Made by a program: the position numbers and the translations under genes
Assembly (NCBI GenBank): GCA_021821945.1
Contig: JAJZTF010000009.1
Coordinates: 1-64,000, forward strand
DNA: 64,000 nucleotides
Reading direction: 5' to 3'
Origin: Pseudomonadota bacterium
GTDB taxonomy: Bacteria; Pseudomonadota; Gammaproteobacteria; Burkholderiales; Gallionellaceae
Shown: in pieces, positions 1-64,000 of the stretch
How the letters are laid out: the number at the start of each line of letters is the position of its first letter
Position numbering within the stretch: the first letter of the stretch is position 1
The notes under the pieces: generated by a model
Seen by the model: only the letters and a program-made list of their open reading frames with translations
Databases searched by the model: none
What the model was told of the DNA's origin: nothing

Positions 1-270
1 AAGAAGGTAGCAGCCAAGCCCGCAGCGAAGAAGGTAGCAGCCAAGCCCGCAGCGAAGAAGGCAGCAGCCAAGCCCGCAGCGAAGAAGGCAGCAGCCAAGC
101 CCGCAGCGAAGAAGGCAGCAGCCAAGCCCGCAGCGAAGAAGGCAGCAGCCAAGCCCGCAGCGAAGAAGGTAGCAGCCAAGCCCGCAGCGAAGAAGGTAGC
201 AGCCAAGCCCGCAGCGAAGAAGGCAGTAGCCAAGCCCGCAGCGAAGAAGGCAGTAGCCAAGCCCGCAGCG
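1..270 (+). repeat. 27-bp coding tandem repeat (ten units)
   Basis: Ten head-to-tail 27-nt units differ only at two codons (GTA/GCA at codon 3, GCA/GTA at codon 4). The variants occur in runs of even length: units 1-2 and 7-8 share one form, units 3-6 another, units 9-10 a third. This suggests past duplication of two-unit (54-bp) blocks. The array probably starts upstream of the window. Confidence 0.95.
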
Positions 271-288
271 AAGAAGGCCAAGAAATAA
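1..288 (+). CDS. Histone H1-like / AlgP-like Lys-Ala-Pro repeat protein, C-terminal part only
   Basis: The window opens inside this frame, so the N-terminus and any folded domain are missing. The visible 95 residues are ten copies of a nine-residue unit (KKVAAKPAA, KKAAAKPAA or KKAVAKPAA) followed by KKAKK and a TAA stop. Such highly basic, Ala/Pro-rich tails are known from bacterial histone H1-like proteins and from AlgP, where they bind DNA non-specifically. Nucleoid binding is therefore the likely role, but this is inference from composition. The number of repeats probably varies between strains because the DNA is a near-perfect tandem array. A rho-independent terminator follows 23 nt after the stop. 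Confidence 0.75.
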   Translation, partial: KKVAAKPAAKKVAAKPAAKKAAAKPAAKKAAAKPAAKKAAAKPAAKKAAAKPAAKKVAAKPAAKKVAAKPAAKKAVAKPAAKKAVAKPAAKKAKK

Positions 289-310
289 TTCTTCTTTGCC
301 GGAAAATAAA

Positions 311-336
311 AAACCCGCCTAGTGCGGGTTTTTTTC
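311..336. terminator. Bidirectional rho-independent terminator
   Basis: An 8-bp stem (AAACCCGC / GCGGGTTT) with loop CTAGT is followed by a run of T on the plus strand and preceded by a run of A. It can therefore end both the plus-strand H1-like gene and the minus-strand DUF2145 gene. The loop contains the TAG stop codon of the DUF2145 gene. Confidence 0.9.
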
Positions 337-1203
337 TTGAGGAACGAGGCGCATGACTTCGGAGCCTTTGTTGAATTTTTGCAGGAAGTCCGCGATCGTT
401 TCAAACGTGGCGGTTTCAGGCGAGCCTGGTTGATCCGAGCTTGACATCCCGCTTTCGAAAAGGGAGTCGAGCTTTAGTCTGACGGGATTGATCTTCACCG
501 GCTGGGCCTTGAAGTACGCGATCTCGTTCGCCTTGATGCGCTTGATGTTGCTGGTCCGGTAGAGGGCTGCGCAGATGACATCCAGCGTGTGCTCGGCATC
601 ATTCTGTGCCCCCAGGGTATAGGGATTTGCGATTGACGAAAAATGCGGGTCGTGAAGCGTGGAATAGACGGGTGAGTTGATCACATCCAGCAGTCTCTGT
701 TGCAGCCTGGGCGTGGGGATGATGATGCCGGCTTCCAGAACCGCTGCATTGGAGAAGAAGTCGGCCGGGAATTCCTGTATCAGCCTGCTCGTGTCCTTGT
801 GTTTTTCTTCCTGCTGCAATGCGTAGATCGCATAGCCAGGCATCTTTTTTCCATCCGGGGTCGTGATGGTCGAGTGCACCGCAAAGGCCACCTGTGTATA
901 GCGCATGCCTTCCGGCCTTTCGGATCCGGGTTGATCCATGCGCGCAACGATCGCGACAAGGGCCGACTTCTCGGACAACGCTTTTTCGAATTGCCTCGAA
1001 AAGTCGATGATCCGGTCTTCCGAAAAGTGCGAGCGCTTGAATTCATCATGGCTGTCGGAGGTTGCGATTCCATCGCTTATCGCAGTCGAAGCGGTGTCTG
1101 GCGTTGCCGTCATTCCGGTCAGGACCGGCGGGGGAGCCGGATCCGCGTATGCGGGAGAAAATGACATGAGCAGCAGGCTGGCGATCAAACATGTCGACTT
1201 CAT
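319..1203 (-). CDS. DUF2145 family secreted protein
   Basis: The 294-residue product begins with a cleavable-looking signal peptide (MKSTCLIASLLLMSFSPAYA), so it is probably periplasmic. A Pro/Thr-rich linker follows, then a globular domain from about residue 55 (FSRQFEKAL, VAIVARMDQPG, MRYTQVAFAVHS) that I recognise as DUF2145, common in Betaproteobacteria and of unknown function. The domain runs to about residue 260 and the tail is polar. The gene stands alone, reading towards the H1-like gene and sharing its terminator. The start is the ATG just before the signal peptide. The family call rests on motif memory, and no enzymatic role is claimed. Confidence 0.7.
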   Translation of the reverse strand: MKSTCLIASLLLMSFSPAYADPAPPPVLTGMTATPDTASTAISDGIATSDSHDEFKRSHFSEDRIIDFSRQFEKALSEKSALVAIVARMDQPGSERPEGMRYTQVAFAVHSTITTPDGKKMPGYAIYALQQEEKHKDTSRLIQEFPADFFSNAAVLEAGIIIPTPRLQQRLLDVINSPVYSTLHDPHFSSIANPYTLGAQNDAEHTLDVICAALYRTSNIKRIKANEIAYFKAQPVKINPVRLKLDSLFESGMSSSDQPGSPETATFETIADFLQKFNKGSEVMRLVPQEKNPH

Positions 1204-1323
1204 CGGGATGTCCTTTTGTGGAGTATCGTCATGCCGCGATGATATACGCTGTCGTCACTTTTTGCCGAACTTGGCACCGGCTTGTGCTATCTTTGACAGA
1301 ACGATCTTTTCGAATTCCATGTC

Positions 1324-2250
1324 ATGAGCCTGTCCGCACTGATCGCCGCATTGCTGCTCGAGCAGCTCAACGCCCTGGCAGAACGCAATTACCTGCCAGC
1401 GTGGCTGTCGGGTTATGTCGGCTATTTCCAGCATCATTTCAATTCGGGTGCATACCATCATGGCAGGACCGCATGGTGGCTCGCCACGCTTCCCTCGGTA
1501 ATCGCATCCATTGTGCTTTTCTGGGGATTGCATCGTCTGCACCCGATTCTGTCCTGGGCATTCGATGTGCTGGTCCTCTATCTCTGCATGGGCTTCGGCA
1601 GGTACCGCCAGATCTATGCAGGCATACAGCTTGCACTGCGCGGTGCGGATATGCCGGGGGCGAGATCGCTGCTGTCGCAGTTGCGCGGAGTGGGTGCGGA
1701 CGAATCGGGCCCGGAAGAGATCGCCCGCCTGGCCATCGAAAGTACGCTGATGGTTGCGCTCAATCGCCTGTTCGCGGTGATCGTATGGTTCGTGGTGACG
1801 AGCTTTCTCGGGCTGGGGGGAGCGGCCGGCGTTCTTTTCTATTGCATGTCCCTGGCGATGCCTGGGGAGTCCGATGATGAATTCATGAGCTACGCCCGGA
1901 AAATGCGCACCAGCCTGGACTGGCTTCCGATAAGGCTCACTGCGGCAACATTCGCCATCGTCGGGAATTTCGAGGACACCGCATATTGCTGGCGCTCCCA
2001 GGCTTCGGGCTGGCCCGATCCGGAAAAGGGGATATTGCTCGCAAGTGCCGCGGGCGCATCGGGCATAAGGCTGGGATCCGGGAGGTCGGATGCGGGCAGT
2101 CCGGAACTGGGTGTGGGCAGTCCGGAACTGGGTGTGGGCAACAAGAGCGGAGCCGAGGCGCTTTACTGCATAGACCGCCTGCTCAAGCGTTCTTCTGTTT
2201 TCATACTGGTCACGCTGTTCATGCTCACGCTGGCAGGACTCCTGAAGTAG
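1324..2250 (+). CDS. CobD/CbiB-family membrane protein
   Basis: This 308-residue integral membrane protein resembles the CobD/CbiB family (adenosylcobinamide-phosphate synthase and AmpE-like relatives). It has several hydrophobic segments (about 55-75, 80-95, 135-160 and a C-terminal helix at about 285-305) and the typical stretches RLAIESTLMVALNRLFAVI and GNFEDTAYCW. No other cobalamin gene is nearby, so true cobinamide synthesis is uncertain; many betaproteobacterial genomes carry a stand-alone CobD/CbiB family protein. An insertion of two GSPELGV repeats lies in the hydrophilic loop near residues 257-271. Six nucleotides separate its stop from the next start, suggesting an operon with the SrkA-like kinase. 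Confidence 0.65.
   Translation: MSLSALIAALLLEQLNALAERNYLPAWLSGYVGYFQHHFNSGAYHHGRTAWWLATLPSVIASIVLFWGLHRLHPILSWAFDVLVLYLCMGFGRYRQIYAGIQLALRGADMPGARSLLSQLRGVGADESGPEEIARLAIESTLMVALNRLFAVIVWFVVTSFLGLGGAAGVLFYCMSLAMPGESDDEFMSYARKMRTSLDWLPIRLTAATFAIVGNFEDTAYCWRSQASGWPDPEKGILLASAAGASGIRLGSGRSDAGSPELGVGSPELGVGNKSGAEALYCIDRLLKRSSVFILVTLFMLTLAGLLK
2094..2135 (+). repeat. 21-bp perfect tandem duplication inside the CobD-like gene
   Basis: Two identical 21-nt units (gggcagtccggaactgggtg-t) stand back to back and partly start a third copy (gggca). They keep the reading frame and encode GSPELGV twice in a hydrophilic loop. Confidence 0.95.
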
Positions 2251-2255
2251 CGGCC

Positions 2256-3233
2256 ATGCAGACGCATCCCTTCAGCCTGCTGACCCCGGATGTCGTGCTC
2301 GATGCGCTCGATGGCATCGGCTTGCAGTGCGACGGGCGGCTTCTGGCCCTGAACAGCTACGAGAATCGCGTCTATCAGGCGGGAATGGAGAGCCGATCCC
2401 CGCTGATCGCGAAGTTCTATCGTCCCGGGCGCTGGAGCGATGAAGCGATCATCGAGGAACACGGATTTGTCGCGCAGCTTTGCGGGCGGGAAATACCCGT
2501 GGTGCCTGCGCTGGAAATCGGGGGAAGGACGCTGCACCGCCACGGTGACTTTCGTTTTTCGGTGTTCGAAAGGCATGGGGGGCGGGCGCCCGAGCTGGAT
2601 GATCGCGATGTCCTGCAATGGATGGGGCGCTTCATCGGCCGCATCCATGCGGTGGGATCATTGGCGCCATACCGGCATCGCCCCGCGCTGGATATCCGGA
2701 GTTTCGGCGAGGAACCCGCCGCGTTCCTGCTTGAAAATGGATTCATACCGCATGAATTAATCGAAGTGTATCGCGGTGTGGCAGCGCTTGCGCTGGATGG
2801 GGTCAGGCGCTGTTATGACCGCGCGGGTGAAGTTAATGCGATAAGGCTGCACGGCGACTGCCATCCGGGCAATGTGCTCTGGACGGATGACGGTCCGCAT
2901 TTCGTCGATTTCGACGACAGCCGCATGGGGCCTGCGGTGCAGGACTTGTGGATGCTGCTTTCGGGCGATCGCGCCGATCAGGCAAGGCAGCTTGGCGACC
3001 TCATGGATGGATACGAGGACTTTCATGAGTTCAATCCGCGCGAGCTGCATCTTGTCGAGGCGCTGCGCACCCTGCGCCTGATGCACTACAGCGCATGGAT
3101 CGCAAGGCGCTGGGACGATCCCGCCTTCCCATCGGCCTTTCCCTGGTTCAATACCCAGCGCTACTGGCAGGACCGCATCCTCGAATTGCGCGAGCAGATC
3201 GCGCTGATGGACGAGGCGCCGCTGCCTGTCTGA
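2256..3233 (+). CDS. srkA: Stress response serine/threonine kinase SrkA (YihE family)
   Basis: The 325-residue product belongs to the APH-like kinase fold of YihE/SrkA, a cytoplasmic Ser/Thr kinase that in E. coli protects against stress-induced death. Visible signatures are the N-terminal LNSYENRVYQ strand pair, the nucleotide-binding LIAKFYRPGRW lysine segment, the catalytic loop RLHGDCHPGNVLW and the metal-binding FVDFDDSRMGP. Length matches the family (about 325-330). I chose the ATG six bases after the CobD-like stop; the longer upstream ORF has no homology. The downstream rsgA gene is convergent with only 3 nt between the stops. Confidence 0.9.
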   Translation: MQTHPFSLLTPDVVLDALDGIGLQCDGRLLALNSYENRVYQAGMESRSPLIAKFYRPGRWSDEAIIEEHGFVAQLCGREIPVVPALEIGGRTLHRHGDFRFSVFERHGGRAPELDDRDVLQWMGRFIGRIHAVGSLAPYRHRPALDIRSFGEEPAAFLLENGFIPHELIEVYRGVAALALDGVRRCYDRAGEVNAIRLHGDCHPGNVLWTDDGPHFVDFDDSRMGPAVQDLWMLLSGDRADQARQLGDLMDGYEDFHEFNPRELHLVEALRTLRLMHYSAWIARRWDDPAFPSAFPWFNTQRYWQDRILELREQIALMDEAPLPV

Positions 3234-3236
3234 TGG

Positions 3237-4088
3237 TCATTTGCTGGCCGATATCTGCCGGAAGAGTTCCAGTCTCCTGGGATCTATCCTGCCGCTCGCT
3301 GCCGCTTCGATCAGCGCGCAACCCGGTTCGTGCAGGTGGTGGCAGTCGCGGAAGCGGCAAAGACCGAGGTAGGGCGAGAACTCGATGAAGCCCTGTTCTA
3401 TCCTTCCCAGGCTCAAGTGATGCAGGCCGAATGCCTGCAGGCCTGGGCAGTCGATCAGGCTGCTGTTTTCATCCAGTGTATACAGTTTTGCGTGGGTGGT
3501 GGTGTGCTTGCCGGAATCGAGCACGGTGGAGATCTCGCGGGTGGCGGCCTGCGCATCGGGAAGCAGCGCATTGATCAGCGTGGACTTGCCCATGCCGGAC
3601 TGCCCGATCAGCACGCTGGTGTGGCCTTGGAGCAGCGGCAGCAGCGCTGACACGTCCTGCAGGGCGGAGATTTCCAGCACGCGGTAGCCGATTTTCCGGT
3701 AGGTGGCGAGCCGCTCGCTTGCGAGTTTTCCTGGAAGATCGCATTTGTTCAGCACGATCAGCACCGAAAGATTCTGGTCGAACGCGGCGACGAGGCAGCG
3801 CGCGAGAACCTCGTCGCTGAAGGAGGGTTCAGTTGCGACGACGACGATCATCTGGGTGACATTGGCGGCGATGAGTTTCTCGCGGAAGGCGTCCGACCGG
3901 TACAGCAGGGTGGTGCGTTTCCCGATGTTCTCGATCACGCCCTGTCCTTCCGCGCTTTTCAGCACTTCAACCGTGTCGCCGCACACGACATCGCTCTTCT
4001 TTCCCCGCGTGAGGCAGGGCAGAAGGCTGCCGTCAGGCATCCTTGCCAGATACTGGCGGCCGAATGCGGCGACGATGCGGCCGTTCAA
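3237..4088 (-). CDS. rsgA: Ribosome small-subunit biogenesis GTPase RsgA
   Basis: RsgA is a circularly permuted GTPase that helps 30S subunit maturation. The 283-residue protein shows the permuted motif order: OB-fold (about 1-65), G4 NKCD (about 114), then G1 GQSGMGKST (about 161) and G3 DCPG (about 213), and finally the zinc-binding knuckle CRFRDCHHLHEPGC. Its start overlaps the phhB stop by 4 nt (ATGA), so the two are translationally coupled, with the M48 protease gene directly upstream. Confidence 0.95.
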   Translation of the reverse strand: MNGRIVAAFGRQYLARMPDGSLLPCLTRGKKSDVVCGDTVEVLKSAEGQGVIENIGKRTTLLYRSDAFREKLIAANVTQMIVVVATEPSFSDEVLARCLVAAFDQNLSVLIVLNKCDLPGKLASERLATYRKIGYRVLEISALQDVSALLPLLQGHTSVLIGQSGMGKSTLINALLPDAQAATREISTVLDSGKHTTTHAKLYTLDENSSLIDCPGLQAFGLHHLSLGRIEQGFIEFSPYLGLCRFRDCHHLHEPGCALIEAAASGRIDPRRLELFRQISASK

Positions 4089-4369
4089 GGCTTGAAGAGC
4101 GCATCAACCAGGGCTGCGCAACCGAAGTCTTTTTCCGTCAGGCCGCCTGCGGAGTGCGTGCTGTAACTGATGCGGCAGGTGTTGTAGGTGACCAGGAGGT
4201 CGGGGTGATGGTCTTCGCGGTGTGAGATCCATGCGGTCGCATTCACGAATGCGATGGTCTGGTGGTAATCCCTGAAGGAAAAAGTTCTGGTGATGGCATG
4301 GCCGTCAAGCTTCCAGTCTGGAAGCTTGGCCAGAAGGTTTTCGATTTCCATGGAAGAGAGGGGGTTCAT
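4085..4369 (-). CDS. phhB: 4a-hydroxytetrahydrobiopterin (pterin-4a-carbinolamine) dehydratase
   Basis: The 94-residue PCD/DCoH-family protein dehydrates 4a-hydroxytetrahydropterin, recycling the cofactor of aromatic amino acid hydroxylases. The family motifs RTFSFRDYHQTIAFVN and HREDHHPDLLVTYN contain the catalytic histidine cluster, and length is typical. No phenylalanine hydroxylase gene is in the window. It lies between the M48 protease gene (its ATG immediately follows that gene's TAG) and rsgA (4-nt overlap). Confidence 0.92.
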   Translation of the reverse strand: MNPLSSMEIENLLAKLPDWKLDGHAITRTFSFRDYHQTIAFVNATAWISHREDHHPDLLVTYNTCRISYSTHSAGGLTEKDFGCAALVDALFKP

Positions 4370-5614
4370 CTAGGCGGCCTCGAGATGCGCGATGCGGATG
4401 GAGGCGGGCGGATGCGAATCGTAGAACTTCGAATAGAGCGGGTCCGGGGTCAGGGTCGCGGCATTGTCCTGATAGAGCTTGACCAGCGCGTTGATGAGGT
4501 CGCGCGAATTGGTCTGCTTCACCGCATAGCTGTCCGCCTCGAATTCATGTTTTCTGGAATAGGCCGACATGACGGGGCCGAACAGGAAGCTGAAAAGCGG
4601 CATGGTCATGAAAAGCAGCAGCAACGCGTTCGCGGTGCTGGGCGTGGATACGCCAAGCCCCTGATAGAACCAGCCTGTCTTCATCAAAAGGCCGAGCAGC
4701 CAGAGGAAGGCCAGGCTGATCGCGAATGTCGAGACGATGCGCTTCATCACGTGGCGATGCTTGAAGTGGCCAAGCTCGTGCGCCAGCACGGCCTCGATCT
4801 CTCCGATGTTCAGATGCTCCAGCAGCGTGTCGAAGAACACGATGCGCTTGGTCTTGCCGAATCCCGTGAAATAGGCGTTGCCGTGCGCGCTCCGGCGGCT
4901 TCCGTCCATCACGAATAGTCCGCTGCTTGTGAAGCCGCAACGCTTGAGCAGCGCCTCGATGCGTGCCTTCGTCGCCTCGTCCTTGAGCGGGCTGAACTTG
5001 TTGAAGAGCGGCGCGATGAAGGCGGGATAGATGAAGAGAATCAGCAGGTTGAAAAGCACCCATACCCCCCAGACATAAAGCCACCAGTATTCCCCCATGC
5101 GTTCCATCAGCCAGAGCACGCCGGCGAGCAGAGGCAGCCCAAGGACTGCGCCTATCATGATTCCCTTCAGCGCATCCATCAGATAAAGCCTGAAGGTCAT
5201 GTGGTTGAAGCCGAAGCGCGCCTCGATCGCGAACGTGCTGTAGATGTTGAAGGGCGCTTCGAGGAGGGAGGAGATCAGGAGGGCGATGACGATGGTCGCC
5301 ATGCCCTGGGCCAGCGTCCCGCTGAACCAGTGCTGCGAGAGTTCGGAGATCTTCTCTATGCCGCCGGCGAGGGTGAAGCCCAGCAGGAGTGCCGCGTCGA
5401 ACAGGATGGAAAGCATGGAAAAGCGCGTCTTCGCAGAGGTGTAGTCCGCACCCTTCTGGTGGCTGGAGAGCGTGATCTGGCCGGCAAAGGCGTCAGGCAC
5501 GCGGTCCCTGTGCGATGCGATATAGGCCAGATGCCGGCGCGCAAGCCAGAGTTTGGCCAGCGTGGTGAGCGCCAGCATGGCGATGAAGAGTGCGGTGAAA
5601 AGCGAAGCTGACAT
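4370..5614 (-). CDS. M48 family zinc metallopeptidase (Ste24/HtpX-like)
   Basis: This 414-residue inner-membrane protease has an N-terminal CAAX-prenyl-protease-type membrane region (several helices between about 1 and 200) and a catalytic domain with the zinc motif HELGH (AVLAHELGHFKHRH). The third ligand region is EFEADSYAV. The size and N-terminal half (LTTLAKLWLARRHL...) match Ste24-type M48A peptidases rather than the shorter HtpX. It probably takes part in membrane protein quality control. It is the first gene of a tight operon with phhB and rsgA. Confidence 0.9.
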   Translation of the reverse strand: MSASLFTALFIAMLALTTLAKLWLARRHLAYIASHRDRVPDAFAGQITLSSHQKGADYTSAKTRFSMLSILFDAALLLGFTLAGGIEKISELSQHWFSGTLAQGMATIVIALLISSLLEAPFNIYSTFAIEARFGFNHMTFRLYLMDALKGIMIGAVLGLPLLAGVLWLMERMGEYWWLYVWGVWVLFNLLILFIYPAFIAPLFNKFSPLKDEATKARIEALLKRCGFTSSGLFVMDGSRRSAHGNAYFTGFGKTKRIVFFDTLLEHLNIGEIEAVLAHELGHFKHRHVMKRIVSTFAISLAFLWLLGLLMKTGWFYQGLGVSTPSTANALLLLFMTMPLFSFLFGPVMSAYSRKHEFEADSYAVKQTNSRDLINALVKLYQDNAATLTPDPLYSKFYDSHPPASIRIAHLEAA

Positions 5615-5681
5615 GTTCTGTTAGGTTAAGTCCGGTTGTGACACAATACGCCCCTCAATGTTCAATCGGCGCTAGCGAATT

Positions 5682-6227
5682 ATGGCACAAAATCAGAATC
5701 ATCTCGTCTGGATAGACATGGAAATGACAGGGCTCAGTCCCGACACGGACCGCATCATCGAAATCGCGATCGTCGTGACCGACAGCAACCTCGAGACCGT
5801 CGCGGAGGCGCCGGTCATGGTCGTGCATCAGCCGGACGCGGTGCTGGACGGCATGGACAGCTGGAACAAGTCCACGCACGGCAAGTCCGGCCTGATCGAG
5901 AAGGTCAGGGCATCCAGCCTTGACGAGGCGGCGGTGGAAGCCAGGATGCTCGAATTCATGAAGGAGCATGTGCCAGCCAGGACTTCTCCGATGTGCGGCA
6001 ATTCGATCTGCCAGGACAGGCGTTTCATGGCGCGCTGGATGCCGGCGCTCGAGGACTATTTCCATTACCGCAACCTCGATGTCAGCACGCTCAAGGAACT
6101 GGCCAAGCGCTGGAAGCCCGAGGTCGCGCAGGGCATGAAGAAGCACGGCAAGCACGAGGCGCTCGCCGACATATACGAATCCATCGCGGAGATGAAGCAT
6201 TACCGGGAGCACTTTCTCAGGCTTTAA
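5682..6227 (+). CDS. orn: Oligoribonuclease
   Basis: Orn is the DEDDh 3'-5' exonuclease that degrades RNA dinucleotides and pGpG, so it also completes c-di-GMP turnover. The 181-residue protein has Exo [10 protein letters not shown], the segment [13 protein letters not shown], Exo [16 protein letters not shown] and the Exo III region GKHEALADI. Length and sequence are typical. It is transcribed divergently from the M48 gene. A link to the GGDEF/EAL protein at 22-25 kb is biochemical only. Confidence 0.96.
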
Positions 6228-6245
6228 CCGAAACGGGAGGGCATC

Positions 6246-6686
6246 ATGTACAAACGCATACTGGTACCGGTCGACGGCAGCAGCACGTCGGATAGGGCGC
6301 TGCAGGAGGCCATAAAACTGATCGACGATCAGCCCGTGCAGATGCGGCTTTTGCATGTGGTCGACGATCTGCAGTTCTTGAACGCCGAAGGCTATGTGGA
6401 TTATGCGGAGCTTCGGGAACTGACGAAGAAGATCGGCGAGCGGGCGCTGGCAAAAGCGGAGGAAGTCGCAAAGCAGGCGGACATCACGGTGGACACGCTG
6501 CTTCGCGAGGCGAACGGGGAGCGCATCGCGCGCGTGATCGACGAAGAGGCGGCAAACTGGTCAGCCGACCTGATCGTGATCGGCACGCACGGCAGGTCAG
6601 GATTCAACCACCTGCTTTTCGGCAGCGTGGCCGAAGGCGTGGTGCGCGGCTCATCGGTGCCCGTGCTTCTGGTGCGCAGCGAATGA
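6246..6686 (+). CDS. Universal stress protein, UspA family
   Basis: The single 146-residue Usp domain starts with YKRILVPVDGSSTSDRAL and ends with the ATP-binding signature GTHGRSGFNHLLFGS followed by the VLLVRSE strand. The G-2x-G-9x-G-S motif suggests an ATP-binding member. It lies 18 nt downstream of orn after a good ribosome binding site (GGGAGG), so probably co-transcribed. The next gene converges with a 1-nt gap. Confidence 0.93.
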   Translation: MYKRILVPVDGSSTSDRALQEAIKLIDDQPVQMRLLHVVDDLQFLNAEGYVDYAELRELTKKIGERALAKAEEVAKQADITVDTLLREANGERIARVIDEEAANWSADLIVIGTHGRSGFNHLLFGSVAEGVVRGSSVPVLLVRSE

Positions 6687-6687
6687 C

Positions 6688-7320
6688 CTACCTTCGTGCC
6701 AGGGGATTGGGCGTGGGCTGTGCGATCCTTGTGAGCGTGTTCCTGTCCGTGTGATGGAAAGGCTCGTCCTTTCCCCTGATCAATAGCACGGTGTCTTCCT
6801 CATAGGACCAGGTGTCGTCTGGATTGATGGTCACCCTGATGTTGAAGCTCACCGTCCTGAATGCGTAATCCAGGAAGGGCGCCGAACGTATGCCGAAATG
6901 TTCCGAGTCAAGCGTTGCGGAGAGCTCGAACTCCTTCGCGTCATGAGCCGCCTTGCCATGCGCCATCACGATCTGGGCCCTGGGTATTGTCAGCGTGTGG
7001 ATCACCGATCCCGTTGCAGGCTCCCATAGCCAGTACCCGACCTGGTCGTGATAGGTCTTGACCTGGTCTGGCTTGACCACATGGGTATGGTAGCGCAGGC
7101 CGTAATAGACCTGCGGCCCGTTGGTCTGCGGATCTATCGGCTGCAGCTCTATCCTCTCGACATAGGTCTGCTTCTTCGGCCCTTCGGCCTTCGGTTTGAC
7201 ATCAAGGCCGCGCATCCCTTCCCAGATTCCGGCCATGCCGGTGAGCGGCCCCAGATTCTTCAGCGTGTCCACATCCAGATTGGACGGTTCTGTATAGATG
7301 TCTTCGGGAAATTGCGACAT
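6688..7320 (-). CDS. FABP-like / nitrobindin-type heme-binding beta-barrel protein
   Basis: The 210-residue protein carries the N-terminal LGPLTGMAGIWEGMRG segment with the GxWxG motif of the DUF1794/nitrobindin-like heme-binding beta-barrel family, followed by beta-rich sequence and no signal peptide. Bacterial members are annotated as FABP-family proteins; some bind ferric heme. The gene sits 26 nt downstream of hemH on the same strand, which fits a heme-related role, but function is inferred. The ATG has a strong Shine-Dalgarno sequence (AGGAGGAAGG). Confidence 0.75.
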   Translation of the reverse strand: MSQFPEDIYTEPSNLDVDTLKNLGPLTGMAGIWEGMRGLDVKPKAEGPKKQTYVERIELQPIDPQTNGPQVYYGLRYHTHVVKPDQVKTYHDQVGYWLWEPATGSVIHTLTIPRAQIVMAHGKAAHDAKEFELSATLDSEHFGIRSAPFLDYAFRTVSFNIRVTINPDDTWSYEEDTVLLIRGKDEPFHHTDRNTLTRIAQPTPNPLARR

Positions 7321-7346
7321 GCCTTCCTCCTGTGGCTAAAAGAAAT

Positions 7347-8435
7347 CTACTGTTTCGCTCCCATGGACAGCGCGCGCAGCCTAGTCTTTTCCAGTTCGCC
7401 GGCATCGCGCTCCATCATCCAGCCCGAGAGATTGTCCATCACGAGATCGGTCAGCGCGTGTATCCACTGATCCTTGTCGTTCAGGCAGGGAATGTAATGG
7501 TATTCCTCTCCTCCCGCGCTCAGGAATTCTTCGCGGCATTCCATCGCGATCTCTTCCAGCGTCTCGAGGCAGTCGGATACGAAGCCCGGGCATACGACAT
7601 CCACGCGGCGGGTCTTCGCCTTTCCCAGTTCCTTCAGCGTTGCGGCGGTGTAGGGTTGCACCCATTCGGCGCGGCCGAAGCGCGACTGAAAGGTGACGAT
7701 GTATTGCCCGGATGCAAGTCCCAGCCTTTCTGCCAGCAGGCGTCCTGTCTTGTGGCATTCGCAGGGATAGGGGTCGCCCATTTCGTGCGTGCGCTTGGGC
7801 ACGCCGTGAAAGCTCATGACAAGTTTTTCAGGACGCCCGTTCTTTTTCCAGTAATCCTCGATGTTGTCTGCAAGCGCCGCGATGTAGCCGGGATGGTCGT
7901 GGAAATGCTTAACGGTGCGAAGCGCCGGCAGGTTGCGCGTCTTCTGCATGAAGGCAAACACCTGGTCGTACACCGGACCTGCAGCGCTCGCCGCATATTG
8001 CGGGAACATCGGCACGATCAGGATGCGCTGGCAGTTCTGCTCCTTCATGCGTGTGAGCGCATCGGCAATGGAGGGGTTGCCGTAGGTCATCGCGAAATCG
8101 ACGACGAAGGGGGAACGCGTGCGCTCCCCCAGAAATCCCTTGAGCAGGATGGCCTGCTTCTCCGTGTAGACGCGCAGGGGGGATCCGGAATTGAGCCAGA
8201 TGCTCGCATATTTCTGCGCCGACTTCTTCGGGCGGGTGTTGAGTATGATGCCGTTGAGGATCAGCCACCAGATGGCTTTCGGGATTTCCACCACACGGGG
8301 ATCGCTCAGGAACTGCCCGAGGTAGGGTTTCAGGGCTCTTGCCGTGGGTGCATCCGGTGTGCCGAGATTGACCAGCAGTATGCCGGTCTTTTCTTCCATG
8401 CCATGCTTGTATTGGGGTTCTTGCAAATAGGTCAT
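7347..8435 (-). CDS. hemH: Ferrochelatase
   Basis: HemH inserts Fe2+ into protoporphyrin IX, the last step of protoheme synthesis. The 362-residue protein shows [13 protein letters not shown] at the N-terminus, the porphyrin-binding region QKYASIW, the active-site histidine in [17 protein letters not shown] and the C-terminal [15 protein letters not shown]. The start could also be the internal Met13 (MEEKTG), closer to the usual family start. It is followed by the heme-binding-barrel gene. Confidence 0.95.
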
Positions 8436-8589
8436 ATCGTTTCCGGCTAAAAGGCAGTCAGGTGAAGATTATCATGGAATCCGTGCAACTTATCAGCAGG
8501 CGCTCATTTTAACGGCTGGCTGTCGAGGTTTGACAAAGCAGTGTCAGAAAACTACATTGCGGGACTGTTAAAGCACACGATGTCTTCTG

Positions 8590-9600
8590 ATGAAGCCTGC
8601 CCTATTCATACTCGCGCTCTCCGTCTGGCTTGCCGCATGCAACAAGGAGACGCAGCCGCCCATAAAAACCGCAAGGCCCGCATTGACCCAGGTCGTGGGG
8701 GATCGCGCTGCCGATCGGGACTTGGAATACAGCGCGGAGATACGCGCCCGCCACGAGCCCTTGCTCGGCTTTCGAATAGGGGGAAAGATCCTGGAGCGGA
8801 AGGTGAACGCCGGGACGAGGGTGAAGGCCGGGGATGTGCTCGCACGCCTCGACCCTTCCGATGCGATGCTGAAGGCGAATGCGGCGAAGGCGCAATACCG
8901 GCTTGCCTTGTCCGATGCGAAGCGATACCGGGAATTGAGGAAAAGCGGATTCGTGAGCCAGGCGGCCCTGGATGCCAGGGAGGCCGCCTTGAAGTCCGCG
9001 AGTGCGGAAGCGGATCTTGCGAGCAACGAGTCAGACTACACGGTGCTGCGCGCAGAACAAGACGGCGTGATCGAGGACGTTCTGGCCGATGCGGGACAGG
9101 TGGTTGCAGCCGGCCAGCCTGTGATGAAGCTTGGCGTGCTGGGCGAGGCCGAGGCGGCCTTCGAGATCCCTGAGGATCAGTTTTCGGCTTTTCATGTCGG
9201 AGACCAGGCGCTAGTGATCGTGGGCGGCCATCCTCCACTGAAGGGGCGCATCAGGGAAATTTCCGCCGCTGCGGATTCCGCAAGCCGCACCTATGCCGCG
9301 CGCGTCGCGCTGGATGCGCCGGTGAATTCGCTTGGCATGAGCGCGCGGGTGCGCTTCAGCCATGGATCGCGCGGGACGATCATGATTCCTCTTTCGGCGG
9401 TCTATCAGCAGGGAAACCGGACGGCTGTCTGGATCGTCGGTGAAGGCAACCGGGTGGGTCTCAGGCAGGTTGAAATATCCGCCTACAGGGACAATGGCGC
9501 GGTCATCTCCAAAGGGCTCAACGAAGGCGAGCGCATCGTCGTGGCGGGCGTGCACCGCCTGGCTGAGGGCGAGATCATAGATCCCCTGGATCGCAAATGA
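8590..9600 (+). CDS. RND efflux periplasmic adaptor (membrane fusion lipoprotein)
   Basis: The 336-residue HlyD/AcrA-type adaptor begins with a lipoprotein signal peptide ending LAAC (Cys17), so it is probably anchored in the inner membrane. The lipoyl-type half motifs (FRIGGKILERKVNAGTRVKAGDVLARLD and LRAEQDGVIEDVLADAGQVVAAGQP) flank a short alpha-hairpin of about 60 residues, and the beta-barrel/MP domains follow. It overlaps the permease start by 4 nt. No outer-membrane TolC-like gene is present here, so the pair presumably uses one encoded elsewhere. Confidence 0.9.
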   Translation: MKPALFILALSVWLAACNKETQPPIKTARPALTQVVGDRAADRDLEYSAEIRARHEPLLGFRIGGKILERKVNAGTRVKAGDVLARLDPSDAMLKANAAKAQYRLALSDAKRYRELRKSGFVSQAALDAREAALKSASAEADLASNESDYTVLRAEQDGVIEDVLADAGQVVAAGQPVMKLGVLGEAEAAFEIPEDQFSAFHVGDQALVIVGGHPPLKGRIREISAAADSASRTYAARVALDAPVNSLGMSARVRFSHGSRGTIMIPLSAVYQQGNRTAVWIVGEGNRVGLRQVEISAYRDNGAVISKGLNEGERIVVAGVHRLAEGEIIDPLDRK

Positions 9601-12600
9601 GGGGGCCCAATCTTTCGGCCTGGTCGCTGAATCACCAGCAGATGGTGCTTTATCTCATCATCGTGCTGATGGGCTCGGGCATATTTTCGTATTTTGCGCT
9701 CGGACGTGCGGAAGATCCGGACTTCACTTTCAAGGCGATGGCGGTGCGCACGCTCTGGCCGGGCGCCAACGCGTCCCGGGTGGAACTCGAACTCACCGAA
9801 CGGATAGAGAAGAAACTGCAGGAGACGCCCTGGGTGGATGTGCTGCGTTCGGTATCCAAGCCGGGGGAATCCATGGTGTTTGTCGCACTCAAGGACTACA
9901 CACCCAAGGCCGAGGTGCCGGAGGCCTGGCGCCAGGTCAGAAAGAAGCTGGATGACATCCGCCACGAATTGCCACCTGGCATACAGGGGCCCTTTCCGAA
10001 CGACGAGTTTGGCGATGTGGATGTCAACATCTTCGCGCTGACCGGAGACGGCATAGGCCTTGCGGATCTTCACCGCTACGCAGACCGGATCGCGATCGAC
10101 CTGAAGGGCGTGCCGGATGTCAGGCGCATCGAGCTGATAGGCGTGCAGGACGAAAAGATCTATCTCGATGCTGCTCCTGCCCGCCTTGCAAGCTACGGCA
10201 TCACGCCCGCCGAAATAGGCGCAGCTCTGGCGCAGCAGAACGCAATTCTTCCTTCGGGCTTCGTGGAGACGGGCAGCGATCGCGTCTGGCTGCGCACGAG
10301 CGGGGAATTCGACAGCGTCGAAAAGATAAGGGAAGCAGACATGCTGGTGAACGGCAAGCACATGCGCCTTGGCGACATCGTCAACGTCTCCAGGGGCTAT
10401 AGCGATCCCCCGAGCCCCATGATGCGCGTGGGCGGCAAGCCCGCGATCGGCATCGGCATTGTCATGGACAAGGGAGGAGATGTCATCAGGCTGGGCGAGA
10501 ACCTTAAGGATGCGATGAGGAAAGAGATGGCAGGCCTGCCAGTCGGCGTGGATGTGCATGTGGTTGCGAATCAGTCAGACGTGGTCAAGGGATCGATATC
10601 GCTGTTCCAGGATTCGCTCTCGGAGGCGATCCTGATCGTCCTTGCGGTCTCATTCTTGAGCCTCGGCTTGCGCACAGGCACGGTGGTTGCATTCTCCATC
10701 CCGCTGGTGCTGGCGATCACTTTCCTCATGATGAAGGCCTTCGGCATAGACCTTCAGCGCATCTCCCTCGGAGCCCTGGTGATCGCGCTGGGATTGCTGG
10801 TCGACGATGCGATCATCGCGGTGGAGATGATGGTGGTGAAGATGGAGCAGGGATGGGACAGGTTCAAGGCGGCCACCTTCGCCTACACATCGACCGCCTT
10901 TCCGATGCTGACCGGAACGTTGATCACCGCTGCTGCCTTCACGCCGGTGGGCTTTTCCAAATCCGCCGCCAGCGAATACACCTTTTCCATCTTCGCCGTG
11001 GTCACCATCGCGCTTCTGGTTTCCTGGATAGTCGCGGTGATTTTCACGCCCTACCTCGGATTCAAGCTGCTGGACCCTGCCAGGCTGCGCGCGCACGGAG
11101 GGGACGTCTATGGCACATCTTTTTACAAAAATTTCCGCCGATTGCTGACATGGTGTCTGCGCAATCGCTGGACGGTCATCCTGATCACGTTGCTGGTGTT
11201 CGTTCTGTCCGTAATCGCGTTTGCGAAAGGCGTGCAGAAGCAGTTCTTTCCCTCTGCCAGCCGCCTTGAGCTTCTGATCGACATGACGCTGCCTCAGGGG
11301 GCATCCCTGAAAGCCACCGAGGGCGAGGTCGAGCGCATCGAAGGCATGTTGCGTGGCGATCAGAGGGTGGATTCCTATTCCTGCTATGTAGGCAACAGCA
11401 CGCCGCGCTTTTTCCTGTCGCTGGACATCAAGCTCTACAGCGACAATTTCGCGCAGTGCGTCGTGCTGACCAGGAGCATTGCGGCGCGCGAGGCATTGAA
11501 GCTGCACCTTGAGAAGACATCGGACGCAGAGGGGTATGCGCATGTGCATGTGTCGCGCCTTGAAAACGGCCCACCTGTAGGCTATCCCGTGCAGTTCAGG
11601 ATAAGCGGCACAGACCTCGACCAGGTGCGCAGCATCGCGGCCAAGGTGTCGGCGCTGATGCGGGCGAATCCTCATCTTCAGGATGTGAATTACGACTGGA
11701 ACGAGAAGATAAAGGGCGTGAGGGTCGAGATCGACCAGGATGTGGCGCACAAACTGGGCACTTCAAGCCGCGATGTTGAACAGGCGCTAGAGGGCTGGCT
11801 GAACGGACAGGTGCTTACGCAATACCGCGAGAACGACCAGCTGATAGACGTGATGTGGCGGGGTAACGCTCGCTCGCTCGACCGGCTTATGGAACTGGAT
11901 ATACCGTTATCCAGCGGCAGCCATGTGCCGCTTGCCCAGGTTGCGCACCTTGTTCCCGAACTCGAGGAAGGCGTGATCTGGCGGCGCAACCGAATACCTA
12001 CCATGACAGTGCTGGCCGACATGACAGACAGCACACAGCCCGCAACGGTTTCGGCGCAAATAGACAAGCAGCTGGAGGAATTGCGCTCAAGGCTGCCTGC
12101 AGGATACCGTATAGAGATGGGCGGCAGCGTCGAGGAATCCGCCAAAGGGGAGCACGCGATCATGGCGGTGATGCCGCTGATGCTGATAGGCGTGGTGACC
12201 CTTCTGATGATTCAGCTGCAGAGCATCAGCCGTACCGCCATCGTGCTCTTCACTGCACCTCTTGGCATGATAGGGGTGACCGCAGCGCTTCTGATCTTTC
12301 GGGTGCCCTTCGGTTTCGTCGCGAATCTCGGCTTCATTGCGCTGGCAGGCATGATCATGAGGAATTCGGTGATACTGGTCGACCAGATAAGGCAGGACGA
12401 GGAAGACGGGAAATCGCGCTGGGAAGCCATCATCGGCTCGACTGTCAGGCGCTTCCGTCCGATCACGTTGACTGCAGCTGCCGCGATACTCGCTATGATA
12501 CCCCTGACTCGCCAGGTCTTCTGGGGGCCGATGGCCGTGACCATCATGGGCGGCCTGGTCGTGGCAACGCTTTTGACCTGTTTGTTTCTGCCGGCGCTTT

Positions 12601-12632
12601 ATGCGGCATGGTTCAGGGTGAAGGAGGAATGA
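9597..12632 (+). CDS. RND-family efflux permease
   Basis: This 1011-residue proton-driven inner-membrane transporter has the AcrB/HAE1-like architecture: N-terminal helix, large periplasmic loop (about 35-330), helices 2-6, a second loop and helices 8-12. The TM4 proton-relay Asp pair is visible in GLLVDDAIIAVEM, and the C-terminal half has GFVANLGFIALAGMIMRNSVILVDQI. Substrate cannot be deduced, but it is closer to multidrug (HAE) than to CzcA-type metal pumps because no metal signature is seen. It is coupled to the adaptor gene. The IR-bounded cassette begins 33 nt after its stop. Confidence 0.9.
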   Translation: MRGPNLSAWSLNHQQMVLYLIIVLMGSGIFSYFALGRAEDPDFTFKAMAVRTLWPGANASRVELELTERIEKKLQETPWVDVLRSVSKPGESMVFVALKDYTPKAEVPEAWRQVRKKLDDIRHELPPGIQGPFPNDEFGDVDVNIFALTGDGIGLADLHRYADRIAIDLKGVPDVRRIELIGVQDEKIYLDAAPARLASYGITPAEIGAALAQQNAILPSGFVETGSDRVWLRTSGEFDSVEKIREADMLVNGKHMRLGDIVNVSRGYSDPPSPMMRVGGKPAIGIGIVMDKGGDVIRLGENLKDAMRKEMAGLPVGVDVHVVANQSDVVKGSISLFQDSLSEAILIVLAVSFLSLGLRTGTVVAFSIPLVLAITFLMMKAFGIDLQRISLGALVIALGLLVDDAIIAVEMMVVKMEQGWDRFKAATFAYTSTAFPMLTGTLITAAAFTPVGFSKSAASEYTFSIFAVVTIALLVSWIVAVIFTPYLGFKLLDPARLRAHGGDVYGTSFYKNFRRLLTWCLRNRWTVILITLLVFVLSVIAFAKGVQKQFFPSASRLELLIDMTLPQGASLKATEGEVERIEGMLRGDQRVDSYSCYVGNSTPRFFLSLDIKLYSDNFAQCVVLTRSIAAREALKLHLEKTSDAEGYAHVHVSRLENGPPVGYPVQFRISGTDLDQVRSIAAKVSALMRANPHLQDVNYDWNEKIKGVRVEIDQDVAHKLGTSSRDVEQALEGWLNGQVLTQYRENDQLIDVMWRGNARSLDRLMELDIPLSSGSHVPLAQVAHLVPELEEGVIWRRNRIPTMTVLADMTDSTQPATVSAQIDKQLEELRSRLPAGYRIEMGGSVEESAKGEHAIMAVMPLMLIGVVTLLMIQLQSISRTAIVLFTAPLGMIGVTAALLIFRVPFGFVANLGFIALAGMIMRNSVILVDQIRQDEEDGKSRWEAIIGSTVRRFRPITLTAAAAILAMIPLTRQVFWGPMAVTIMGGLVVATLLTCLFLPALYAAWFRVKEE

Positions 12633-12665
12633 GTCCCCTCATTGCGCAATATGACCAAACCGGCT

Positions 12666-12737
12666 ACTCATTACGATCGCAAAACCACCACCAGTTGTGA
12701 CTGAAAGCCGCTGACCATTTGGCTGATCATCGGCCAT
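12666..12737 (+). repeat. Left inverted repeat of the MocR cassette
   Basis: It runs from actcattacgatc to tgatcatcggccat and matches the reverse complement of 14920-14990 with roughly ten mismatches and one 1-nt gap. The stop codon of the MocR gene and its last four residues (LYGR) are encoded within it. Confidence 0.88.
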
Positions 12738-14163
12738 AGAGTTTGGGGTGACTTGTGTCTGCTATGTGGCGCAAGGTTGACTCGAGAAATTTGAATGTGG
12801 AAATGTTTTCGCAATGGGCAACGTTGAAACGGAAGAACGGTGTCGCTTCTTGATTGGGGCGGAACATGTTACCCGGCGCCATCATAATACCGTTTTTGGC
12901 GGCTTCGATCGCTATATTTGCAGTGTCGAAATTTTCTCCAGGGCTTGCCCAAACGAACATCCCGCCTTGTGGTTCGCAATGTACATCAAATCCAAGCTGT
13001 TCAAGTTTAGCGATAGTTTGCTGGCGCGCCTGGAGTAGACGTTTACGCAATTTATCCATGTGCTTGCGATAATGTCCATCAACTAGAAGTTGATACATCA
13101 CCTGTTCATTGATTTCTGAAGTGGTCAGATTGGTAAGGAGCTTGACATCACAAAGCTTGTCAGCCATTTTCTGGTTACAGGCAAAATAGCCAACACGCAG
13201 GCTTGCCGAAACGGTCTTGGAAAAGCTGCTCACATATATGACTCGGTTAAGTTGGTCCAGTGTCGCCAACCGGGTGATCGGCATGGGGTGGAAATCGCCG
13301 TATATGTCATCCTCAACCAAGGTAACATCGTATTTTTCCGCCAGTTGCAGAATGCGATAGGCGACCGGCTGGGAGATACTTGCGCCAGTAGGATTGTGTA
13401 GTATTGTGTTAGTAAAAAATACTTTAGGCCGATGTTCGATGATCAACGCTTCAAGTCTGGCTACATCTGGCCCATCTACGTTCCAAGGCACTCCAACTAC
13501 CTTCGCGCCAAATGACTTCAGCCCGCCGAATAGGATGAAATAGCCTGGATCGTCAACCAATACCGCATCGCCTGCCTGAATCAGGTGCCGCGTAACTAAA
13601 TCCATAGCGTGTGTTACCCCCGAGGTCAGGATGATCTGCGATGGATTGGCAACAATGCCGAGCGCGGACAGTTTGTTTTGCAGCAGGCTGCGTAACGGCA
13701 GATAACCGCCTGCAGTACCATATGCTGACAAGAATTCCCCATTTTTCTGCGAGATCATGCGCAGGCTTTTTTTGATTCCGGAGTCTTCCATCCACTCGGC
13801 TGGCAGCCACCAAGCCCCAGGCATGGTCTTGCTAGTCCGATCTTCCAGCGATTTTTTCAGTATCCAGACAACGTCAATTGCACTTTCTGGTTGGTAAGTG
13901 GAATCGAGTGTTTGGGCAGGAGTCGGCATTGAGACATAGAAACCAGAGCCCGGACGCGAATTGATGTAGCCCATTGCGATCAGCCGATCATATGCTTGAA
14001 CTACTGTAAAGCGACTGATTCCATGTTGTTCGGCAAAGAGCCGTATTGAGGGTAAGCGCATCCCTGCTCGAAGAGTCTTTTCGTTGATTTGTTGCCTGAT
14101 CGAATTAGTGATCTGGTCTGTCAGGGGGGTGGCGTTTTGAGGGTCAATGGTGACAATTGGCAT
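12727..14163 (-). CDS. MocR-type transcriptional regulator (GntR HTH fused to class I aminotransferase fold)
   Basis: The N-terminal winged helix-turn-helix (about 10-75; PLTDQITNSIRQQI, RLPSIRLFAEQHGISRFTVVQAYDRL) is joined to a PLP-dependent aminotransferase-like domain with VEDDIYGDF and the PLP-lysine motif SSFSKTVSASLRVGYF. This is the MocR/PdxR architecture, which regulates transcription using PLP or an amino compound as effector. I chose MPIVTIDPQ as the start, giving 478 residues; the track ORF adds 16 residues through the operator region. Base composition is lower in GC than in flanking genes. It is divergent from the membrane gene at 14272, its probable target. Confidence 0.88.
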   Translation of the reverse strand: MPIVTIDPQNATPLTDQITNSIRQQINEKTLRAGMRLPSIRLFAEQHGISRFTVVQAYDRLIAMGYINSRPGSGFYVSMPTPAQTLDSTYQPESAIDVVWILKKSLEDRTSKTMPGAWWLPAEWMEDSGIKKSLRMISQKNGEFLSAYGTAGGYLPLRSLLQNKLSALGIVANPSQIILTSGVTHAMDLVTRHLIQAGDAVLVDDPGYFILFGGLKSFGAKVVGVPWNVDGPDVARLEALIIEHRPKVFFTNTILHNPTGASISQPVAYRILQLAEKYDVTLVEDDIYGDFHPMPITRLATLDQLNRVIYVSSFSKTVSASLRVGYFACNQKMADKLCDVKLLTNLTTSEINEQVMYQLLVDGHYRKHMDKLRKRLLQARQQTIAKLEQLGFDVHCEPQGGMFVWASPGENFDTANIAIEAAKNGIMMAPGNMFRPNQEATPFFRFNVAHCENISTFKFLESTLRHIADTSHPKLYGR

Positions 14164-14176
14164 GGCGATGTGACCA

Positions 14177-14209
14177 GTACAGTACATATAAATACTGCGC
14201 AAACTGTAC
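14177..14209. promoter_or_regulatory. Candidate MocR operator: GTACAGT-N19-ACTGTAC
   Basis: The 108-bp divergent intergenic region holds a perfect 7-bp inverted repeat GTACAGT / ACTGTAC separated by 19 nt, plus GTACAT as a direct repeat 24 nt apart. Spaced repeats next to a divergent target are usual for MocR regulators. Function is inferred from position only. Confidence 0.5.
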
Positions 14210-14271
14210 ATGTTTTGTCAACTCTGCTGCATGTAAAGTTACGCCGTATCAATCGGATAAGGAGAGGTTTT

Positions 14272-14727
14272 ATGACTTTAGCCTACAAGCGCGGATTCGT
14301 CGCAGTGACGGCAGGAATGCTGCTCAATTTTTTTGGGGACTGGATTACCGGCATCAATATTGAAACATTCAAAGGGATATCTACATTCACCTTTTCCTGG
14401 ATGTTAGATGTTTTCCTAGTGCCATTTATCACTGGATTTATAGTTGCCAAGATATACCGAGATAGAGGGGGGAAATATCTAGCCTGCCTTCCGCCACTGT
14501 TCGTGCGCTGTATCACCTATTTTTATATGTATATGTATGTATACAACGATGGGAAAGATTTTAATTATCACCTCAATCTGTATTACTGGGGGCCTTGCGT
14601 AATTCTGGCCGTCGAGGCCTCGAACTTTGGCGCGATTATCGGGGAAGTACTTGCTGGTGCCTATCGCGCAAGGCAAATTCGAACTGTGGAAAACGCCATC
14701 AACAAGCGCTATCCAGCTGATGCATGA
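14272..14727 (+). CDS. Orphan small integral membrane protein, cassette passenger
   Basis: This 151-residue protein of no recognised family has about four hydrophobic segments (roughly 8-25, 38-58, 70-90 and 105-128) and an aromatic-rich loop (YFYMYMYVYNDGKDF). A strong ribosome binding site (AAGGAGAGG) precedes the ATG at 14272. It diverges from the MocR gene, so it is probably the regulated passenger, perhaps a transporter-like or stress membrane protein. Composition is AT-rich compared with genes outside the cassette. Confidence 0.7.
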   Translation: MTLAYKRGFVAVTAGMLLNFFGDWITGINIETFKGISTFTFSWMLDVFLVPFITGFIVAKIYRDRGGKYLACLPPLFVRCITYFYMYMYVYNDGKDFNYHLNLYYWGPCVILAVEASNFGAIIGEVLAGAYRARQIRTVENAINKRYPADA

Positions 14728-15081
14728 GCAATTACAAAACAATTGAGACAGAGGAGAAGGCACAGTGATCAGAATCCCGCAATGAGATAAAGTCAAAAAT
14801 GGTGTATGACCAGTCTGTAGCATGATGCGTCAGGCGACAGGTTTCTGCTGAACAGGTTGATCGTCACGACCTGTTCACCGTCCTTGAAGGGGGGTTTCTT
14901 CAGCGAAGCGGTTTAGTCCATGGCCGATGATCAGCCAAATAGGCGGTGGCTTTCAATCGTAACTGGTGGTGGTTTTGGATCGTAATGAGTGGCGGAATTG
15001 ATGTGGAAGATGCACCTTCAAGTTGCGCTCGCGAATTGAATCCGCTTAATATTAAATCCACACTCGCATACAGGATAGCCC
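14728..15081. other. Gene-free stretch containing the right inverted repeat
   Basis: About 350 bp without a credible gene. The 120-aa track ORF at 14946 starts inside the inverted repeat and its product looks like no protein. Positions 14820-14919 hold GC-richer sequence that may be remnant transposon DNA; 14920-14990 is the right inverted repeat; 14991-15081 leads into the small membrane gene. Confidence 0.7.
14920..14990 (-). repeat. Right inverted repeat of the MocR cassette
   Basis: This is the reverse-complement partner of 12666-12737. On the plus strand it reads atggccgatgatcagccaaa and ends ggatcgtaatgagt. It includes two sub-repeats, GGTGGCTTTCAATCGTAACT at 14945 and GGTGGTTTTGGATCGTAATGA at 14968, with a third partial unit (agtggcgg) running out at about 14988. 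Confidence 0.88.
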
Positions 15082-15273
15082 ATGTTCAAGTTGCCTCTAG
15101 TCATCATCTACATGATCATCGCCTTCAACCTCACCGCATTCACCGTGTTTGTGCAGCTGGACATGCTGATATTCACCGGGCTCGTCTACAAGATCATCGC
15201 CTGGACGCTGACGATAGGCGCCTGGTATCTGGCATACAGGAATCGCAACAAGTTCTGGAGAATAGGCGGCTAG
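15082..15273 (+). CDS. Small two-helix membrane protein upstream of cbbQ
   Basis: The 63-residue protein has two strongly hydrophobic helices (about 4-25 and 29-50) and a basic C-terminal end (YRNRNKFWRIGG). The ORF lies 31 nt upstream of the CbbQ-like gene on the same strand and keeps a codon pattern typical of the neighbours. No family is recognised. It may be co-transcribed with cbbQO, possibly as a small membrane partner, but nothing in the sequence proves this. Confidence 0.6.
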   Translation: MFKLPLVIIYMIIAFNLTAFTVFVQLDMLIFTGLVYKIIAWTLTIGAWYLAYRNRNKFWRIGG

Positions 15274-15304
15274 ATTCAAGCGGACATTTCAAGAAGGAAT
15301 TTCA

Positions 15305-16129
15305 ATGAAAGACATCGTCAGCCAATACCAGGTCAAACACGAGCCATACTATAGACAGGTGTCCGATGAGGTGGCCGTTTTTGAGGCGGCCTACGATGCG
15401 CGCATGCCCATCATGCTGAAGGGCCCGACCGGCTGCGGGAAGACGCGCTTCATCGAATACATGGCATGGAAACTTAACAGGCCTCTGATCACCGTCGCAT
15501 GCAACGAGGACATGACGGCAAGCGATCTGGTCGGGCGCTTCCTGCTCGATACGCACGGCACGCGCTGGCAGGATGGCCCGCTTGCGATTGCCGCGAGGTA
15601 CGGCGCAATCTGCTATCTCGACGAAGTAGTCGAGGCGCGCCAGGATACCACGGTTGTGATCCACCCTCTGACCGACAACAGGCGCGTGCTTCCTCTCGAG
15701 AAGACCGGCGAGCTCGTGGGGGCTCATCCGGATTTTCAGCTCGTGATCTCCTACAATCCGGGATATCAGAGCGTGATGAAGGACCTGAAACAGTCGACCA
15801 AGCAGCGCTTCGGCGCGCTCGACTTCGACTATCCCGAGCATGCGATCGAGGAGGAGATCGTTTCCCACGAATCTGGCATATCGAAAGAGGATGCAGGAAA
15901 GCTGGTGTCGATCGCGAAGATGGCTCGCAAGCTCAAGGGGCATGGGCTGGACGAGGGTATTTCCACGCGCATGCTGATCTATGCGGGCACTTTGATTTCA
16001 AGAGGGGTGGAGATAAGGCGTGCATGCCGGGTCGCACTGGTCGCACCGATCACTGACGACCCTGACATGCGAGATGCGCTGGAAGCGGCCGTGGTCACGT
16101 TCTTCGGAAAGCATAAAGAGGGGAGATGA
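15305..16129 (+). CDS. cbbQ: CbbQ/NirQ/NorQ-family MoxR AAA+ ATPase
   Basis: The 274-residue AAA+ ATPase has Walker A LKGPTGCGKTRFIEY (about residue 37), the segment NEDMTASDLVGRFL, Walker B ICYLDEVVEARQD and the CbbQ_C domain at the end. The CbbQ/NorQ/NirQ family works with a VWA partner; CbbQO remodels inhibited RuBisCO, while NorQ/D acts on nitric oxide reductase. No RuBisCO or norBC gene lies in the window, so cbbQ is favoured only because carbon-metabolism genes (tal, glgP, pfp) are nearby. It is coupled to the next gene by a 4-nt overlap. Confidence 0.82.
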   Translation: MKDIVSQYQVKHEPYYRQVSDEVAVFEAAYDARMPIMLKGPTGCGKTRFIEYMAWKLNRPLITVACNEDMTASDLVGRFLLDTHGTRWQDGPLAIAARYGAICYLDEVVEARQDTTVVIHPLTDNRRVLPLEKTGELVGAHPDFQLVISYNPGYQSVMKDLKQSTKQRFGALDFDYPEHAIEEEIVSHESGISKEDAGKLVSIAKMARKLKGHGLDEGISTRMLIYAGTLISRGVEIRRACRVALVAPITDDPDMRDALEAAVVTFFGKHKEGR

Positions 16130-17889
16130 AATCCGCCTTCAAGCGCATAACGCATGGCCTGAAAAGGTATTTTGGCAGATCGGAGCATCAGCCAGAGCAC
16201 AGGTCGAAAACCCTGCTGACCGATGTGCACCGGCGTCTTGCGATTTATCTTCATGCGATGTGCGGGCGCGATGTCGTGATCAAGGCGATGGAGGAGGATT
16301 TTCTCCATCTCGATAAATACAGACCCTACATCGAGAAAAATGCGATACACCTGCCGAGTTTCTATTACGACCAGGCAGGCGATGTCACGGGGCTCGAGGT
16401 CTATCGCGCGGCGGCGGTCCATGCCGCGGCCCACATCATGCATACCGAGAAGGCATTTCCCGATGCGATTGTCGACAAGTGGCAGAAGGCTGTGATCTCG
16501 GTCGTCGAGGATGCCAGGGTCGAAACCCTGATGATGAGGGAATTCCCCGGGTTGATCGAGCTCTGGCGAGACCAGCATATCGCCACGCCATTGCATGACA
16601 GGAGCGCGGGGGATTATCTCTCGCGTCTGGCCCGCGCGCTGCTGGACCCATCCTACCAAGATGACGATCCATGGATTGCCCAGGGGAGGGCGCTATTCAT
16701 GGCTGAAAAAAACCTGGAGACTCACGATGCTTCCATCAGCATCGGATCGGCTTTGGCTTCTGAATTCCGGAAAAAGAACATCAGATTCAACGTGCATGCA
16801 GACAGGCTGAGCGCGCTCTATCGCGACGACAACCGCTATTCCTGGGAGTATGCGATGCATGAGCCAACCCGTGCCGAAGAGATGCCGACTTCGTTCTTCG
16901 AGCTCAAGCTTCTGATGGGAAACAACGAATTTGCAAACGTGGACGAAGACAACAAGGAGATTTCCGAAGGCAAGCCAGAGCGTTCAAATGGGAAGGACAC
17001 TTACAGCTATGCGGAGTGGGATTACCGAAGCCAGGCGGAGACAGCTTCCTGGGTGACGGTGAGGGAGAAGAAGCCCAAGCCCGGGGAGATCGAAATAGTG
17101 GATCAGATCGTGTCGCAAAACGGCCATCTGATATCGCGCATGGAGAGGATACTTCATGCGATCCGCTACAGCGGCTTGCGCCGCATCAGGAAGCTCGAGG
17201 AGGGGGATGAAGTCGACATCAATGCGGCTGTGCGCGCGCTGATCGATCTGCGCTCGGGAGTCCAGCCGGATACGCGCATCATGATGCGTTCTCTGCGCAA
17301 GAATCGCGACATCTCTGTGCTCGTGCTGCTCGATCTTTCGAATTCGACGAATCAGAGGTTGGCCGGGCAGGAAGAGACGGTTCTGGATCTGACCCGTCAG
17401 ATCTGCGTGCTGTTTGCAGACGTGATAGAGGACGTCGGAGACCCTTTCGCGATCCACGGCTTCTGCTCCAAGAGCCGGCACAACGTCGAGTATTTCCGTT
17501 TCAAGGACTTCGGTCAGCCTTACGATGAAGGTTCCAGGGCCAGGATCGCCGGCATGACAGGGCAGCGTTCGACGCGCATGGGGGCTGCAATACGTCATGC
17601 CGCGCATCATCTGGACGGGCAGGAGGCCGGCAAGAAACTTTTGATGCTGATCACGGATGGCGCGCCATCGGACATAGACGTCAGGGGGACGAAATACCTG
17701 ATGTACGATGCGAAGATGGCGGTAAAGGAGGCCGCGAAGAGCGGAATACACACTCACTGCATCAGTCTGGATCCCAAGGCGGACGAATATGTCTCACAGA
17801 TATTCGGCGCGAGGGGTTACATGGTCGTCGATCACGTCAGATATCTTCCTGAGAAGATGCTGATGATCTATGCGGGGCTGACCCGCTAG
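16126..17889 (+). CDS. cbbO: CbbO/NorD-family von Willebrand factor A protein
   Basis: The 587-residue partner of the CbbQ ATPase has a long helical N-terminal region and a C-terminal VWA domain from about residue 385. The VWA domain carries the MIDAS motif DLSNST in ISVLVLLDLSNSTNQ and the segment LMLITDGAPSDIDV. CbbO binds RuBisCO through the VWA domain and recruits the CbbQ hexamer; NorD plays the analogous role for NO reductase. Whether this pair serves RuBisCO cannot be settled here. Its stop is one base from that of the convergent transaldolase gene. Confidence 0.8.
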   Translation: MKSAFKRITHGLKRYFGRSEHQPEHRSKTLLTDVHRRLAIYLHAMCGRDVVIKAMEEDFLHLDKYRPYIEKNAIHLPSFYYDQAGDVTGLEVYRAAAVHAAAHIMHTEKAFPDAIVDKWQKAVISVVEDARVETLMMREFPGLIELWRDQHIATPLHDRSAGDYLSRLARALLDPSYQDDDPWIAQGRALFMAEKNLETHDASISIGSALASEFRKKNIRFNVHADRLSALYRDDNRYSWEYAMHEPTRAEEMPTSFFELKLLMGNNEFANVDEDNKEISEGKPERSNGKDTYSYAEWDYRSQAETASWVTVREKKPKPGEIEIVDQIVSQNGHLISRMERILHAIRYSGLRRIRKLEEGDEVDINAAVRALIDLRSGVQPDTRIMMRSLRKNRDISVLVLLDLSNSTNQRLAGQEETVLDLTRQICVLFADVIEDVGDPFAIHGFCSKSRHNVEYFRFKDFGQPYDEGSRARIAGMTGQRSTRMGAAIRHAAHHLDGQEAGKKLLMLITDGAPSDIDVRGTKYLMYDAKMAVKEAAKSGIHTHCISLDPKADEYVSQIFGARGYMVVDHVRYLPEKMLMIYAGLTR

Positions 17890-17890
17890 A

Positions 17891-18841
17891 TCAGAGTCTT
17901 TCGATCAGCATCTTCTCGAGCCTGATCTGGTCCGCGGTGAATCCCCGTATGCCTTCGGCGAGCTTCTCGGTCGCCATCGCATCCTCGTTCATCTGCCATC
18001 TGAACTCTGCTTCAGTCATCGGTCGAGGAGGCTTGCTGGTCTGGCCTCTGTCCTTCAGCTTGCGTTCTAGCATGCCTTCTGAGGCTTTGAGCTCTTCGAG
18101 CAGGACCGGTGCGATGGTCAGCCTGTCGCAACCCGCGAGCGCCACGATCTCGCCCATGTTGCGGAAGGATGCGCCCATCACGATGGTCTTGTAGCCGTGT
18201 TCCTTGAAATACGCATATATCTTGCGCACTGACTGCACGCCTGGATCGTCTTCGGGCGCAAAGTCTGACGCCCCCTTTGCCCTGTGCCAGTCAAGTATGC
18301 GGCCTACAAACGGGGAAATCAATGTTGCGCCTGCTTCGGCAGAGGCGCGCGCCTGGGCAAAGCCGAAAAGCAGCGTGAGGTTGCAGCATATGCCTTCGCG
18401 CTCCAGGATCTCTGCTGCGCGTATGCCTTCCCAGGTCGATGCGATCTTGATCAGCACTCTCCTGTTTTCTATCCCCGCTGCGTTGTAGAGGCTGATCAGC
18501 TTGCGTGCCTTGGCGAGTGTGCCCGCAGAGTCAAAGGAAAGCCTTGCGTCCACCTCGGTCGAAATGCGTCCGGGAATGGATTTGAGCACTTCCAGTCCGA
18601 CGTCCACGGCGAGCTTGTCCATCGCATCGTGCGCCTGCTGCTCCCTGTCACGGCTCTGCGATCTCGCCCACGAGATCGCATCGTCTATCAGCGGCGCGTA
18701 TTCCGGAAGAGTGGACGCCTTGAGCAGAAGGGAAGGGTTGGTCGTTGCATCTTCGGGGCGGTGATGGCGTATCGCTTCTATGTCTCCCGTGTCGGCGACG
18801 ATCGTGGTCATGGTCTTGAGTTGCTCCAGAAAATTGCTCAT
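17891..18841 (-). CDS. tal: Transaldolase
   Basis: The 316-residue enzyme of the non-oxidative pentose phosphate pathway transfers dihydroxyacetone from sedoheptulose-7-phosphate to glyceraldehyde-3-phosphate. Family signatures are the N-terminal [10 protein letters not shown], the Schiff-base lysine in [29 protein letters not shown] and [11 protein letters not shown]. The true start is [11 protein letters not shown]; the longer track ORF adds antisense-like sequence. It lies 13 nt downstream of glgP and is probably co-transcribed. Confidence 0.95.
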
Positions 18842-18854
18842 GTTTCCTCCGTCG

Positions 18855-21329
18855 TCATTGCGCTGGAACAGTGGCCTTGACCTGCCAGATTTTCTCTGCA
18901 TAGTCGAGTATGCTGCGGTCGCTTGAGAATTTTCCCATGTGGGCGACGTTGATGATCGCCCTGCGAGCCCATTCGGAAGGCGTCCTGTAGAGCGCATCGA
19001 CTTTCTCCTGGCAATGGACGTAGGCGGCAAAGTCCGCAAGCAGAAAGAACTGGTCCCCTTCGTGGGTGAGGATGTCGAACAGCGGCCGGTATCTGTTCTG
19101 CTCCTCGGGCGAGAAATAGCCCGAGCCTATCATGTCCAGAACCTGGCGCAATTCGCCGTTGTCGTGATAGTAGTCCCAAGGGTTGTAGCCATGCTGCCTT
19201 AGATTGGCCACGCCTTCCGTGGTGAGGCCGAACGTGAAGATATTGTCCCAGCCGACTTCAGCGCCGATCTCCACATTCGCGCCATCCATCGTGCCTATCG
19301 TCAACGCGCCGTTCAGCGCCATCTTCATGTTGCCCGTGCCCGAGGCTTCCGTGCCCGCGGTGGATATTTGTTCGGACAGGTCGGTTGCGGGGATGATCGC
19401 GGTCGCGGTGGCGACATTGTAGTTCGGGATGAAGATCACGCTGAGCAGACCCTGCATCGCAGGATCGTTGTTCACGAATTCCGCCACATCGTTGATCAGC
19501 CTGATGATGAGCTTTGCAATCGCATAACCGGGCGCTGCCTTGCCGCTGAAGATCACGGTGCGCGGGGTCATCCCGTCCTGCTGTCCCGCCCGTATCCTGT
19601 TGTAGCGGGTGATCACATGCAGCACGTTCAGGAGTTGGCGCTTGTATTCGTGTATGCGCTTGATCTGCACGTCGAAAAGGGAATCGGGATCGATGCCGAT
19701 CTGCATGTGACTGCGGACATGCTCTGCCAGCCTTTCCTTGTTTTCCCGCTTGACCGACATGAAGGCGGAGATGAAGGCGTCGTCATTTGCCAGCGGCAGC
19801 AGCTTCCTGAGTTCCGAAAGATCGGTTTTCCACCGCGTCCCTATGTGTTCCGAGATCAGCTGTGCAAGGGGCGGGTTGGCCTGATTGAGCCAGCGGCGCG
19901 GCGTGATGCCATTTGTGATGTTGATGATCTTGCCGGGATAGTTCTTTTCGAAATCCGCAAATGTGCTGCTTTTCATGAGCTCGGTGTGGATCTCCGCGAC
20001 CCCGTTGACCTTGTGGCTGCCGACGATCGCGAGATTCGCCATCCTTATCCTTCTGCCCATTTCTTCGTCTATCAGGGACATGCGCTTTAACATCCCGGCA
20101 TCGTTTGGACTCCTGTGCATCACGTCGTGCAGGAACCGGTGGTTGATCTCATAGATGATCTGCATGTGGCGCGGCAGCAGCTTCTCGAACATGTCCAGCT
20201 GCCATGTCTCCAGCGCTTCCGGCATCAGCGTGTGGTTGGTGTAGGAGAATGTGCGCACCGTTATGCTCCATGCCTTCTCCCAGTCCAGATGATGGATGTC
20301 GACAAGAAGCCTCATCAGCTCGGGTATCGAAAGGGAAGGGTGAGTGTCGTTGAGCTGTATCGCGACCTTTTCCGGGAAGAGATCGAAATCTTGGTGCTGC
20401 TTCAGAAAGCGCGCGATGATGTCCTGCAATGATGCCGTGACGAAAAAGTACTGCTGTTTCAGCCTCAGCTCCTTGCCCATCGTGGTCGTGTCGTCAGGAT
20501 AAAGCACCTTGGAGAGTATTTCGGATTCCCTCTTCTCGCCGACCGCCTTGATATAGTCCCCGTTGTTGAAGTATTGCAGGTCGAAGTCGCGGCTGGCCTT
20601 GGCCGACCAGAGCCGCATGCTGTTGACCACGTTGTTGCCGTAACCGGGGATGGGCGTGTCATACGCCATCGCCATCACTTCGGTTGTGTCGAGCCAGTGA
20701 TAGCGGTAGACGTCGTCATCGTCCTTGCAGTGGATCACATGGCCGTAGAAGTTGACCTTGTAAAGAAGATCGGGCCTCGGAAACTCCCAGGGGTTTCCAT
20801 AGCGCAGCCAGTTGTCCGGCCGCTCGACCTGGGAACCGTTTTCGATGTCCTGATGAAACATGCCGTATTCGTAGCGGATGCCGTAACCGTAACTGGGGAT
20901 GCCGAGCGTGGCCATCGAATCGAGAAAGCAGGCGGCCAGCCGCCCGAGCCCCCCATTGCCCAATGCGGCATCCTCCTCGATGTCGCGGACAGCATCGAAA
21001 TCAACGCCCATCTCGTTCAGCACTTCCTTGCAGTTTTCCAGGCATTCCATGTTGAGCAGGCTGTTGGCCAGCATCCTGCCGATCAGAAACTCCATCGAGA
21101 GGTAGTAGACGCGCTTGCCGTCCTCCCGGTCGTAGTTGTGCTGGGTTTCCATGCAGTGCTCTATCAGCCGGTCGCGTGCGGCATAGGCGATTGCATGAAA
21201 CCAGTCGCGAACCGATGCGTCGGACGGGTCCTGGCCCACGGAATAGATGAGCCTGTTGATGAGGGAGTGCTTTAGGGATTCCTTGTCCAGGCCGAGAAAT
21301 TGATGCCGGACATTGGTGACTTCTGACAT
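18855..21329 (-). CDS. glgP: Glycogen/starch phosphorylase
   Basis: The 824-residue GT35 phosphorylase releases glucose-1-phosphate from storage glucan. Motifs include [51 protein letters not shown] and the PLP-binding region [20 protein letters not shown]. The start is [11 protein letters not shown] behind a GGAGG ribosome binding site; upstream residues in the track ORF are spurious. The glgP-tal pair sends stored glycogen towards sugar phosphates. Confidence 0.96.
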
Positions 21330-21529
21330 GCTTGCCTCCGTTGCGTGAGGATGGGCTGTGCAGCCCTGAATTTTCGGAACTGCAGTTGCCATTTCGGACA
21401 AACGAGACATCATTCTAATCATGCAGATGCAGTGGAAGTAATTAATAATAATTAATCCCGTGCGCGATTCCGTTATGACATGATTCATACAGTTTCGGGT
21501 TCCGTGGCATGAACGAAATGAGGTGCAAC

Positions 21530-21730
21530 ATGAAGAAGATTCTGTGTTTGGGCATGCTGACTTTTCTGGCAGGCTGCGGGGACATGATGATGCCCTATGG
21601 GCCTGCTTACGGCCCCATGCCTGGCTATGCGCCTGTTCCGGGCTTCGAGTTCGGCGGCTTCGGCGGCATGGATGACGGGGGCATGGGAGGTTTTGACGAC
21701 GGCGGCTTTGGCGGCATGGATGACGATTGA
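21530..21730 (+). CDS. Small Gly/Asp/Met-rich lipoprotein
   Basis: The 66-residue product has a lipoprotein signal (MKKILCLGMLTFLAGC) followed by a low-complexity tail of Pro/Tyr/Met and then GGF/GMDD repeats (FGGFGGMDDGGMGGFDDGG). I took the internal ATG because AGGTG lies just before it and because it starts the signal peptide. No family is recognised. The tail is acidic, Gly-rich and probably disordered, and might bind metal or lie on the cell surface. It is 30 nt upstream of the Spy-like gene, so the two may form an envelope-stress pair. Confidence 0.7.
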   Translation: MKKILCLGMLTFLAGCGDMMMPYGPAYGPMPGYAPVPGFEFGGFGGMDDGGMGGFDDGGFGGMDDD

Positions 21731-21760
21731 TTTCCGGGTGAACTTTTTGAGGAGCGTACG

Positions 21761-22177
21761 ATGAAGAAGATTCTGTTTCTGGGCCTGCTGCTCGGGTTGT
21801 CCATGGTTGCGCCGGCCCGTGCGGATCAGACTGCTGCGCCTGCGACTCAGGCGCGGCCTGATCCCGTGGCAAGGGTCGATCAGCGCCTTGCGCGCCTGAA
21901 GGAAGAGCTCAAGATTGCAGGCAATCAGGAGTCCGCATGGACTGCCTATGCGGAGAAGACCAGGAGCAATGTCAAGGAGATGAGAGACCAGATGCAGGCA
22001 GCGATGCGCGAGCCTGCAGCGACGGCGCCGGAACGCTTCGACAGGCATATCGAGCTGATGAGGAAGCGCCTTGTGAATTTCGAGAACATGGATCAGGCGT
22101 TAAAGGAGCTCTATGCGGCATTGACGCCAGAGCAGCGGGTCATACTCGATCGGCATTTCTCGAGGATGCGCCGCTAG
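21761..22177 (+). CDS. Spy/CpxP-like periplasmic protein (LTXXQ family)
   Basis: The 138-residue protein has a signal peptide (MKKILFLGLLLGLSMVAPARA) followed by an all-helical mature part with RLARLKEELKIAGNQESAW and the LTPEQRVILDRHF motif near the end. This matches Spy/CpxP-like LTXXQ periplasmic chaperones. The helices are basic and amphipathic. Its N-terminal six residues are nearly the same as those of the preceding lipoprotein. The C-terminus overlaps the convergent GGDEF/EAL gene by 38 nt. Confidence 0.75.
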   Translation: MKKILFLGLLLGLSMVAPARADQTAAPATQARPDPVARVDQRLARLKEELKIAGNQESAWTAYAEKTRSNVKEMRDQMQAAMREPAATAPERFDRHIELMRKRLVNFENMDQALKELYAALTPEQRVILDRHFSRMRR

Positions 22178-25100
22178 ATCCTGCCAGCCATTCCGCTGGC
22201 GGCTGGTAATTCCTCACCCAGTCCGGAATGAGCGCGGCTTCCATGGGTCGGGCAATGCCATAGCCTTGCGCCAGATGGCAGCCGAAATTCAGGAGTCGCA
22301 CGCCGTGTTCCACCGTCTCGACTCCTTCCGCGATCACTTCCTTCTTGAATGCGCGGGCAAGGCTGATCACGCCCTCGACGATCGAGAGGTCGTCTTCGTC
22401 ATCCAGCATGTCGCTGACAAAGACCTGGTCGATCTTGATCGTTCGCGCAGGCAGCCTCCTCAGGTAGGCGAGGGAGGCATATCCGGTGCCGAAATCATCG
22501 ATGGAAAAGTGTATGCCCTGTGCGATGCAGCTGCGCATCTTCTGTATCGCAGCCCCCATGTCGCCAAGTGCAGCCGACTCAAGTACTTCGAGCTCAAAGG
22601 TGTTTGCATCCAGTTCCTGATGTTTCGAAACAGTCGAGGCAATGAACTCACTGAACCCATGGGACTGAAGATGGCGTGCCGGCAGATTCACGCTGACGCT
22701 GAGTCTGATGCCTTCCTTCTGCCAAGAGATCAGTTGCGCCATCGCGGTCTTGATCACCCATTCGGAAAGCCTGATCTCGAAATCGCTGTTTTCGATCAGA
22801 GGCAGAAACTCCCCGGGCGGGATCAGTCCGCGCTGCGGATGCAGCCAGCGGATGAGCGCTTCCATGCCGACGACCCTGCCGCTTTTCATGTCGACCTTGG
22901 GCTGGTAGTAAAGGACGAGCTCGTCGTGGTCCAAGGCCATCGCGACCCTTGAGAGCCCCTCGGAACGAAGCTGCGCCAGTTGGTCGTTCGCAGCATCGAA
23001 GAAGTGCATGCGGTTTCGCCCCATCTGCTTGGCGACATACATCGCCTGGTCCGCATGCCTGATCAGGCTTTCCCCGTCGTTGACGTCTTCCGGATAGATT
23101 GCGATGCCTATGCTTGCGGATATCTGTATCTCGTTGCCGTTCACATGGAGGGGCTGCCTGATCGCGTCCATGATCCTTTCCAGCATGTGCCGGCATTCAT
23201 CTTCCCCGGAGATTTCCGGGAAAAGCAGCACGAATTCATCCCCGCCCAGACGGGCCACGGTGTCGGTGGCGCGCGAGATCGAAAGTATCCTCTTTGAAAT
23301 TTCGATCAGCAGGGCATCCCCGGTCTCATGTCCATATGTGTCATTGACCGGTTTGAATCCGTCGAGATCCATGAAGCATACGGCGAGACTCCCCCTTGTT
23401 CGCTTCGCCTGCGCGAGCCCCATCTCGAGGCGGTCGTTGAGCAGCGCCCTGTTGGGAAGCCCTGTCAGCTTGTCGTAATGGGCGAGCTGTTCGAGTTCCC
23501 GCTGCTTGCTCCTGGCATCGGTCACGTCGTTGATGATCGCGACGAAGTAGTCGACCTTGCCTTCCTCGTTGCGCACCGCTCGCACCGCGATATGCACATA
23601 GACGATCTCGCCGTCCTTCCTGATGAAGCGCTTGTCGAGCTCGTATTCATCGAGAGTGCCTTGCAAAACCCTGCCGAAAAGGTCCTCGTTCACCTCCAGA
23701 TCGTCCTTGTGGGTGAGATCTGCCCAGCTTTTGCGCATCAGCTCTTCTTTCGAATAGCCCAGCATCTTGCAGAGCGCATCGTTGACTTCCAGCATGCCCT
23801 TGGATGCGCTGGTTGCCGCCATGCCTACCATGGATCTTTCAAAATAGGCCCTGAAATGCTGCTCGCTGGCATTGAGATTGGCCTGGATCTTTCGCCTCAT
23901 GCTTTCGCGGTCGAAACTGTCGAGTGCGAATGAAACATCGCGCACCATTTCTTCAAGAAGCGTTGTCATTTCCTCGTCGAAGGCATTCTTCTCATTGTGG
24001 TATACGGTGAGCACCGCGAATGGTTTTCCGTTGCGGGGGATCGGGAATGAGCCGCTGCTTTTCCAGTCGAAATGGTTTGCCGCCTCGTGCCAGCGCGTGG
24101 TTAGCGGGCTTGCCAGAAAGTCGTTGACGATGACGGTCCGGTTTTCGCGGAATGCGATCCCGGAAGGGCCCTGGCCTTCCGGCAGATTTTCGTCCGTGGA
24201 GATGCTGATCTGCCGCACATAGTCCGAGCCTTCCCCGTAGATGGACTTGAAGTCGATCAGGCCTGTCGCTGCGTTGCGCAAGCCTATCCATGCCATCTTG
24301 AGCCCCCCGAAATCGACGGCCATTTTGCAGATGAGGGGAAACAGCGTCTCTTCGGTTTCCATTCGCACGAGGGCCTGGTTCACTTCGCTCAGCGCCTTGT
24401 AGATGTCGGTCAGGCGCTTGATGCGGGATTGGGCCGCCTTGCGCTCGGTGATGTCTGCCACCAGCGCGCAGTTGTATTCCCTGCCTTCATATTCGAAGTA
24501 ATTGGCGATCACCTCGGTCGGGAAGGTCGTGCCGCCCTTGCATTTCTGCATCGATTCCAGCCGCACGATGTGGTTGCGCTTGAGTTCCTGCCAATGCGCA
24601 GGCCAGGTCTCGAAGGGGAAAAGGGGATCGATGTCGGCAATCGTCAGGCTGCTCAGCTCTTCCTGGCTATAACCAAGCTTGTCGCAGGCGGTTTCGTTCC
24701 CATCCAGGATATGCCCGTCCTTGTCCACCCAGAGTATGATTTCGCCTGCGCGATCAAGACCAATCTGCCTGAAGCGCAACGCACGTTCCATCGTGTTGCG
24801 TTCGGTGATGTCGTAAAATGCGGCGAGATGGAGCCCGTCGAAACCCTCGACCGCCGCAGGACTCGCCAGAAAGGTGCGCGTCATGCCGTCCTTGCAGACG
24901 ATCCGGGTCTCAAGGTTGCCCGTGGGCTTGTCTGTTCTTTCCGCCTCGAAGGTTTTTTTCTGCCAGGCATCAGTCATCCACTCGCGGTATTGCGGATCCG
25001 GATAGGCGAGCTGCCACCAGCTTGCAAGATCGGGAATTTCCGCCTTTGTATAACCCATGAGCCGGGTGAATGCGCCATTGAGGTAGACGATGTTGCCATT

Positions 25101-25553
25101 CTCATCGCTCAAGGCAAGCGGGACGGGAACGGCTTCGATGATTGACTTGGAGCGCTCCTCAGCACGTTTCCTGTCATCGATGTTGAATGTCACGCCGATA
25201 AAATGCCTGCCATGCGCCTCGCCTTTGCGATCCATGATTTTGCCGTAATTCGCATACCACACCCATGTGCCGGATTTGGAACGCACCCTGAATTCGCATC
25301 GGTATTGGCTGGTAACGCCCTTTAGATGATCATCCAGAGCCGACCTGACTGTCGGGATGTCGTCCGGATGGATGATTGCAAAAAGGTTGTCGAGATAGGC
25401 TAGGGACTCCTCCCCGCTGTAGCCTAGCTCCTTGAAAATGGCAGTGGCTTTGCGGGTGACTTCTCCGGTAATCAGGTCGTTTTCCCAGAGATCAAGCCCT
25501 GCAGCTTCCAGTGCAAGTTGCAGGCGCTCCTTGTTGATATCCGGTTTGTCCAT
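22140..25553 (-). CDS. Multi-sensor PAS/GAF diguanylate cyclase-phosphodiesterase (GGDEF-EAL)
   Basis: The 1137-residue cytoplasmic-looking c-di-GMP protein shows PAS domains (about 5-130, 135-255, 260-375), a GAF domain (about 390-555), another PAS (about 565-695), GGDEF (about 700-865) and EAL (about 880-1125). The GGDEF motif LGGDEF is intact, and an inhibitory I-site RATD lies exactly five residues before it. The EAL motif MEALIRW and loop DDFGTGYASL are also intact, so both activities are possible. No transmembrane helix is obvious. The gene stands alone. Confidence 0.92.
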   Translation of the reverse strand: MDKPDINKERLQLALEAAGLDLWENDLITGEVTRKATAIFKELGYSGEESLAYLDNLFAIIHPDDIPTVRSALDDHLKGVTSQYRCEFRVRSKSGTWVWYANYGKIMDRKGEAHGRHFIGVTFNIDDRKRAEERSKSIIEAVPVPLALSDENGNIVYLNGAFTRLMGYTKAEIPDLASWWQLAYPDPQYREWMTDAWQKKTFEAERTDKPTGNLETRIVCKDGMTRTFLASPAAVEGFDGLHLAAFYDITERNTMERALRFRQIGLDRAGEIILWVDKDGHILDGNETACDKLGYSQEELSSLTIADIDPLFPFETWPAHWQELKRNHIVRLESMQKCKGGTTFPTEVIANYFEYEGREYNCALVADITERKAAQSRIKRLTDIYKALSEVNQALVRMETEETLFPLICKMAVDFGGLKMAWIGLRNAATGLIDFKSIYGEGSDYVRQISISTDENLPEGQGPSGIAFRENRTVIVNDFLASPLTTRWHEAANHFDWKSSGSFPIPRNGKPFAVLTVYHNEKNAFDEEMTTLLEEMVRDVSFALDSFDRESMRRKIQANLNASEQHFRAYFERSMVGMAATSASKGMLEVNDALCKMLGYSKEELMRKSWADLTHKDDLEVNEDLFGRVLQGTLDEYELDKRFIRKDGEIVYVHIAVRAVRNEEGKVDYFVAIINDVTDARSKQRELEQLAHYDKLTGLPNRALLNDRLEMGLAQAKRTRGSLAVCFMDLDGFKPVNDTYGHETGDALLIEISKRILSISRATDTVARLGGDEFVLLFPEISGEDECRHMLERIMDAIRQPLHVNGNEIQISASIGIAIYPEDVNDGESLIRHADQAMYVAKQMGRNRMHFFDAANDQLAQLRSEGLSRVAMALDHDELVLYYQPKVDMKSGRVVGMEALIRWLHPQRGLIPPGEFLPLIENSDFEIRLSEWVIKTAMAQLISWQKEGIRLSVSVNLPARHLQSHGFSEFIASTVSKHQELDANTFELEVLESAALGDMGAAIQKMRSCIAQGIHFSIDDFGTGYASLAYLRRLPARTIKIDQVFVSDMLDDEDDLSIVEGVISLARAFKKEVIAEGVETVEHGVRLLNFGCHLAQGYGIARPMEAALIPDWVRNYQPPAEWLAGSSGASSRNADRV

Positions 25554-25716
25554 GTTCCTTGCTATCTATGAACGAAATCCCCGGCTTTGCCAGGGCTGCA
25601 ACTGCTATGGGTAACCTTCCGCGATGCGTTGAACCTGGAGGGTATGGATCAGCTTCGGCGAAAAACCATACAATGGTAGACTGGAATGGCAATGTCGGCA
25701 ATTTTTTGAAAAAAAG

Positions 25717-26904
25717 TTACGGGTGTGCGCCCGGGCCTGCAGCCTTCCGGTGTTCGGCCTCGGCATGCTCCAGGTTTCTTGCCACGCATTGTCTGAGTTC
25801 TCCGCTGTCCGAGGGATCATGTTCCAGTTTGCATGCACATCGGCAGGCGGCGGCGCGGTAGCAGCCTTCCAGGTTGCGTTTCTTGCAGACATCCTCCTCT
25901 TTCGAACATTGCACGCTGCAGGCCTTTTCGATCTCCTGTGCCTTCAGGAGTGCGGCGAGCGGGATCTTGGCCTCGGGCTTGGGCTGTGTCGCGATGCCCC
26001 ATGCAGTCAGGGCGATCCCGCCTGCCAGGAGCAGAATGATGGAAAGATTGGCCCGTTTGAGGACCGTGAGCGTCTTGTTTCGCGAGCCTTGCGCGTCGAA
26101 CTCGAATTCGAGCAGGCCTTTCGTTTCCTTCTTCTGGTGCAACCGGTCGCATGCATCGATGCATTCGCCGCAGTTGATGCAGATGTCGTGAGGCGCGATC
26201 TTTGTCGGCTGGATCTTGGTGATGCATACGGTCGAGCAGTAATTGCATTTTGCGCAATCAGCCGAACGGCTTTCATCATAGGCCACATGCAGCGCATCCT
26301 TGGTGCCGAACATCCGCTGCCCCATGCGGTAGAAGCAGGCGTAATCGCAGAAGAAATAGCGAACCGCGGCGATGTCGATGAAGATCAGGCCTACCGAAAA
26401 AAGATACAGCAGGAAGGGGGAAAGCTTTTCCCGGTCCGAGAGTGTGACGATTTCCCAGGTTTCCTTTGGCGTGTAGAAGAACAGGAAGGGGATCAGCGAG
26501 AGCACGATGGATGCCGCGAGGAAACTCGCGCCCAGAATGGCCCAGTTGAGAAACCTGTTCTTGGCCTTGGCGACGATCAGTCCCTCTCCGTCGACTTCGA
26601 CGTTCGCCCGCTTGCCAAGCAGCTTGTGGGTGAGATTGTTCGCCCATTCGGAGAGCAGGTTCTGGGGGCATGCCCATCCGCACCAGAGCGTGCCTATGGT
26701 CTTGTATGTGATCACCGGCGCGAGCGCGATGATCAGGGTAAGGCCTGTGATCAGCGAAAAGCTGGCCCACCAGACCTGGTGGCCCAGCATGGAAAAGCTT
26801 GCCGAAGCGAGGTCTATGCGGAAGAGTCCGGTTGCGGGAATCAGCGCGATGAGTATCAGCGTGGCAAGCTGCACCTTCCTCCTTGAAGGGCGATACTGCC
26901 TCAT
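25717..26904 (-). CDS. Membrane polyferredoxin (CcoG/NapH/MauN-like) with Cys-rich C-terminal tail
   Basis: The 395-residue membrane protein has about five or six helices, a [13 protein letters not shown] motif after helix 3, and two 4Fe-4S ferredoxin clusters ([11 protein letters not shown] and [15 protein letters not shown]). This resembles the CcoG/RdxA and NapH families of membrane iron-sulfur proteins. After the last helix (about 305) a tail carries ten Cys between roughly 330 and 375 ([28 protein letters not shown]), unlike the immunoglobulin-like C-terminus of typical CcoG. It is the last gene of ppa-folD-this, with 4-nt overlaps. Electron donor and acceptor are unknown. Confidence 0.7.
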
Positions 26905-27764
26905 TCGTCGTTCATTCCGGACAGCCTTTCTGCCGCCCTGACGGTATTGGCGATCAGCATCGCAATGGTCATGGGCCCCACGCCGCCCGGCACGGGCGTG
27001 ATGTAACCCGCGACTTCCTTGACGTTGGCAAAATCCACATCGCCCACGAGCTTGCCCTCGCTGGTCCTGTTGATGCCGACATCGATCACGACGGCACCCG
27101 GCTTCACCATGTCCTTCTTGATGAATTCAGGGCGCCCGACTGCGGCCACCAGGATGTCGGCATCCCTGGTGTGCTTTGCAAGGTCGACGGTCTTGGAGGT
27201 GCAGATAGTCACCGTGGCATTCTTGTGCAGCAAAAGCAGCGCCATCGGCTTGCCCACGATGTTGCTGCGGCCGACCACCACCGCATGCCTGCCCTCGATT
27301 TCGATGCCGGTCTTTTCCAGCATCACCATCACGCCATAAGGCGTGCAGGAAGGGAAGGGCGTTTCTCCCGTGACCAAGGCGCCGACGTTCTTCTCGTTGA
27401 ATCCGTCCACATCCTTATCCGGATTGATCGCCTCTATCACCTTGTGCGCGTCGATATGTTTTGGCAGCGGAAGCTGCACCAGTATGCCGTGTATGCCGGG
27501 GTCGGTGTTGAGCTGCGCCACTTTTTCCAGCAACTCGGCCTCCGTCGCATCGCCGGGAAGTTCGACGTGAACGGAATAAAGGCCGAGATCCTTGCAGGCC
27601 TTCACCTTGTTTGCGACGTAGACCCTGGATGCCGGATCGCTGCCCACGATGATCACCGCAAGGCCGGGCGTTATGCCGCGCGCGATGAGCCTGTCGGCAC
27701 GCGCCTTCCATTCGAGGCGAACCGCCTGGGAGATGGCCTTGCCGTCTATGATCTGGGCGGTCAT
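26901..27764 (-). CDS. folD: Bifunctional methylenetetrahydrofolate dehydrogenase/cyclohydrolase
   Basis: FolD interconverts 5,10-methylene-, methenyl- and 10-formyl-THF for one-carbon metabolism. The 287-residue protein shows the catalytic lysine region [13 protein letters not shown], the signature [11 protein letters not shown], the NADP-binding [16 protein letters not shown] and the C-terminal [15 protein letters not shown]. It is coupled by 4-nt overlaps to ppa upstream and to the polyferredoxin downstream. Confidence 0.97.
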
Positions 27765-28294
27765 GCCTTGTTCCGGTAGGTTTTAAGGCCGTTCATGATT
27801 TCCGCATGAGCGGCATCCACGCCGGCCCAGCCGCTGATCTTGACCCACTTGCCGGGTTCCAGCGCCTTGTAGAGCTCGAAGAAGTGCTTGATCTGTTCGA
27901 GCGTGATGTTGGGAAGATCTTCATAGGTCTTGATCTCGTGGTAGAGCGGGGTCAGCTTGTCGGTCGGCACGGCGATGATCTTGGCATCCTCCCCGCCCTC
28001 GTCGGTCATCTTGAGCAGGCCGACAGGACGGCAAGGGATGATCGCACCGTGCACGATGGGGAAGGGCGTGATGACCAGAACGTCCACAGGGTCGCCGTCA
28101 TCGGAGATCGTTTCCGGGATGAACCCGTAGTTGCATGGATAGCGCATCAGCGAACCGATGAAGCGGTCCACCACCAGCACGCCGGAAGCCTTGTCCACTT
28201 CGTATTTTACAGGGTCGGCATCCTTGGGAATTTCGATGATGACATTGCATTCGTGGGGCAGATTGTCGCCCGGGCGGACATTTAAGAGACTCAT
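27761..28294 (-). CDS. ppa: Inorganic pyrophosphatase, family I
   Basis: The 177-residue soluble family I pyrophosphatase hydrolyses PPi to phosphate. Motifs are [18 protein letters not shown], the metal-binding [13 protein letters not shown] and [12 protein letters not shown]. It starts the folD operon and is divergent from the PPi-dependent phosphofructokinase gene across a 119-bp region, so two PPi-consuming enzymes sit head to head. Confidence 0.96.
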
Positions 28295-28322
28295 TGGGTT
28301 TCCTTGAAATTAACATTGCGAA

Positions 28323-28350
28323 TTGGAGTTGAAACTTGTGCAATTATAAG
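28323..28350 (+). promoter_or_regulatory. Candidate sigma-70 promoter for pfp
   Basis: TTGGAG and TATAAG are separated by 16 nt and lie 64 nt before the pfp start. A second possible -35 (TTGACG at 28363) with a weak -10 (TAATTT at 28385) is closer to the gene. Confidence 0.35.
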
Positions 28351-28413
28351 CGATGCTGTGCATTGACGCTGAACCCTGTGCAGTTAATTTTAACTTTATG
28401 AGGAGATGAAGCC

Positions 28414-29601
28414 ATGGCAATACAACTGGTCGGTAAAATGGTGATTGGACAGTCTGGCGGCCCCACAGCCGTGATCAATCAGTCGCTTGTCGGCGCGATA
28501 CTGAGCGCGCGCAGGCAGTCCAACATTACCGGTATTCTGGGTGCGCGCCATGGCATCGCAGGCATCATGAAGGAGGACTTCGTCGACCTTTCCACGCAGA
28601 GTCAGGGGCAGCTCGAGCTGGTGGCGAATACGCCTGCCGCGGCGCTGGGTTCGGTGCGCCTTAAGCCCGGCCGGGCCGAATGCGAGAAGGTGTTCGAGGT
28701 GTTCAGGAAGAACGATGTGCGCTTCTTCTTCTACATTGGGGGGAACGACTCGGCCGAAACCGCGCATATCATCGCCGAGATGGCGAAGGACGCGAATTAC
28801 GACTTCTGCACCGTGCATATCCCCAAGACCATAGACAATGACTTGAAGGTGACCGACCACTGCCCGGGTTTTGCTTCCGCTGCGCGTTTCGTGGCGCTGG
28901 CTTTCATGGGGGACGACAGGGACAATTATGCGCTCTCGGGCATCAAGATCAACGTGGTGATGGGGCGCAGCGCAGGTTTTCTTACGGCAGCTTCGGCCCT
29001 GGCGCGTCAGGCTGAAGGCGACGGTCCGCATCTCATCTATCTGCCGGAACGCGTGTTCAACGTGGCGTCCTTCCAGCAGGACGTGCGCGATGTGATGGCG
29101 AAGTACGGTCGCTGCGTGATCGCGGTCTCCGAAGGCATCACTGACAAGGACGGCAATCCGATATCGACTTCCGGGGAACGCGATTCGCACGGCAACATCC
29201 AGCTCTCGGGAAGCGGCGCGCTGGGGGATGCGCTCGCGGCCTTGGTCAAGGAGGCCTTTCCGGGACAGAAGGTGCGCGTGCGCGCCGACACCTTCGGCTA
29301 TCTTCAGCGCTCTTTCCCGACCATCATCTCGCCCATAGACGCTAAGGAGGCGCGCGAGGTGGGGGAATATGCGGTGAACCATGCGGCCACGACCGGCACA
29401 CCGGGATCGGTATCGATCAGGCGCCTGTCGAGCAAGCCTTATGCCAGCGAATGCTTCATCACGCCTCTGTCATCGGTGGCAAAGGAGGCGACCCAGATGA
29501 AGGATGAATACATCAATGCAGCCGGCAACGATGTGACCGCTGCCTGGATGGACTACATCAGGCCTCTGGTTGGCGATCTGCCTGTGATGGGCAGGCTCTG
29601 A
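28414..29601 (+). CDS. pfp: Pyrophosphate-dependent 6-phosphofructokinase
   Basis: The 395-residue PFK-family enzyme phosphorylates fructose-6-phosphate with PPi reversibly. It is assigned to the PPi type because the active-site loop reads PKTIDND (lysine, where ATP enzymes usually have PGTIDND) and the nucleotide/PPi loop reads GGNDS rather than GGDGS. Other motifs are IGQSGGPTAVINQS and MGRSAGFLTAAS. The start has a good ribosome binding site (GAGGAGATG). It probably serves as a reversible glycolysis/gluconeogenesis enzyme, and in autotrophs possibly also in the Calvin cycle. Confidence 0.92.
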   Translation: MAIQLVGKMVIGQSGGPTAVINQSLVGAILSARRQSNITGILGARHGIAGIMKEDFVDLSTQSQGQLELVANTPAAALGSVRLKPGRAECEKVFEVFRKNDVRFFFYIGGNDSAETAHIIAEMAKDANYDFCTVHIPKTIDNDLKVTDHCPGFASAARFVALAFMGDDRDNYALSGIKINVVMGRSAGFLTAASALARQAEGDGPHLIYLPERVFNVASFQQDVRDVMAKYGRCVIAVSEGITDKDGNPISTSGERDSHGNIQLSGSGALGDALAALVKEAFPGQKVRVRADTFGYLQRSFPTIISPIDAKEAREVGEYAVNHAATTGTPGSVSIRRLSSKPYASECFITPLSSVAKEATQMKDEYINAAGNDVTAAWMDYIRPLVGDLPVMGRL

Positions 29602-29612
29602 TCCTGGAACCG

Positions 29613-29631
29613 GCCGGTTCTTTGAACCGGC
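29613..29631 (+). terminator. GC-rich hairpin after pfp (weak terminator)
   Basis: A perfect 8-bp stem GCCGGTTC-TTT-GAACCGGC begins 12 nt after the pfp stop. It overlaps a 14-bp palindrome (gaaccggccggttc), so two mutually exclusive hairpins are possible. There is no T-run, so simple intrinsic termination is unlikely. Confidence 0.4.
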
Positions 29632-29690
29632 TTCCTGAGGTAGAATTCAGTCGTGCCAAACCGATCCCCGGCCTGTCTGGTCTGAATATC

Positions 29691-30173
29691 ATGAACAAAA
29701 AAGTCAAGGTGCTCTTCGTGTGCATGGGCAATATTTGCCGTTCTCCCACTGCGGAGGCGGTTTTCCGTCTCTATGTGGAGAACGCGGGATTGTCCGAATC
29801 CATCCTGATCGATTCGGCAGGCACTCATGATTACCATGTCGGCCATGCGCCGGACCTGCGTGCGCAGCAGGCCGCAGCACAGCGCGGCTATGACATGAGC
29901 GGCCTGCGCGGCCGCCAGGTGGTGAGCCAGGATATCGAAAGCTTCGACTATGTGCTCGCGATGGACTGCGCCAATCTTGCGATATTGCGCTATCTTGCAC
30001 CGCGCGAATGCAGGAAGCATCCCGGGCTTTTCCTGGATTATGCGAAGCATCACAGGGAGCGCGAGGTGCCTGATCCCTATTACGGAGGGGATGAAGGTTT
30101 TGAGCGCGTGCTGGACATGGTGGAAGATGCGGCCCAGGGGCTGCTGGAGCACATCCAGAAGACCCACTTCTGA
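29691..30173 (+). CDS. Low-molecular-weight protein tyrosine phosphatase
   Basis: The 160-residue cysteine phosphatase has the P-loop LFVCMGNICRSPTAE (C-X5-R-S) near the N-terminus and the general-acid DPYYGG loop. Such enzymes act on phosphotyrosine, often of BY-kinases, or more generally on small phosphoesters; no partner kinase is nearby. The start MNKKVKVLF puts the P-loop at the usual position, while the track ORF starts 23 residues early. A strong terminator follows the stop. Confidence 0.92.
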   Translation: MNKKVKVLFVCMGNICRSPTAEAVFRLYVENAGLSESILIDSAGTHDYHVGHAPDLRAQQAAAQRGYDMSGLRGRQVVSQDIESFDYVLAMDCANLAILRYLAPRECRKHPGLFLDYAKHHREREVPDPYYGGDEGFERVLDMVEDAAQGLLEHIQKTHF

Positions 30174-30178
30174 ATATT

Positions 30179-30209
30179 AAGCAAGGCCGCACCGGGTGCG
30201 GCCTTGCTT
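30179..30209. terminator. Strong bidirectional hairpin between the phosphatase gene and rne
   Basis: A near-perfect palindrome AAGCAAGGCCGCACC / GGTGCGGCCTTGCTT has 15 complementary bases per arm and lies between the convergent stops of the phosphatase gene and rne. The T-tract is short (CTTGCTTG), but the position supports shared termination. Confidence 0.75.
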
Positions 30210-30214
30210 GCACA

Positions 30215-32650
30215 TCACTTCGAGTTCTGGGTTTCGACCTGAACCAGAGGTTCGTTCTCGACATACACCTCGTGCTGGCGCGGACGCCTGCGGATGACGG
30301 GCTGCGGCCTTGTCTCGGGCGCTTCTGTAGCAAGCTTTTCTGGCGCCGTCTCTATCTGGACCAGCCCTTCGATCTCGAGCTGCTTCTGCATGGGCGGCGC
30401 GGTCGGGACGGGCCTTGCTGCTGCAACAGGCTCAACAACAGGTTCTGCGACAGGCTCTGCAGCCAAGCTGGCGGTGGGCATCGCAATGTATTCAGTGGCG
30501 ACAGCTTTGGCGACGGGCTCTGCGACCGCAACGGGTTTTGCAGCCTCGGTGACAGTGGGCATCGCAATATATTCAGTGGGTACGAGCTTCTCGGCTTCCT
30601 GAGCCGACTCCATTGCCTCGGAACCTGCTTCGCGTCTTTCGCGCTCGCGTCGGCCACCGCGTCGGCCGCGGCGGCGGCTCTTCTCGGCTTTTTCCGCTTC
30701 GGATTCGCCGGGTTGGGCGACAGCCTTTTCGATCACGGGTTTTTCTTCTGCGACGCGAGGTTCTGCAGGCTTCCTGGGCGCGCGCGGAGGCCTGGGCTCC
30801 CGCGCTTCCAAAGGCTTCTCGGCCGGTTTTTCCGACGGCCTCTCGGCAGGGCGTTTCTGTGATGCATCGCCGCGCTCGGTTCTTTCGGCTCTGTCGTTCC
30901 TGTCGCGGCGTTTCCTGCCTTCGCCGCGTTCCGGACGCGCGGCCGGTTTTTCAGGGATGGCAACGGGCGCTTCCTTGGCCGGTTCTGTCGAGAAAAGAGA
31001 CTTGAACCAGCCCAGCAGTCCGGGCGACTTGACGGGCGGCTCTTCCGCCTTCATCGGTGCAGGTGCTGCAGGGGTGATTCCCTTGACGGCGGCGACGGTA
31101 CGGATTCCCTTGACGGGCTCCTGAGCGCCTTTCACCTCTTCGGGTTTTTCCACCATGGTGTAGCTTGGCTGTTCGTGACCAAGTTCATCCTGACGCAGAC
31201 GGTTGATGCTGTAGTTCGGCGTCTCCAGATGCGGATTGGGGATCAGCGTGATCGGCACCCTCAGGCGGGACTCGATGCGGTGCAGGTCTGCGCGCTTTTC
31301 ATTCAGCAGGAAGGTGGCGACATCGACCGGCACCTGCGCATGTATCGCCGCGCTGCTGTCTTTCATGGCCTCTTCCTGAATGATGCGCAGGATGTGCAGC
31401 GCGGAGGACTCGGTGCCGCGTATGTGTCCGATGCCGTTGCAGCGCGGGCAGGTGATGTAGTTGCTCTCGCCCAGTGAGGGCTGAAGGCGCTGGCGGGAAA
31501 GCTCAAGCAGGCCAAAGCGCGAGATCTTCGCGGTCTGCACGCGGGCGCGGTCGAAGCGCAGTGAGTCGCGCAGGCGGTTTTCCACCTCCCGCTGGTTCTT
31601 GCTGTTCTCCATGTCGATGAAGTCGATCACGATCAGTCCGCCAAGATCGCGCAGGCGCATCTGGCGGGCGATTTCTTCTGCGGCCTCGAGGTTGGTGTTG
31701 AACGCCGTGGTTTCGATGTCGGCCCCCCGGGTTGCGCGTGCCGAGTTGATGTCGATCGCGGTCAGCGCCTCGGTGTGGTCGATGACGATGGCGCCCCCGG
31801 AAGGCAGGCGCACCTCGCGGGAATGCGCGGATTCGATCTGATGTTCGATCTGGAAGCGCGAAAAAAGCGGCACGTCATCGACATAGCGCTTGATGCGGTT
31901 CACGTTGTCCGGCATCACCGTGCTCATGAAGGCGTGCGCCTGCTGGTATACGTCGTCCGTGTCTATCAGGATTTCGCCGATTTCCGGGCTGAAATAGTCG
32001 CGGATTGCGCGCACCACGAGGCTGCTTTCCAGGTAGATCAGGGAGGGCGCCTTTTCGGATTTTGCGGCATCCGCGATCGCGGTCCAGAGCTGGATCAGGT
32101 AGTTCAGATCCCACTGCAGTTCCGCCTCGCTGCGGCCTATGCCTGCGGTTCGGGCGATGATGCTCATGCCGGAAGGCACTTCGAGATGGGACAGCACCTC
32201 GCGCAGTTCGGTGCGCTCATCCCCCTCGATGCGGCGGGAGACGCCTCCTCCGTTGGGGTTGTTCGGCATCAGCACGATGTAACGGCCGGCTAGGCTGATG
32301 AAGGTGGTCAGCGCAGCGCCCTTGTTGCCGCGCTCGTCCTTCTCGACCTGCACGAGCAGTTCCTGGCCTTCGCGCAAGGCTTCCTTGATGGTCGGGCGAT
32401 TTCCACAGCCTGGCTGGTAGAACTGCGGGGATATTTCCTTGAAGGGGAGAAAGCCATGGCGGCTTCCGCCATACTCGACAAAACAGGCTTCGAGACTGGG
32501 TTCGATGCGGGTGATGACTGCCTGGTAGATGTTGCTCTTGCGTTGCTCCTTGCCGGCGATTTCAATGTCGAGGTCGATCAGCTTCTGACCGTCGACAATG
32601 GCGACACGGAGTTCCTCCGGCTGTGTCGCATTGAATAGCATGCGTTTCAT
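30215..32650 (-). CDS. rne: Ribonuclease E
   Basis: The 811-residue endoribonuclease processes rRNA and tRNA and starts mRNA decay. The catalytic half has MKRMLFNATQPEELRVAIVDG, an S1 domain (about 35-120), 5'-sensor and DNase I-like regions with the metal-binding GGLIVIDFIDMENSKN (about 345) and the zinc-link CPRCNGIGHIRG (about 404). The C-terminal half from about 520 is disordered, with Arg-rich blocks (RKRRDRNDRAER, SRRRGRRGGRRER) and two TEYIAMPT repeats, probably for RNA or degradosome-partner binding. It is divergent from rluC, as in E. coli, with a long leader suited to autoregulation. Confidence 0.95.
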   Translation of the reverse strand: MKRMLFNATQPEELRVAIVDGQKLIDLDIEIAGKEQRKSNIYQAVITRIEPSLEACFVEYGGSRHGFLPFKEISPQFYQPGCGNRPTIKEALREGQELLVQVEKDERGNKGAALTTFISLAGRYIVLMPNNPNGGGVSRRIEGDERTELREVLSHLEVPSGMSIIARTAGIGRSEAELQWDLNYLIQLWTAIADAAKSEKAPSLIYLESSLVVRAIRDYFSPEIGEILIDTDDVYQQAHAFMSTVMPDNVNRIKRYVDDVPLFSRFQIEHQIESAHSREVRLPSGGAIVIDHTEALTAIDINSARATRGADIETTAFNTNLEAAEEIARQMRLRDLGGLIVIDFIDMENSKNQREVENRLRDSLRFDRARVQTAKISRFGLLELSRQRLQPSLGESNYITCPRCNGIGHIRGTESSALHILRIIQEEAMKDSSAAIHAQVPVDVATFLLNEKRADLHRIESRLRVPITLIPNPHLETPNYSINRLRQDELGHEQPSYTMVEKPEEVKGAQEPVKGIRTVAAVKGITPAAPAPMKAEEPPVKSPGLLGWFKSLFSTEPAKEAPVAIPEKPAARPERGEGRKRRDRNDRAERTERGDASQKRPAERPSEKPAEKPLEAREPRPPRAPRKPAEPRVAEEKPVIEKAVAQPGESEAEKAEKSRRRGRRGGRRERERREAGSEAMESAQEAEKLVPTEYIAMPTVTEAAKPVAVAEPVAKAVATEYIAMPTASLAAEPVAEPVVEPVAAARPVPTAPPMQKQLEIEGLVQIETAPEKLATEAPETRPQPVIRRRPRQHEVYVENEPLVQVETQNSK

Positions 32651-33053
32651 ATATTTTGTCTCCCGCGCTCTGACACGGGAAGACGCAAGCTACACACGGC
32701 TATGCGTGCGAGAATGTCGGCTGACGATGTTTGGTCAAATGGGTTCTCATCATGTAGCTGGTCTAAAATCATCTCGAGTGGATGGGCATGCGTCGCCTGG
32801 CGCGTTCATGGACCTGCTTCACCTGAGCATGTCCGGCTCGCCCGTTTGCAACTTTCTGCCCCCCACGAAAAAATCCACAGGTGCTTTGAGCGCGTAAATC
32901 AATTACTATCACTGCTGGTTCCGGTGAGCAATATTAACCGGGTCGCGGTAGCTGGATGGCGCGATGCGCCACGGATCTGAGCACTTGTCAGATGCCGGAA
33001 TTTTCAACCGGTTTTATCCAGCAAAAACGCGCGAACAGCGAAGTATACGCATA
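32651..33053. other. Divergent rne/rluC regulatory region (403 bp)
   Basis: No gene is credible here; the short plus-strand ORFs have no protein-like composition. The region probably contains the promoters of rne and rluC and the rne 5' leader. In E. coli a long structured rne leader mediates RNase E autoregulation; length and position fit that, but I did not fold it. Confidence 0.55.
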
Positions 33054-33983
33054 ATGAACAGTTTAAGCAAAGTTGTATATCTCGAGGTGGACGAGAGCGG
33101 GGATGCGCAGCGCATCGACAATTTCCTCTTCAAACACCTCAAGGGCGTGCCCAAGAGCCACATTTACAGGATGTTGCGCGGGGAAGTGCGGGTCAACAAG
33201 AAGCGTGTCGATCAGACCTACAGGCTGAGGCTCGGCGACCTCTTGCGCATTCCCCCGGTCAGGGTCGCAAGCCAGGAGGCGCCCCCATACATCCCAAGAG
33301 CAGAGTTGCCCATACTCTATGAGGACGATGCGCTGCTCGCGGTGAACAAGCCCGCCGGGATTGCGGTGCACGGCGGAAGCGGGGTGAGCTTCGGCGTGAT
33401 CGAGCAGATGCGCCGCGCGCGCCCGGAGGCAAGGTTCCTTGAACTGGTGCACAGGCTGGACCGGGAAACCTCGGGCGTGCTTCTGCTCGCGAAGAAGCGC
33501 TCCGCGCTGACCGGGATGCACGAAGTCATGCGGGAAGGGGGAAGCGACAAGCGTTATCTTGCGCTGGTGCTGGGCCGGTGGACCAATGTGCGCCAGCATG
33601 TCAGGCTGCCTTTGCACAAGTACGACACCCGGGAAGGGGAGAAGCGGGTGATGGTGAAGGAGGGCGGGCAGGCATCGCACACCATCTTCTCCCTGCAGAA
33701 GAGCTGGCCTGAATGCAGCCTGCTCGAGGCGGAGCTCAAGACCGGACGCACTCATCAGATTCGCGTCCATCTCGCCCACCTTGGGTTTCCGATCGCAGGA
33801 GACGACAAGTATGGCGATTTTGCGCGCAACCGGGAATTGGCAAAACAGGGATTGAAGCGCATGTTTCTGCATGCAGAAAGCATAGCCTTCATCCACCCCC
33901 TGACGGGGGAAGCGCTGAGCATAGCCGCGCCGCTGCCGCCGGAGCTGCAAGGTTTCATCGCAAGGCTGGATGGACAGGATTAG
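33054..33983 (+). CDS. rluC: 23S rRNA pseudouridine synthase RluC
   Basis: The 309-residue enzyme has an S4-like RNA-binding domain (IDNFLFKHLKGVPKSHIYRMLRGEVRVNKKR, about 20-80) and the RluA-family catalytic motif LVHRLDRETSGVLLLAKK with the catalytic Asp. TGRTHQIRVHLAHLGFPIAGDDKYGD is also present. RluC makes pseudouridines 955, 2504 and 2580 of E. coli 23S rRNA. I chose MNSLSKVVYL because the longer track ORF is unsupported. The divergent neighbour rne matches the conserved order. Confidence 0.93.
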   Translation: MNSLSKVVYLEVDESGDAQRIDNFLFKHLKGVPKSHIYRMLRGEVRVNKKRVDQTYRLRLGDLLRIPPVRVASQEAPPYIPRAELPILYEDDALLAVNKPAGIAVHGGSGVSFGVIEQMRRARPEARFLELVHRLDRETSGVLLLAKKRSALTGMHEVMREGGSDKRYLALVLGRWTNVRQHVRLPLHKYDTREGEKRVMVKEGGQASHTIFSLQKSWPECSLLEAELKTGRTHQIRVHLAHLGFPIAGDDKYGDFARNRELAKQGLKRMFLHAESIAFIHPLTGEALSIAAPLPPELQGFIARLDGQD

Positions 33984-33998
33984 TGAAAGGGATACGGC

Positions 33999-35309
33999 AT
34001 GGAAAAGCTACACCACATCATCATTGCAGGGGGAGGTGCCGCCGGTCTTGAGCTTGCAACCCAGCTGGGGAGGAAACTCGGTAAGAAGGGGCTGGCCGAG
34101 ATCACGCTGATCGACTCCGGCCGCACGCATATCTGGAAGCCGCTCCTTCATGAAATTGCCGCGGGCACGCTCGACTCGTCCGAAGACGAACTGGAATACC
34201 TGGCGCAGGCGCGCTGGAATCATTTTCGGTATCGTCTGGGCAAGGTGGTGGGCCTGGACCGCGAGCGCAAGGAGGTGCTGCTCGCCCCCACGCTTGACGA
34301 CAACGGGGAAGAGATCATCGCCGAGCGGCGCTTCCACTATGACACGCTGGTGTTTGCGGTCGGAAGCCAGAGCAACGATTTCGGCATTCCCGGGGTCAAG
34401 GAGCATTGCCTCTTCCTGGACAGCACCGAACAGGCGGAACGTTTCCAGCAGAACCTGTTGAACAGCATGTTGCGCGCGCATACTCAGGCGAAGCCGCTCA
34501 GGCCGGGACAGCTGGATGTGGCGATCGTGGGTGCCGGGGCGACAGGCGTCGAGCTTGCAGCCCAGCTGCATCATGTGACGAGGCTGGTCTCGGCCTATGG
34601 GCTCGATACGATAGACCCGGCAGAGGACATCAAGCTGCACATCATAGAGGCAGGGCCCCATATCCTGCCCGCGCTGCCGCTCAAGCTCTCGAACGCCGCG
34701 CTGCGCGAACTGCACAGGCTGGGCGTTTCGGTGCATGTCAACCAGCGCGTCGTCGAGGTCAACGAACAGGGCATCGTGTCCGCCTCGGGCGTCGTGATTC
34801 CGGCCGCGATCAAGGTCTGGGCCGCGGGCATCAAGGCGCCGCCCTTTTTAAGGAACATCGCGGGACTGGAGACCAACCGCGTTGACCAGCTGGTGGTCAG
34901 GCGCAGTCTGCAGTGCACGCGCGACGATGACATCTTCGCGATCGGTGATTGTGCAGCCTGCCCGATGGACGACAAGGGAAACACTGTCCCGCCGCGCGCG
35001 CAGGCAGCGCATCAGCAGGCCTCCGTCCTGTACAAGACGCTGGTGCGCAGGCTCAAGGGAAAACCGCCCCTCGACTATACATACAAGGACTTCGGCTCGC
35101 TGGTCGCGATGGGAAAATACAGCACGGTCGGCAATCTCATGGGGGGAATCGCAGGCTCCATGATGATTTCGGGATTTGTCGCGCGCATGGTTTATCTCAC
35201 GCTCTACAAGATGCATCAGGCAAAGCTTTACGGGTGGCCTCGCGCATTGCTCATCTCCTTCCTGCACTTCCTGCGCAAGGGCATAGATCCCCAGGTGAAG
35301 CTGCACTGA
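33999..35309 (+). CDS. ndh: Type II NADH dehydrogenase (NDH-2)-like flavoprotein
   Basis: The 436-residue FAD/NADH oxidoreductase has an N-terminal FAD dinucleotide-binding motif IIIAGGGAAGLELA, a second Rossmann motif VAIVGAGATGVELAAQL and the FAD-contact IFAIGDCAACP. The C-terminal membrane-associating helices (GGIAGSMMISGFVARMVYLTLYKMHQ) are typical of NDH-2, which passes electrons from NADH to quinone without pumping. It starts 15 nt after rluC and is possibly co-transcribed. Confidence 0.88.
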   Translation: MEKLHHIIIAGGGAAGLELATQLGRKLGKKGLAEITLIDSGRTHIWKPLLHEIAAGTLDSSEDELEYLAQARWNHFRYRLGKVVGLDRERKEVLLAPTLDDNGEEIIAERRFHYDTLVFAVGSQSNDFGIPGVKEHCLFLDSTEQAERFQQNLLNSMLRAHTQAKPLRPGQLDVAIVGAGATGVELAAQLHHVTRLVSAYGLDTIDPAEDIKLHIIEAGPHILPALPLKLSNAALRELHRLGVSVHVNQRVVEVNEQGIVSASGVVIPAAIKVWAAGIKAPPFLRNIAGLETNRVDQLVVRRSLQCTRDDDIFAIGDCAACPMDDKGNTVPPRAQAAHQQASVLYKTLVRRLKGKPPLDYTYKDFGSLVAMGKYSTVGNLMGGIAGSMMISGFVARMVYLTLYKMHQAKLYGWPRALLISFLHFLRKGIDPQVKLH

Positions 35310-35362
35310 AGGGCGGACTATGAGGTAGAATCGGCCAGCCATTGAGATCAAAAGGGAAAGAC

Positions 35363-35911
35363 GTGGGAATCTTCGACAGAATACGGTCAGTTTTTGCCGG
35401 GCCTGCTCCGCAGCCCGGCCTCGAAGCCGAGCCCGAACTCATCAATGAGCGCCGTCAAAGAAAGCGGCAGAATGCGAGAAGCGAGACCCGCGCGCTGATC
35501 GTGGACGACTCGCGCACCGTGGTGTTCGCATTGAAGAAGATATTGCGCTCCGCAGGATTCATCACGTTCGAGGCGCTGGATGCCGAGGCGGCGGTCGATC
35601 TGGCGCGCGCGGAAAAACCGGATCTGATCTTTCTCGACATCATACTGCCGGGGGCAAACGGGTTCTCCGTGCTGCGCACATTGCGACGGGATCCCGGGAC
35701 GCGCCACATACCCGTCATCATGATCAGCGGCAATGAGCAGGCCACTGAGCTCTTCTTCGGCAGCCGCATCGGTGCGGACGACTTCATGAAAAAACCGTTT
35801 TCGCGTTTCGAGGTGTTTGCGCGCATCGAGCGCCTGCTGGATGCCGACATGGTTCCGCGCAGAAAGGCGGTCTCTTCCGGATCGGACACGTTAAGCCAGC
35901 CGGCGCAATGA
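35363..35911 (+). CDS. Single-domain response regulator (PilG/CheY-like)
   Basis: The 182-residue protein has a 45-residue N-terminal extension and a CheY-like receiver domain (about 48-165). The phosphoacceptor Asp lies in LIFLDIILPGANGF and the conserved Lys in DDFMKKPFSRF. There is no output domain. I chose the GTG start (VGIFDRIRSVF) behind AAAGGGAAAG, because the track ORF begins at a TTG seven codons upstream without a better signal. No histidine kinase is adjacent; twitching- or chemotaxis-type regulators (PilG/PilH) look similar. Confidence 0.82.
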   Translation: MGIFDRIRSVFAGPAPQPGLEAEPELINERRQRKRQNARSETRALIVDDSRTVVFALKKILRSAGFITFEALDAEAAVDLARAEKPDLIFLDIILPGANGFSVLRTLRRDPGTRHIPVIMISGNEQATELFFGSRIGADDFMKKPFSRFEVFARIERLLDADMVPRRKAVSSGSDTLSQPAQ

Positions 35912-35915
35912 CCGC

Positions 35916-36788
35916 TCATCCTGATGCTCTCGACCCAAGGAGCGCACCCAGTGTGACCGCACCCAAACCCGAAAGCGTGAGCAGGGATAGCGGCTCACCC
36001 AGGATAGGCACGGCGGCAAGCGCAGCAAGGCCTGGCACCACAGCCATCAGGAGCGTGACGGTCTGGGGGCCGAGTTTCTTGACCGCAAAGGCGTAGAGCA
36101 TCATCGCGACGAACACCACGAGTATGCCCTGATAGATCGCCTGCATCGCGATTTCCGAATAGGGGGCCCTGCCGAGCGTGCTGGGCAGAAAGAGCCACCA
36201 GAGGGGCAGATAAAGGATCGCGCTGCCCAGCGTCGTGCTGACGGCGGCGGTCAGCGGCGGGACGGGATGGCGGCGCAGCAGCAGCGTGAAGACCGCCCAT
36301 GAGGATGAGCCGCAGAGAAACAGCAGGTCTCCCAGCATCTGCATCCCGGTCAGATGCGAGCCGTGAGAGAACGTGTCCACGGCGGTCATCGCGATGCCGA
36401 AAAAGACGAGGGTCAATGCGGCGCGCTGCGTCGGGGTGGGTTTGCGTTTCAGCCAGAGCCAGGCGATCACCGCGGTGGTGAAGGGCAATGCGCCCGGCAG
36501 CAGAACCGCAGCATGGGCCGCTGGCGCCATGCGGAAGGCGAGGTATACCGCCACTGCATAGCCTACCCCCCCGAACAGGGAAAACAGCAGCGCCACCTTG
36601 AGCGGCGGCATTTTCACGCGAGGCAGAAAAAACAGGGCGATCAATGCGCCCACGCCAAAGCGCAAGGCGGTCACATCCCATCCGGTCAATACGCCCTTGC
36701 CGCCATGGCGGCTGACCAGGATGAAGCCTGCCCAGATGCAGATGGTGAAGAAGACGGCGATCAGGCCGATGCGGGATGATTTTTCCAT
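35916..36788 (-). CDS. EamA/DMT-superfamily transporter
   Basis: The 290-residue protein has ten predicted transmembrane helices arranged as two EamA repeats (about 8-140 and 150-285), with typical stretches ALRFGVGALIALFFLP and PVLPL-like loops before each repeat end (VVPGLAALAAVPILGEPLSLL). It is probably a metabolite or drug exporter; substrate is unknown. Its start lies 18 nt from the rlmM stop on the same strand, so it is likely expressed with rlmM. Confidence 0.88.
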   Translation of the reverse strand: MEKSSRIGLIAVFFTICIWAGFILVSRHGGKGVLTGWDVTALRFGVGALIALFFLPRVKMPPLKVALLFSLFGGVGYAVAVYLAFRMAPAAHAAVLLPGALPFTTAVIAWLWLKRKPTPTQRAALTLVFFGIAMTAVDTFSHGSHLTGMQMLGDLLFLCGSSSWAVFTLLLRRHPVPPLTAAVSTTLGSAILYLPLWWLFLPSTLGRAPYSEIAMQAIYQGILVVFVAMMLYAFAVKKLGPQTVTLLMAVVPGLAALAAVPILGEPLSLLTLSGLGAVTLGALLGSRASG

Positions 36789-36806
36789 GTCTGTAAATTC
36801 GGGATG

Positions 36807-37898
36807 TCAATGTCTGGTGCGCGTCAGGAACACCGTGATCTCTTCCCTGTCGTGGTAGAGCTGCTTTGCCATCATCCTGTGGCTGATGCCTTCCGAGTCG
36901 AGCAGGGAGCGGATTTTGCCGAGCGCGGCATTGATGGCGGGAATGCGCTGCTTCATCGGCAGCTTCAGGTTGAAGATCGCATGCCTGCACCAGCCATGAA
37001 CGAACCACTGGCCGACGAGTTCGGATACCCTAGACGGCTTCTCGACCATGTCGCAGATCAGCCAGTCGAGGGCCTTGCGCGGAACAAACCTGAAGCCGTC
37101 CTGTTTGAGATGTTCGACCAGGGGATGTTTTGCCATCGTTCCCTTCATCGGGCCGTTGTCAACCGCGGTCACGCGGATGCCGCGGCTCACCATCTGCCAG
37201 GTCCATCCGCCTGGCGCCGCGCCCAGGTCGACTGCGGTCATGCCGGATCTCAGCAGTCGCGTCTGTTCACTCTTGTCCAAGAAAACGTCTATCGCTTCGG
37301 CAAGTTTCAGCGTGGAGCGGCTGGGCGCATCGGCAGGCATGGACTGGCGGTGTATGCCCATCTCGAATGGAGAGCTGTTGAAAGGGTCGCTGGTGCCTGT
37401 TATCGCGGTGCACTTGTCCGGGAAGAATACATGCAGTCTCGGCTGGCGCCTGTCGTCGACCAGTCGTCCCTGCGCCCGAAGCGCGTCTTCCAGAAGCGGC
37501 TTGAAGCGTCTTGTGAAGGAGGAGAGCGTCTTGCCTTCGTTGGTGTCCGGAACCTCGAGCCAAAGCGCGCCAAAGCAGCCTTGCGGCAGCGCCGCAAGGA
37601 TGGGAGTCAGGCGGTCGCGTTCGGAGTGCAGTGTCACGCTATGGTGCAGGCGGATCAGCTGGCGCGCAAAGATCAGTTCGCGATAGGCGAGCTTCTGCCC
37701 GTTCAGTTCAATGATCGCATAGCCACTGTTTGCGGTTGCATCGGGCTGCTTCGCGGTAATCGGGCGCTGCGCCCTGGCGTGGCTTAACGCCTCTTCGGCG
37801 CAGTCCTTCTCAAAGCCTGCGCGGCAATAAAGCAGCGCGGTTTCGGAGGGCAGGGCGGGCTCTGTCGTTTCGGGGGCTGGTCGCCGGGTCGTTTGCAT
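36807..37898 (-). CDS. rlmM: 23S rRNA C2498 ribose 2'-O-methyltransferase RlmM
   Basis: The 363-residue protein combines an N-terminal THUMP-like region (about 20-170) and a Rossmann methyltransferase of the RrmJ/FtsJ fold with the SAM motif [15 protein letters not shown] (about residue 215) and [13 protein letters not shown]. RlmM methylates C2498 of 23S rRNA. I chose [11 protein letters not shown] as start; the track ORF adds 39 residues that overlap the rpsF promoter region. Confidence 0.92.
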
Positions 37899-37930
37899 GC
37901 CGCATTGTGGCACAGGAATGCGAATTTTAC

Positions 37931-37958
37931 TTGACGATTCCGCACATTTCGTTATAAT
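37931..37958 (+). promoter_or_regulatory. Strong sigma-70 promoter of the rpsF-rpsR-rplI operon
   Basis: TTGACG and TATAAT, separated by 16 nt, lie 89 nt before rpsF. The predicted transcript has a leader of about 80 nt. Confidence 0.85.
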
Positions 37959-37998
37959 CCGCGCCCCTGCAAAGCCAATGTTGGCCTGCAGCCTTCTT

Positions 37999-38025
37999 GC
38001 TCCACCGTACTTCATGGCGGGGGGC
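37999..38025 (+). promoter_or_regulatory. Candidate S6:S18-type leader hairpin of rpsF
   Basis: The rpsF leader can form a stem GCTCC/GGGGC enclosing an ACCG segment. Many bacterial rpsF leaders carry an S6:S18-binding hairpin with a conserved CCG, through which excess protein represses the operon. The match was judged by eye only. Confidence 0.35.
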
Positions 38026-38046
38026 TACAAACCACAAGGAGATGTA

Positions 38047-38427
38047 ATGCGACATTATGAAATCGTGTTTATCGTGCATCCCGATCAGAGCGAGCAGGTG
38101 CCCGCGATGATCGAGAGATACCGCACGCTGGTGACTTCCAAGGGAGGTCAGATCCATCGTCTGGAAGACTGGGGCCGCCGCCAGCTGGCCTATGCGATCC
38201 AGAAGATACACAAGGCACACTATGTGCTGATGAATATCGAATGCAATCAGGAGACGCTGGACGAACTGGAGCATGCGTTCCGCTTCAATGACGCGGTCTT
38301 GCGCCATCTGACCGTCAAGACCAAGGCGGCCGTCACTGCGCCGTCTGCAATGATGAAGGAAGAGAAATCCCGCTCGGTGCTGAGCGAGGACTATGTCCAG
38401 AGCAGGGATGAAGGCGTGGAAGCCTGA
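38047..38427 (+). CDS. rpsF: 30S ribosomal protein S6
   Basis: The 126-residue protein has the S6 fold ([38 protein letters not shown]) and an extended charged C-terminal tail. It starts after AAGGAGATGTA. S6 pairs with S18 on the 30S platform, matching rpsR 30 nt downstream. A primosomal priB gene, usual between them in Betaproteobacteria, is missing. Confidence 0.97.
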
Positions 38428-38457
38428 TTCGCACATAATCATATCGAAGGGAACATC

Positions 38458-38733
38458 ATGGCTCGTCCATCTAGCAAAAACACCGACGACAAGAAGAAGC
38501 GCTTTTCTCGCAACAACCTGTTCAAGCGCCGCAAGTTCTGCCGCTTCACAGCCGAGAAGATCGCCGAGGTCGATTACAAGGATGTGAATATCCTGAAGGA
38601 ATTCATCTCCGAAAACGGCAAGCTGATTCCGGCTCGCATCACCGGCACCAAGACGCGCTATCAGCGCCAGTTGAGCGTTGCCGTGAAGCGTGCCCGTTTC
38701 CTGGCCTTGCTGCCCTACACCGATTTGCACTAG
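38458..38733 (+). CDS. rpsR: 30S ribosomal protein S18
   Basis: The 91-residue basic protein contains the S18 core [21 protein letters not shown] and [23 protein letters not shown]. It lies between rpsF and rplI. Confidence 0.98.
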
Positions 38734-38742
38734 GAGCATCTC

Positions 38743-39192
38743 ATGCAAATAATTCTGATGGAAAAAGTGATCAATCTTGGCCAGCTGGGCGATGTGGTCA
38801 AGGTCAAGAACGGCTATGCCCGCAACTTTCTGATCCCGCAAGGCAAGGCCAAGCGCGCAACCGAGGCCAATATCGCGGAATTCGAAGCGCGCCGCGCTGA
38901 CATCGTCGCCGCAGCTCAGGCCAAACTGGCCGATGCCCAGGCAAGAGGCGAAAAGCTCGCAGGCTTGACCGTGCAGATCGCACAGAAGGCTGGCGTGGAT
39001 GGCCGCCTGTTCGGTTCGGTCACCAATGTGGACATCGCGAACGCGCTGGCCAAGCTTGGCTTCGAAGTCGAGAAGTCGCAGGTGCGCATGAGCGAAGGAC
39101 ACCTCAAGAACGTGGGCGATCACCCGGTGAGCGTGCAGCTGCATACCGATGTCGCAGTGGACATCACGGTGTCGGTGCTTGGCGAACAGTAA
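38743..39192 (+). CDS. rplI: 50S ribosomal protein L9
   Basis: The 149-residue protein shows the N-terminal RNA-binding domain ([32 protein letters not shown]), the long connecting helix (about 40-75) and the C-terminal domain. It is the last gene of the S6 operon, followed by a strong terminator before dnaB. Confidence 0.98.
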
Positions 39193-39211
39193 TACTGTTT
39201 TTGGCGAATTG

Positions 39212-39238
39212 AAAAAGGACTGGAAACAGTCCTTTTTT
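39212..39238 (+). terminator. Rho-independent terminator after rplI
   Basis: AAAAAGGACTG-GAAA-CAGTCCTTTTTT is a perfect 11-bp stem with a stable GNRA tetraloop and a T-run, placed 20 nt after the rplI stop. Confidence 0.95.
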
Positions 39239-39287
39239 GTTTTGTGCAGGGTAAAATGTTTTCCCTGCTTCATTCCGGACCAAAGAC

Positions 39288-40658
39288 ATGCAACCTGACT
39301 CACAAATCGACCAGATCAAGCTTCCCCCGCATTCGGTGGAGGCCGAGCAATCGGTGCTGGGCGGTCTGATGCTGGAGTCTGCGGCGCTCGACAGGATCAG
39401 CGACCTCGTGACCGAGGACGATTTCTATCGCAGGGAACACAGGCTGATCTACCGGCAGATCGTCAGGATGAGCGAACAGGCCAAACCGGTGGATGTGATC
39501 ACCGTGGCCGAGGCGTTGGAAAACAGCAATGAGCTCGAGAAGGCGGGCGGGCTCGCCTATCTTGGGAGTCTCGTGCAGAACGTGCCATCTGCTGCCAATG
39601 TGCGCCGATACGGCGAGATCGTGCGCGAGCGATCCATCATGCGCAAGCTCGTGGAAGTGGGAACCGACATTGCTGCCAGCGCCTACAATCCGACCGGGCG
39701 CGATGCCGCTCAGCTGCTGGATGAGGCCGAAGGCAAGGTGTTCGAGATCGCGGAGTCGGGAGCCAAGGGGAAATCAGGCTTTCTCGCCATGCCGCCATTG
39801 CTGACGCAGGTGGTCGAACGCATCGAGACCTTGTACGGGCGCGAGGACAGCAGCGATGTGACCGGAACGCCGACCGGCTTCGTCGATCTGGACAGGATGA
39901 CCTCCGGGTTGCAGGCGGGCGATCTCGTGATCGTGGCAGGCCGGCCCAGCATGGGAAAGACGGCGTTCTCCATCAACATCGCAGAGAATGTCGCATTGGA
40001 CAGCAGCCTTCCGGTTGCGATCTTCAGCATGGAGATGGGTGCGGCACAGCTCGTGATGCGCATGCTGGGCTCCGTGGGCAAGCTAAACCAGCAGGACCTG
40101 CGCTCCGGCAGGCTGGGAGATGACGACTGGGGAAGGCTGACCCATGCGCTGGCCAGGCTGAATGATGCGCCGATTTTCATAGACGAGACGCCAGGCCTCT
40201 CATCGCTCGATCTGCGCGCCAGGGCGCGCAGGCTGCATCGCCAGCATGGCAGGCTCGGGCTGATCGTGGTCGATTATCTGCAGCTCATGAGCTCGAATGT
40301 CGGCAAGGCGAGCGAGAACCGCGCCACCGAGATATCTGAGATTTCTCGCGGGCTGAAGAGTCTGGCCAAAGAGCTGCATTGCCCCGTGATCGCGTTATCC
40401 CAGCTTAACCGCAGCCTGGAACAGAGGCCAAACAAGCGGCCCGTGATGTCTGATCTCAGGGAATCCGGCGCGATCGAACAGGATGCCGACCTGATTCTGT
40501 TCATCTACCGCGATGAGGTTTACAACAAGGAGTCCCCGGACAAGGGCAAGGCCGAGATCATCATAGGCAAGCAGCGAAACGGCCCGATAGGCACGGTTCC
40601 GCTGGCCTTCAGGGGGGAATACACGCGCTTCGACAATCTCGCGCAGGGCGATTATTGA
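39288..40658 (+). CDS. dnaB: Replicative DNA helicase DnaB
   Basis: The 456-residue hexameric 5'-3' helicase has an N-terminal DnaB domain (HSVEAEQSVLGGLML, about 15-120), a linker and a RecA-like domain. The RecA-like domain has Walker A AGRPSMGKTAFSINIA (about 220), Walker B LIVVDYLQLM and the arginine-finger region IIIGKQRNGPIGT. No intein interrupts it. Confidence 0.98.
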   Translation: MQPDSQIDQIKLPPHSVEAEQSVLGGLMLESAALDRISDLVTEDDFYRREHRLIYRQIVRMSEQAKPVDVITVAEALENSNELEKAGGLAYLGSLVQNVPSAANVRRYGEIVRERSIMRKLVEVGTDIAASAYNPTGRDAAQLLDEAEGKVFEIAESGAKGKSGFLAMPPLLTQVVERIETLYGREDSSDVTGTPTGFVDLDRMTSGLQAGDLVIVAGRPSMGKTAFSINIAENVALDSSLPVAIFSMEMGAAQLVMRMLGSVGKLNQQDLRSGRLGDDDWGRLTHALARLNDAPIFIDETPGLSSLDLRARARRLHRQHGRLGLIVVDYLQLMSSNVGKASENRATEISEISRGLKSLAKELHCPVIALSQLNRSLEQRPNKRPVMSDLRESGAIEQDADLILFIYRDEVYNKESPDKGKAEIIIGKQRNGPIGTVPLAFRGEYTRFDNLAQGDY

Positions 40659-40668
40659 GCGATAAAGT

Positions 40669-40697
40669 TTGAAGTCTTTCCGACTATGGGCTATAAT
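40669..40697 (+). promoter_or_regulatory. Promoter of the tRNA-Val gene
   Basis: TTGAAG and TATAAT are separated by 17 nt, placing transcription start about 8 nt before the tRNA. Confidence 0.8.
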
Positions 40698-40711
40698 GTT
40701 TTTTCTTCAAC

Positions 40712-40788
40712 AGGCGCGTAGCTCAGCTGGTTAGAGCACCACCTTGACATGGTGGGGGTCGTTGGTTCGAGTCCAATCGCGCCTACCA
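40712..40788 (+). tRNA. tRNA-Val (anticodon GAC), CCA encoded
   Basis: The 77-nt cloverleaf has a 7-bp acceptor stem AGGCGCG/CGCGCCT, D arm GCTC...GAGC, anticodon stem CCACC/GGTGG with loop TTGACAT (anticodon GAC), T arm GTTGG-TTCGAGT-CCAAT, and a CCA end encoded as ACCA. Confidence 0.97.
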
Positions 40789-40795
40789 ACAAGAC

Positions 40796-40830
40796 AACGG
40801 GTTAGATCAAGGGTGGTCTGCCCGTTTTTT
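40796..40830 (+). terminator. Terminator of tRNA-Val
   Basis: AACGGG pairs with CCCGTT across a 19-nt loop containing a smaller AGATCA/TGGTCT pairing. It is followed by TTTTTT, about 8 nt after the tRNA. Confidence 0.8.
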
Positions 40831-40912
40831 CTTTGCAGAGGATCTGATGTTTTCCTTGAAAGCATCCGTATGGCGGGCCCTGAAACCCGCAGGCATTGAA
40901 CAGTAGTTCCGC

Positions 40913-43069
40913 ATGTCCATCGCCCGCATTGCTCTCGATGTGCCCATATCCACCCTGTTCGATTACGAGGCAGAAGAACCTGTATCCCGGGGGCAGCGGG
41001 TGCTCGTCGAATTCCGCCGCCGAAAGCAGATAGGCATCGTGATGGAGGTGGTGGCACAAAGCGATGTGCCGCAGGATCGCATCAAGAAAGTGATCCGCGT
41101 TCTGGAAGACTGCGAGCCCCTTTCGGAGAAATTGCTCGATCTGTTGCAATTCTGCAGCGACTACTATCACTATCCCATCGGCCCTACCGTGCTTTCAGCG
41201 CTGCCCACGCGCCTCAGGGTGGACAAGCCGCTAGCAAAAAACATGCGGCAGGGGTTCCGGCTGATCCGTGATCCGTCACAGCTTCCTGCAAGAAAGACGG
41301 TTGCCAGGCGTATCCTCGAAGAACTCGTCAAGAAGCCATGTGCGCTCCCGGAGCTCAGGAGACTGGCACCGACCGCCGGCGCCCAGATGAGGTGGCTGGA
41401 AATGGAAGGCTGGATAGAGCGCAGCGAGCTGAAGGACGCGCCTTCCTTGCCTGCTGCCAGGCTTGCCAATGCGCACAGGCTGACGCCGGAACAGCAGCAG
41501 GCGGTGGATCAGGTTCTGCAGTCTTCGGGTTTCGGATGTCACCTTCTGCATGGCATCACGGGCAGCGGCAAGACCGAGGTTTACGTTCACCTGATGCATC
41601 GCATTTTGCAGCAGGGAGGGCAGATATTGCTCCTCGTGCCCGAGATCAATTTGACGCCCCAGCTGGAAGGCTATTTTCAGAGCCGTTTCCCGGAAGTCCC
41701 GCTGGTCAGCCTGCACAGCGGACTTTCGGAAAATGCCCGACTGCAGAACTGGCAGCAGGCGCAGACAGGGGAAGCAAGGATCGTGCTCGGCACGCGCCTT
41801 TCGGTTTTTGCGGAATTGCCTTCCCTTGCGCTCATCATCGTGGACGAGGAGCACGACGGCTCCTTCAAGCAGCAGGACGGACTCCGATATTCAGCAAGGG
41901 ATGTGGCCGTGTTTCGCGCAAGCCAGAGCGGCGTGCCCATCGTTCTGGGTTCGGCCACACCCTCTCTCGAGAGCTACCACAATGCCGAGGCCGGTCGCTA
42001 CAAACTGCTCAGGCTGACCCGGCGCGCCAAATCCGAGTCCCGTCTTCCCAAAATGGGCTGCATCAATGTGAATCAGTCCGTGATGACGGAGGGCGTGAGC
42101 GAAAGGCTGCTTGCCGAGATCGGGGCCAGGATTTCCCGCGGCGAGCAAAGCCTGATCTTCATCAACCGCCGCGGCTATGCGCCTGTGCTGATGTGCGCGG
42201 AATGCGGCTGGATGTCGGATTGCAGGCATTGCGCAGGGAAGATGGTGCTGCACCTGAAGGACAGGAAGCTGCGCTGCCATCATTGCGGCAGCCAGCAGGG
42301 CATTCCTGCCGCATGTCCCGGCTGCGGGAAGGCCGGGCTGCATCCCGTGGGAAGCGGTACCCAGCGGGTGGAAAGCCTGCTGCAGGCAAGATATCCGGAT
42401 GCCAGGATCCTGCGCGTGGACAGGGACAGCACGCGCAACAAGCACGCATGGCAGCAGATGCGCGAGCAGATACATGCAAACGAGGTGGACATACTGGTCG
42501 GCACGCAGATGCTGGCCAAGGGGCACGACTTTCCTTCGCTGACCCTGGTCGGCGTGCTGGGCGCGGACAATGCCTTGTACAGCGCGGATTTTCGCGCCGC
42601 GGAAAGGCTGTTCGCGCAGCTGATGCAGGTCTCCGGCCGCGCGGGGCGGGCGGACAAGCCGGGCGAGGTTCTGATCCAGACCGCCTTTCCGGATCATCCG
42701 CTGTTTCGCTGCCTGAAGCATCATGATTTCGATTCATGGGCGTCCCAGCTTCTGTCCGAGCGCAGGATGGCGGGTTTTCCCCCTTTCGTGTTCCAGGCGA
42801 TGCTGCGCGCGGAAGGCAGGAACGAAAACGAAGTATATGCCTATCTCGAAAAGGCCCGCGATCAGGCCATCGCTTTGCAGCGGGGAGTCGAGGTGTTCGG
42901 CGTGGTGCCTGCTAGCCTTGCGCGGCGCGCCAACCATGTGCGCGCACAGCTCCTGATCCAGGCGAAGTCGCGAAAACTGCTGCAGCAGTTCTTGCGCGAC
43001 TGGCGCATAGATGAAATTCCTGCCGGCAAATTGCATCGCTCGCTGGACATCGATCCGATGGAGTTTTAG
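40913..43069 (+). CDS. priA: Primosomal replication restart helicase PriA
   Basis: The 718-residue helicase has an N-terminal DNA-binding domain (about 1-100), Walker A LLHGITGSGKTEVYVHL, DEEHD box and HDGSFKQQDGLRYSARD. Two zinc clusters of paired Cys follow (CAECGWMSDCRHC, CHHCGSQQGIPAACPGCGK), then motifs V and VI (TQMLAKGHDFPSLT, QVSGRAGR). PriA reloads DnaB at stalled forks. Its usual partner PriB is not in the rpsF operon here. Confidence 0.96.
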   Translation: MSIARIALDVPISTLFDYEAEEPVSRGQRVLVEFRRRKQIGIVMEVVAQSDVPQDRIKKVIRVLEDCEPLSEKLLDLLQFCSDYYHYPIGPTVLSALPTRLRVDKPLAKNMRQGFRLIRDPSQLPARKTVARRILEELVKKPCALPELRRLAPTAGAQMRWLEMEGWIERSELKDAPSLPAARLANAHRLTPEQQQAVDQVLQSSGFGCHLLHGITGSGKTEVYVHLMHRILQQGGQILLLVPEINLTPQLEGYFQSRFPEVPLVSLHSGLSENARLQNWQQAQTGEARIVLGTRLSVFAELPSLALIIVDEEHDGSFKQQDGLRYSARDVAVFRASQSGVPIVLGSATPSLESYHNAEAGRYKLLRLTRRAKSESRLPKMGCINVNQSVMTEGVSERLLAEIGARISRGEQSLIFINRRGYAPVLMCAECGWMSDCRHCAGKMVLHLKDRKLRCHHCGSQQGIPAACPGCGKAGLHPVGSGTQRVESLLQARYPDARILRVDRDSTRNKHAWQQMREQIHANEVDILVGTQMLAKGHDFPSLTLVGVLGADNALYSADFRAAERLFAQLMQVSGRAGRADKPGEVLIQTAFPDHPLFRCLKHHDFDSWASQLLSERRMAGFPPFVFQAMLRAEGRNENEVYAYLEKARDQAIALQRGVEVFGVVPASLARRANHVRAQLLIQAKSRKLLQQFLRDWRIDEIPAGKLHRSLDIDPMEF

Positions 43070-43094
43070 AGTGGGGACTTTGGAGGAGGGCGCG

Positions 43095-44471
43095 ATGTCG
43101 GTTGAATTCTTGCAGGCGCTTGAGGCTCTGGTGGGCGGCGATGCGCTCATCACGGGACAGTCGGCAGGACCTTACTGCGAGGACAGGCGGGGACGCTACT
43201 TTGGCGAGGCGCTTGCGGTCGTCTTTCCGTCGGATACCATTCAGGTTTCCCAGGTCGTCAGGCTCTGCGCATCGCGGCGAATTCCGATCGTGCCTCAGGG
43301 AGGCAACACCAGCCTTTGCGGCGCATCTGTTCCCTTGCAGGGAATGGACCAGATCGTCCTCAACCTCTCGAAGATGAACCGGATCGTCGCGGTCGATCCG
43401 GTCAATTACACGATGACAGTCGAGGCGGGCTGCAAGCTCGCTTCCATCTATGAGGCTGCAGAGGGGGCCGGCCGCCTTTTCCCTCTGGGGCTCACTGCGA
43501 TCGCGCCACATTGCGAGATCGGCGGGAATCTCTCAACCAATGCCGGCGGGATAGGCGTGCTGCGCTACGGCAATGCGCGGGACCTGGTTCTCGGGCTGGA
43601 GGTGGTGCTGCCCGACGGGCGCATCTGGAACGGCCTGCGCGGGTTGCGGAAGGACAATACCGGTTACGACCTGAAGCATCTCTTCGTCGGCGCCGAAGGC
43701 ACCTTGGGCATCATCACGAAGGCCGTGCTGAAGCTCTATCCGAAACCTAAATCGAGCATCAGCGCCTGCGTCGCGATAGAGAATCCCGAGGCCGCGGTGA
43801 ATCTTCTGGCACACATGCGCTCATGCTGTGCGCTGAGCGGATTCGAGATCATGTCGCGCAACTGTCTTGAGCTCGTTTTCAGGCATGTTCCGGACACCAG
43901 GGAGCCGTTCGACAAGACCTATCCCTGGTATCTCCTGATCAGGGCGGATGATGTGGAGGCAGGCACCGTAAGCGCCGCATTGCGGGAGTTCGGCGTGCTC
44001 GAACACGCGGTCTCGGACGATCCAGGGCAGACTGAGCAATGGTGGCGGTTGCGCAGAAACATCAGCGATGCGCAAAAGAGCGAGGGGGTGAGCATCAAGC
44101 ACGATGTCTCGGTGCCGGTCAGCCGAGTTGCGGATTTCATCGGTCAGGCAAGCCGCGATCTTCGCGAACGTTTTGCCGGCATACGCATCGTTGCGTTCGG
44201 CCACATGGGGGACGGCAACATCCACTACAACGCCTCCATGCCGGATGCATCCAATGCCGCCTTCATCGAAGGTCACGAGCAGGAAGTCAACCGCATCGTC
44301 TATGAGGTCGTGAGAAGGCTTGAAGGCAGCATCAGCGCGGAACATGGCCTGGGTCAGCTGAAGCGGGACACGATACGCGACTACAAGGACCCGCTGGAAC
44401 TCGAGCTGATGCGAAGGATAAAGGATGCATTCGATCCGCTGGGCTTGATGAATCCGGGCAAGGTGATCTGA
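43095..44471 (+). CDS. FAD-binding oxidoreductase (GlcD/D-lactate dehydrogenase/D-2-hydroxyacid family)
   Basis: The 458-residue protein has a PCMH-type FAD domain (VPQGGNTSLCGASVP, APHCEIGGNLSTNAGGIGVLRYGNARDL, about 60-220) and a FAD-oxidase C-terminal domain with FGHMGDGNIHYN and EHGLGQLKRD. This is the glycolate oxidase GlcD / D-lactate / D-2-hydroxyglutarate dehydrogenase family; substrate is undetermined. In an autotroph, glycolate from RuBisCO oxygenation would be a reasonable guess. I started at the ATG behind GGAGGAGGG, 25 nt after priA. Confidence 0.85.
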   Translation: MSVEFLQALEALVGGDALITGQSAGPYCEDRRGRYFGEALAVVFPSDTIQVSQVVRLCASRRIPIVPQGGNTSLCGASVPLQGMDQIVLNLSKMNRIVAVDPVNYTMTVEAGCKLASIYEAAEGAGRLFPLGLTAIAPHCEIGGNLSTNAGGIGVLRYGNARDLVLGLEVVLPDGRIWNGLRGLRKDNTGYDLKHLFVGAEGTLGIITKAVLKLYPKPKSSISACVAIENPEAAVNLLAHMRSCCALSGFEIMSRNCLELVFRHVPDTREPFDKTYPWYLLIRADDVEAGTVSAALREFGVLEHAVSDDPGQTEQWWRLRRNISDAQKSEGVSIKHDVSVPVSRVADFIGQASRDLRERFAGIRIVAFGHMGDGNIHYNASMPDASNAAFIEGHEQEVNRIVYEVVRRLEGSISAEHGLGQLKRDTIRDYKDPLELELMRRIKDAFDPLGLMNPGKVI

Positions 44472-44544
44472 AAGCAGGATTGAGGATTCAGTTTTAAACT
44501 GCGATCTCAGGGTTCGTCTGACTTGCCGATAATCGGAGGAAAAA

Positions 44545-45357
44545 ATGGCAGCACAACCTGAAATCACCAACATGGCGCTGTTCTGCGATTTCGAGAACAT
44601 AGCGCTCGGCGTGCGCGATGCAAAATATGCGCAGTTCGACATCAGAAAGGTGCTGGAGAGGCTGTTGCTCAAGGGCAGCATCGTGGTCAAGAAAGCCTAT
44701 TGCGACTGGGAACGCTACAAGGAATTCAAGGCGACCATGCATGAGGCCGCGTTCGAGCTGATCGAGATTCCGCATGTGAGACAAAGCGGCAAGAATTCGG
44801 CCGACATCCGCATGGTCGTGGATGCGCTGGACCTTTGCTACACCAAGGCGCACATGGATACCTTCGTGATCATCAGCGGAGATTCGGATTTTTCGCCCCT
44901 TGTGTCGAAACTGCGGGAGAACAACAAGCATGTGATCGGCATCGGCGTGAAGGATTCGACCTCGGATCTTCTGAGCGCGAACTGCGACGAATTCATCTTT
45001 TATGACGACCTGGTGCGCGAGCAGGAAGCCAAGCAGAAGCGCGCCGCGAAACCGGCCAAGGTGGGCAAGGCCAAGCCGCAGACCGCAAAAGGCGAAGACG
45101 ACAGGCGCCAGGAGGCGCTGGATTTCATCGTGGAGACCGTAGAGGCGCTGATAGCCGAGCGCGGTTCGGATGAAAAGATATGGGGCTCCCTGGTCAAGAC
45201 CACCATGCAGCGCAGAAGGCCCGGTTTCACTGAATCTTCGTACGGTTACCGCTCCTTCAAGGAACTGGTCGAGGATGGCGAGCGGCACAAGCTGCTACAG
45301 GTCGTGCGCGACGAAAAATCAGGGCAGTACACGATACGATTGGGCGCAGCGGAATGA
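44545..45357 (+). CDS. NYN-domain (PIN-like) nuclease with OST-HTH/LOTUS domain
   Basis: The 270-residue protein has an N-terminal NYN domain (about 8-155) with conserved acidic residues in ALFCDFENIALG, KNSADIRMVVDALDL and VIISGDSDFSPLVSKL. A Lys/Ala-rich linker (about 160-185) and a C-terminal OST-HTH/LOTUS domain (about 190-265; GSLVKTTMQRRRPGF) follow. NYN-LOTUS proteins are predicted RNA-binding ribonucleases. The gene is single, with ribosome binding site GGAGG. Confidence 0.85.
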   Translation: MAAQPEITNMALFCDFENIALGVRDAKYAQFDIRKVLERLLLKGSIVVKKAYCDWERYKEFKATMHEAAFELIEIPHVRQSGKNSADIRMVVDALDLCYTKAHMDTFVIISGDSDFSPLVSKLRENNKHVIGIGVKDSTSDLLSANCDEFIFYDDLVREQEAKQKRAAKPAKVGKAKPQTAKGEDDRRQEALDFIVETVEALIAERGSDEKIWGSLVKTTMQRRRPGFTESSYGYRSFKELVEDGERHKLLQVVRDEKSGQYTIRLGAAE

Positions 45358-45388
45358 GCGGGGCAAGCTTCCCGAAAAGAGCTTGGGG

Positions 45389-45937
45389 TTACAGAAAGAA
45401 CGGTATGAATAGTTTTGTTCGAGCCATGTATTGCAAGTACTGGGAGCCGAAATAGTCGATGTTCTCGTTTTCCTCGGCGCGCGAGGCGAGGAGAAGAAAG
45501 AGACTTGCCAGAAATGAAATTCCCGCGGTGAGCCAGGACATTTCCTTGAAGAACAGCCCCCAGTCCAGGAACAAAAGGGAGCTGTAGATGGGATGTCGTA
45601 TGTATCGGTACAAACCATGTGTCACGAGCATAGTGGTCTTCTCGATGAAAAGCAGGGGCGCATCATTCCGGCTTGAGTCGTGCTTGCCGAACAGGAAGAG
45701 GGAAAGATAGCCCGATGAAACCAGAAGCAGGGAAATGTTCATCAGGACCGCGCTTGCGATCTGGTCGGGCGTGCGAACGGCGTTCCCCCATCTGCCGATG
45801 CTCATGACAAGCAGTATCAGCATCAGCTCCCACGCGAAGAACCGGTAGAAGCCATGCGACTTGGGCACGCGCAACGAAGCGCGCGAAAAATAAGCCAGGA
45901 CTGTGCTGCCTGCGATGAAGGTGAGCCATTCGAGCAT
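45389..45937 (-). CDS. Isoprenylcysteine methyltransferase-like (ICMT/PEMT) membrane protein
   Basis: The 182-residue membrane protein has about four or five helices and the ICMT-like signature THGLYRYIRHPIYSSLLFLDW, followed by EENENIDYFGSQYLQYMARTKLFIPF. Such proteins are SAM-dependent membrane methyltransferases of lipid-like substrates. It is convergent with the NYN gene and divergent from the pigment cluster, starting 207 bp from it, so a role in aryl-polyene methylation is possible but unproven. Confidence 0.75.
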   Translation of the reverse strand: MLEWLTFIAGSTVLAYFSRASLRVPKSHGFYRFFAWELMLILLVMSIGRWGNAVRTPDQIASAVLMNISLLLVSSGYLSLFLFGKHDSSRNDAPLLFIEKTTMLVTHGLYRYIRHPIYSSLLFLDWGLFFKEMSWLTAGISFLASLFLLLASRAEENENIDYFGSQYLQYMARTKLFIPFFL

Positions 45938-46067
45938 GGAAACATTCTGGAAACATACCGTATATAAAGTTTACACCCGTTTCGCTGTCATGGCGCGGTA
46001 GGCTGTCGGCTCGCATCGCGATAAGTTACAATTCGACTCAAATGAATATCAAAGCTGTTGTAGCATC

Positions 46068-46145
46068 ATGAATATTTTGCAGTATCCCCACTGCGCTCCC
46101 GGGCCGAGCGAACTATCAGTGCTGAACAATGGTGCCGTGACCTGA
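46068..46145 (+). CDS. Possible 25-codon leader ORF coupled to the chorismatase gene
   Basis: The ORF MNILQYPHCAPGPSELSVLN... ends at TGA whose A is the first base of the chorismatase ATG (TGATG). It is too short for the ORF track. It may be a translational-coupling leader, or the frame-shifted remnant of an N-terminal extension, since remembered chorismatases begin about 15-20 residues earlier. No clear ribosome binding site precedes its ATG. Confidence 0.35.
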   Translation: MNILQYPHCAPGPSELSVLNNGAVT

Positions 46146-47128
46146 TGCGCGTGCATGTCGAACATGTGGACGGCAGCTTCGAGCCGGATGGCGATGTACT
46201 GGGCGCGATCTGTTTCTCATCAGGTCTGCTGATGGTGGATCAGACGTTCTGCATGCATGTGCCGATGGCTAGGATGGATAGGCCGGAACCCGCTTGGGAA
46301 GTCTGGCGCTCTGGCGGAGAGATTACGCAGGGGCAATACGGCGATATCCTCTACCGGAAAGGTGAAGACGCGCTGTTCGGTTTCATCGCATTGCCGGAGC
46401 GGCGTTTTGCGTGCAATCTTCAGCAGGCAGCAGAATCGGCCTATCGCCAGATTTTCGAGCTGCTGGACAGGCAGAAGTTTCCCCATCTCTACAGGTTCTG
46501 GAATTACATCCCCCGCATCAATGAGGCCGGCTTTGGCATGGAGCGCTACCAGCAGTTCAACATCGGCAGGCAGGATGCATTCATGGCGCATGGGCGCGAC
46601 GTGCTTGGCAATGCGCCGGCTGCCTGCGCGCTGGGGAGCAGGGAGGGACCACTCTGCATCGCGTTCATCGCCGGAACAGCCCCCTCCTTCAACATAGAAA
46701 ATCCAAGGCAGATCAGCGCGTGCCGCTACCCCCGGCAATACGGGCCGCGCAGCCCGACCTTTTCGCGCGCGAGCCTCGTGCGGTCTGCACAAGGGGATGT
46801 CCTCTTCGTCTCAGGCACGGCGAGCATCGTAGGACACGAGACTCTTCACCGCAACGACGCCGTGATGCAGGCGCGTGAATCCATGGCAAACATAAGGGCC
46901 GTGCTTGAAGAGGCGAACCGCAAAATTCAAGGGCATGCATACGACCTCTCCTCGCTGACCTATCGGGTCTACATCAGAAACCCCTCCGATTATCTGCCCG
47001 TGAAACGAGAGCTGACCGGCATCGCGGGGCAGATGGATGCGGTATATCTCGAGGCAGACATTTGCCGCGCCGACCTGCTCCTGGAAATCGAAGCGGTGTC
47101 GGGGTTGATGAGCCGATCATGCGCCTGA
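46145..47128 (+). CDS. Chorismatase of the FkbO/Hyg5/XanB2 family, predicted 3-hydroxybenzoate-forming
   Basis: Family motifs are FWNYIPRINE, YQQFNIGRQDAF, ENPRQISACRYPRQYGPRSP, LFVSGTASIVGHETLH and the C-terminal DICRADLLLEIEA. Chorismatases cut chorismate to pyruvate plus a dihydrobenzoate or hydroxybenzoate. XanB2 makes 3- and 4-hydroxybenzoate for xanthomonadin. Aligning by eye with remembered FkbO, Gly224 (SGT) and Cys307 (DICR) occupy the positions that are Gly240/Cys327 in the 3-hydroxybenzoate enzyme Hyg5 and Ala244/Ala331 in the hydrolytic FkbO. Glu314 matches the general acid. This gene presumably supplies the aryl starter of the neighbouring polyene cluster. Its stop overlaps the next start by 10 nt. 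Confidence 0.85.
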   Translation: MRVHVEHVDGSFEPDGDVLGAICFSSGLLMVDQTFCMHVPMARMDRPEPAWEVWRSGGEITQGQYGDILYRKGEDALFGFIALPERRFACNLQQAAESAYRQIFELLDRQKFPHLYRFWNYIPRINEAGFGMERYQQFNIGRQDAFMAHGRDVLGNAPAACALGSREGPLCIAFIAGTAPSFNIENPRQISACRYPRQYGPRSPTFSRASLVRSAQGDVLFVSGTASIVGHETLHRNDAVMQARESMANIRAVLEEANRKIQGHAYDLSSLTYRVYIRNPSDYLPVKRELTGIAGQMDAVYLEADICRADLLLEIEAVSGLMSRSCA

Positions 47129-47877
47129 TCCTGCTGGGATACGATTATCTTGTGTTTTACCTCGGGCTGATCTGGCTTGGCGTGCTTTGCCTTTCCTGGA
47201 CGCCGTTCGCGCTGCTTGGCACTTATCTGCTGTCGGAGCGATGGGGAACGGCGCTGGGGCGCTATGCGATCATGGCAGGATTCAGGATATATCTCGCAAG
47301 CCTGCGCCTTGCGGGCCGATGCAGCTTCGATCTCTCCGCTTTGGATGCACTGCGCGGCGAAAAGCCGCTGATCATCGCACCCAATCATCCCTGCCTGCTG
47401 GATGCGGTGATGGTGATCTCCCGGCTGCCGAATGTCGCCTGCGTGATGAAGACCGGCCTGATGAACAACATCTTTCTCGGCGCTCCGGCAAGGTTTGCGC
47501 GCTACATCCGCAATGATCCCGGTCATGTGATGGTGAAAAAGGCGACCCTGGACTTCGAGTCCGGCAGCCATTTGCTGCTGTTCCCAGAGGGAACGCGCAC
47601 CACCTCCTTTCCCGTCAATCCCCTGAAGGGCAGCATAGGGCTGATTGCGCACCATGCGGGGGTGCCGGTGCAGACCGTGCTGATCGAAACCGACAGCCCG
47701 TTTCTTACCAAGGGATGGTCGTTGTTCCGCAAGCCTGAAATGCCGATCCATTACCGCGTGAGTCTGGGGCGTCGCTTCGATCCGCCGGGGAATATCCGGC
47801 AGTTCATGAGCGAGCTCGAAGGCTATTTCGCGCAGGATCTGGTCCATGGGGCGGAAATCCCGATGAAGCCATGCTGA
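47119..47877 (+). CDS. PlsC-like 1-acyl-glycerol-3-phosphate acyltransferase-family protein of the pigment cluster
   Basis: The 252-residue protein has an N-terminal hydrophobic region (about 5-50) and the acyltransferase motifs APNHPCLLDAVMV (HX4D) and LLLFPEGTRTTSFP. Aryl-polyene clusters often encode such enzymes, which probably attach the polyene or a fatty acid to a lipid carrier. I chose the ATG at MRLILLGYDYL, which overlaps the chorismatase stop; the longer track ORF uses antisense-like residues. The next start overlaps its stop by 7 nt. Confidence 0.82.
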   Translation: MRLILLGYDYLVFYLGLIWLGVLCLSWTPFALLGTYLLSERWGTALGRYAIMAGFRIYLASLRLAGRCSFDLSALDALRGEKPLIIAPNHPCLLDAVMVISRLPNVACVMKTGLMNNIFLGAPARFARYIRNDPGHVMVKKATLDFESGSHLLLFPEGTRTTSFPVNPLKGSIGLIAHHAGVPVQTVLIETDSPFLTKGWSLFRKPEMPIHYRVSLGRRFDPPGNIRQFMSELEGYFAQDLVHGAEIPMKPC

Positions 47878-48650
47878 AAACCTCGAATACGCATCTGGTC
47901 CTGATCCCGAGCTACAACCCGGGGGAAAAGGTCTATGAGACGGTGAGGGCCGCGCGGGCGCACTGGTCGCCAGTCTGGGTGGTGGTCGACGGAAGCAGCG
48001 ATGGCACTGCGGAAGGGCTTGCCAGGATGGCCATGGAGGACGAGGGGCTGCGCGTGATCGTGCTGCCCGAAAACGGGGGGAAGGGGGCCGCAGTTCTGCA
48101 CGGCCTTGATCTTGCGTCAAGGATGGGATACAGCCATGTTCTGACGATGGATTCGGACGGCCAGCATCCGGCCGGCCGAATCGCCGAATTCATGGCCGCC
48201 TCGATGGAAAAACCGGATGCGATGATACTGGGGATGCCGGTTTTCGACGAGCATGCTCCCTCCTTGAGGGTCAAGGGGCGGCGCATATCCAACTGGTGGG
48301 CTAATCTCGAGACGCTCTGGTGTGGCATAGGCGATTCGCTTTTCGGCTTTCGCGTCTATCCGGTGGAGCCCTTGCGACGCGTGATGAAGAGACAGCCCTG
48401 GATGCGCCACTTCGATTTCGATCCCGAGGCTGTGGTGCGTCTTTGCTGGCTAGGCGTCATGCCCGTCAACCTGCCCGCTCCCGTGCGCTATTTCAGGAAG
48501 GAGGAGGGGGGCGTTTCGCATTTTCGCTATCTGCGCGACAACCTGCTTCTGACCTGGATGCATGCGAGGCTTTTCCTCGGTTTCCTGATGCGCCTGCCTT
48601 TGCTCGTGGCGCGCAAGGTCAGACAGGGTTCTTCTCCGCGATGGCGTTAA
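47871..48650 (+). CDS. Family 2 glycosyltransferase of the pigment cluster
   Basis: The 259-residue GT-A fold enzyme has LVLIPSYNPGEKVYETV, VVVDGSSDGT and the DxD motif in LTMDSDGQHP. The C-terminal RYLRDNLLLTWMHARLFLGF looks membrane-associated. Aryl-polyene and xanthomonadin loci usually contain a glycosyltransferase for the lipid head or linker. The gene ends inside the convergent dehydratase gene: the last 32 nt overlap on opposite strands. Confidence 0.85.
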   Translation: MLKTSNTHLVLIPSYNPGEKVYETVRAARAHWSPVWVVVDGSSDGTAEGLARMAMEDEGLRVIVLPENGGKGAAVLHGLDLASRMGYSHVLTMDSDGQHPAGRIAEFMAASMEKPDAMILGMPVFDEHAPSLRVKGRRISNWWANLETLWCGIGDSLFGFRVYPVEPLRRVMKRQPWMRHFDFDPEAVVRLCWLGVMPVNLPAPVRYFRKEEGGVSHFRYLRDNLLLTWMHARLFLGFLMRLPLLVARKVRQGSSPRWR

Positions 48651-49074
48651 GCATCACCGCGGCCCGCCCTTCCAGCAGCAGGCGGTCTTCGGCCAGGACT
48701 TCGAACTGGTAGAGCAGGTTGTTTTCGCTGGCGCTGATGCAGCTTGCTGCAACGGCAAGTTCGGCGGCAATGTCGTCCAGCCTCGGCACATGCAGCCTCG
48801 TGTCGCGCACGCTCACGAGATAGCCCGCGCGAGTTGGCTTGCCGGATGAGAGCAGCGCGCCATGCACGGCCATGGCCTGTGCCGCATATTCTATCCCGCA
48901 GACGCTGCCCAGTCTGCCGCGCGAGCGCAAAGGATGGTCCGGGTTGCGGTGGCTGCCTGCCAGGCACACGATTCTTTCCGGGTCCCAGTATTCGACGCGG
49001 TCAAGCAAGCACATGCTGCCACGGTGAGGGATGTGCGCGGCGATCCAGTCGTGGTCAAGCCGGGATGGAATCAT
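48619..49074 (-). CDS. Hotdog-fold 3-hydroxyacyl-ACP dehydratase (ApeP-like)
   Basis: The 151-residue thioester dehydratase has the FabZ/FabA-like N-terminal AAHIPHRGSMCLLDRV (catalytic His) and CGIEYAAQAMAVHG (catalytic Glu on the hotdog helix). It is probably one of the dehydratases that create the conjugated double bonds of the polyene. It is the last gene of the minus-strand operon, coupled to the KS/CLF gene by a 4-nt overlap, and it overlaps the convergent glycosyltransferase gene. Confidence 0.82.
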   Translation of the reverse strand: MIPSRLDHDWIAAHIPHRGSMCLLDRVEYWDPERIVCLAGSHRNPDHPLRSRGRLGSVCGIEYAAQAMAVHGALLSSGKPTRAGYLVSVRDTRLHVPRLDDIAAELAVAASCISASENNLLYQFEVLAEDRLLLEGRAAVMLNAIAEKNPV

Positions 49075-49862
49075 GGGTGTGATATCTGCAGGGCAAGCCG
49101 GGTCGCATCGAGATAATCCAGCACCACGCGAGTGTCTTTGCGCATCGCGATCGCCTGCAGCATCGGTAATCCCCTCGCCGCAGGGATGGAGGCTCTGAGC
49201 GCTTCGAATTGGCCTTCCATGCTGTCCGCCTTGTCTTCTGTGAGCTCAATGGAAATCCTGGCAAGCGCGCTCGCGCTTTTTTCCGGCGAAAAAACGAATG
49301 CGAGGCCGAATGCCTCGGGAATGGGCCGCGCCTTGAACAGGGGTTCCGGGTATGGGGTGTCGCATGCAAGCATCACGGTGCGCGTGTTGTCCACGACCAC
49401 CTGGGCGACCGCTTCGAGCAGCGCCGCGCAGAAGCTGGCATCGAAGGCGCACAGCACGGACGAGTTTTTCATCGAACCGGTTGCGATGCCCCAGTATCCG
49501 GCAGCCGTGTTGTGCACGGAATTGTGAAAGCGTGTGGGCGAAATCTGGCGGTCGCTCGCTGCCAGCATCTCGCAGATCGCGTGGCAGTTTTCCCCGTCTG
49601 CGCCCGATGAAGAAAAAACGGTCGGCAGATCGGCGGGGTTGAGCCCCGCCGCTTCTATCGCCTCGAGGCCCACAGCGAGTGCCAGCTTGACCAATGCGCC
49701 GCTGCGCCTGCGCTCTGCAGCAGGCAGCGATGAGGGGGGAGGCAGCACGGTCTTTTGCGGCTGGTATGAGGATTCCCCGCGGAGCATATTTTCGCCTGCC
49801 TTCCAGCCGGCAAGGCCCGGTCCCAGCAATCCGATGCCTTCGATGTATGCGGCAAGTTTCAT
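49071..49862 (-). CDS. Ketosynthase chain-length-factor-like protein (short, ApeC-like)
   Basis: The 263-residue product corresponds to a ketoacyl-synthase N-terminal-type domain (IEGIGLLGPG, LPTVFSSSGADGENCHAI, FHNSVHNTAAGYWGIA). The region where active ketosynthases have a catalytic Cys (A/TACSSS) reads LCAFDASFCAALLEA, and the C-terminal His-containing half is absent. In studied aryl-polyene systems a protein of this kind (ApeC) pairs with an active ketosynthase as a chain-length factor. The next gene upstream is the complete ketosynthase, overlapping by 4 nt, which fits a heterodimer. Confidence 0.8.
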   Translation of the reverse strand: MKLAAYIEGIGLLGPGLAGWKAGENMLRGESSYQPQKTVLPPPSSLPAAERRRSGALVKLALAVGLEAIEAAGLNPADLPTVFSSSGADGENCHAICEMLAASDRQISPTRFHNSVHNTAAGYWGIATGSMKNSSVLCAFDASFCAALLEAVAQVVVDNTRTVMLACDTPYPEPLFKARPIPEAFGLAFVFSPEKSASALARISIELTEDKADSMEGQFEALRASIPAARGLPMLQAIAMRKDTRVVLDYLDATRLALQISHP

Positions 49863-51046
49863 GAAGAGATTCCGAAGATGAGGCTGCAGTTCGTGCCGCC
49901 AAAGCCGAAAGAGTTGCTGAGCACGCGCCTGGGCCTCTCTTCGCGGTTTTCAAGCAGATAGTCGAGCTGCAGGCTGGGGTCGGTCTGCCTGGTGTTGATT
50001 CCAGCCGGCATGAAGCCATGCTTCAAGGCGAGTGCCGAGATCAAGGCTTCCATGCCGCCTGCGGCGCCCAGCGTGTGGCCGGTAGCGCCCTTGGTCGAGC
50101 TGCAGGCGGTGTTCCTTCCGAAGAGCGCCTGAACGGCAATGCCTTCCGCCGCATCGTTGCTGGGCGTCGCAGTCCCGTGCAGATTGATGTAATCGATGTC
50201 CGACGGGGCAAGGCCCGCCATATGCAGCGCATCCTGCATCGCGATTTTCGCGCCCAGTCCTTCCGGATGCGGCGATGACATGTGGTAGGCATCGCTCGAT
50301 TCTCCGATGCCAAGAAGCACGATGTCATCCTCATGCTGCGGGGATTTTTCGAGCAGGGCGAATGCGGCCGCCTCCCCGATCGAAAGTCCGTTACGTTTTG
50401 CGTCATAAGGCCGGCATGGCTCGCTGGACAGGAGCTCAAGGGAGTTGAAGCCATAAAGCGTGGTCAGACAAAGCGAGTCAACGCCTCCCACCAGGGCGGC
50501 ATCGATAAGGCCAGCCTCCATCATGCGCCGCGCCGAGCCGAAGACCTTTGCGCTCGAGGAGCATGCGGAGGAGACTGCTGCGGCAGGACCTGCAAGATTG
50601 AAGCACCTGCGAACGAAGTCTGCGACGGAATAGGTGTTGTGCGTCGTGCGATAGTTGAAGTCCGCTGGCAGTGCGCCGGTTTCGGCATTCCGCCTGCGGT
50701 AGGCGAGTTCGGTCTGAAAAATGCCCGAGGTGCTGGTGCCGATGAACACGCCTATGCGGTGCCTGCCGTATTTTTCGGCAGCATTGCGCACGGCAAGCTG
50801 GAAGTCGTCCTGCAGGAGGCCTAGCCATGCGAGCCGGTTGTTCCTGCAATCGTATTCGGCAAGAGGCGGCGGAAGCTTCACTTCCTCAAGGCCTGTCACT
50901 TCGCCCACGAAGGTCTCGAGCTCGACGGTGTCGAACCGGCAGGGCGCGAGGCCTGAATGGAGGCCACGCAGCGCGGAAAGCGTCTGGTCAAGCCCGCGTC
51001 CTATGCTGCTGGTCGCGGTGTAATGGGTCAGCCAAAGCGGATTCAA
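49859..51046 (-). CDS. 3-oxoacyl-ACP synthase, FabF-type (ApeO-like)
   Basis: The 395-residue ketosynthase has a complete Cys-His-His triad: SSACSSSAKVFG (Cys), NLHGTATPSNDAAEG (His) and KGATGHTLGAAGG (Lys/His). It should perform the elongating condensations of the aryl polyene together with the downstream chain-length-factor-like subunit. The start is TTG (MNPLWLTHYTATSS); no ATG is in frame nearby. It lies 36 nt after the PAP2 gene, the only larger gap in the distal operon. Confidence 0.9.
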   Translation of the reverse strand: MNPLWLTHYTATSSIGRGLDQTLSALRGLHSGLAPCRFDTVELETFVGEVTGLEEVKLPPPLAEYDCRNNRLAWLGLLQDDFQLAVRNAAEKYGRHRIGVFIGTSTSGIFQTELAYRRRNAETGALPADFNYRTTHNTYSVADFVRRCFNLAGPAAAVSSACSSSAKVFGSARRMMEAGLIDAALVGGVDSLCLTTLYGFNSLELLSSEPCRPYDAKRNGLSIGEAAAFALLEKSPQHEDDIVLLGIGESSDAYHMSSPHPEGLGAKIAMQDALHMAGLAPSDIDYINLHGTATPSNDAAEGIAVQALFGRNTACSSTKGATGHTLGAAGGMEALISALALKHGFMPAGINTRQTDPSLQLDYLLENREERPRRVLSNSFGFGGTNCSLIFGISS

Positions 51047-51082
51047 AACGCGGTCGTCTAAGGGTTGATCAATCAGCCGGCA

Positions 51083-51745
51083 TTATATTCCCGAACGGGA
51101 TTCTTGGGACGACAGCCTGATGGAAAGCCAGGCCGAAAAGATGCCCAATGCGGCGCCCGTTGCGACATCGATGGCGACATGCTGGCGCATGGCTAGCGTC
51201 GAATAGATGATCGCGATGCACCACGCCCGGTTCAGCATGGATATCCAGCGCGGCGTGCCAATGCGGTTTAACAGACGGTTCAGCCAGATGCCCGAAAATA
51301 CCGCGGTCACGACATGCAGGGAGGGACAGGCATTGCCGGATGCATCGATGTTCTTCAAGAAATCCACATCGGGATATTTCGCCCAGTCTATGCCGGAAGG
51401 GGGCACGGCTGTCGGCCAGAAGTAGAAGATGATCAATGAAAGGAGGCAGGTTGCGGCGATGCTTGCGCCATAGAAATAAAGCTCCCTTCTCGTTTCAATA
51501 AGCGCAGGCGGCAGGGAAACATAAATCCAGAGCGAGGCATAGACGGGCAGCGACCAGGGAGAAAATCCGATCGCGCGATCGAGCCAGAGTACCGGCATGA
51601 TGGCGGGTTCATGGGCAGGATTTCTCAGCAGATAAAAATAGGCGGAGAAGAACAGGGCGATGAAAATCGTGGTGCCGGAAGCCTTGAGCAGGGCATGCTT
51701 CATGACCGCCGATGCAATGCGGCTTTGCCAGGTTCGTGCATTCAT
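51083..51745 (-). CDS. PAP2-superfamily membrane protein (PAP2_3 / inositolphosphotransferase-like) in the pigment operon
   Basis: The 220-residue protein has about six helices and the PAP2 signatures CPSLHVVTA and MRQHVAIDVATGAALG (R-x-H-x3-D). PSLH-type PAP2 proteins include phosphatases and phosphoinositol-type head-group transferases. It overlaps the polysaccharide-deacetylase gene by 4 nt, so it is genuinely part of the operon. It may handle a phospholipid or undecaprenyl-phosphate step when the polyene is linked to its lipid. Such a gene is not part of the standard aryl-polyene set I know. Confidence 0.78.
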   Translation of the reverse strand: MNARTWQSRIASAVMKHALLKASGTTIFIALFFSAYFYLLRNPAHEPAIMPVLWLDRAIGFSPWSLPVYASLWIYVSLPPALIETRRELYFYGASIAATCLLSLIIFYFWPTAVPPSGIDWAKYPDVDFLKNIDASGNACPSLHVVTAVFSGIWLNRLLNRIGTPRWISMLNRAWCIAIIYSTLAMRQHVAIDVATGAALGIFSAWLSIRLSSQESRSGI

Positions 51746-52536
51746 GAGAGCGCCTCCCTTAGCGTGATGAAGCGAAAGCCGGAATTCCTGGCCTCTGAGA
51801 GTATGATGGGGAGGGCTTCGAGTATCACGGGGCGCCTATCCCGGGTTCGCGCGGAATTGCCGTCGTGCAGCAGCAGGATCGTGCCTTTTTTAAGCCCTCC
51901 AAGCAGTTTTTTTGCGACGCGTTCGACGTCGCCGGTTCTGGTGTCATAAGCGCGTACCGACCAGCTTGCAAGGCGCAGACCGAGCCTCGAGAGCGCAGGG
52001 TCGAGGAAGGGATTGCGCAGGCCTGCAGGGGCGCGGAAGAACAGGGGAGCCATTCCCGTGATTCCGGCGAGCGTGGTCTGGGCCTCCTCGAGTTCCTTGA
52101 TGATTCCGCGATAGCCAAGCAGCGAAAAGCGATGGAGGTGGTGCTGGCTGTGATTCTCCACCGCATGTCCGCGGGCGACGATCTCGCGGCAGAGATCGGG
52201 ATGGCGGGCCGCCTTTTCTCCCGTGCAGAAGAAGGTTGCCCTGACTGCATAAAGGTCAAGGATGTCGAGCACTTCTGGCGTCACCTCGGGGTCAGGGCCG
52301 TCGTCTATGGTGAGCGCGATCTCTTCCCGCCCGGCAGGCAGCCTGGTCCAGTTGGGGCCCAGCCAGTCCAGGCGGGGCAGCAGACCTGCCAGAGTCAGCA
52401 GCGCATGATCGGCAAGGAAGATCGCGAGCGCGATGCGCCAGTGTGCCGGCTGAAGGACGAGCAGGACAACGAGGGCTCCGTGCAGGTAGAGGCTCGCGCG
52501 TATCAGGGGTGAGGGTTTCCAGCGGGCGTCAGTCAT
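51742..52536 (-). CDS. Membrane-anchored polysaccharide deacetylase (NodB homology domain)
   Basis: The 264-residue protein has two N-terminal hydrophobic segments (about 15-55) and a CE4/NodB domain. The domain shows IALTIDDGPDPEVTPEVLD (catalytic and metal Asp), ENHSQHHLHRF (metal His), PLFFRAPAGLRNP and the late catalytic GTILLLHDGN. CE4 enzymes remove N-acetyl groups from sugars. Here it could deacetylate a sugar added by the cluster's glycosyltransferase. The start MTDARWKPS overlaps the exporter stop by 4 nt; the long track ORF upstream is spurious. Confidence 0.82.
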   Translation of the reverse strand: MTDARWKPSPLIRASLYLHGALVVLLVLQPAHWRIALAIFLADHALLTLAGLLPRLDWLGPNWTRLPAGREEIALTIDDGPDPEVTPEVLDILDLYAVRATFFCTGEKAARHPDLCREIVARGHAVENHSQHHLHRFSLLGYRGIIKELEEAQTTLAGITGMAPLFFRAPAGLRNPFLDPALSRLGLRLASWSVRAYDTRTGDVERVAKKLLGGLKKGTILLLHDGNSARTRDRRPVILEALPIILSEARNSGFRFITLREALS

Positions 52537-54830
52537 GGCTTTGCGAAAATGGCTGAGTAGACGAGCGCGAGGATGACGCCGGGGGCAACCGTTGCGCCTA
52601 TCGCCTGCAGTATCGAGACGCCTGAGAATGCAAGCAACCCGAATCCTGCAACCGCGGTCAGGTTGGCAAACAGCATCGACACCAGCGTCCTGGGGGTGCA
52701 TTGGGAAATCCCTGACTCCCCGCGATCGAAGAAGAGCGCATAGTTGGAGCCCACTGCTACGACCAGAAGCAGGCCCACGAGGTGCATGATGATCAGCTGC
52801 TGGTGAAAAAATGCAAGGGCTGCGGTCACGGTGATCACGGATGCTGCAAGGGGAAGGACAATGTAGAAAACGCGCACCCAGGAGCGCAATGCGATGAGCA
52901 GCAGCAGGACGATCAGCGACGTCCCGGATGCTGACAGCATGATGGCTTCATGAAGGTAACCCGAATAAAGATGATCGGACTCCGCCTTCATGTCGATGAG
53001 GAGCACGTCATTCAATCCGGAAAGCGCATTCCTGATGGCCAGTGCATCGATTTCCTTGTCCTCAGGAGCCTTAAGCGGAAGCAATGCGCTCGTGCGCCCG
53101 GCATGCCGGATGAGCAGGGCATCCAGTGCCATGGACATCGACGTGCGATTAAGATCGGCTCTTTGCAAAAGAGACTGGTGTTTTGCGGCCCCTACGTCGG
53201 CCAGAAAGGGGGCGAAGCGTTCTGCCTTGACGGGCAGGCCTTCTACCGCCTGTGTAAGGCGGGATGCCAGCGTTGCCGGATCGGGCAGGCTGTCCTGGCG
53301 CATGCGCTGTGTCCTGAGGCTGGGCAGGTAGCGGCTTGGACTCTCAAATCCCGAAATTGCGCCGAGCCCGACCTGCCTTTGCAGTATTTCTGAAGCGCGC
53401 TCAGCCCTCTGCAATGCGAACTCCTGATCCTTGCCGGTGACGACCACCATGTAGCGCACGTCGGGTGCGCCGATGTCCGAGCGCAGCGATGCATCGAGCG
53501 CGACATCCGCCTGCGATACCGGACTTAGCGAGGATATCTTCTCGTTCCAGAGATCGTTTCGGTGCATGAAAAGCACGATGCAGGCGGCAAGGAGCAGCAT
53601 GGATGCGGGCCATTTCGCCTTTCCTGCGAGCCTGACCATGCGTGAGAGCATGTCGCCGATGGCAGATACGTCGCGGATGCGAAATCCGGAAGGAGTCAGG
53701 GAAGGCAAGACGAAACGGGTTGTCAGGGCGGCAGCGACGAGGCCCGAGATCGCATAGAGTCCCAGCTGTGCCAGGCCCGGAAATCCCGAGAACATCAGTG
53801 TTGCAAAACCGGCAATCGAAGTCAGCACGCCCAGGCGAACGGTGGGCCAGAAGCGTCTTGTCCATTCCTCCCTGTCAGGCCCGGATTGCACGAAGAGGTA
53901 GATCGAGTAATCCACGGCCTCGCCTATGAGCGCCGTGCCAAAGCCCAGCGTGATGCCGTGCACCGTGCCAAAAGCCAGGCTGACCGCCGCGATGCCGGCA
54001 AGCGCGCCGCTGATGATGGGGAGGAAACTTAAAACCAGCGCGACGAATGAGCGGTAGACCAGCAGCAGCAGAATGGCGATGAGGGATATGCTGATGGCGG
54101 AGAGCAGGCTCACTTCGCTCTTTATGGTTTCGCGCGAGTTGACCGAGAAAACCCCGGGGCCCGCCATCAATAGCCTCATGCCGGAAACATGCGCCTGATC
54201 GAATGCCTGGCGTATTGCCGCCATCGCGCGCTGTTGCGCATCGGTATCCGAACCCGATGCGCGGGTCTCGACCATCATCAGCGCTCTCGTGCCGTCTCTG
54301 GATGCCCATGCGCCATCCAGCATCATGGGGCTGCTTTCCATCTGGTCAAGCAGCCTTGCCATCTCGCCTGTCGCATCGCGCGGCAGCAGCGACTTGAAGA
54401 GCAGCCCCGCTGGCGATGCGATGAGGTCTATGCTTTCGCTCAATGCTTCGTGCAGCCCCGGGACTTCAAAGCGGGAAGGCGTGACCGCAGGGCTTAGAAG
54501 ATAACGGTGGTCGAAAAGATAGGCTCTGTCGCGTTCCCCGTTGATGTCTTCGCCATTGTTCACGCTTGCAAATTGCGGGTCCGCCCGCAGTTTTCCTGCG
54601 ATCAGCCTGGACAGCGCTGCGCGCCTTTCCGCGCTGTCCCCTTCTATGCCGACTAAAATCAGGCGGGAAGCCAGTCCGTCTTGGATCTGTTCGAGCAGAA
54701 CCTGCTGGGCTGGGGTCGGGTTGCGCGGCAGGAAGGCGGAAAGGTCGGCGGTGAACCGGCTGTGTATGATCGTGAAGACTGAGGCTGTGATGAAGGCAAG
54801 CCACAGGAGTAATCCCTTCTGGATTTTCAC
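52533..54830 (-). CDS. MMPL/RND-family exporter of the pigment cluster
   Basis: The 765-residue exporter has two MMPL halves, each with one helix, a periplasmic loop and five helices (about 1-400 and 405-765). Visible segments are GFGTALIGEAVDYSIYLFVQ and VVAVGSNYALFFDRGES. It is expected to move the polyene lipid towards the outer membrane with the LolA-like protein. I chose a GTG start (VKIQKGLLLWLAF), because GTGA forms a 4-nt overlap with the LolA-like stop and places the first helix at the N-terminus. The track ORF starts 51 codons earlier inside the previous gene. Confidence 0.88.
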   Translation of the reverse strand: MKIQKGLLLWLAFITASVFTIIHSRFTADLSAFLPRNPTPAQQVLLEQIQDGLASRLILVGIEGDSAERRAALSRLIAGKLRADPQFASVNNGEDINGERDRAYLFDHRYLLSPAVTPSRFEVPGLHEALSESIDLIASPAGLLFKSLLPRDATGEMARLLDQMESSPMMLDGAWASRDGTRALMMVETRASGSDTDAQQRAMAAIRQAFDQAHVSGMRLLMAGPGVFSVNSRETIKSEVSLLSAISISLIAILLLLVYRSFVALVLSFLPIISGALAGIAAVSLAFGTVHGITLGFGTALIGEAVDYSIYLFVQSGPDREEWTRRFWPTVRLGVLTSIAGFATLMFSGFPGLAQLGLYAISGLVAAALTTRFVLPSLTPSGFRIRDVSAIGDMLSRMVRLAGKAKWPASMLLLAACIVLFMHRNDLWNEKISSLSPVSQADVALDASLRSDIGAPDVRYMVVVTGKDQEFALQRAERASEILQRQVGLGAISGFESPSRYLPSLRTQRMRQDSLPDPATLASRLTQAVEGLPVKAERFAPFLADVGAAKHQSLLQRADLNRTSMSMALDALLIRHAGRTSALLPLKAPEDKEIDALAIRNALSGLNDVLLIDMKAESDHLYSGYLHEAIMLSASGTSLIVLLLLIALRSWVRVFYIVLPLAASVITVTAALAFFHQQLIIMHLVGLLLVVAVGSNYALFFDRGESGISQCTPRTLVSMLFANLTAVAGFGLLAFSGVSILQAIGATVAPGVILALVYSAIFAKP

Positions 54831-55405
54831 GGCTTTGTCAGTCTCTCGATGGTCATGACTGAGCTGTCGCCATCCGCCTGGAGGATTTCGATGCTGCTTA
54901 GCGCATCCCTTTCCCCTTTGATGCGGATTTGTCTCGCCACCTTCTGCATTTTCGGTTCCACGGGCAAAAGGATCAGCATCCATTGGTCGGGCGTGCCCGT
55001 GAGGCTGGCCCTGTAGTTTTTCTCGAGCGCATCCCGATCTCCGGAAAGCGTGCCGCGTATGCTGTCGATGAAGGCTGCGATTTCCGGATATTTCTGAAGT
55101 TGCAGGCGATGCATTTGCCCGTTGCGCTCCATGATGAGGCTGTCCTTGTCGACTGTCAGCGATTCAGGCCTGGGCTTCAGCGTGCGCTTTTCAAGATGAC
55201 TGGGCGCGACATAGTACAGTTCTCCGGAGGATTCCACGGGCTTGTCCAGCATCGCGATGGACTTGATTTCGGTGAATCTTGCATGGTCGCTTCGCACAGC
55301 CGCAAGCGCATGCATCAGCGAGTCGAGATTCCATTCCGATGCGCGGGTTAGCTCAGGCGCCATCGCCAGGGCCGCAAGAATCAGGAAGATGGCGGTCTTC
55401 ATCAT
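54827..55405 (-). CDS. LolA-like periplasmic carrier protein of the pigment cluster
   Basis: The 192-residue protein has a signal peptide (ending near LTRASEW) and LolA-like beta-rich sequence (HARFTEIKSIAMLDKPVESSGELYYVAPSHLEKRTL). Aryl-polyene clusters encode a LolA-related protein next to the MMPL exporter; it probably ferries the lipid-linked pigment across the periplasm. It has 4-nt overlaps on both sides. Confidence 0.82.
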   Translation of the reverse strand: MMKTAIFLILAALAMAPELTRASEWNLDSLMHALAAVRSDHARFTEIKSIAMLDKPVESSGELYYVAPSHLEKRTLKPRPESLTVDKDSLIMERNGQMHRLQLQKYPEIAAFIDSIRGTLSGDRDALEKNYRASLTGTPDQWMLILLPVEPKMQKVARQIRIKGERDALSSIEILQADGDSSVMTIERLTKP

Positions 55406-56310
55406 TCTTGCGGATCCTGCCAGAAGTCGAAAAAATTGAACCAGTTGTAGGGCGCGCGCTTGCAGTACCGGTCGAGCAGTCCGGCATAGCGAGAGATGGC
55501 GTCCTTTATCGCCTGATCCCTTTCGTCTGGCTGGACCGCAGAAAAGTCTGCGAGGCGATCGAAATGAATCGCATACCGGTTTCCGCCAAGATACAGCCCG
55601 GTCATGAAGATCACGGGGCGCTTTAGGAGTGCGGCCATGCGGAAGGGGCCGGTGGGGAGCATTGCCGTCCGGCCAAGGATTTCGACCGGGAGCCTTGTTT
55701 CATTCCCGGGCGTGCGGTCTGCCAGCACGCCCACTGCATAGCCATCCTTGAGCCTGGCTTCGACCTTGAGCATCGCATCGAGATTGCCAAGCCCGATGAT
55801 CTCCTGATCGGATTGCGGGTTGATCGACAAAAGCGCTTCATTGATCTTGCGCGCGTTGGCTTCATGCATCAGCATCGCGACGCGCAGCCCGGCGTTCTGC
55901 TTTCCGACCGCACTGATCGCCTCGAAGCTGCCAAGATGCGCGCCCATCATGAAAAGGCCCACGCCTTGTTCGAGAAGATGCTCGCCGTGGATTTCAAATT
56001 CAAACGGGTCGAAGCGGCGATTGATCAGGTACGCCCGGTCGTGGATGGTGGATGCAAAACAGAAGAAATGCCTGTAGAGGTCCGTCCACCGAACCTGGCG
56101 CCCCAGCGCCCGTTCGAGATAGGAGCGGGATGAGAGGCGGCTTTCTGGCGAAGAAAGCAAAAAATATGCGGTGATGGGGTGGAGCGCGATGCGGGTAGCC
56201 TTCCTGCCGAACTTGAGCGAGCACCAGGTCATGAAGCGCAGCAGGGGAAGGCTGCCGCGTTCTGGCGTTGTGGCCCAGCTCGACTGGTCTGCGGAAGGGT
56301 GGGTGGTCAT
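55402..56310 (-). CDS. LpxL/HtrB-like lysophospholipid acyltransferase of the pigment cluster
   Basis: The 302-residue protein resembles lipid A late acyltransferases (LpxL/LpxM). It has the HX4E catalytic motif in GAHLGSFEAISAVG, GYAVGVLADRTPGN and PTGPFRMAALLKRPVI. In aryl-polyene clusters this enzyme probably transfers the polyene or a fatty acyl group to the lipid carrier. It has 4-nt overlaps with both neighbours. Confidence 0.88.
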   Translation of the reverse strand: MTTHPSADQSSWATTPERGSLPLLRFMTWCSLKFGRKATRIALHPITAYFLLSSPESRLSSRSYLERALGRQVRWTDLYRHFFCFASTIHDRAYLINRRFDPFEFEIHGEHLLEQGVGLFMMGAHLGSFEAISAVGKQNAGLRVAMLMHEANARKINEALLSINPQSDQEIIGLGNLDAMLKVEARLKDGYAVGVLADRTPGNETRLPVEILGRTAMLPTGPFRMAALLKRPVIFMTGLYLGGNRYAIHFDRLADFSAVQPDERDQAIKDAISRYAGLLDRYCKRAPYNWFNFFDFWQDPQE

Positions 56311-57893
56311 GATTTTTGCGAGAGGCTGCCGCTGGCTATTTTTCTTGAGCCTGATGTGATGTCGAAGAGCATCCTGCCATCGGGCAGCGTTTTATGCTGA
56401 AAATGCAGCCGGTCTCCAGGTCCTGCGGGGCTTGTGAACTTGACCGAACTGATTTCATAGCGATCGGGCGATATGCCGTCCGCGATGCGCATTAGCGCTT
56501 CTTCCAGCAGCACGACACCGGGAAGCACGGGATGCCCGGGGAAGTGTCCGGAAAAGGCGGGATGATTCTTCGGGACTGTCCAGGTGTGGCGATCCCCAAA
56601 CAGCGCCTTCAGCGCGGAATGGGGCAGCTTGCCCGTGCTGTTGCGCGGCAGCGCATCGACAAACAGCAATGGCCTTGGCAGGAAGACCGGATCGAGATGT
56701 TCCCTGAGCGCGGCAAACAGCGTTTCCGGTTGCACCCCGGGGGCTACGACGGCTGCAGCAAGCCTCGTGACATCGCTCGTCTCTTCCGGCATGTGGAATG
56801 CGCCGTCCAGGACGCCTGGCAGGGAGTTCAACAGATGGTTGAGTCCCGACAGGGAGTGGCGCTTGCCAGCAATGTTGATCATGTCTGCCATGCGTCCGTG
56901 CAGCAGAAAAAGATCTTCTGAAAGGGGCTCTATCACATCGTTCATCACGACGGGCGGATCGATATGCGGGCCGGATGCACTCAATCCGTTGTTCTCATTG
57001 ACCCATCTGATGCCGGGGAAAAGCTGCCATGCGGGTCCGCTGGTCGGCCTTCTGCTTGCGATCTGCCCTGTTTCTGTGGAACCGTAGATTTCAGTCAGTG
57101 GACAATTCAAGTTTGCCTCGATTTCCCGGGCGAGCTCAACGGCAAGCGGGGCTGTCGCGGACATCACATGGTGCAGCGCTGGCACAACGAGTCCCGAGTT
57201 CAGCAGGGTGCGCAGATGCAATGGGGAGGAGATCAGCACGCGGGGGGCGGGCACGCGGGACAGGACATCGCAGATGTCGGCCGGAAAGAAGGGCTGCGCA
57301 TGACTCAATGCAAATCCGTTGCACCATGCCATCAGCAGGGTCGATTCGAAGCCGTACATGTGCTGAGGCGGCACGGTTGCGATCAGAACCGAGCCTTCGG
57401 GGGCGCCGAGTCGCTGCGCTTCCGCGCGTACGCTCTCTGCCAGCGCTCCCCATGTTTTCCGATGGGGTTGGGGGATGCCGGTCGAGCCGGAGGTGAAAAC
57501 GATGGCGATCTCTTGTTCGCTACGGATTTGCGGAATCGCGATCTCGTCAGCCGGGGCTTCCAGCATGGCCGGGTAATCGAGTCTCGACAGGCCTTCCGAG
57601 GATTGCCGGTTGTCCGTGAGGCAAAATACGTCGGGCGCAAACTCCCTGACCTGGCGGATGACCTCGGGGGTCTGGGTCGGGGGAAGCAGGCTGGTTTTGC
57701 CGCTCAATATGGCGGCCGCCAGTCCCACGCTGAAACGGTAGCGGTCGCTGCAAAGATTGAGCATGTGCCTGCCTTCGGGCAGCTGCCCGGCGAGCTGATG
57801 CGCCTCTGAAAGGAATTGCTGCCTCGTAACCGGCCCATCGGCGCAAAAGGCGACGATGCTTCCGGCGTGAGGATGGGATATCAGCGGGCTCAT
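56307..57893 (-). CDS. Acyl/aryl-ACP ligase fused to a FabZ-like dehydratase (ApeH-ApeI fusion)
   Basis: The 528-residue protein has an adenylating ligase domain (about 1-430) with the P-loop FTSGSTGIPQPHRKTW, the segment EIYGSTETGQIA and the C-terminal catalytic lysine in LPRNSTGKLPHSAL. A hotdog dehydratase of about 90 residues follows (NHPAFSGHFPGHPVLPGVVLLEEALMRI). In the E. coli aryl-polyene cluster these functions are separate proteins (ApeH, ApeI), so a fusion would couple activation of 3-hydroxybenzoate with a dehydration step. There is no frameshift between the domains. It overlaps both neighbours by 4 nt. Confidence 0.85.
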   Translation of the reverse strand: MSPLISHPHAGSIVAFCADGPVTRQQFLSEAHQLAGQLPEGRHMLNLCSDRYRFSVGLAAAILSGKTSLLPPTQTPEVIRQVREFAPDVFCLTDNRQSSEGLSRLDYPAMLEAPADEIAIPQIRSEQEIAIVFTSGSTGIPQPHRKTWGALAESVRAEAQRLGAPEGSVLIATVPPQHMYGFESTLLMAWCNGFALSHAQPFFPADICDVLSRVPAPRVLISSPLHLRTLLNSGLVVPALHHVMSATAPLAVELAREIEANLNCPLTEIYGSTETGQIASRRPTSGPAWQLFPGIRWVNENNGLSASGPHIDPPVVMNDVIEPLSEDLFLLHGRMADMINIAGKRHSLSGLNHLLNSLPGVLDGAFHMPEETSDVTRLAAAVVAPGVQPETLFAALREHLDPVFLPRPLLFVDALPRNSTGKLPHSALKALFGDRHTWTVPKNHPAFSGHFPGHPVLPGVVLLEEALMRIADGISPDRYEISSVKFTSPAGPGDRLHFQHKTLPDGRMLFDITSGSRKIASGSLSQKS

Positions 57894-58504
57894 GAACGGG
57901 CCTTTCTGAACGCCCTCAATTCATCCAGGATGCGCGCATCCTGTGCGTCGGGCAACATGCTTTTGCGCACCCGGTGTTCGACGAGGAACATCAGCGCGAT
58001 CAGGGGGAGCGTCAGGAAGTTGGCAAACACCGACCAGACGGAAAGCGGAGCAAGAAAGTAGAGGAGGGCTGAAACCATGGCCATGAAACCGAAGAACGCT
58101 GTCCAGGCGATGGTCGCGTTGCGTGCGTAAGTTTCATGCTGTCTGGTCAGGGGGGCATGAGTTGCTTCGGCGAAACGCACGCAGAGCGGCTTTTGCCCGC
58201 CTGCCAGCGTGCGGCCGAAGGCAAAAAACAGGGCGAGCTGCATGCCCATGTCCTGCAGCCAGTTTATCAGGCCGAAGTGGGATGCGATCGCATGCCATTG
58301 GCTGTATGCGATCAGGCATGAGATTGCCAGCGCCGGGAGCATCAGGAAGCGCATCGAGGAATTCCAGGCCATGAGGAAGGCGAAAAAAGCCAGCGGTGCA
58401 AGCGCTGCAAGCGTGCCGAGGTTGCCGTCCTTGGACATCGTGTTGGTGTAATGCGCAAGCAGCGCATAGCCGGCTATTGCGATTGCAATGCCTGCCGGTC
58501 GCAT
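57890..58504 (-). CDS. COG4648-like integral membrane protein of the pigment cluster (ApeG-like)
   Basis: The 204-residue protein has about six helices (MRPAGIAIAIAGYALLAHY, LGTLAALAPLAFFAFLMAW, FLMLPALAISCLIAYSQW and others). A conserved-looking loop KPLCVRFAEATHAPLTRQHETYARN precedes the last helices. Genes of this kind accompany the ACP and ligase in aryl-polyene clusters; molecular function is unknown. I chose the ATG at 58504 just after the ACP stop rather than the longer track start inside the ACP gene. Confidence 0.8.
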   Translation of the reverse strand: MRPAGIAIAIAGYALLAHYTNTMSKDGNLGTLAALAPLAFFAFLMAWNSSMRFLMLPALAISCLIAYSQWHAIASHFGLINWLQDMGMQLALFFAFGRTLAGGQKPLCVRFAEATHAPLTRQHETYARNATIAWTAFFGFMAMVSALLYFLAPLSVWSVFANFLTLPLIALMFLVEHRVRKSMLPDAQDARILDELRAFRKARS

Positions 58505-58508
58505 GGCT

Positions 58509-58781
58509 TCAAAGCGTCCTGTGCGCTGCAATATGGGTGCAAAGGCTGCGCAGCGACCCGAAGATCTGCTGGTTGTCCGCGCCATCGCTGCGCAGCTGCA
58601 ATCCGTAACGCTTGGAGAGGGTCAGCGAGATTTCGAGTATGTCTATGGAATCAAGTCCCAGCCCGTCGCCATAAAGCGGGGCGTCCGGGGAGATTTGATC
58701 TGCGGTGATTTCGAGATTCAGGCATTCGACCATCAATTGGGCGACTTCCTTCTGTAACGCGCTGTTTTGATTATCTTGCAT
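58509..58781 (-). CDS. Acyl carrier protein of the pigment cluster
   Basis: The 90-residue ACP has the phosphopantetheine attachment motif DGLGLDSIDILEIS with the modified Ser at residue 45 and the usual four-helix pattern. It is the first gene of the eleven-gene operon. Studied aryl-polyene systems have two ACPs (ApeE, ApeF); only this one is found here. No strong ribosome binding site is seen before its ATG. Confidence 0.92.
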   Translation of the reverse strand: MQDNQNSALQKEVAQLMVECLNLEITADQISPDAPLYGDGLGLDSIDILEISLTLSKRYGLQLRSDGADNQQIFGSLRSLCTHIAAHRTL

Positions 58782-58800
58782 GATGCATCAATGGAATTTC

Positions 58801-58826
58801 AAAAGCGGCAGGCCTGCACCTGCCCG
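58801..58826 (-). promoter_or_regulatory. Hairpin in the pigment operon leader (attenuator-like)
   Basis: On the minus strand GGCAGG-TGCAGG-CCTGCC is followed by GCTTTTG, between the predicted transcription start and the ACP ATG. It could work as a weak attenuator or stabilising leader stem. Confidence 0.35.
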
Positions 58827-58832
58827 TTCCGA

Positions 58833-58861
58833 ATACTACGCAACACCCGAAGATATTGCAA
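58833..58861 (-). promoter_or_regulatory. Promoter of the aryl-polyene-like operon
   Basis: On the minus strand TTGCAA and TAGTAT are separated by 17 nt, about 50 nt before the ACP start. This is the only good sigma-70 site found for the eleven-gene operon. Confidence 0.65.
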
Positions 58862-58877
58862 TGAGGGTGAAATTTTT

Positions 58878-58888
58878 ATTGTAACAAT
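58878..58888. promoter_or_regulatory. Small palindrome ATTGTAACAAT upstream of the operon promoter
   Basis: ATTGT-A-ACAAT lies 16 nt upstream of the predicted -35 in an AT-rich stretch between the pigment operon and the divergent small gene. It may be a regulator site; no family is assigned. Confidence 0.3.
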
Positions 58889-58990
58889 AGGAGCTTAGGA
58901 TTTCCGGATGGATATGGGAAGCACCAAACCCGATGCAACTTTATCTTCATCCGGTGGTCACATTCATGTTTTGAAGCGCGGGGAGGTATC

Positions 58991-59281
58991 ATGCCAAATC
59001 TTGTTGAACTCTATACATTCGACGGGCCGGTTTATGTCGATACCAGGGAGCTGGACAGCGGCATCACCAATCTGAAGGCATATACATGCGAAGGCCTGTG
59101 GTTCCCCGATGCGAGGGTGCAGCGTGAGAAGCTCTTTGCATCGCGGGACCTGGCGGAACAGAATTACAACCGCATCCTGGTCGATCTTTGCAACCGGTCG
59201 CGGCGCCATACCGACAGGCAGCCTGACGTGGGCATGATGCCGAGGATCAGGGAAGACAGCCCGCTCAGGGCCTTGCATTGA
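58991..59281 (+). CDS. Hypothetical 96-residue cytoplasmic protein
   Basis: A strong ribosome binding site (GGGAGG) precedes the ATG. The product (MPNLVELYTFDGPVYVDTRE, polar, no helix or signal) is of no family I recognise. It is divergent from the pigment operon and overlaps the convergent DUF3106 gene by 17 nt. Codon usage resembles the neighbours, so I think it is real. Confidence 0.55.
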   Translation: MPNLVELYTFDGPVYVDTRELDSGITNLKAYTCEGLWFPDARVQREKLFASRDLAEQNYNRILVDLCNRSRRHTDRQPDVGMMPRIREDSPLRALH

Positions 59282-59657
59282 CTTCGGGCACGCCGCTGGC
59301 GGGTTGCTGCATCGTTGCGGCGTGTTTTTGCTTTGCCTGCTCTTTGATCTTCTCGCGCTCTTCCTTGGGTATATGGCTGAAGGCGCGGTATTTTTCTCGT
59401 GCCGCCTGGCGCTGCTCGGGGGTCAGGCTGGCCCATCTGGCGAGCCTGTTAGAGAATCGCCTCTTCTGATCCGGGGTCAATTTGGGATACTGCTGGGCCA
59501 GATGGCGGAAGTTGTGCTGGGCCTTTTCAGGCAGGCTGCCCCACTGTGTCTGGATGGGGGCCAATGCCGCCTGTTCGGCCGGCGGAAGCGAGCTCCAGGG
59601 TTCGGCTGCTGCCAGGGGGGCGAAAAAGCAGAAAGCGGCGATGAATAGCGTTCTCAT
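59265..59657 (-). CDS. DUF3106 family periplasmic protein
   Basis: The 130-residue protein has a signal peptide (MRTLFIAAFCFFAPLAAA) and the DUF3106 pattern WSSLPPAEQAALAPIQTQW, FRHLAQQYPKLTPDQKRRF and LTPEQRQAAREKYRAF, followed by a basic, Gln-rich tail. Function is unknown; the helical LTPEQ-like repeats resemble Spy-type proteins. It is the third gene of sigma factor-DUF3619-DUF3106. Confidence 0.85.
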   Translation of the reverse strand: MRTLFIAAFCFFAPLAAAEPWSSLPPAEQAALAPIQTQWGSLPEKAQHNFRHLAQQYPKLTPDQKRRFSNRLARWASLTPEQRQAAREKYRAFSHIPKEEREKIKEQAKQKHAATMQQPASGVPEVNARP

Positions 59658-59660
59658 GCG

Positions 59661-60008
59661 TTATTTGTCGACATACGCGTCCATCGGCATGTCCCCGGTC
59701 AGTATGGCCAGATCCGGATTCTGGCGCTCCTGCAGGCTGTTCCAGAATACGGCGGTACCTGTGACAATCACCAGCAGCACGATGGCTGCCAGCACCCATT
59801 GGTGGGTTCGATGGGGAAGCAGATCGTGGGCTTTGTGGCCGAATCCGATGAGGGAGAATGCGGGATCGCTGGCGCGCTGCCGCTGCAGCGCGAGCGAGCG
59901 GCTTTCATCCAGCGCAGACACGATTTCTGCGTCCAGATGCTGGGCGCTTTGCGTGAGCAGGGCAGCGATCCGTCCGTGGTCGATGCGATTGTCTGGTTGA
60001 TTTGTCAT
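59661..60008 (-). CDS. DUF3619 family membrane protein (possible anti-sigma factor)
   Basis: The 115-residue protein has an N-terminal soluble helix region (HGRIAALLTQSAQHLDAEIVSALDESRSLAL), one transmembrane helix (WVLAAIVLLVIVTGTAVFW) and the end MPMDAYVDK typical of DUF3619. Its place directly after a sigma-factor gene (4-nt overlap) and its topology suggest an anti-sigma role; this is inference. Confidence 0.82.
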   Translation of the reverse strand: MTNQPDNRIDHGRIAALLTQSAQHLDAEIVSALDESRSLALQRQRASDPAFSLIGFGHKAHDLLPHRTHQWVLAAIVLLVIVTGTAVFWNSLQERQNPDLAILTGDMPMDAYVDK

Positions 60009-60574
60009 GATAGATTCACTCCTATTGCGGCGAGCATTGCTGACAATGCGTGGTTCGCCCGCGAACAGTGGGTTTTAACGCTGCCTTCCGTGCAGCCCAT
60101 TGCTTTTGCCGTTTCCGCCGTATCCAGTCCATCCCAGTAACGCAGCAGAAAGGCTTCGCGTTGACGTGCAGGCAGATTCTCCAGCGCCTCTTCTATTTTC
60201 GAGATGATCTGGTCTTGTTCCAGGGCTTTTTCAGGCATCAGGGGTACGCTCTGATTGTCGTTGTCCTGGAGCGTGTCCAGCGGATCGAATTCCTCTTCCT
60301 CGCGTTTTCCGGTGAATGCGGAAAACAGCGTGAACCAGTTGCCTCTGACCTTCTGGCGCCTGCAGTGATCGCGTATGGTATTTTGCAGGATGCGGTGGAA
60401 CAGCAGGGGCAGTTCTTCAGGTGGCTTGTCGCCATATTTCTCTGCCAGCTTGATCATCGCATCCTGCACGACATCGAGGGCTGCATGGCTGTCCTGCATC
60501 GCAAACATCGCGTGTTTGTATGCGCGACGCTCAATTCCGCCAAGAAAATCGTTCAGTTCGGCCTGGGTTGCCAG
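60005..60574 (-). CDS. RNA polymerase sigma-70 factor (RpoE/ECF-like, betaproteobacterial DUF3619-linked type)
   Basis: The 189-residue protein has sigma region 2 (ALDVVQDAMIKLAEKYGDKP) and region 4 (IEEALENLPARQREAFLLRYWDGLDTAETAKAMGCTEGSVKTHCSRAN). The start is uncertain: homologues begin as M-A-x-x-x-E-L-x-D-F-L, which here corresponds to a CTG codon (60572-60574 complement) placed 6 nt after GGAG. Upstream ATGs would add residues with no resemblance. It is divergent from ilvI. Confidence 0.85.
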   Translation of the reverse strand: MATQAELNDFLGGIERRAYKHAMFAMQDSHAALDVVQDAMIKLAEKYGDKPPEELPLLFHRILQNTIRDHCRRQKVRGNWFTLFSAFTGKREEEEFDPLDTLQDNDNQSVPLMPEKALEQDQIISKIEEALENLPARQREAFLLRYWDGLDTAETAKAMGCTEGSVKTHCSRANHALSAMLAAIGVNLS

Positions 60575-60656
60575 TTTTCTCTCCTTCGCTCCGGCAAATT
60601 CTAGCAAATTGCTGCAAATTCTGCCATGAACCATGCGGGTATGCATGGCGTGCGGG

Positions 60657-60685
60657 TTGACCAAACAGCCGTCTGCCTTTATCTT
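60657..60685 (+). promoter_or_regulatory. Promoter of the ilvIHC operon
   Basis: TTGACC and TATCTT are separated by 17 nt. The predicted start is about 27 nt before ilvI, which leaves no room for a leader-peptide attenuator. Confidence 0.7.
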
Positions 60686-60718
60686 ACTGTGCTCTTTTAG
60701 AATATGAAGGTATTGATC

Positions 60719-62422
60719 ATGGAGTTGAGCGGCGCGGAAATAACCATCCGTTGTTTGCAGGAAGAAGGGGTTGAATTCGTATTCGGCTATCCTGGCGGCG
60801 CGGTTCTGCATATTTACGATGCGCTTTTCCAGCAGGAAAAGGTCAAGCACATCCTTGTGCGCCACGAGCAGGCTGCTGTGCATGCCGCCGATGGCTATGC
60901 GCGGTGTTCCGACAAGGTCGGCGTGGTGCTCGTGACATCGGGCCCCGGAATCACCAATGCGGTGACCGGCATTGCGACTGCATACATGGACTCCATTCCC
61001 ATGGTCGTGATCAGCGGTCAGGTTCCGACCCATGCCATAGGCGAGGATGCCTTCCAGGAGGTCGACTCGGTCGGCATCACGCGCCCATGCGTCAAGCACA
61101 ATTTCCTGGTCAAGGACGTCAAGGACATCGCGCCCACCATCAAGAAGGCCTTCTACCTTGCAAAGTCCGGCCGGCCAGGCCCGGTCCTTGTGGACATACC
61201 CAAGGATATCTCCAATCAGAAATGCGGTTTCTCCTATCCTGAAAGCATCTCGATACGCGCCTATCATCCGCAAGGGGAAGGCGACATCGAGCAGGTCAGG
61301 AAGGCTGCAGAATTGCTGCTGGAAGCCCGCCGCCCCATGGTCTATGCAGGCGGCGGCGTGGTGCTGTCCGATTCCGCAGCCCAGCTCACGGAGCTCGTGA
61401 GACTGACGGGATTCCCCTGCACCAACACGCTGATGGGATTGGGCGGATATCCCTCGACCGACAGGCAGTTCGTCGGAATGCCCGGCATGCACGGCACCTA
61501 CGAGGCGAACATGGCGATGCAGCATTGCGATGTGCTGATCGCGATAGGCGCGCGCTTCGACGACCGCGTGGTCGGCAATGTCGAGCATTTCGCGCAGAAC
61601 CCGCGCAAGATCATCCACATCGACATAGACCCTTCCTCGATCGCCAAGCGGGTCAAGGTGGACGTGCCCATCGTCGGCGACCTGAAGCTGGTGCTGGGCC
61701 AGCTGCTGGATGTGCTGCGAAGAAGCGGCAGGAAGACCTGCGATATTTCCGACTGGTGGAAGCAGATCGGGGAATGGCGCGAATTCGGCGGCGAATTGCG
61801 CTACAGGAATTCGGACGAGATCATCAAGCCGCAATTCGTCATCGAGACGCTCTACAAGGTCACGGGCGGAGATGCCTATGTCACGTCGGACGTCGGTCAG
61901 CACCAGATGTGGGCGGCGCAGTACTACAAGTTCAATCAGCCCCGCCGCTGGATCAATTCGGGCGGTCTGGGCACCATGGGTTTCGGATTGCCGGCCGCGA
62001 TGGGCGTGCAGTTCATGCATCCGGATGCGACGGTCGCCTGCGTGACGGGGGAGGGCAGTATACAGATGAACATCCAGGAGCTTTCCACCTGCCGCCAGTA
62101 CCGTCTGCCCATCAAGGTGCTTTCCTTGAACAACCGGTATCTCGGCATGGTGCGCCAGTGGCAGCAGTTCTTCCACGGCAACCGTTTTTCGGAGTCCTAC
62201 ATGGATGCGCTGCCGGACTTTGTGAAACTGGCCGAGGCATACGGGCATGTCGGCATGCTGATCGAAAAGCCTTCCGATGTCGAACCCGCGATCAGGGAAG
62301 CCTTCGCGCGTAAGAACGATCTGGTGTTCATGGATTTCCGCACCGATCCGGCCGAGAACGTCTACCCGATGGTGCCGGGTGGCAAGGGGTTGTCTGAAGT
62401 CGTGTTGTCGGAGGATCTGTGA
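60719..62422 (+). CDS. ilvI: Acetolactate synthase, large catalytic subunit
   Basis: The 567-residue ThDP/FAD enzyme condenses pyruvate to acetolactate (or with 2-ketobutyrate) for valine, leucine and isoleucine. Motifs are the N-terminal FGYPGGAVLHIYDAL, catalytic Glu in RHEQAAVHAADGYAR and the ThDP-binding GTMGFGLPAAMGVQ...GEGSIQMN...LNNRYLGMVRQWQ. The start MELSGAEI is preceded by GAAGG; the track start five codons earlier lacks a ribosome binding site. It shares the base A of TGATG with ilvH. Confidence 0.97.
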   Translation: MELSGAEITIRCLQEEGVEFVFGYPGGAVLHIYDALFQQEKVKHILVRHEQAAVHAADGYARCSDKVGVVLVTSGPGITNAVTGIATAYMDSIPMVVISGQVPTHAIGEDAFQEVDSVGITRPCVKHNFLVKDVKDIAPTIKKAFYLAKSGRPGPVLVDIPKDISNQKCGFSYPESISIRAYHPQGEGDIEQVRKAAELLLEARRPMVYAGGGVVLSDSAAQLTELVRLTGFPCTNTLMGLGGYPSTDRQFVGMPGMHGTYEANMAMQHCDVLIAIGARFDDRVVGNVEHFAQNPRKIIHIDIDPSSIAKRVKVDVPIVGDLKLVLGQLLDVLRRSGRKTCDISDWWKQIGEWREFGGELRYRNSDEIIKPQFVIETLYKVTGGDAYVTSDVGQHQMWAAQYYKFNQPRRWINSGGLGTMGFGLPAAMGVQFMHPDATVACVTGEGSIQMNIQELSTCRQYRLPIKVLSLNNRYLGMVRQWQQFFHGNRFSESYMDALPDFVKLAEAYGHVGMLIEKPSDVEPAIREAFARKNDLVFMDFRTDPAENVYPMVPGGKGLSEVVLSEDL

Positions 62423-62913
62423 TGCGCCATATCATTTCTTTGCTGATGGAAAACGAGGCGGGCGCGCTTTCCCGCGTTGCGGGGCTTTTCTCGGCCAGAG
62501 GGTATAATATCGAATCCCTGACGGTCGCACCCACCGAAGAGGCAACCCTGTCGCGCATGACCATCGTCACCAGCGGATCGGATGCGGTGATAGAACAGAT
62601 CACCAAGCAGTTGAACAAGCTGATCGACGTGGTGTCGGTGATGGATCTCAGCGAAGGCGAGCACATCGAGCGCGAACTGATGCTGGTCAAGACGCGCGCG
62701 GAGGGGGATGCCCGCGAGGAATTGAAGCGCATGACGGACATATTCCGCGGCCGCATACTGGATGTGTCCGACCATACCTACACCATAGAGCTGACGGGTT
62801 CGGGCACCAAGCTCGACAGCTTTCTGGACGCCATCGGACGCGACCTGATCCTGGAGACGGTGCGAACCGGCGCATCGGGGATAGGCCGCGGCAACAGGAT
62901 GCTGAAGCTTTGA
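62422..62913 (+). CDS. ilvH: Acetolactate synthase, small regulatory subunit
   Basis: The 163-residue protein has an N-terminal ACT domain (MRHIISLLMENEAGALSRVAGLFSARGYNIESLTVAPTEE) for valine feedback and a C-terminal ACT-like domain. The start ATG overlaps the ilvI stop (TGATG). A GTG just before it is the first codon of the track ORF. Confidence 0.97.
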   Translation: MRHIISLLMENEAGALSRVAGLFSARGYNIESLTVAPTEEATLSRMTIVTSGSDAVIEQITKQLNKLIDVVSVMDLSEGEHIERELMLVKTRAEGDAREELKRMTDIFRGRILDVSDHTYTIELTGSGTKLDSFLDAIGRDLILETVRTGASGIGRGNRMLKL

Positions 62914-62957
62914 AGGTCGCCTGCGCGCGACGCGATGAATCTTAATTTTTTATTTGA

Positions 62958-63983
<1,026 letters not shown>

Positions 63984-64000
63984 TGGGACCCGGGATTGAG

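Follow-up and report, generated by a model that had tools for sequence, protein, structure and literature searches.

A probable mobile insertion cassette with IS21-type transposon ends in a Gallionella-like iron bacterium

Comparison with described cassettes and IS21 elements

IS21 elements are usually regarded as small insertion sequences that carry no cargo. Each end of such an element has at least two direct repeats and a terminal CA, and the target repeats measure 5 bp (PMC10122671). Cassettes that hold passenger genes between transposon ends, and no transposase, are already known as mobile insertion cassettes, and one of them, MIC231 of Bacillus cereus, is mobilised in trans (PMC3913671). 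Here we describe a locus of this kind in the window, by which we mean the whole stretch of 64,000 nucleotides analysed (contig JAJZTF010000009.1, positions 1 to 64,000), which belongs to a Gallionellaceae genome of 2.47 Mb in 28 contigs (G000). With a probability of about 0.83, we read positions 12643-15014 as a mobile insertion cassette, in which both ends of an IS21-type transposon enclose DNA without a transposase gene (Table 1).

The cassette is similar to MIC231 and mic-qnrD (PMC3913671) in that inverted ends related to those of a transposable element flank passenger genes, with no transposase and with a target duplication. It differs from MIC231 in its ends (IS21-type multi-repeat vs. 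IS231) and in its passengers, which are a regulator and a membrane protein. When compared with the IS21 family (e.g., IS21 and IS5376), it shares the TG...CA termini, the direct sub-repeats and a short (here imperfect) duplication, whereas the autonomous relatives encode IstA and IstB and the cassette has neither. It also resembles MITEs in being non-autonomous and in retaining only the ends of a transposon, but differs from them in its length and its two intact genes. No complete insertion sequence copies flank the genes, and the ends span only ~100 bp without insertion sequence genes, so that the structure is not a composite transposon.

Table 1. Features of the cassette locus, in window positions
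Feature	Position	Strand	Evidence
Whole cassette, 2372 bp	12643..15014	.	Aligned homologous ends, empty sites, end-profile matches
Left end, IS21-type; sub-repeats CTACTCATTACGATCGCAAAA / CCACCACCAGTTGTGACTGAAAG, then near-palindrome TGGCTGATCATCGGCCA	12643..12742	+	Repeats, alignment, profile
Right end, same IS21 type; 23-bp sub-repeats	14917..15014	-	Repeats, alignment, profile
MocR-type regulator (GntR HTH and class I aminotransferase)	12727..14211	-	Pfam PF00392, PF00155
Orphan 151-aa membrane protein, divergent from MocR	14272..14727	+	Homologues found; no Pfam/NCBIfam match
IS91-family end remnant, 17 nt, inner edge of right end	14903..14919	+	Exact match
Target duplication, left copy CCCTCAT	12636..12642	.	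Flank comparison
Target duplication, right copy CCTTCAA (CCTTCAT in G004)	15015..15021	.	Flank comparison

Ends, passenger genes and insertion site

A repeat search of the window recovered inverted arms of 61 nt (12680-12740 and 14917-14977; 87%) and a second pair of 28 nt (12656-12683 and 14973-15000; 79%), with one 1-nt indel between the two pairs. Local alignment of the two 100-bp ends scored 58, when compared with a maximum of 19 among 2000 random 100x100 window pairs. The inverted match of about 72 bp reported by a first-pass annotation of this DNA is thus real, and so is the element that it placed at 12666-14990, but those limits fall ~23 bp short on each side. We set the limits as in Table 1 because homologous ends elsewhere align from base 1 (TGC) of the TGC...GCA termini; the end profile matches the window at 12643 (+) and 15014 (-). 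The cassette repeats occur only once in G000.

Within the ends, sub-repeats recur with a period of ~23 bp, with CCRCCAC at right-end offsets 19, 42 and 65, and the GGTGGC...TCGTAA motif noted in the first pass is present as GGTGGC...ATCGTAA. The inner TGGCYGATSATCRGCCA of the end is nearly palindromic. The TG...CA termini and the repeated motifs, predicted from sequence to bind IstA, are characters of the IS21 family. The right end shares 76% identity over 70 nt with the right end of an istAB element from Methylomonas and 70-71% with the ends of an element in the congener G053, vs. at most 61% for random window 70-mers; a search of a plasmid collection with the 121-bp right end gave no match. 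We refer to IS21-type ends only, and not to an IS21 element, because no istA or istB lies inside.

The interior had been described as AT-richer than its surroundings and as holding only a MocR regulator and an orphan membrane protein, and both statements held up. GC content is 47.8% in the cassette, 58.4% in the window and 58.9% in the neighboring AcrB gene, and the other cassette open reading frames are only short, antisense or overlapping. Pfam searches of the two genes and a scan of the open reading frames detected no transposase domain, istA, istB or istAB remnant in the cassette. The longest MocR frame encodes 494 aa, with homologues beginning at an inner ATG near 14164, and its best NCBIfam match is PdxR, below the cut-off of that family. 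For the membrane protein, AlphaFold predicted a helical structure at low confidence (pLDDT 59). Paralogues of the membrane protein sit in cytochrome c oxidase clusters in G000 itself (C6) and in Ferrovum. Since cydAB also lies inside the corresponding module of the relative G025 (see below), our best guess, at low confidence and judging from gene neighborhoods, is that the passengers may have a role tied to terminal oxidases under the control of MocR.

The insertion point is the spacer between AcrB and a gene for a 63-aa hydrophobic protein. The latter gene (15082-15273) closely flanks the cassette on its right side, and its product has no family match. In the congeners G046, G061 and G065, AcrB, the 63-aa gene and the CbbQ gene follow each other in the same order with no element between them. 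The flanks are continuous in G046 (AATGAGACTTATCATGTTGCG), while in G004 they read AATGAGTCCCCTCAT, then the element, then CCTTCATGTTGCG, and a site of G046 length, free of gaps, results when the element and one 7-bp copy are taken away. Insertion into an empty site with a target duplication is a feature of mobile insertion cassettes, although the duplication is imperfect in this case. Specifically, the two 7-bp copies agree at 6/7 positions using the G004 flank and at 5/7 in the window itself, so that the duplication expected by the first-pass annotation was found, but in a decayed state in which it would be weak evidence alone. The IS21 family has duplications of 4-8 bp, and the imperfect one of the cassette measures 7 bp; ends of the same type elsewhere have perfect duplications of 5-6 bp (four istAB insertions and one cassette) or none (one element, from Methylomonas).

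The sister genome G004 is the only other one in which we found the cassette, at the identical position. The two cassettes share 98.4% identity (38/2372 positions differ), when compared with identities down to 78-94% in the flanking coding DNA. The conserved block extends from ~12495 to ~15275, 140-260 bp past the ends. The pattern is best explained by one insertion, after which the block, with ~0.1-0.25 kb of flanking DNA, would have passed between the two species by homologous recombination.

istAB transposons and other cassettes with the same ends

We used a 75-nt end profile and a sequence-only covariance model to find complete elements. The covariance model gave hits at E<1e-9 in 18/76 congeners, several of which had trained the model. 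Five istAB insertions with these ends were recovered, and 4/5 have perfect duplications of 5-6 bp. The element in G053 (C61; 14.4 kb, duplication GCGGTT, 6/6) carries ABC and efflux genes and a two-component pair, with istAB at the right, and the element in G069 (C3; 19.85 kb, duplication CTAAC, 5/5) carries an RND efflux system and a P-type metal ATPase. G055, a complete congener genome in one contig of 3,162,471 bp, holds two near-identical 19.12-kb copies (C1:749037-768156 and 2912378-2931495; L204-L207) with duplications AATAG (5/5) and CCCCCG (6/6). These copies carry efflux and P-type ATPase genes, and their IstA and IstB are 61% and 69% identical to those of the G053 element. On the Methylomonas plasmid NZ_CP014361.1 (L196:1754-22456), 20.7 kb lie between two such ends and include istAB, with a type I secretion system and the gene of a very large calcium-binding protein beside istAB; a search for a target duplication at this element found none. 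Membership of the IS21 family is confirmed by the Pfam domains of IstA (rve and Mu-transpos_C_2) and by IstB. The istAB elements recovered all combine cargo with an istAB located near one end, and they measure 14-21 kb, vs. ~2.5 kb for a simple insertion sequence.

A second transposase-less cassette is present in G055 (C1:953709-960170; L208:1210-7671). It is 6.46 kb long, has both ends and no istAB, and contains folB-like, glyA and metE genes and a LysR regulator between perfect 6-bp duplications (ATTTAT). The window is therefore not the only place where such ends enclose passengers without a transposase. We also observed two such ends 360 bp apart in G003 (C36; L211:5772-6131), in a gene-free, MITE-like arrangement with no duplication. 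Paired end matches in G051, G067, G063 and G019, as well as a ~20-kb pair in G055, had no duplications and are possibly chance or decayed pairs; we did not count them.

The IS21-style ends and the mobile insertion cassette proposed in the first pass are thus largely supported, by complete istAB elements with the same ends, by empty sites in three relatives and by a decayed target duplication; movement in trans is a likely but less certain part of that reading. Among named IS21 relatives, the copies of ISPpu7, ISPsy14 and ISIde2 examined have ends that mismatch the cassette. The plasmid relatives of the transposase that are best known (ISPpu7, ISPsy14, ISPre4 and ISIde2; ~51% IstA identity to the G053 element) fall near this group. 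The istAB elements of G000 itself (C28) belong to a different subgroup, with an IstA of 26% identity and ends TGTCAATCAGCGTGCAAATTTGACC. No cognate IstA close to this end group was found in G000 or G004.

A fragment of another family abuts the right end. Exact matches to this 17-nt IS91-family end amount to 22 copies in 13 genomes (0 in the control), 20 of which are in congeners besides G004, and several copies adjoin genes for IS91-type transposases and tyrosine recombinases. As in the window, NNGGCCGA comes next in roughly half of the copies located elsewhere than in the window and G004, a pattern that suggests a target preference. This IS91-family end with its tyrosine recombinase (GCGAAGCGGTTTAGTCC; window 14903-14927, L005-L007, L010-L012, L224-L245) recurs in 13 congeners.

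Origin of the cassette and implications for iron-oxidising bacteria

The sequence of events that we propose starts with insertion of the cassette into the AcrB/63-aa-gene spacer in the lineage of G000 and G004, with a short target duplication. Most likely, the IstA and IstB proteins encoded by a related element would have brought the multi-repeat ends together, cleaved at the terminal CA and linked the ends to the target, as in IS21. MocR and the divergent membrane protein now occupy the interior, where istAB normally sits near one end. Because the IS91-family fragment abuts the right end, it is plausible that istAB was lost through an IS91-type insertion there followed by a deletion, although this remains conjecture. 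For the cassette in the window we infer that IstAB moved it, either in trans or before the loss of istAB. Considering that G000 and G004 have no matching transposase, and that the ends and the duplication are decayed, the cassette is probably stranded now.

Whether the transposase acted in trans bears on a narrower version of the same explanation, in which an autonomous IS21-type cargo transposon decayed in place, with istAB deleted after insertion and no need for mobilisation in trans. We consider this possible, if less probable than its opposite. Every istAB element found has cargo and keeps istAB close to one end, and the IS91-end fragment is located where istAB could have been; however, the cassette has no istAB remnant, and the 6.46-kb element in G055 lacks a transposase while having such ends and an intact duplication.

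A rival history is an older residence of the gene pair beside the 63-aa gene. In G068 and G047, MocR is followed by the membrane gene and this by the 63-aa gene; in G026 and G025, too, the membrane gene adjoins the 63-aa homologue on its upstream side. The G025 locus (C9; L081:1588-6134) comprises, in order, a MocR fragment, cydAB, a decayed membrane gene, the 63-aa gene and CbbQ, with no IS21-type ends detectable by profile at its MocR/membrane locus. The position of cydAB may link this module to a cytochrome bd oxidase. In addition, the MocR of G000 branches in the tree with the MocR of these modules. The MocR/membrane pair could thus be an old resident, in the order MocR-membrane-63aa-CbbQ as in G025, that IS21-type ends or solo insertions later came to surround and that was lost in G046, G061 and G065. 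The observation that the first-pass annotation named as telling against a cassette, the same pair at this locus without repeats, is accordingly half present, as a decayed pair with the same downstream genes in G025. We nonetheless judge this history unlikely, because those three relatives keep a junction of AcrB with the upstream region of the 63-aa gene that can be aligned to both flanks. The two G000 flanks align to one continuous G046 sequence that retains neither ends nor genes, the pair would have to have been lost twice, leaving clean junctions each time, and neither TGC/GCA ends with a near-duplication exactly at the junction nor the foreign GC content of the cassette would be expected. 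Landing of the cassette beside the usual partner of its membrane gene, by chance or through selection, is an unexplained coincidence that counts against the insertion of a mobile cassette, which we still prefer.

It is very improbable that the repeats are unrelated to transposition (e.g., paired regulatory or terminator repeats, with the gene pair integrated by homologous recombination): the near-palindromic inner TGGCYGATSATCRGCCA could be a protein site and the G000/G004 block reaches past the ends, but the perfect duplications around istAB elements with the same ends largely refute this.

In the literature that we searched, the coverage of which was incomplete, we found no description of IS21 transposons that carry cargo, of IS21-type unit transposons as large as 14-21 kb, or of insertion cassettes with IS21-type ends. 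For Gallionella ES-2, PMC3770913 reported no large blocks acquired horizontally. We tentatively suggest, at somewhat less than even odds, that Gallionella and its relatives host undescribed large IS21-type unit transposons (14-21 kb, with istAB at one end and a cargo for metal efflux or secretion), that satellites lacking a transposase accompany them and shuttle modules of a regulator plus a gene, and that one such satellite re-installed the MocR-membrane pair here, directly upstream of the small gene to which it is linked in other genomes. The mobile insertion cassette in the window would then show a transposon end-set in use for moving ordinary gene modules, in a Gallionella-like iron bacterium. 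The end profile ties this transposase-less cassette to istAB transposons that carry copper/metal efflux, secretion and other gene sets, and it would offer a concrete route for the spread of metabolic and regulatory modules among iron-oxidising bacteria.

Follow-up and report, generated by a model that had tools for sequence, protein, structure and literature searches.

Organization of the locus

The stretch of DNA analyzed here (the window) spans 64,000 nucleotides and carries a pigment gene cluster with two converging parts. On the minus strand, a single dense operon is transcribed from an acyl carrier protein gene to a dehydratase-like gene, in the order listed below; three plus-strand genes converge on it.

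58509-58781, minus: acyl carrier protein, at the start of the operon
57890-58504, minus: small membrane protein in the ArcU/ApeG position; no Pfam match
56307-57893, minus: AMP-ligase fused to a FabA/FabZ-like dehydratase domain (ArcT/ApeH-like)
55402-56310, minus: lipid A-type acyltransferase-like protein
54827-55405, minus: LolA-like carrier (PF19574; NCBIfam LolA2_flexi below cut-off)
52533-54830, minus: MMPL/RND-type exporter (ApeM/ArcP-like); start inferred (GTG at 54830, overlapping the LolA stop)
51742-52536, minus: CE4 (NodB-fold) de-N-acetylase, 264 aa, with an N-terminal two-helix membrane hairpin; counterpart of Azoarcus ArcN by position and type
51083-51745, minus: PAP2-superfamily integral membrane protein, 220 aa, with an Aur1-like motif set (PSLH; STX5HX3D)
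49859-51046, minus: ketosynthase (PRK09185 family, above cut-off)
49071-49862, minus: chain-length-factor-like protein with an N-terminal ketosynthase domain
48619-49074, minus: dehydratase-like protein at the operon end, assigned by position and homology to the dehydratase gene of other clusters; no Pfam or NCBIfam match
47871-48650, plus: GT2 glycosyltransferase, closest among solved structures to ArnC (Und-P-Ara4FN transferase)
47119-47877, plus: PlsC-type acyltransferase; start inferred (ATG at 47119)
46145-47128, plus: XanB2/FkbO-Hyg5-type chorismatase (hydroxybenzoate starter)

The cluster thus contains an aryl-polyene/xanthomonadin-type gene set (ketosynthase, chain-length-factor-like protein, dehydratase, acyl carrier protein, AMP-ligase, LolA, MMPL exporter, and acyltransferases), in which the dehydratase is counted by homology and position only. 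A dedicated ketoreductase is absent from the operon, and the cluster is therefore provisionally filed as aryl-polyene-type by its remaining genes. The best reductase elsewhere in the same genome is only 39% identical to the cluster-type ketoreductase, and none was detected in two other loci (L073 and L074) either. Unlike in most relatives, no ketoreductase or UbiE-like methyltransferase follows the dehydratase-like gene, which overlaps the GT2 gene tail to tail (48619-48650). An ICMT/PEMT-type methyltransferase-like gene lies near the chorismatase gene (45389-45937), as it does beside the clusters of L073 and L074. Next to the chorismatase gene, several related clusters have a FAD-dependent halogenase-like gene, so named from visual inspection of its N-terminal sequence (e.g., L164:8418-9752 and L169:16854-18197); no such gene was seen in the window's cluster.

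The original prediction held that 4-nt overlaps connect the PAP2 gene with the CE4 gene and the pair with the exporter gene, and rechecking of coordinates, strand, and overlaps found this to be correct. The PAP2 start codon (51745) and the CE4 stop (51742) overlap, as do the CE4 start (52536) and the exporter stop (52533); the shared letters are ATGA at both junctions, and AAGGGAGG stands upstream of the PAP2 ATG. Because further junctions in the operon overlap as well, overlap alone indicates cotranscription without proving a shared function.

The CE4 deacetylase and the GT2 partner

The deacetylase matches PF01522 (1.3e-27) and has the catalytic Asp, the Asp-His-His metal triad, the RxP and LxH motifs, and the NodB fold of CE4 enzymes. 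Residues D78/D79, H129/H133, R168, and H224 show no variation across 17 homologues from pigment clusters, and a two-helix hairpin (residues 10 to 51) forms the anchor, which bears out the earlier description of intact Asp and His motifs and a membrane anchor. In an AlphaFold model (pLDDT 92.5), the NodB domain sits behind this hairpin. The nearest structural matches of the model are acetylxylan esterase and peptidoglycan deacetylases; ArnD ranks lower. Since the protein's scores fall far short of the cut-off for every named NCBIfam deacetylase family, homology does not give its substrate; we consider a lipid-linked N-acetylhexosamine a fairly probable one.

The GT2 enzyme (259 aa) has its best PDB matches in ArnC, the undecaprenyl-phosphate Ara4FN transferase (E = 2.5e-5), which is consistent with a lipid-phosphate acceptor. 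Searches of the cluster with Pfam and NCBIfam identified no second glycosyltransferase able to move a sugar off undecaprenyl phosphate. No ArnT-type glycosyltransferase appeared among the cluster genes with a match in these databases, the membrane protein at 57890-58504 being matchless.

The PAP2 protein as a possible head-group transferase

The PAP2 protein matches PF01569 as its best Pfam family (3.1e-10) and also PF14378 (PAP2_3; 4.6e-8), and its model (pLDDT 90) suggests six transmembrane helices. The His-His-Asp residues of superfamily motifs C2 and C3 are present as H144, H189, and D193, which are invariant in both the A1 alignment and a 38-sequence alignment; by the positive-inside rule, they would lie near the periplasmic side. 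The PSLH motif noted previously occupies residues 141 to 144.

Two motifs of the canonical PAP2 phosphatases (PgpB and LpxE type), C1 (KX6RP) and the C3 form SRX5HX3D, are absent from 16/16 and 80/80 PAP2 homologues, and both are kept by two other PAP2 proteins of the same genome. The C3 region of the window's protein instead reads STX5HX3D, and an S/A-T/A form occurs in 16/16 and 79/80 homologues. PSLH together with STX5HX3D is the arrangement found in yeast Aur1. A search of the PDB with a PAP2 profile returned Aur1 as the only plausible match (E = 0.0049), the two others being TMEM106B (E = 0.61). The top three Foldseek matches, all weak (E of 1.1e-3 to 6.1e-3; TM scores of 0.47 to 0.58), are SMSr and two Aur1-type structures, followed by PGP phosphatase and LpxE. 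Because C1 and the C3 arginine are missing and the protein bears some resemblance to the Aur1/SMSr head-group transferases, it is probably not an ordinary phosphatase. Motifs and predicted fold favor a head-group transferase, an assignment that we place slightly short of an even chance.

Conservation and coevolution of the pair

The genus of the window was surveyed in 37 genomes, 13 with the pigment exporter and 24 without it. The pigment-type CE4 gene was found in 13/13 exporter-positive and 0/24 exporter-negative genomes, and the pigment-type PAP2 gene was found in 9/13 and 0/24, respectively (Fisher p = 3e-10 for CE4 and 6e-6 for PAP2; these naive values are uncorrected for shared ancestry and thus optimistic). 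Several close relatives or clusters hold CE4 without PAP2, and PAP2 is the less universal of the two across clusters. Clusters that lack PAP2, or both genes, must build their lipids by another route.

When the PAP2 alignment was used to search GTDB genomes more widely, over 400 relatives were recovered; the top 80, a sample biased toward close relatives of the window's protein, were kept. At 69 of these 80 loci, PAP2 has a same-strand CE4 gene nearby, and at 68 the distance is within 150 nt; the usual order in the latter is exporter-CE4-PAP2-ketosynthase. The adjacency of exporter, CE4, and PAP2 spans Gallionella, Thiobacillus, Polaromonas, Rhodoferax, Sulfuriferula, and other genera. It had been predicted that PAP2 and CE4 are not accidental neighbors, and the pair's adjacency in 68 of 80 homologous loci, rather than the overlaps, which are insufficient by themselves, upholds this. 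The check proposed at that time, a search for the same pair in related clusters, found it there, clearly contrary to the outcome that had been named as refuting (absence from all related clusters), and the assignment of both genes to the pigment cluster is supported.

Gene order can change while the association persists. The CE4 and PAP2 genes are convergent with the GT2 gene in one genome (G019) and divergent from each other in two (G026 and G030), and the pair is likewise rearranged but together in three other families. A genome from another family of the same class (G115) carries the same block. Two further genomes from other families (G218 and G329) have PAP2 before the ketosynthase genes and a CE4-like gene (~31% identity) after them, and in two more (G210 and G322), PAP2 adjoins a CE4 protein fused to a methyltransferase-like domain. 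Such fusions, 534 aa long with a C-terminal SAM methyltransferase-like domain and adjoining PAP2, are encoded at L055:9644-11248 and L059:8905-10509, and a separate methyltransferase gene follows CE4 in other clusters. The fusion could reflect methylation of a deacetylated head group.

No CE4 gene was seen near PAP2 in 11 of the 80 loci, but 10 of those 11 genomes carry one elsewhere, for a total of 79/80; the genome of L110 has none at all. In all nine of these genomes that were inspected, CE4 sits among aryl-polyene cluster genes. PAP2 is unlinked in four Acidithiobacillus genomes and two others, each of which has an aryl-polyene cluster with CE4. In Acidithiobacillus, PAP2 stands alone (L081, L086, L097, and L098), the pigment cluster with CE4 lies elsewhere (L163 to L166), and a check of the PAP2 neighbors for clues to another function revealed only unrelated genes.

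Distance matrices were compared for the window and for 37 other loci with six genes. Distances for PAP2, CE4, and the exporter correlate at 0.80 to 0.89 with one another and at only 0.50 to 0.58 with those for the ketosynthase, although the ketosynthase gene adjoins PAP2. The acyltransferase and GT2 form another correlated pair (0.83). These correlations, which ignore rates and shared transfer tracts, are suggestive of an export and head-group module.

A proposed route to the pigment head group

CE4 and PAP2 very probably belong to the pigment pathway, and most likely they act ahead of export to complete a charged sugar-phosphate end on the pigment lipid. We propose, as a reading that we consider as apt to be right as wrong, that they form the head-group and export submodule of a betaproteobacterial aryl-polyene (xanthomonadin-type) lipid pathway. 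On the cytoplasmic side, the GT2 enzyme (ArnC/DPM-type) would use a UDP-sugar to attach N-acetylhexosamine to a lipid phosphate, either undecaprenyl phosphate or a phosphatidate-like pigment lipid, and the membrane-anchored CE4 would strip the N-acetyl group to leave a cationic amino sugar. The Aur1-like PAP2 protein, whose active site would face the periplasm, may then transfer the phospho-amino-sugar to a hydroxyl of a polyene-bearing glycerolipid; this would be a phosphoester exchange with a His intermediate, hydrolysis being less likely. Finally, MMPL and LolA would deliver the completed lipid to the outer membrane. Gene identities, intact catalytic residues in CE4, PAP2 motifs unlike those of phosphatases, and conserved linkage and co-occurrence are established here; we infer the substrates, the order of steps, and the choice of transfer over hydrolysis. 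A glycosyltransferase-then-deacetylase route to an amino-sugar lipid has, by analogy, experimental precedents in HexSDF and GpgSD. The earlier suggestion that an N-acetylated sugar at the lipid end is transferred and then deacetylated is supported in part. A Xenorhabdus polyene lipid reportedly bears a galactosamine-phosphate-glycerol head group, which would fit the proposed pathway, although the papers searched do not give that head group.

Several observations count against this model, including the weakness of the structural matches of PAP2. The aryl-polyene clusters of E. coli have neither gene, so a polyene lipid can be made without CE4 or PAP2, and close relatives of the window have CE4 without PAP2. 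Transfer from an undecaprenyl-phosphate sugar would yield free undecaprenol that has to be phosphorylated again. If the N terminus of the two-helix hairpin is inside, CE4 would stay in the cytoplasm, opposite the PAP2 active site. Also, Azoarcus, which bears arcN, has been reported to esterify its polyene to a dialkylresorcinol rather than to a glycolipid.

The main rival casts PAP2 as a lipid phosphatase, acting on a phosphatidate-like pigment precursor or recycling undecaprenyl pyrophosphate, while CE4 deacetylates a sugar as in Lgm- or Arn-like pathways. Many PAP2 proteins are phosphatases, PF01569 is the best Pfam family, PGP phosphatase and LpxE appear among the weaker fold matches, and the lgm genes of Bordetella, where a phosphatase adjoins an undecaprenyl-phosphate-sugar deacetylase, may offer a parallel. 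Against this, C1 and the C3 arginine are missing in 96/96 sequences yet kept by the genome's other PAP2 proteins, and the genome already encodes these two canonical, phosphatase-type proteins. The motifs thus disfavor an ordinary phosphatase, and we regard this rival, although retained, as rather unlikely.

Other alternatives detach one or both genes from the pigment. That CE4 is a peptidoglycan or exopolysaccharide deacetylase present in the operon by happenstance would suit its nearest solved structures and NCBIfam neighbors, which are peptidoglycan and chitin deacetylases and acetylxylan esterase; however, it falls far under every curated cut-off of those families, occurs within the genus only alongside the pigment exporter, and has distances that track those of the exporter, all of which make a generic peptidoglycan enzyme quite improbable. 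Chance proximity is rejected by the conserved adjacency and co-occurrence. A pair of passengers without a pigment role, persisting because operons are inherited and entire clusters are transferred horizontally, gains some plausibility because most loci share one gene order, so that many of the 80 are not independent; yet CE4 and PAP2 stay associated where genes have been rearranged, clusters split, or the two genes unlinked, and their catalytic residues do not vary, which leaves this explanation very improbable.

The preferred reading, that CE4 and PAP2 complete the head group for export, gives two concrete assembly steps in betaproteobacteria that can be tested by single-gene experiments. The pair is conserved in the yellow-membrane-pigment cluster of many betaproteobacteria, and it raises the possibility that head-group transfer of the Aur1/SMS type, a reaction of eukaryotic sphingolipids, also takes place in making a pigment lipid in bacteria. 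More tentatively, and in our judgment as a rather unlikely extension, a bacterial Aur1-type phospho-head-group transferase that had not been assigned before might install amino-sugar-phosphate on aryl-polyene lipids, with the dedicated CE4 and exporter evolving together with PAP2 as one module.

Comparison with known systems

ArnC-ArnD, LgmABCD, and FlmF2-NaxD are pathways that use undecaprenyl-phosphate amino sugars. In the ArnC-ArnD pathway, as in the window, an ArnC-like GT2 enzyme is paired with a NodB-fold de-N-acylase, and ArnD is among the CE4 fold matches; unlike that pathway, the window's cluster has no identified ArnT-type glycosyltransferase among its genes with Pfam or NCBIfam matches. 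The operons HexSDF of Clostridioides difficile and GpgSDF of Pseudomonas aeruginosa, which have experimental support for making amino-sugar membrane lipids, likewise unite glycosyltransferase, deacetylase, and translocation (flippase) functions. They differ in glycosyltransferase family (GpgS is GT4 and HexS is of the MGDG-synthase type) and have no PAP2 partner and no polyketide chain; HexD is described as a polysaccharide deacetylase, whereas GpgD is COG3233. The Aur1 and SMSr transferases are the top fold matches of the window's PAP2 protein and share its His-His-Asp residues, and Aur1 shares PSLH and STX5HX3D too, but they are eukaryotic enzymes with ceramide substrates, and overall similarity is weak.

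The pair had also been described as lying outside the standard aryl-polyene set. This holds for the ape cluster of E. coli CFT073, whose gene table has neither a deacetylase nor a PAP2 protein; the two systems share an acyl carrier protein, acyl-ACP synthetase, LolA-like protein and RND exporter, ketosynthases, dehydratases, and acyltransferase and glycosyltransferase functions, although ApeJ is listed as glycosyltransferase/acyltransferase and the window has two separate genes (PMC8253772). It does not hold for the deacetylase in Azoarcus sp. BH72, where arcN was listed in 2014 as a polysaccharide deacetylase of the arc cluster (arcM-arcX and arcA-arcL; arcuflavin) (PMC3949708). There, arcN lies near the exporter gene arcP, lolA, and genes for an acyltransferase, AMP-ligase, and acyl carrier protein, and a second locus encodes a XanB2-type chorismatase, a glycosyltransferase, and an acyltransferase. 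In the available portion of that report, no arcN mutant or assay is described, the neighboring arcO is only "hypothetical," no PAP2 protein is named, and a methyltransferase gene, arcM, is present that the window lacks (PMC3949708).

A 217-aa protein of unknown function is encoded between exporter and CE4 at L168:10024-10677, the arcO position in Azoarcus. Among the papers searched, none contains both "xanthomonadin" and "PAP2." The CE4 gene of such a cluster was already listed as arcN, and PAP2 is the newer part of the pair.
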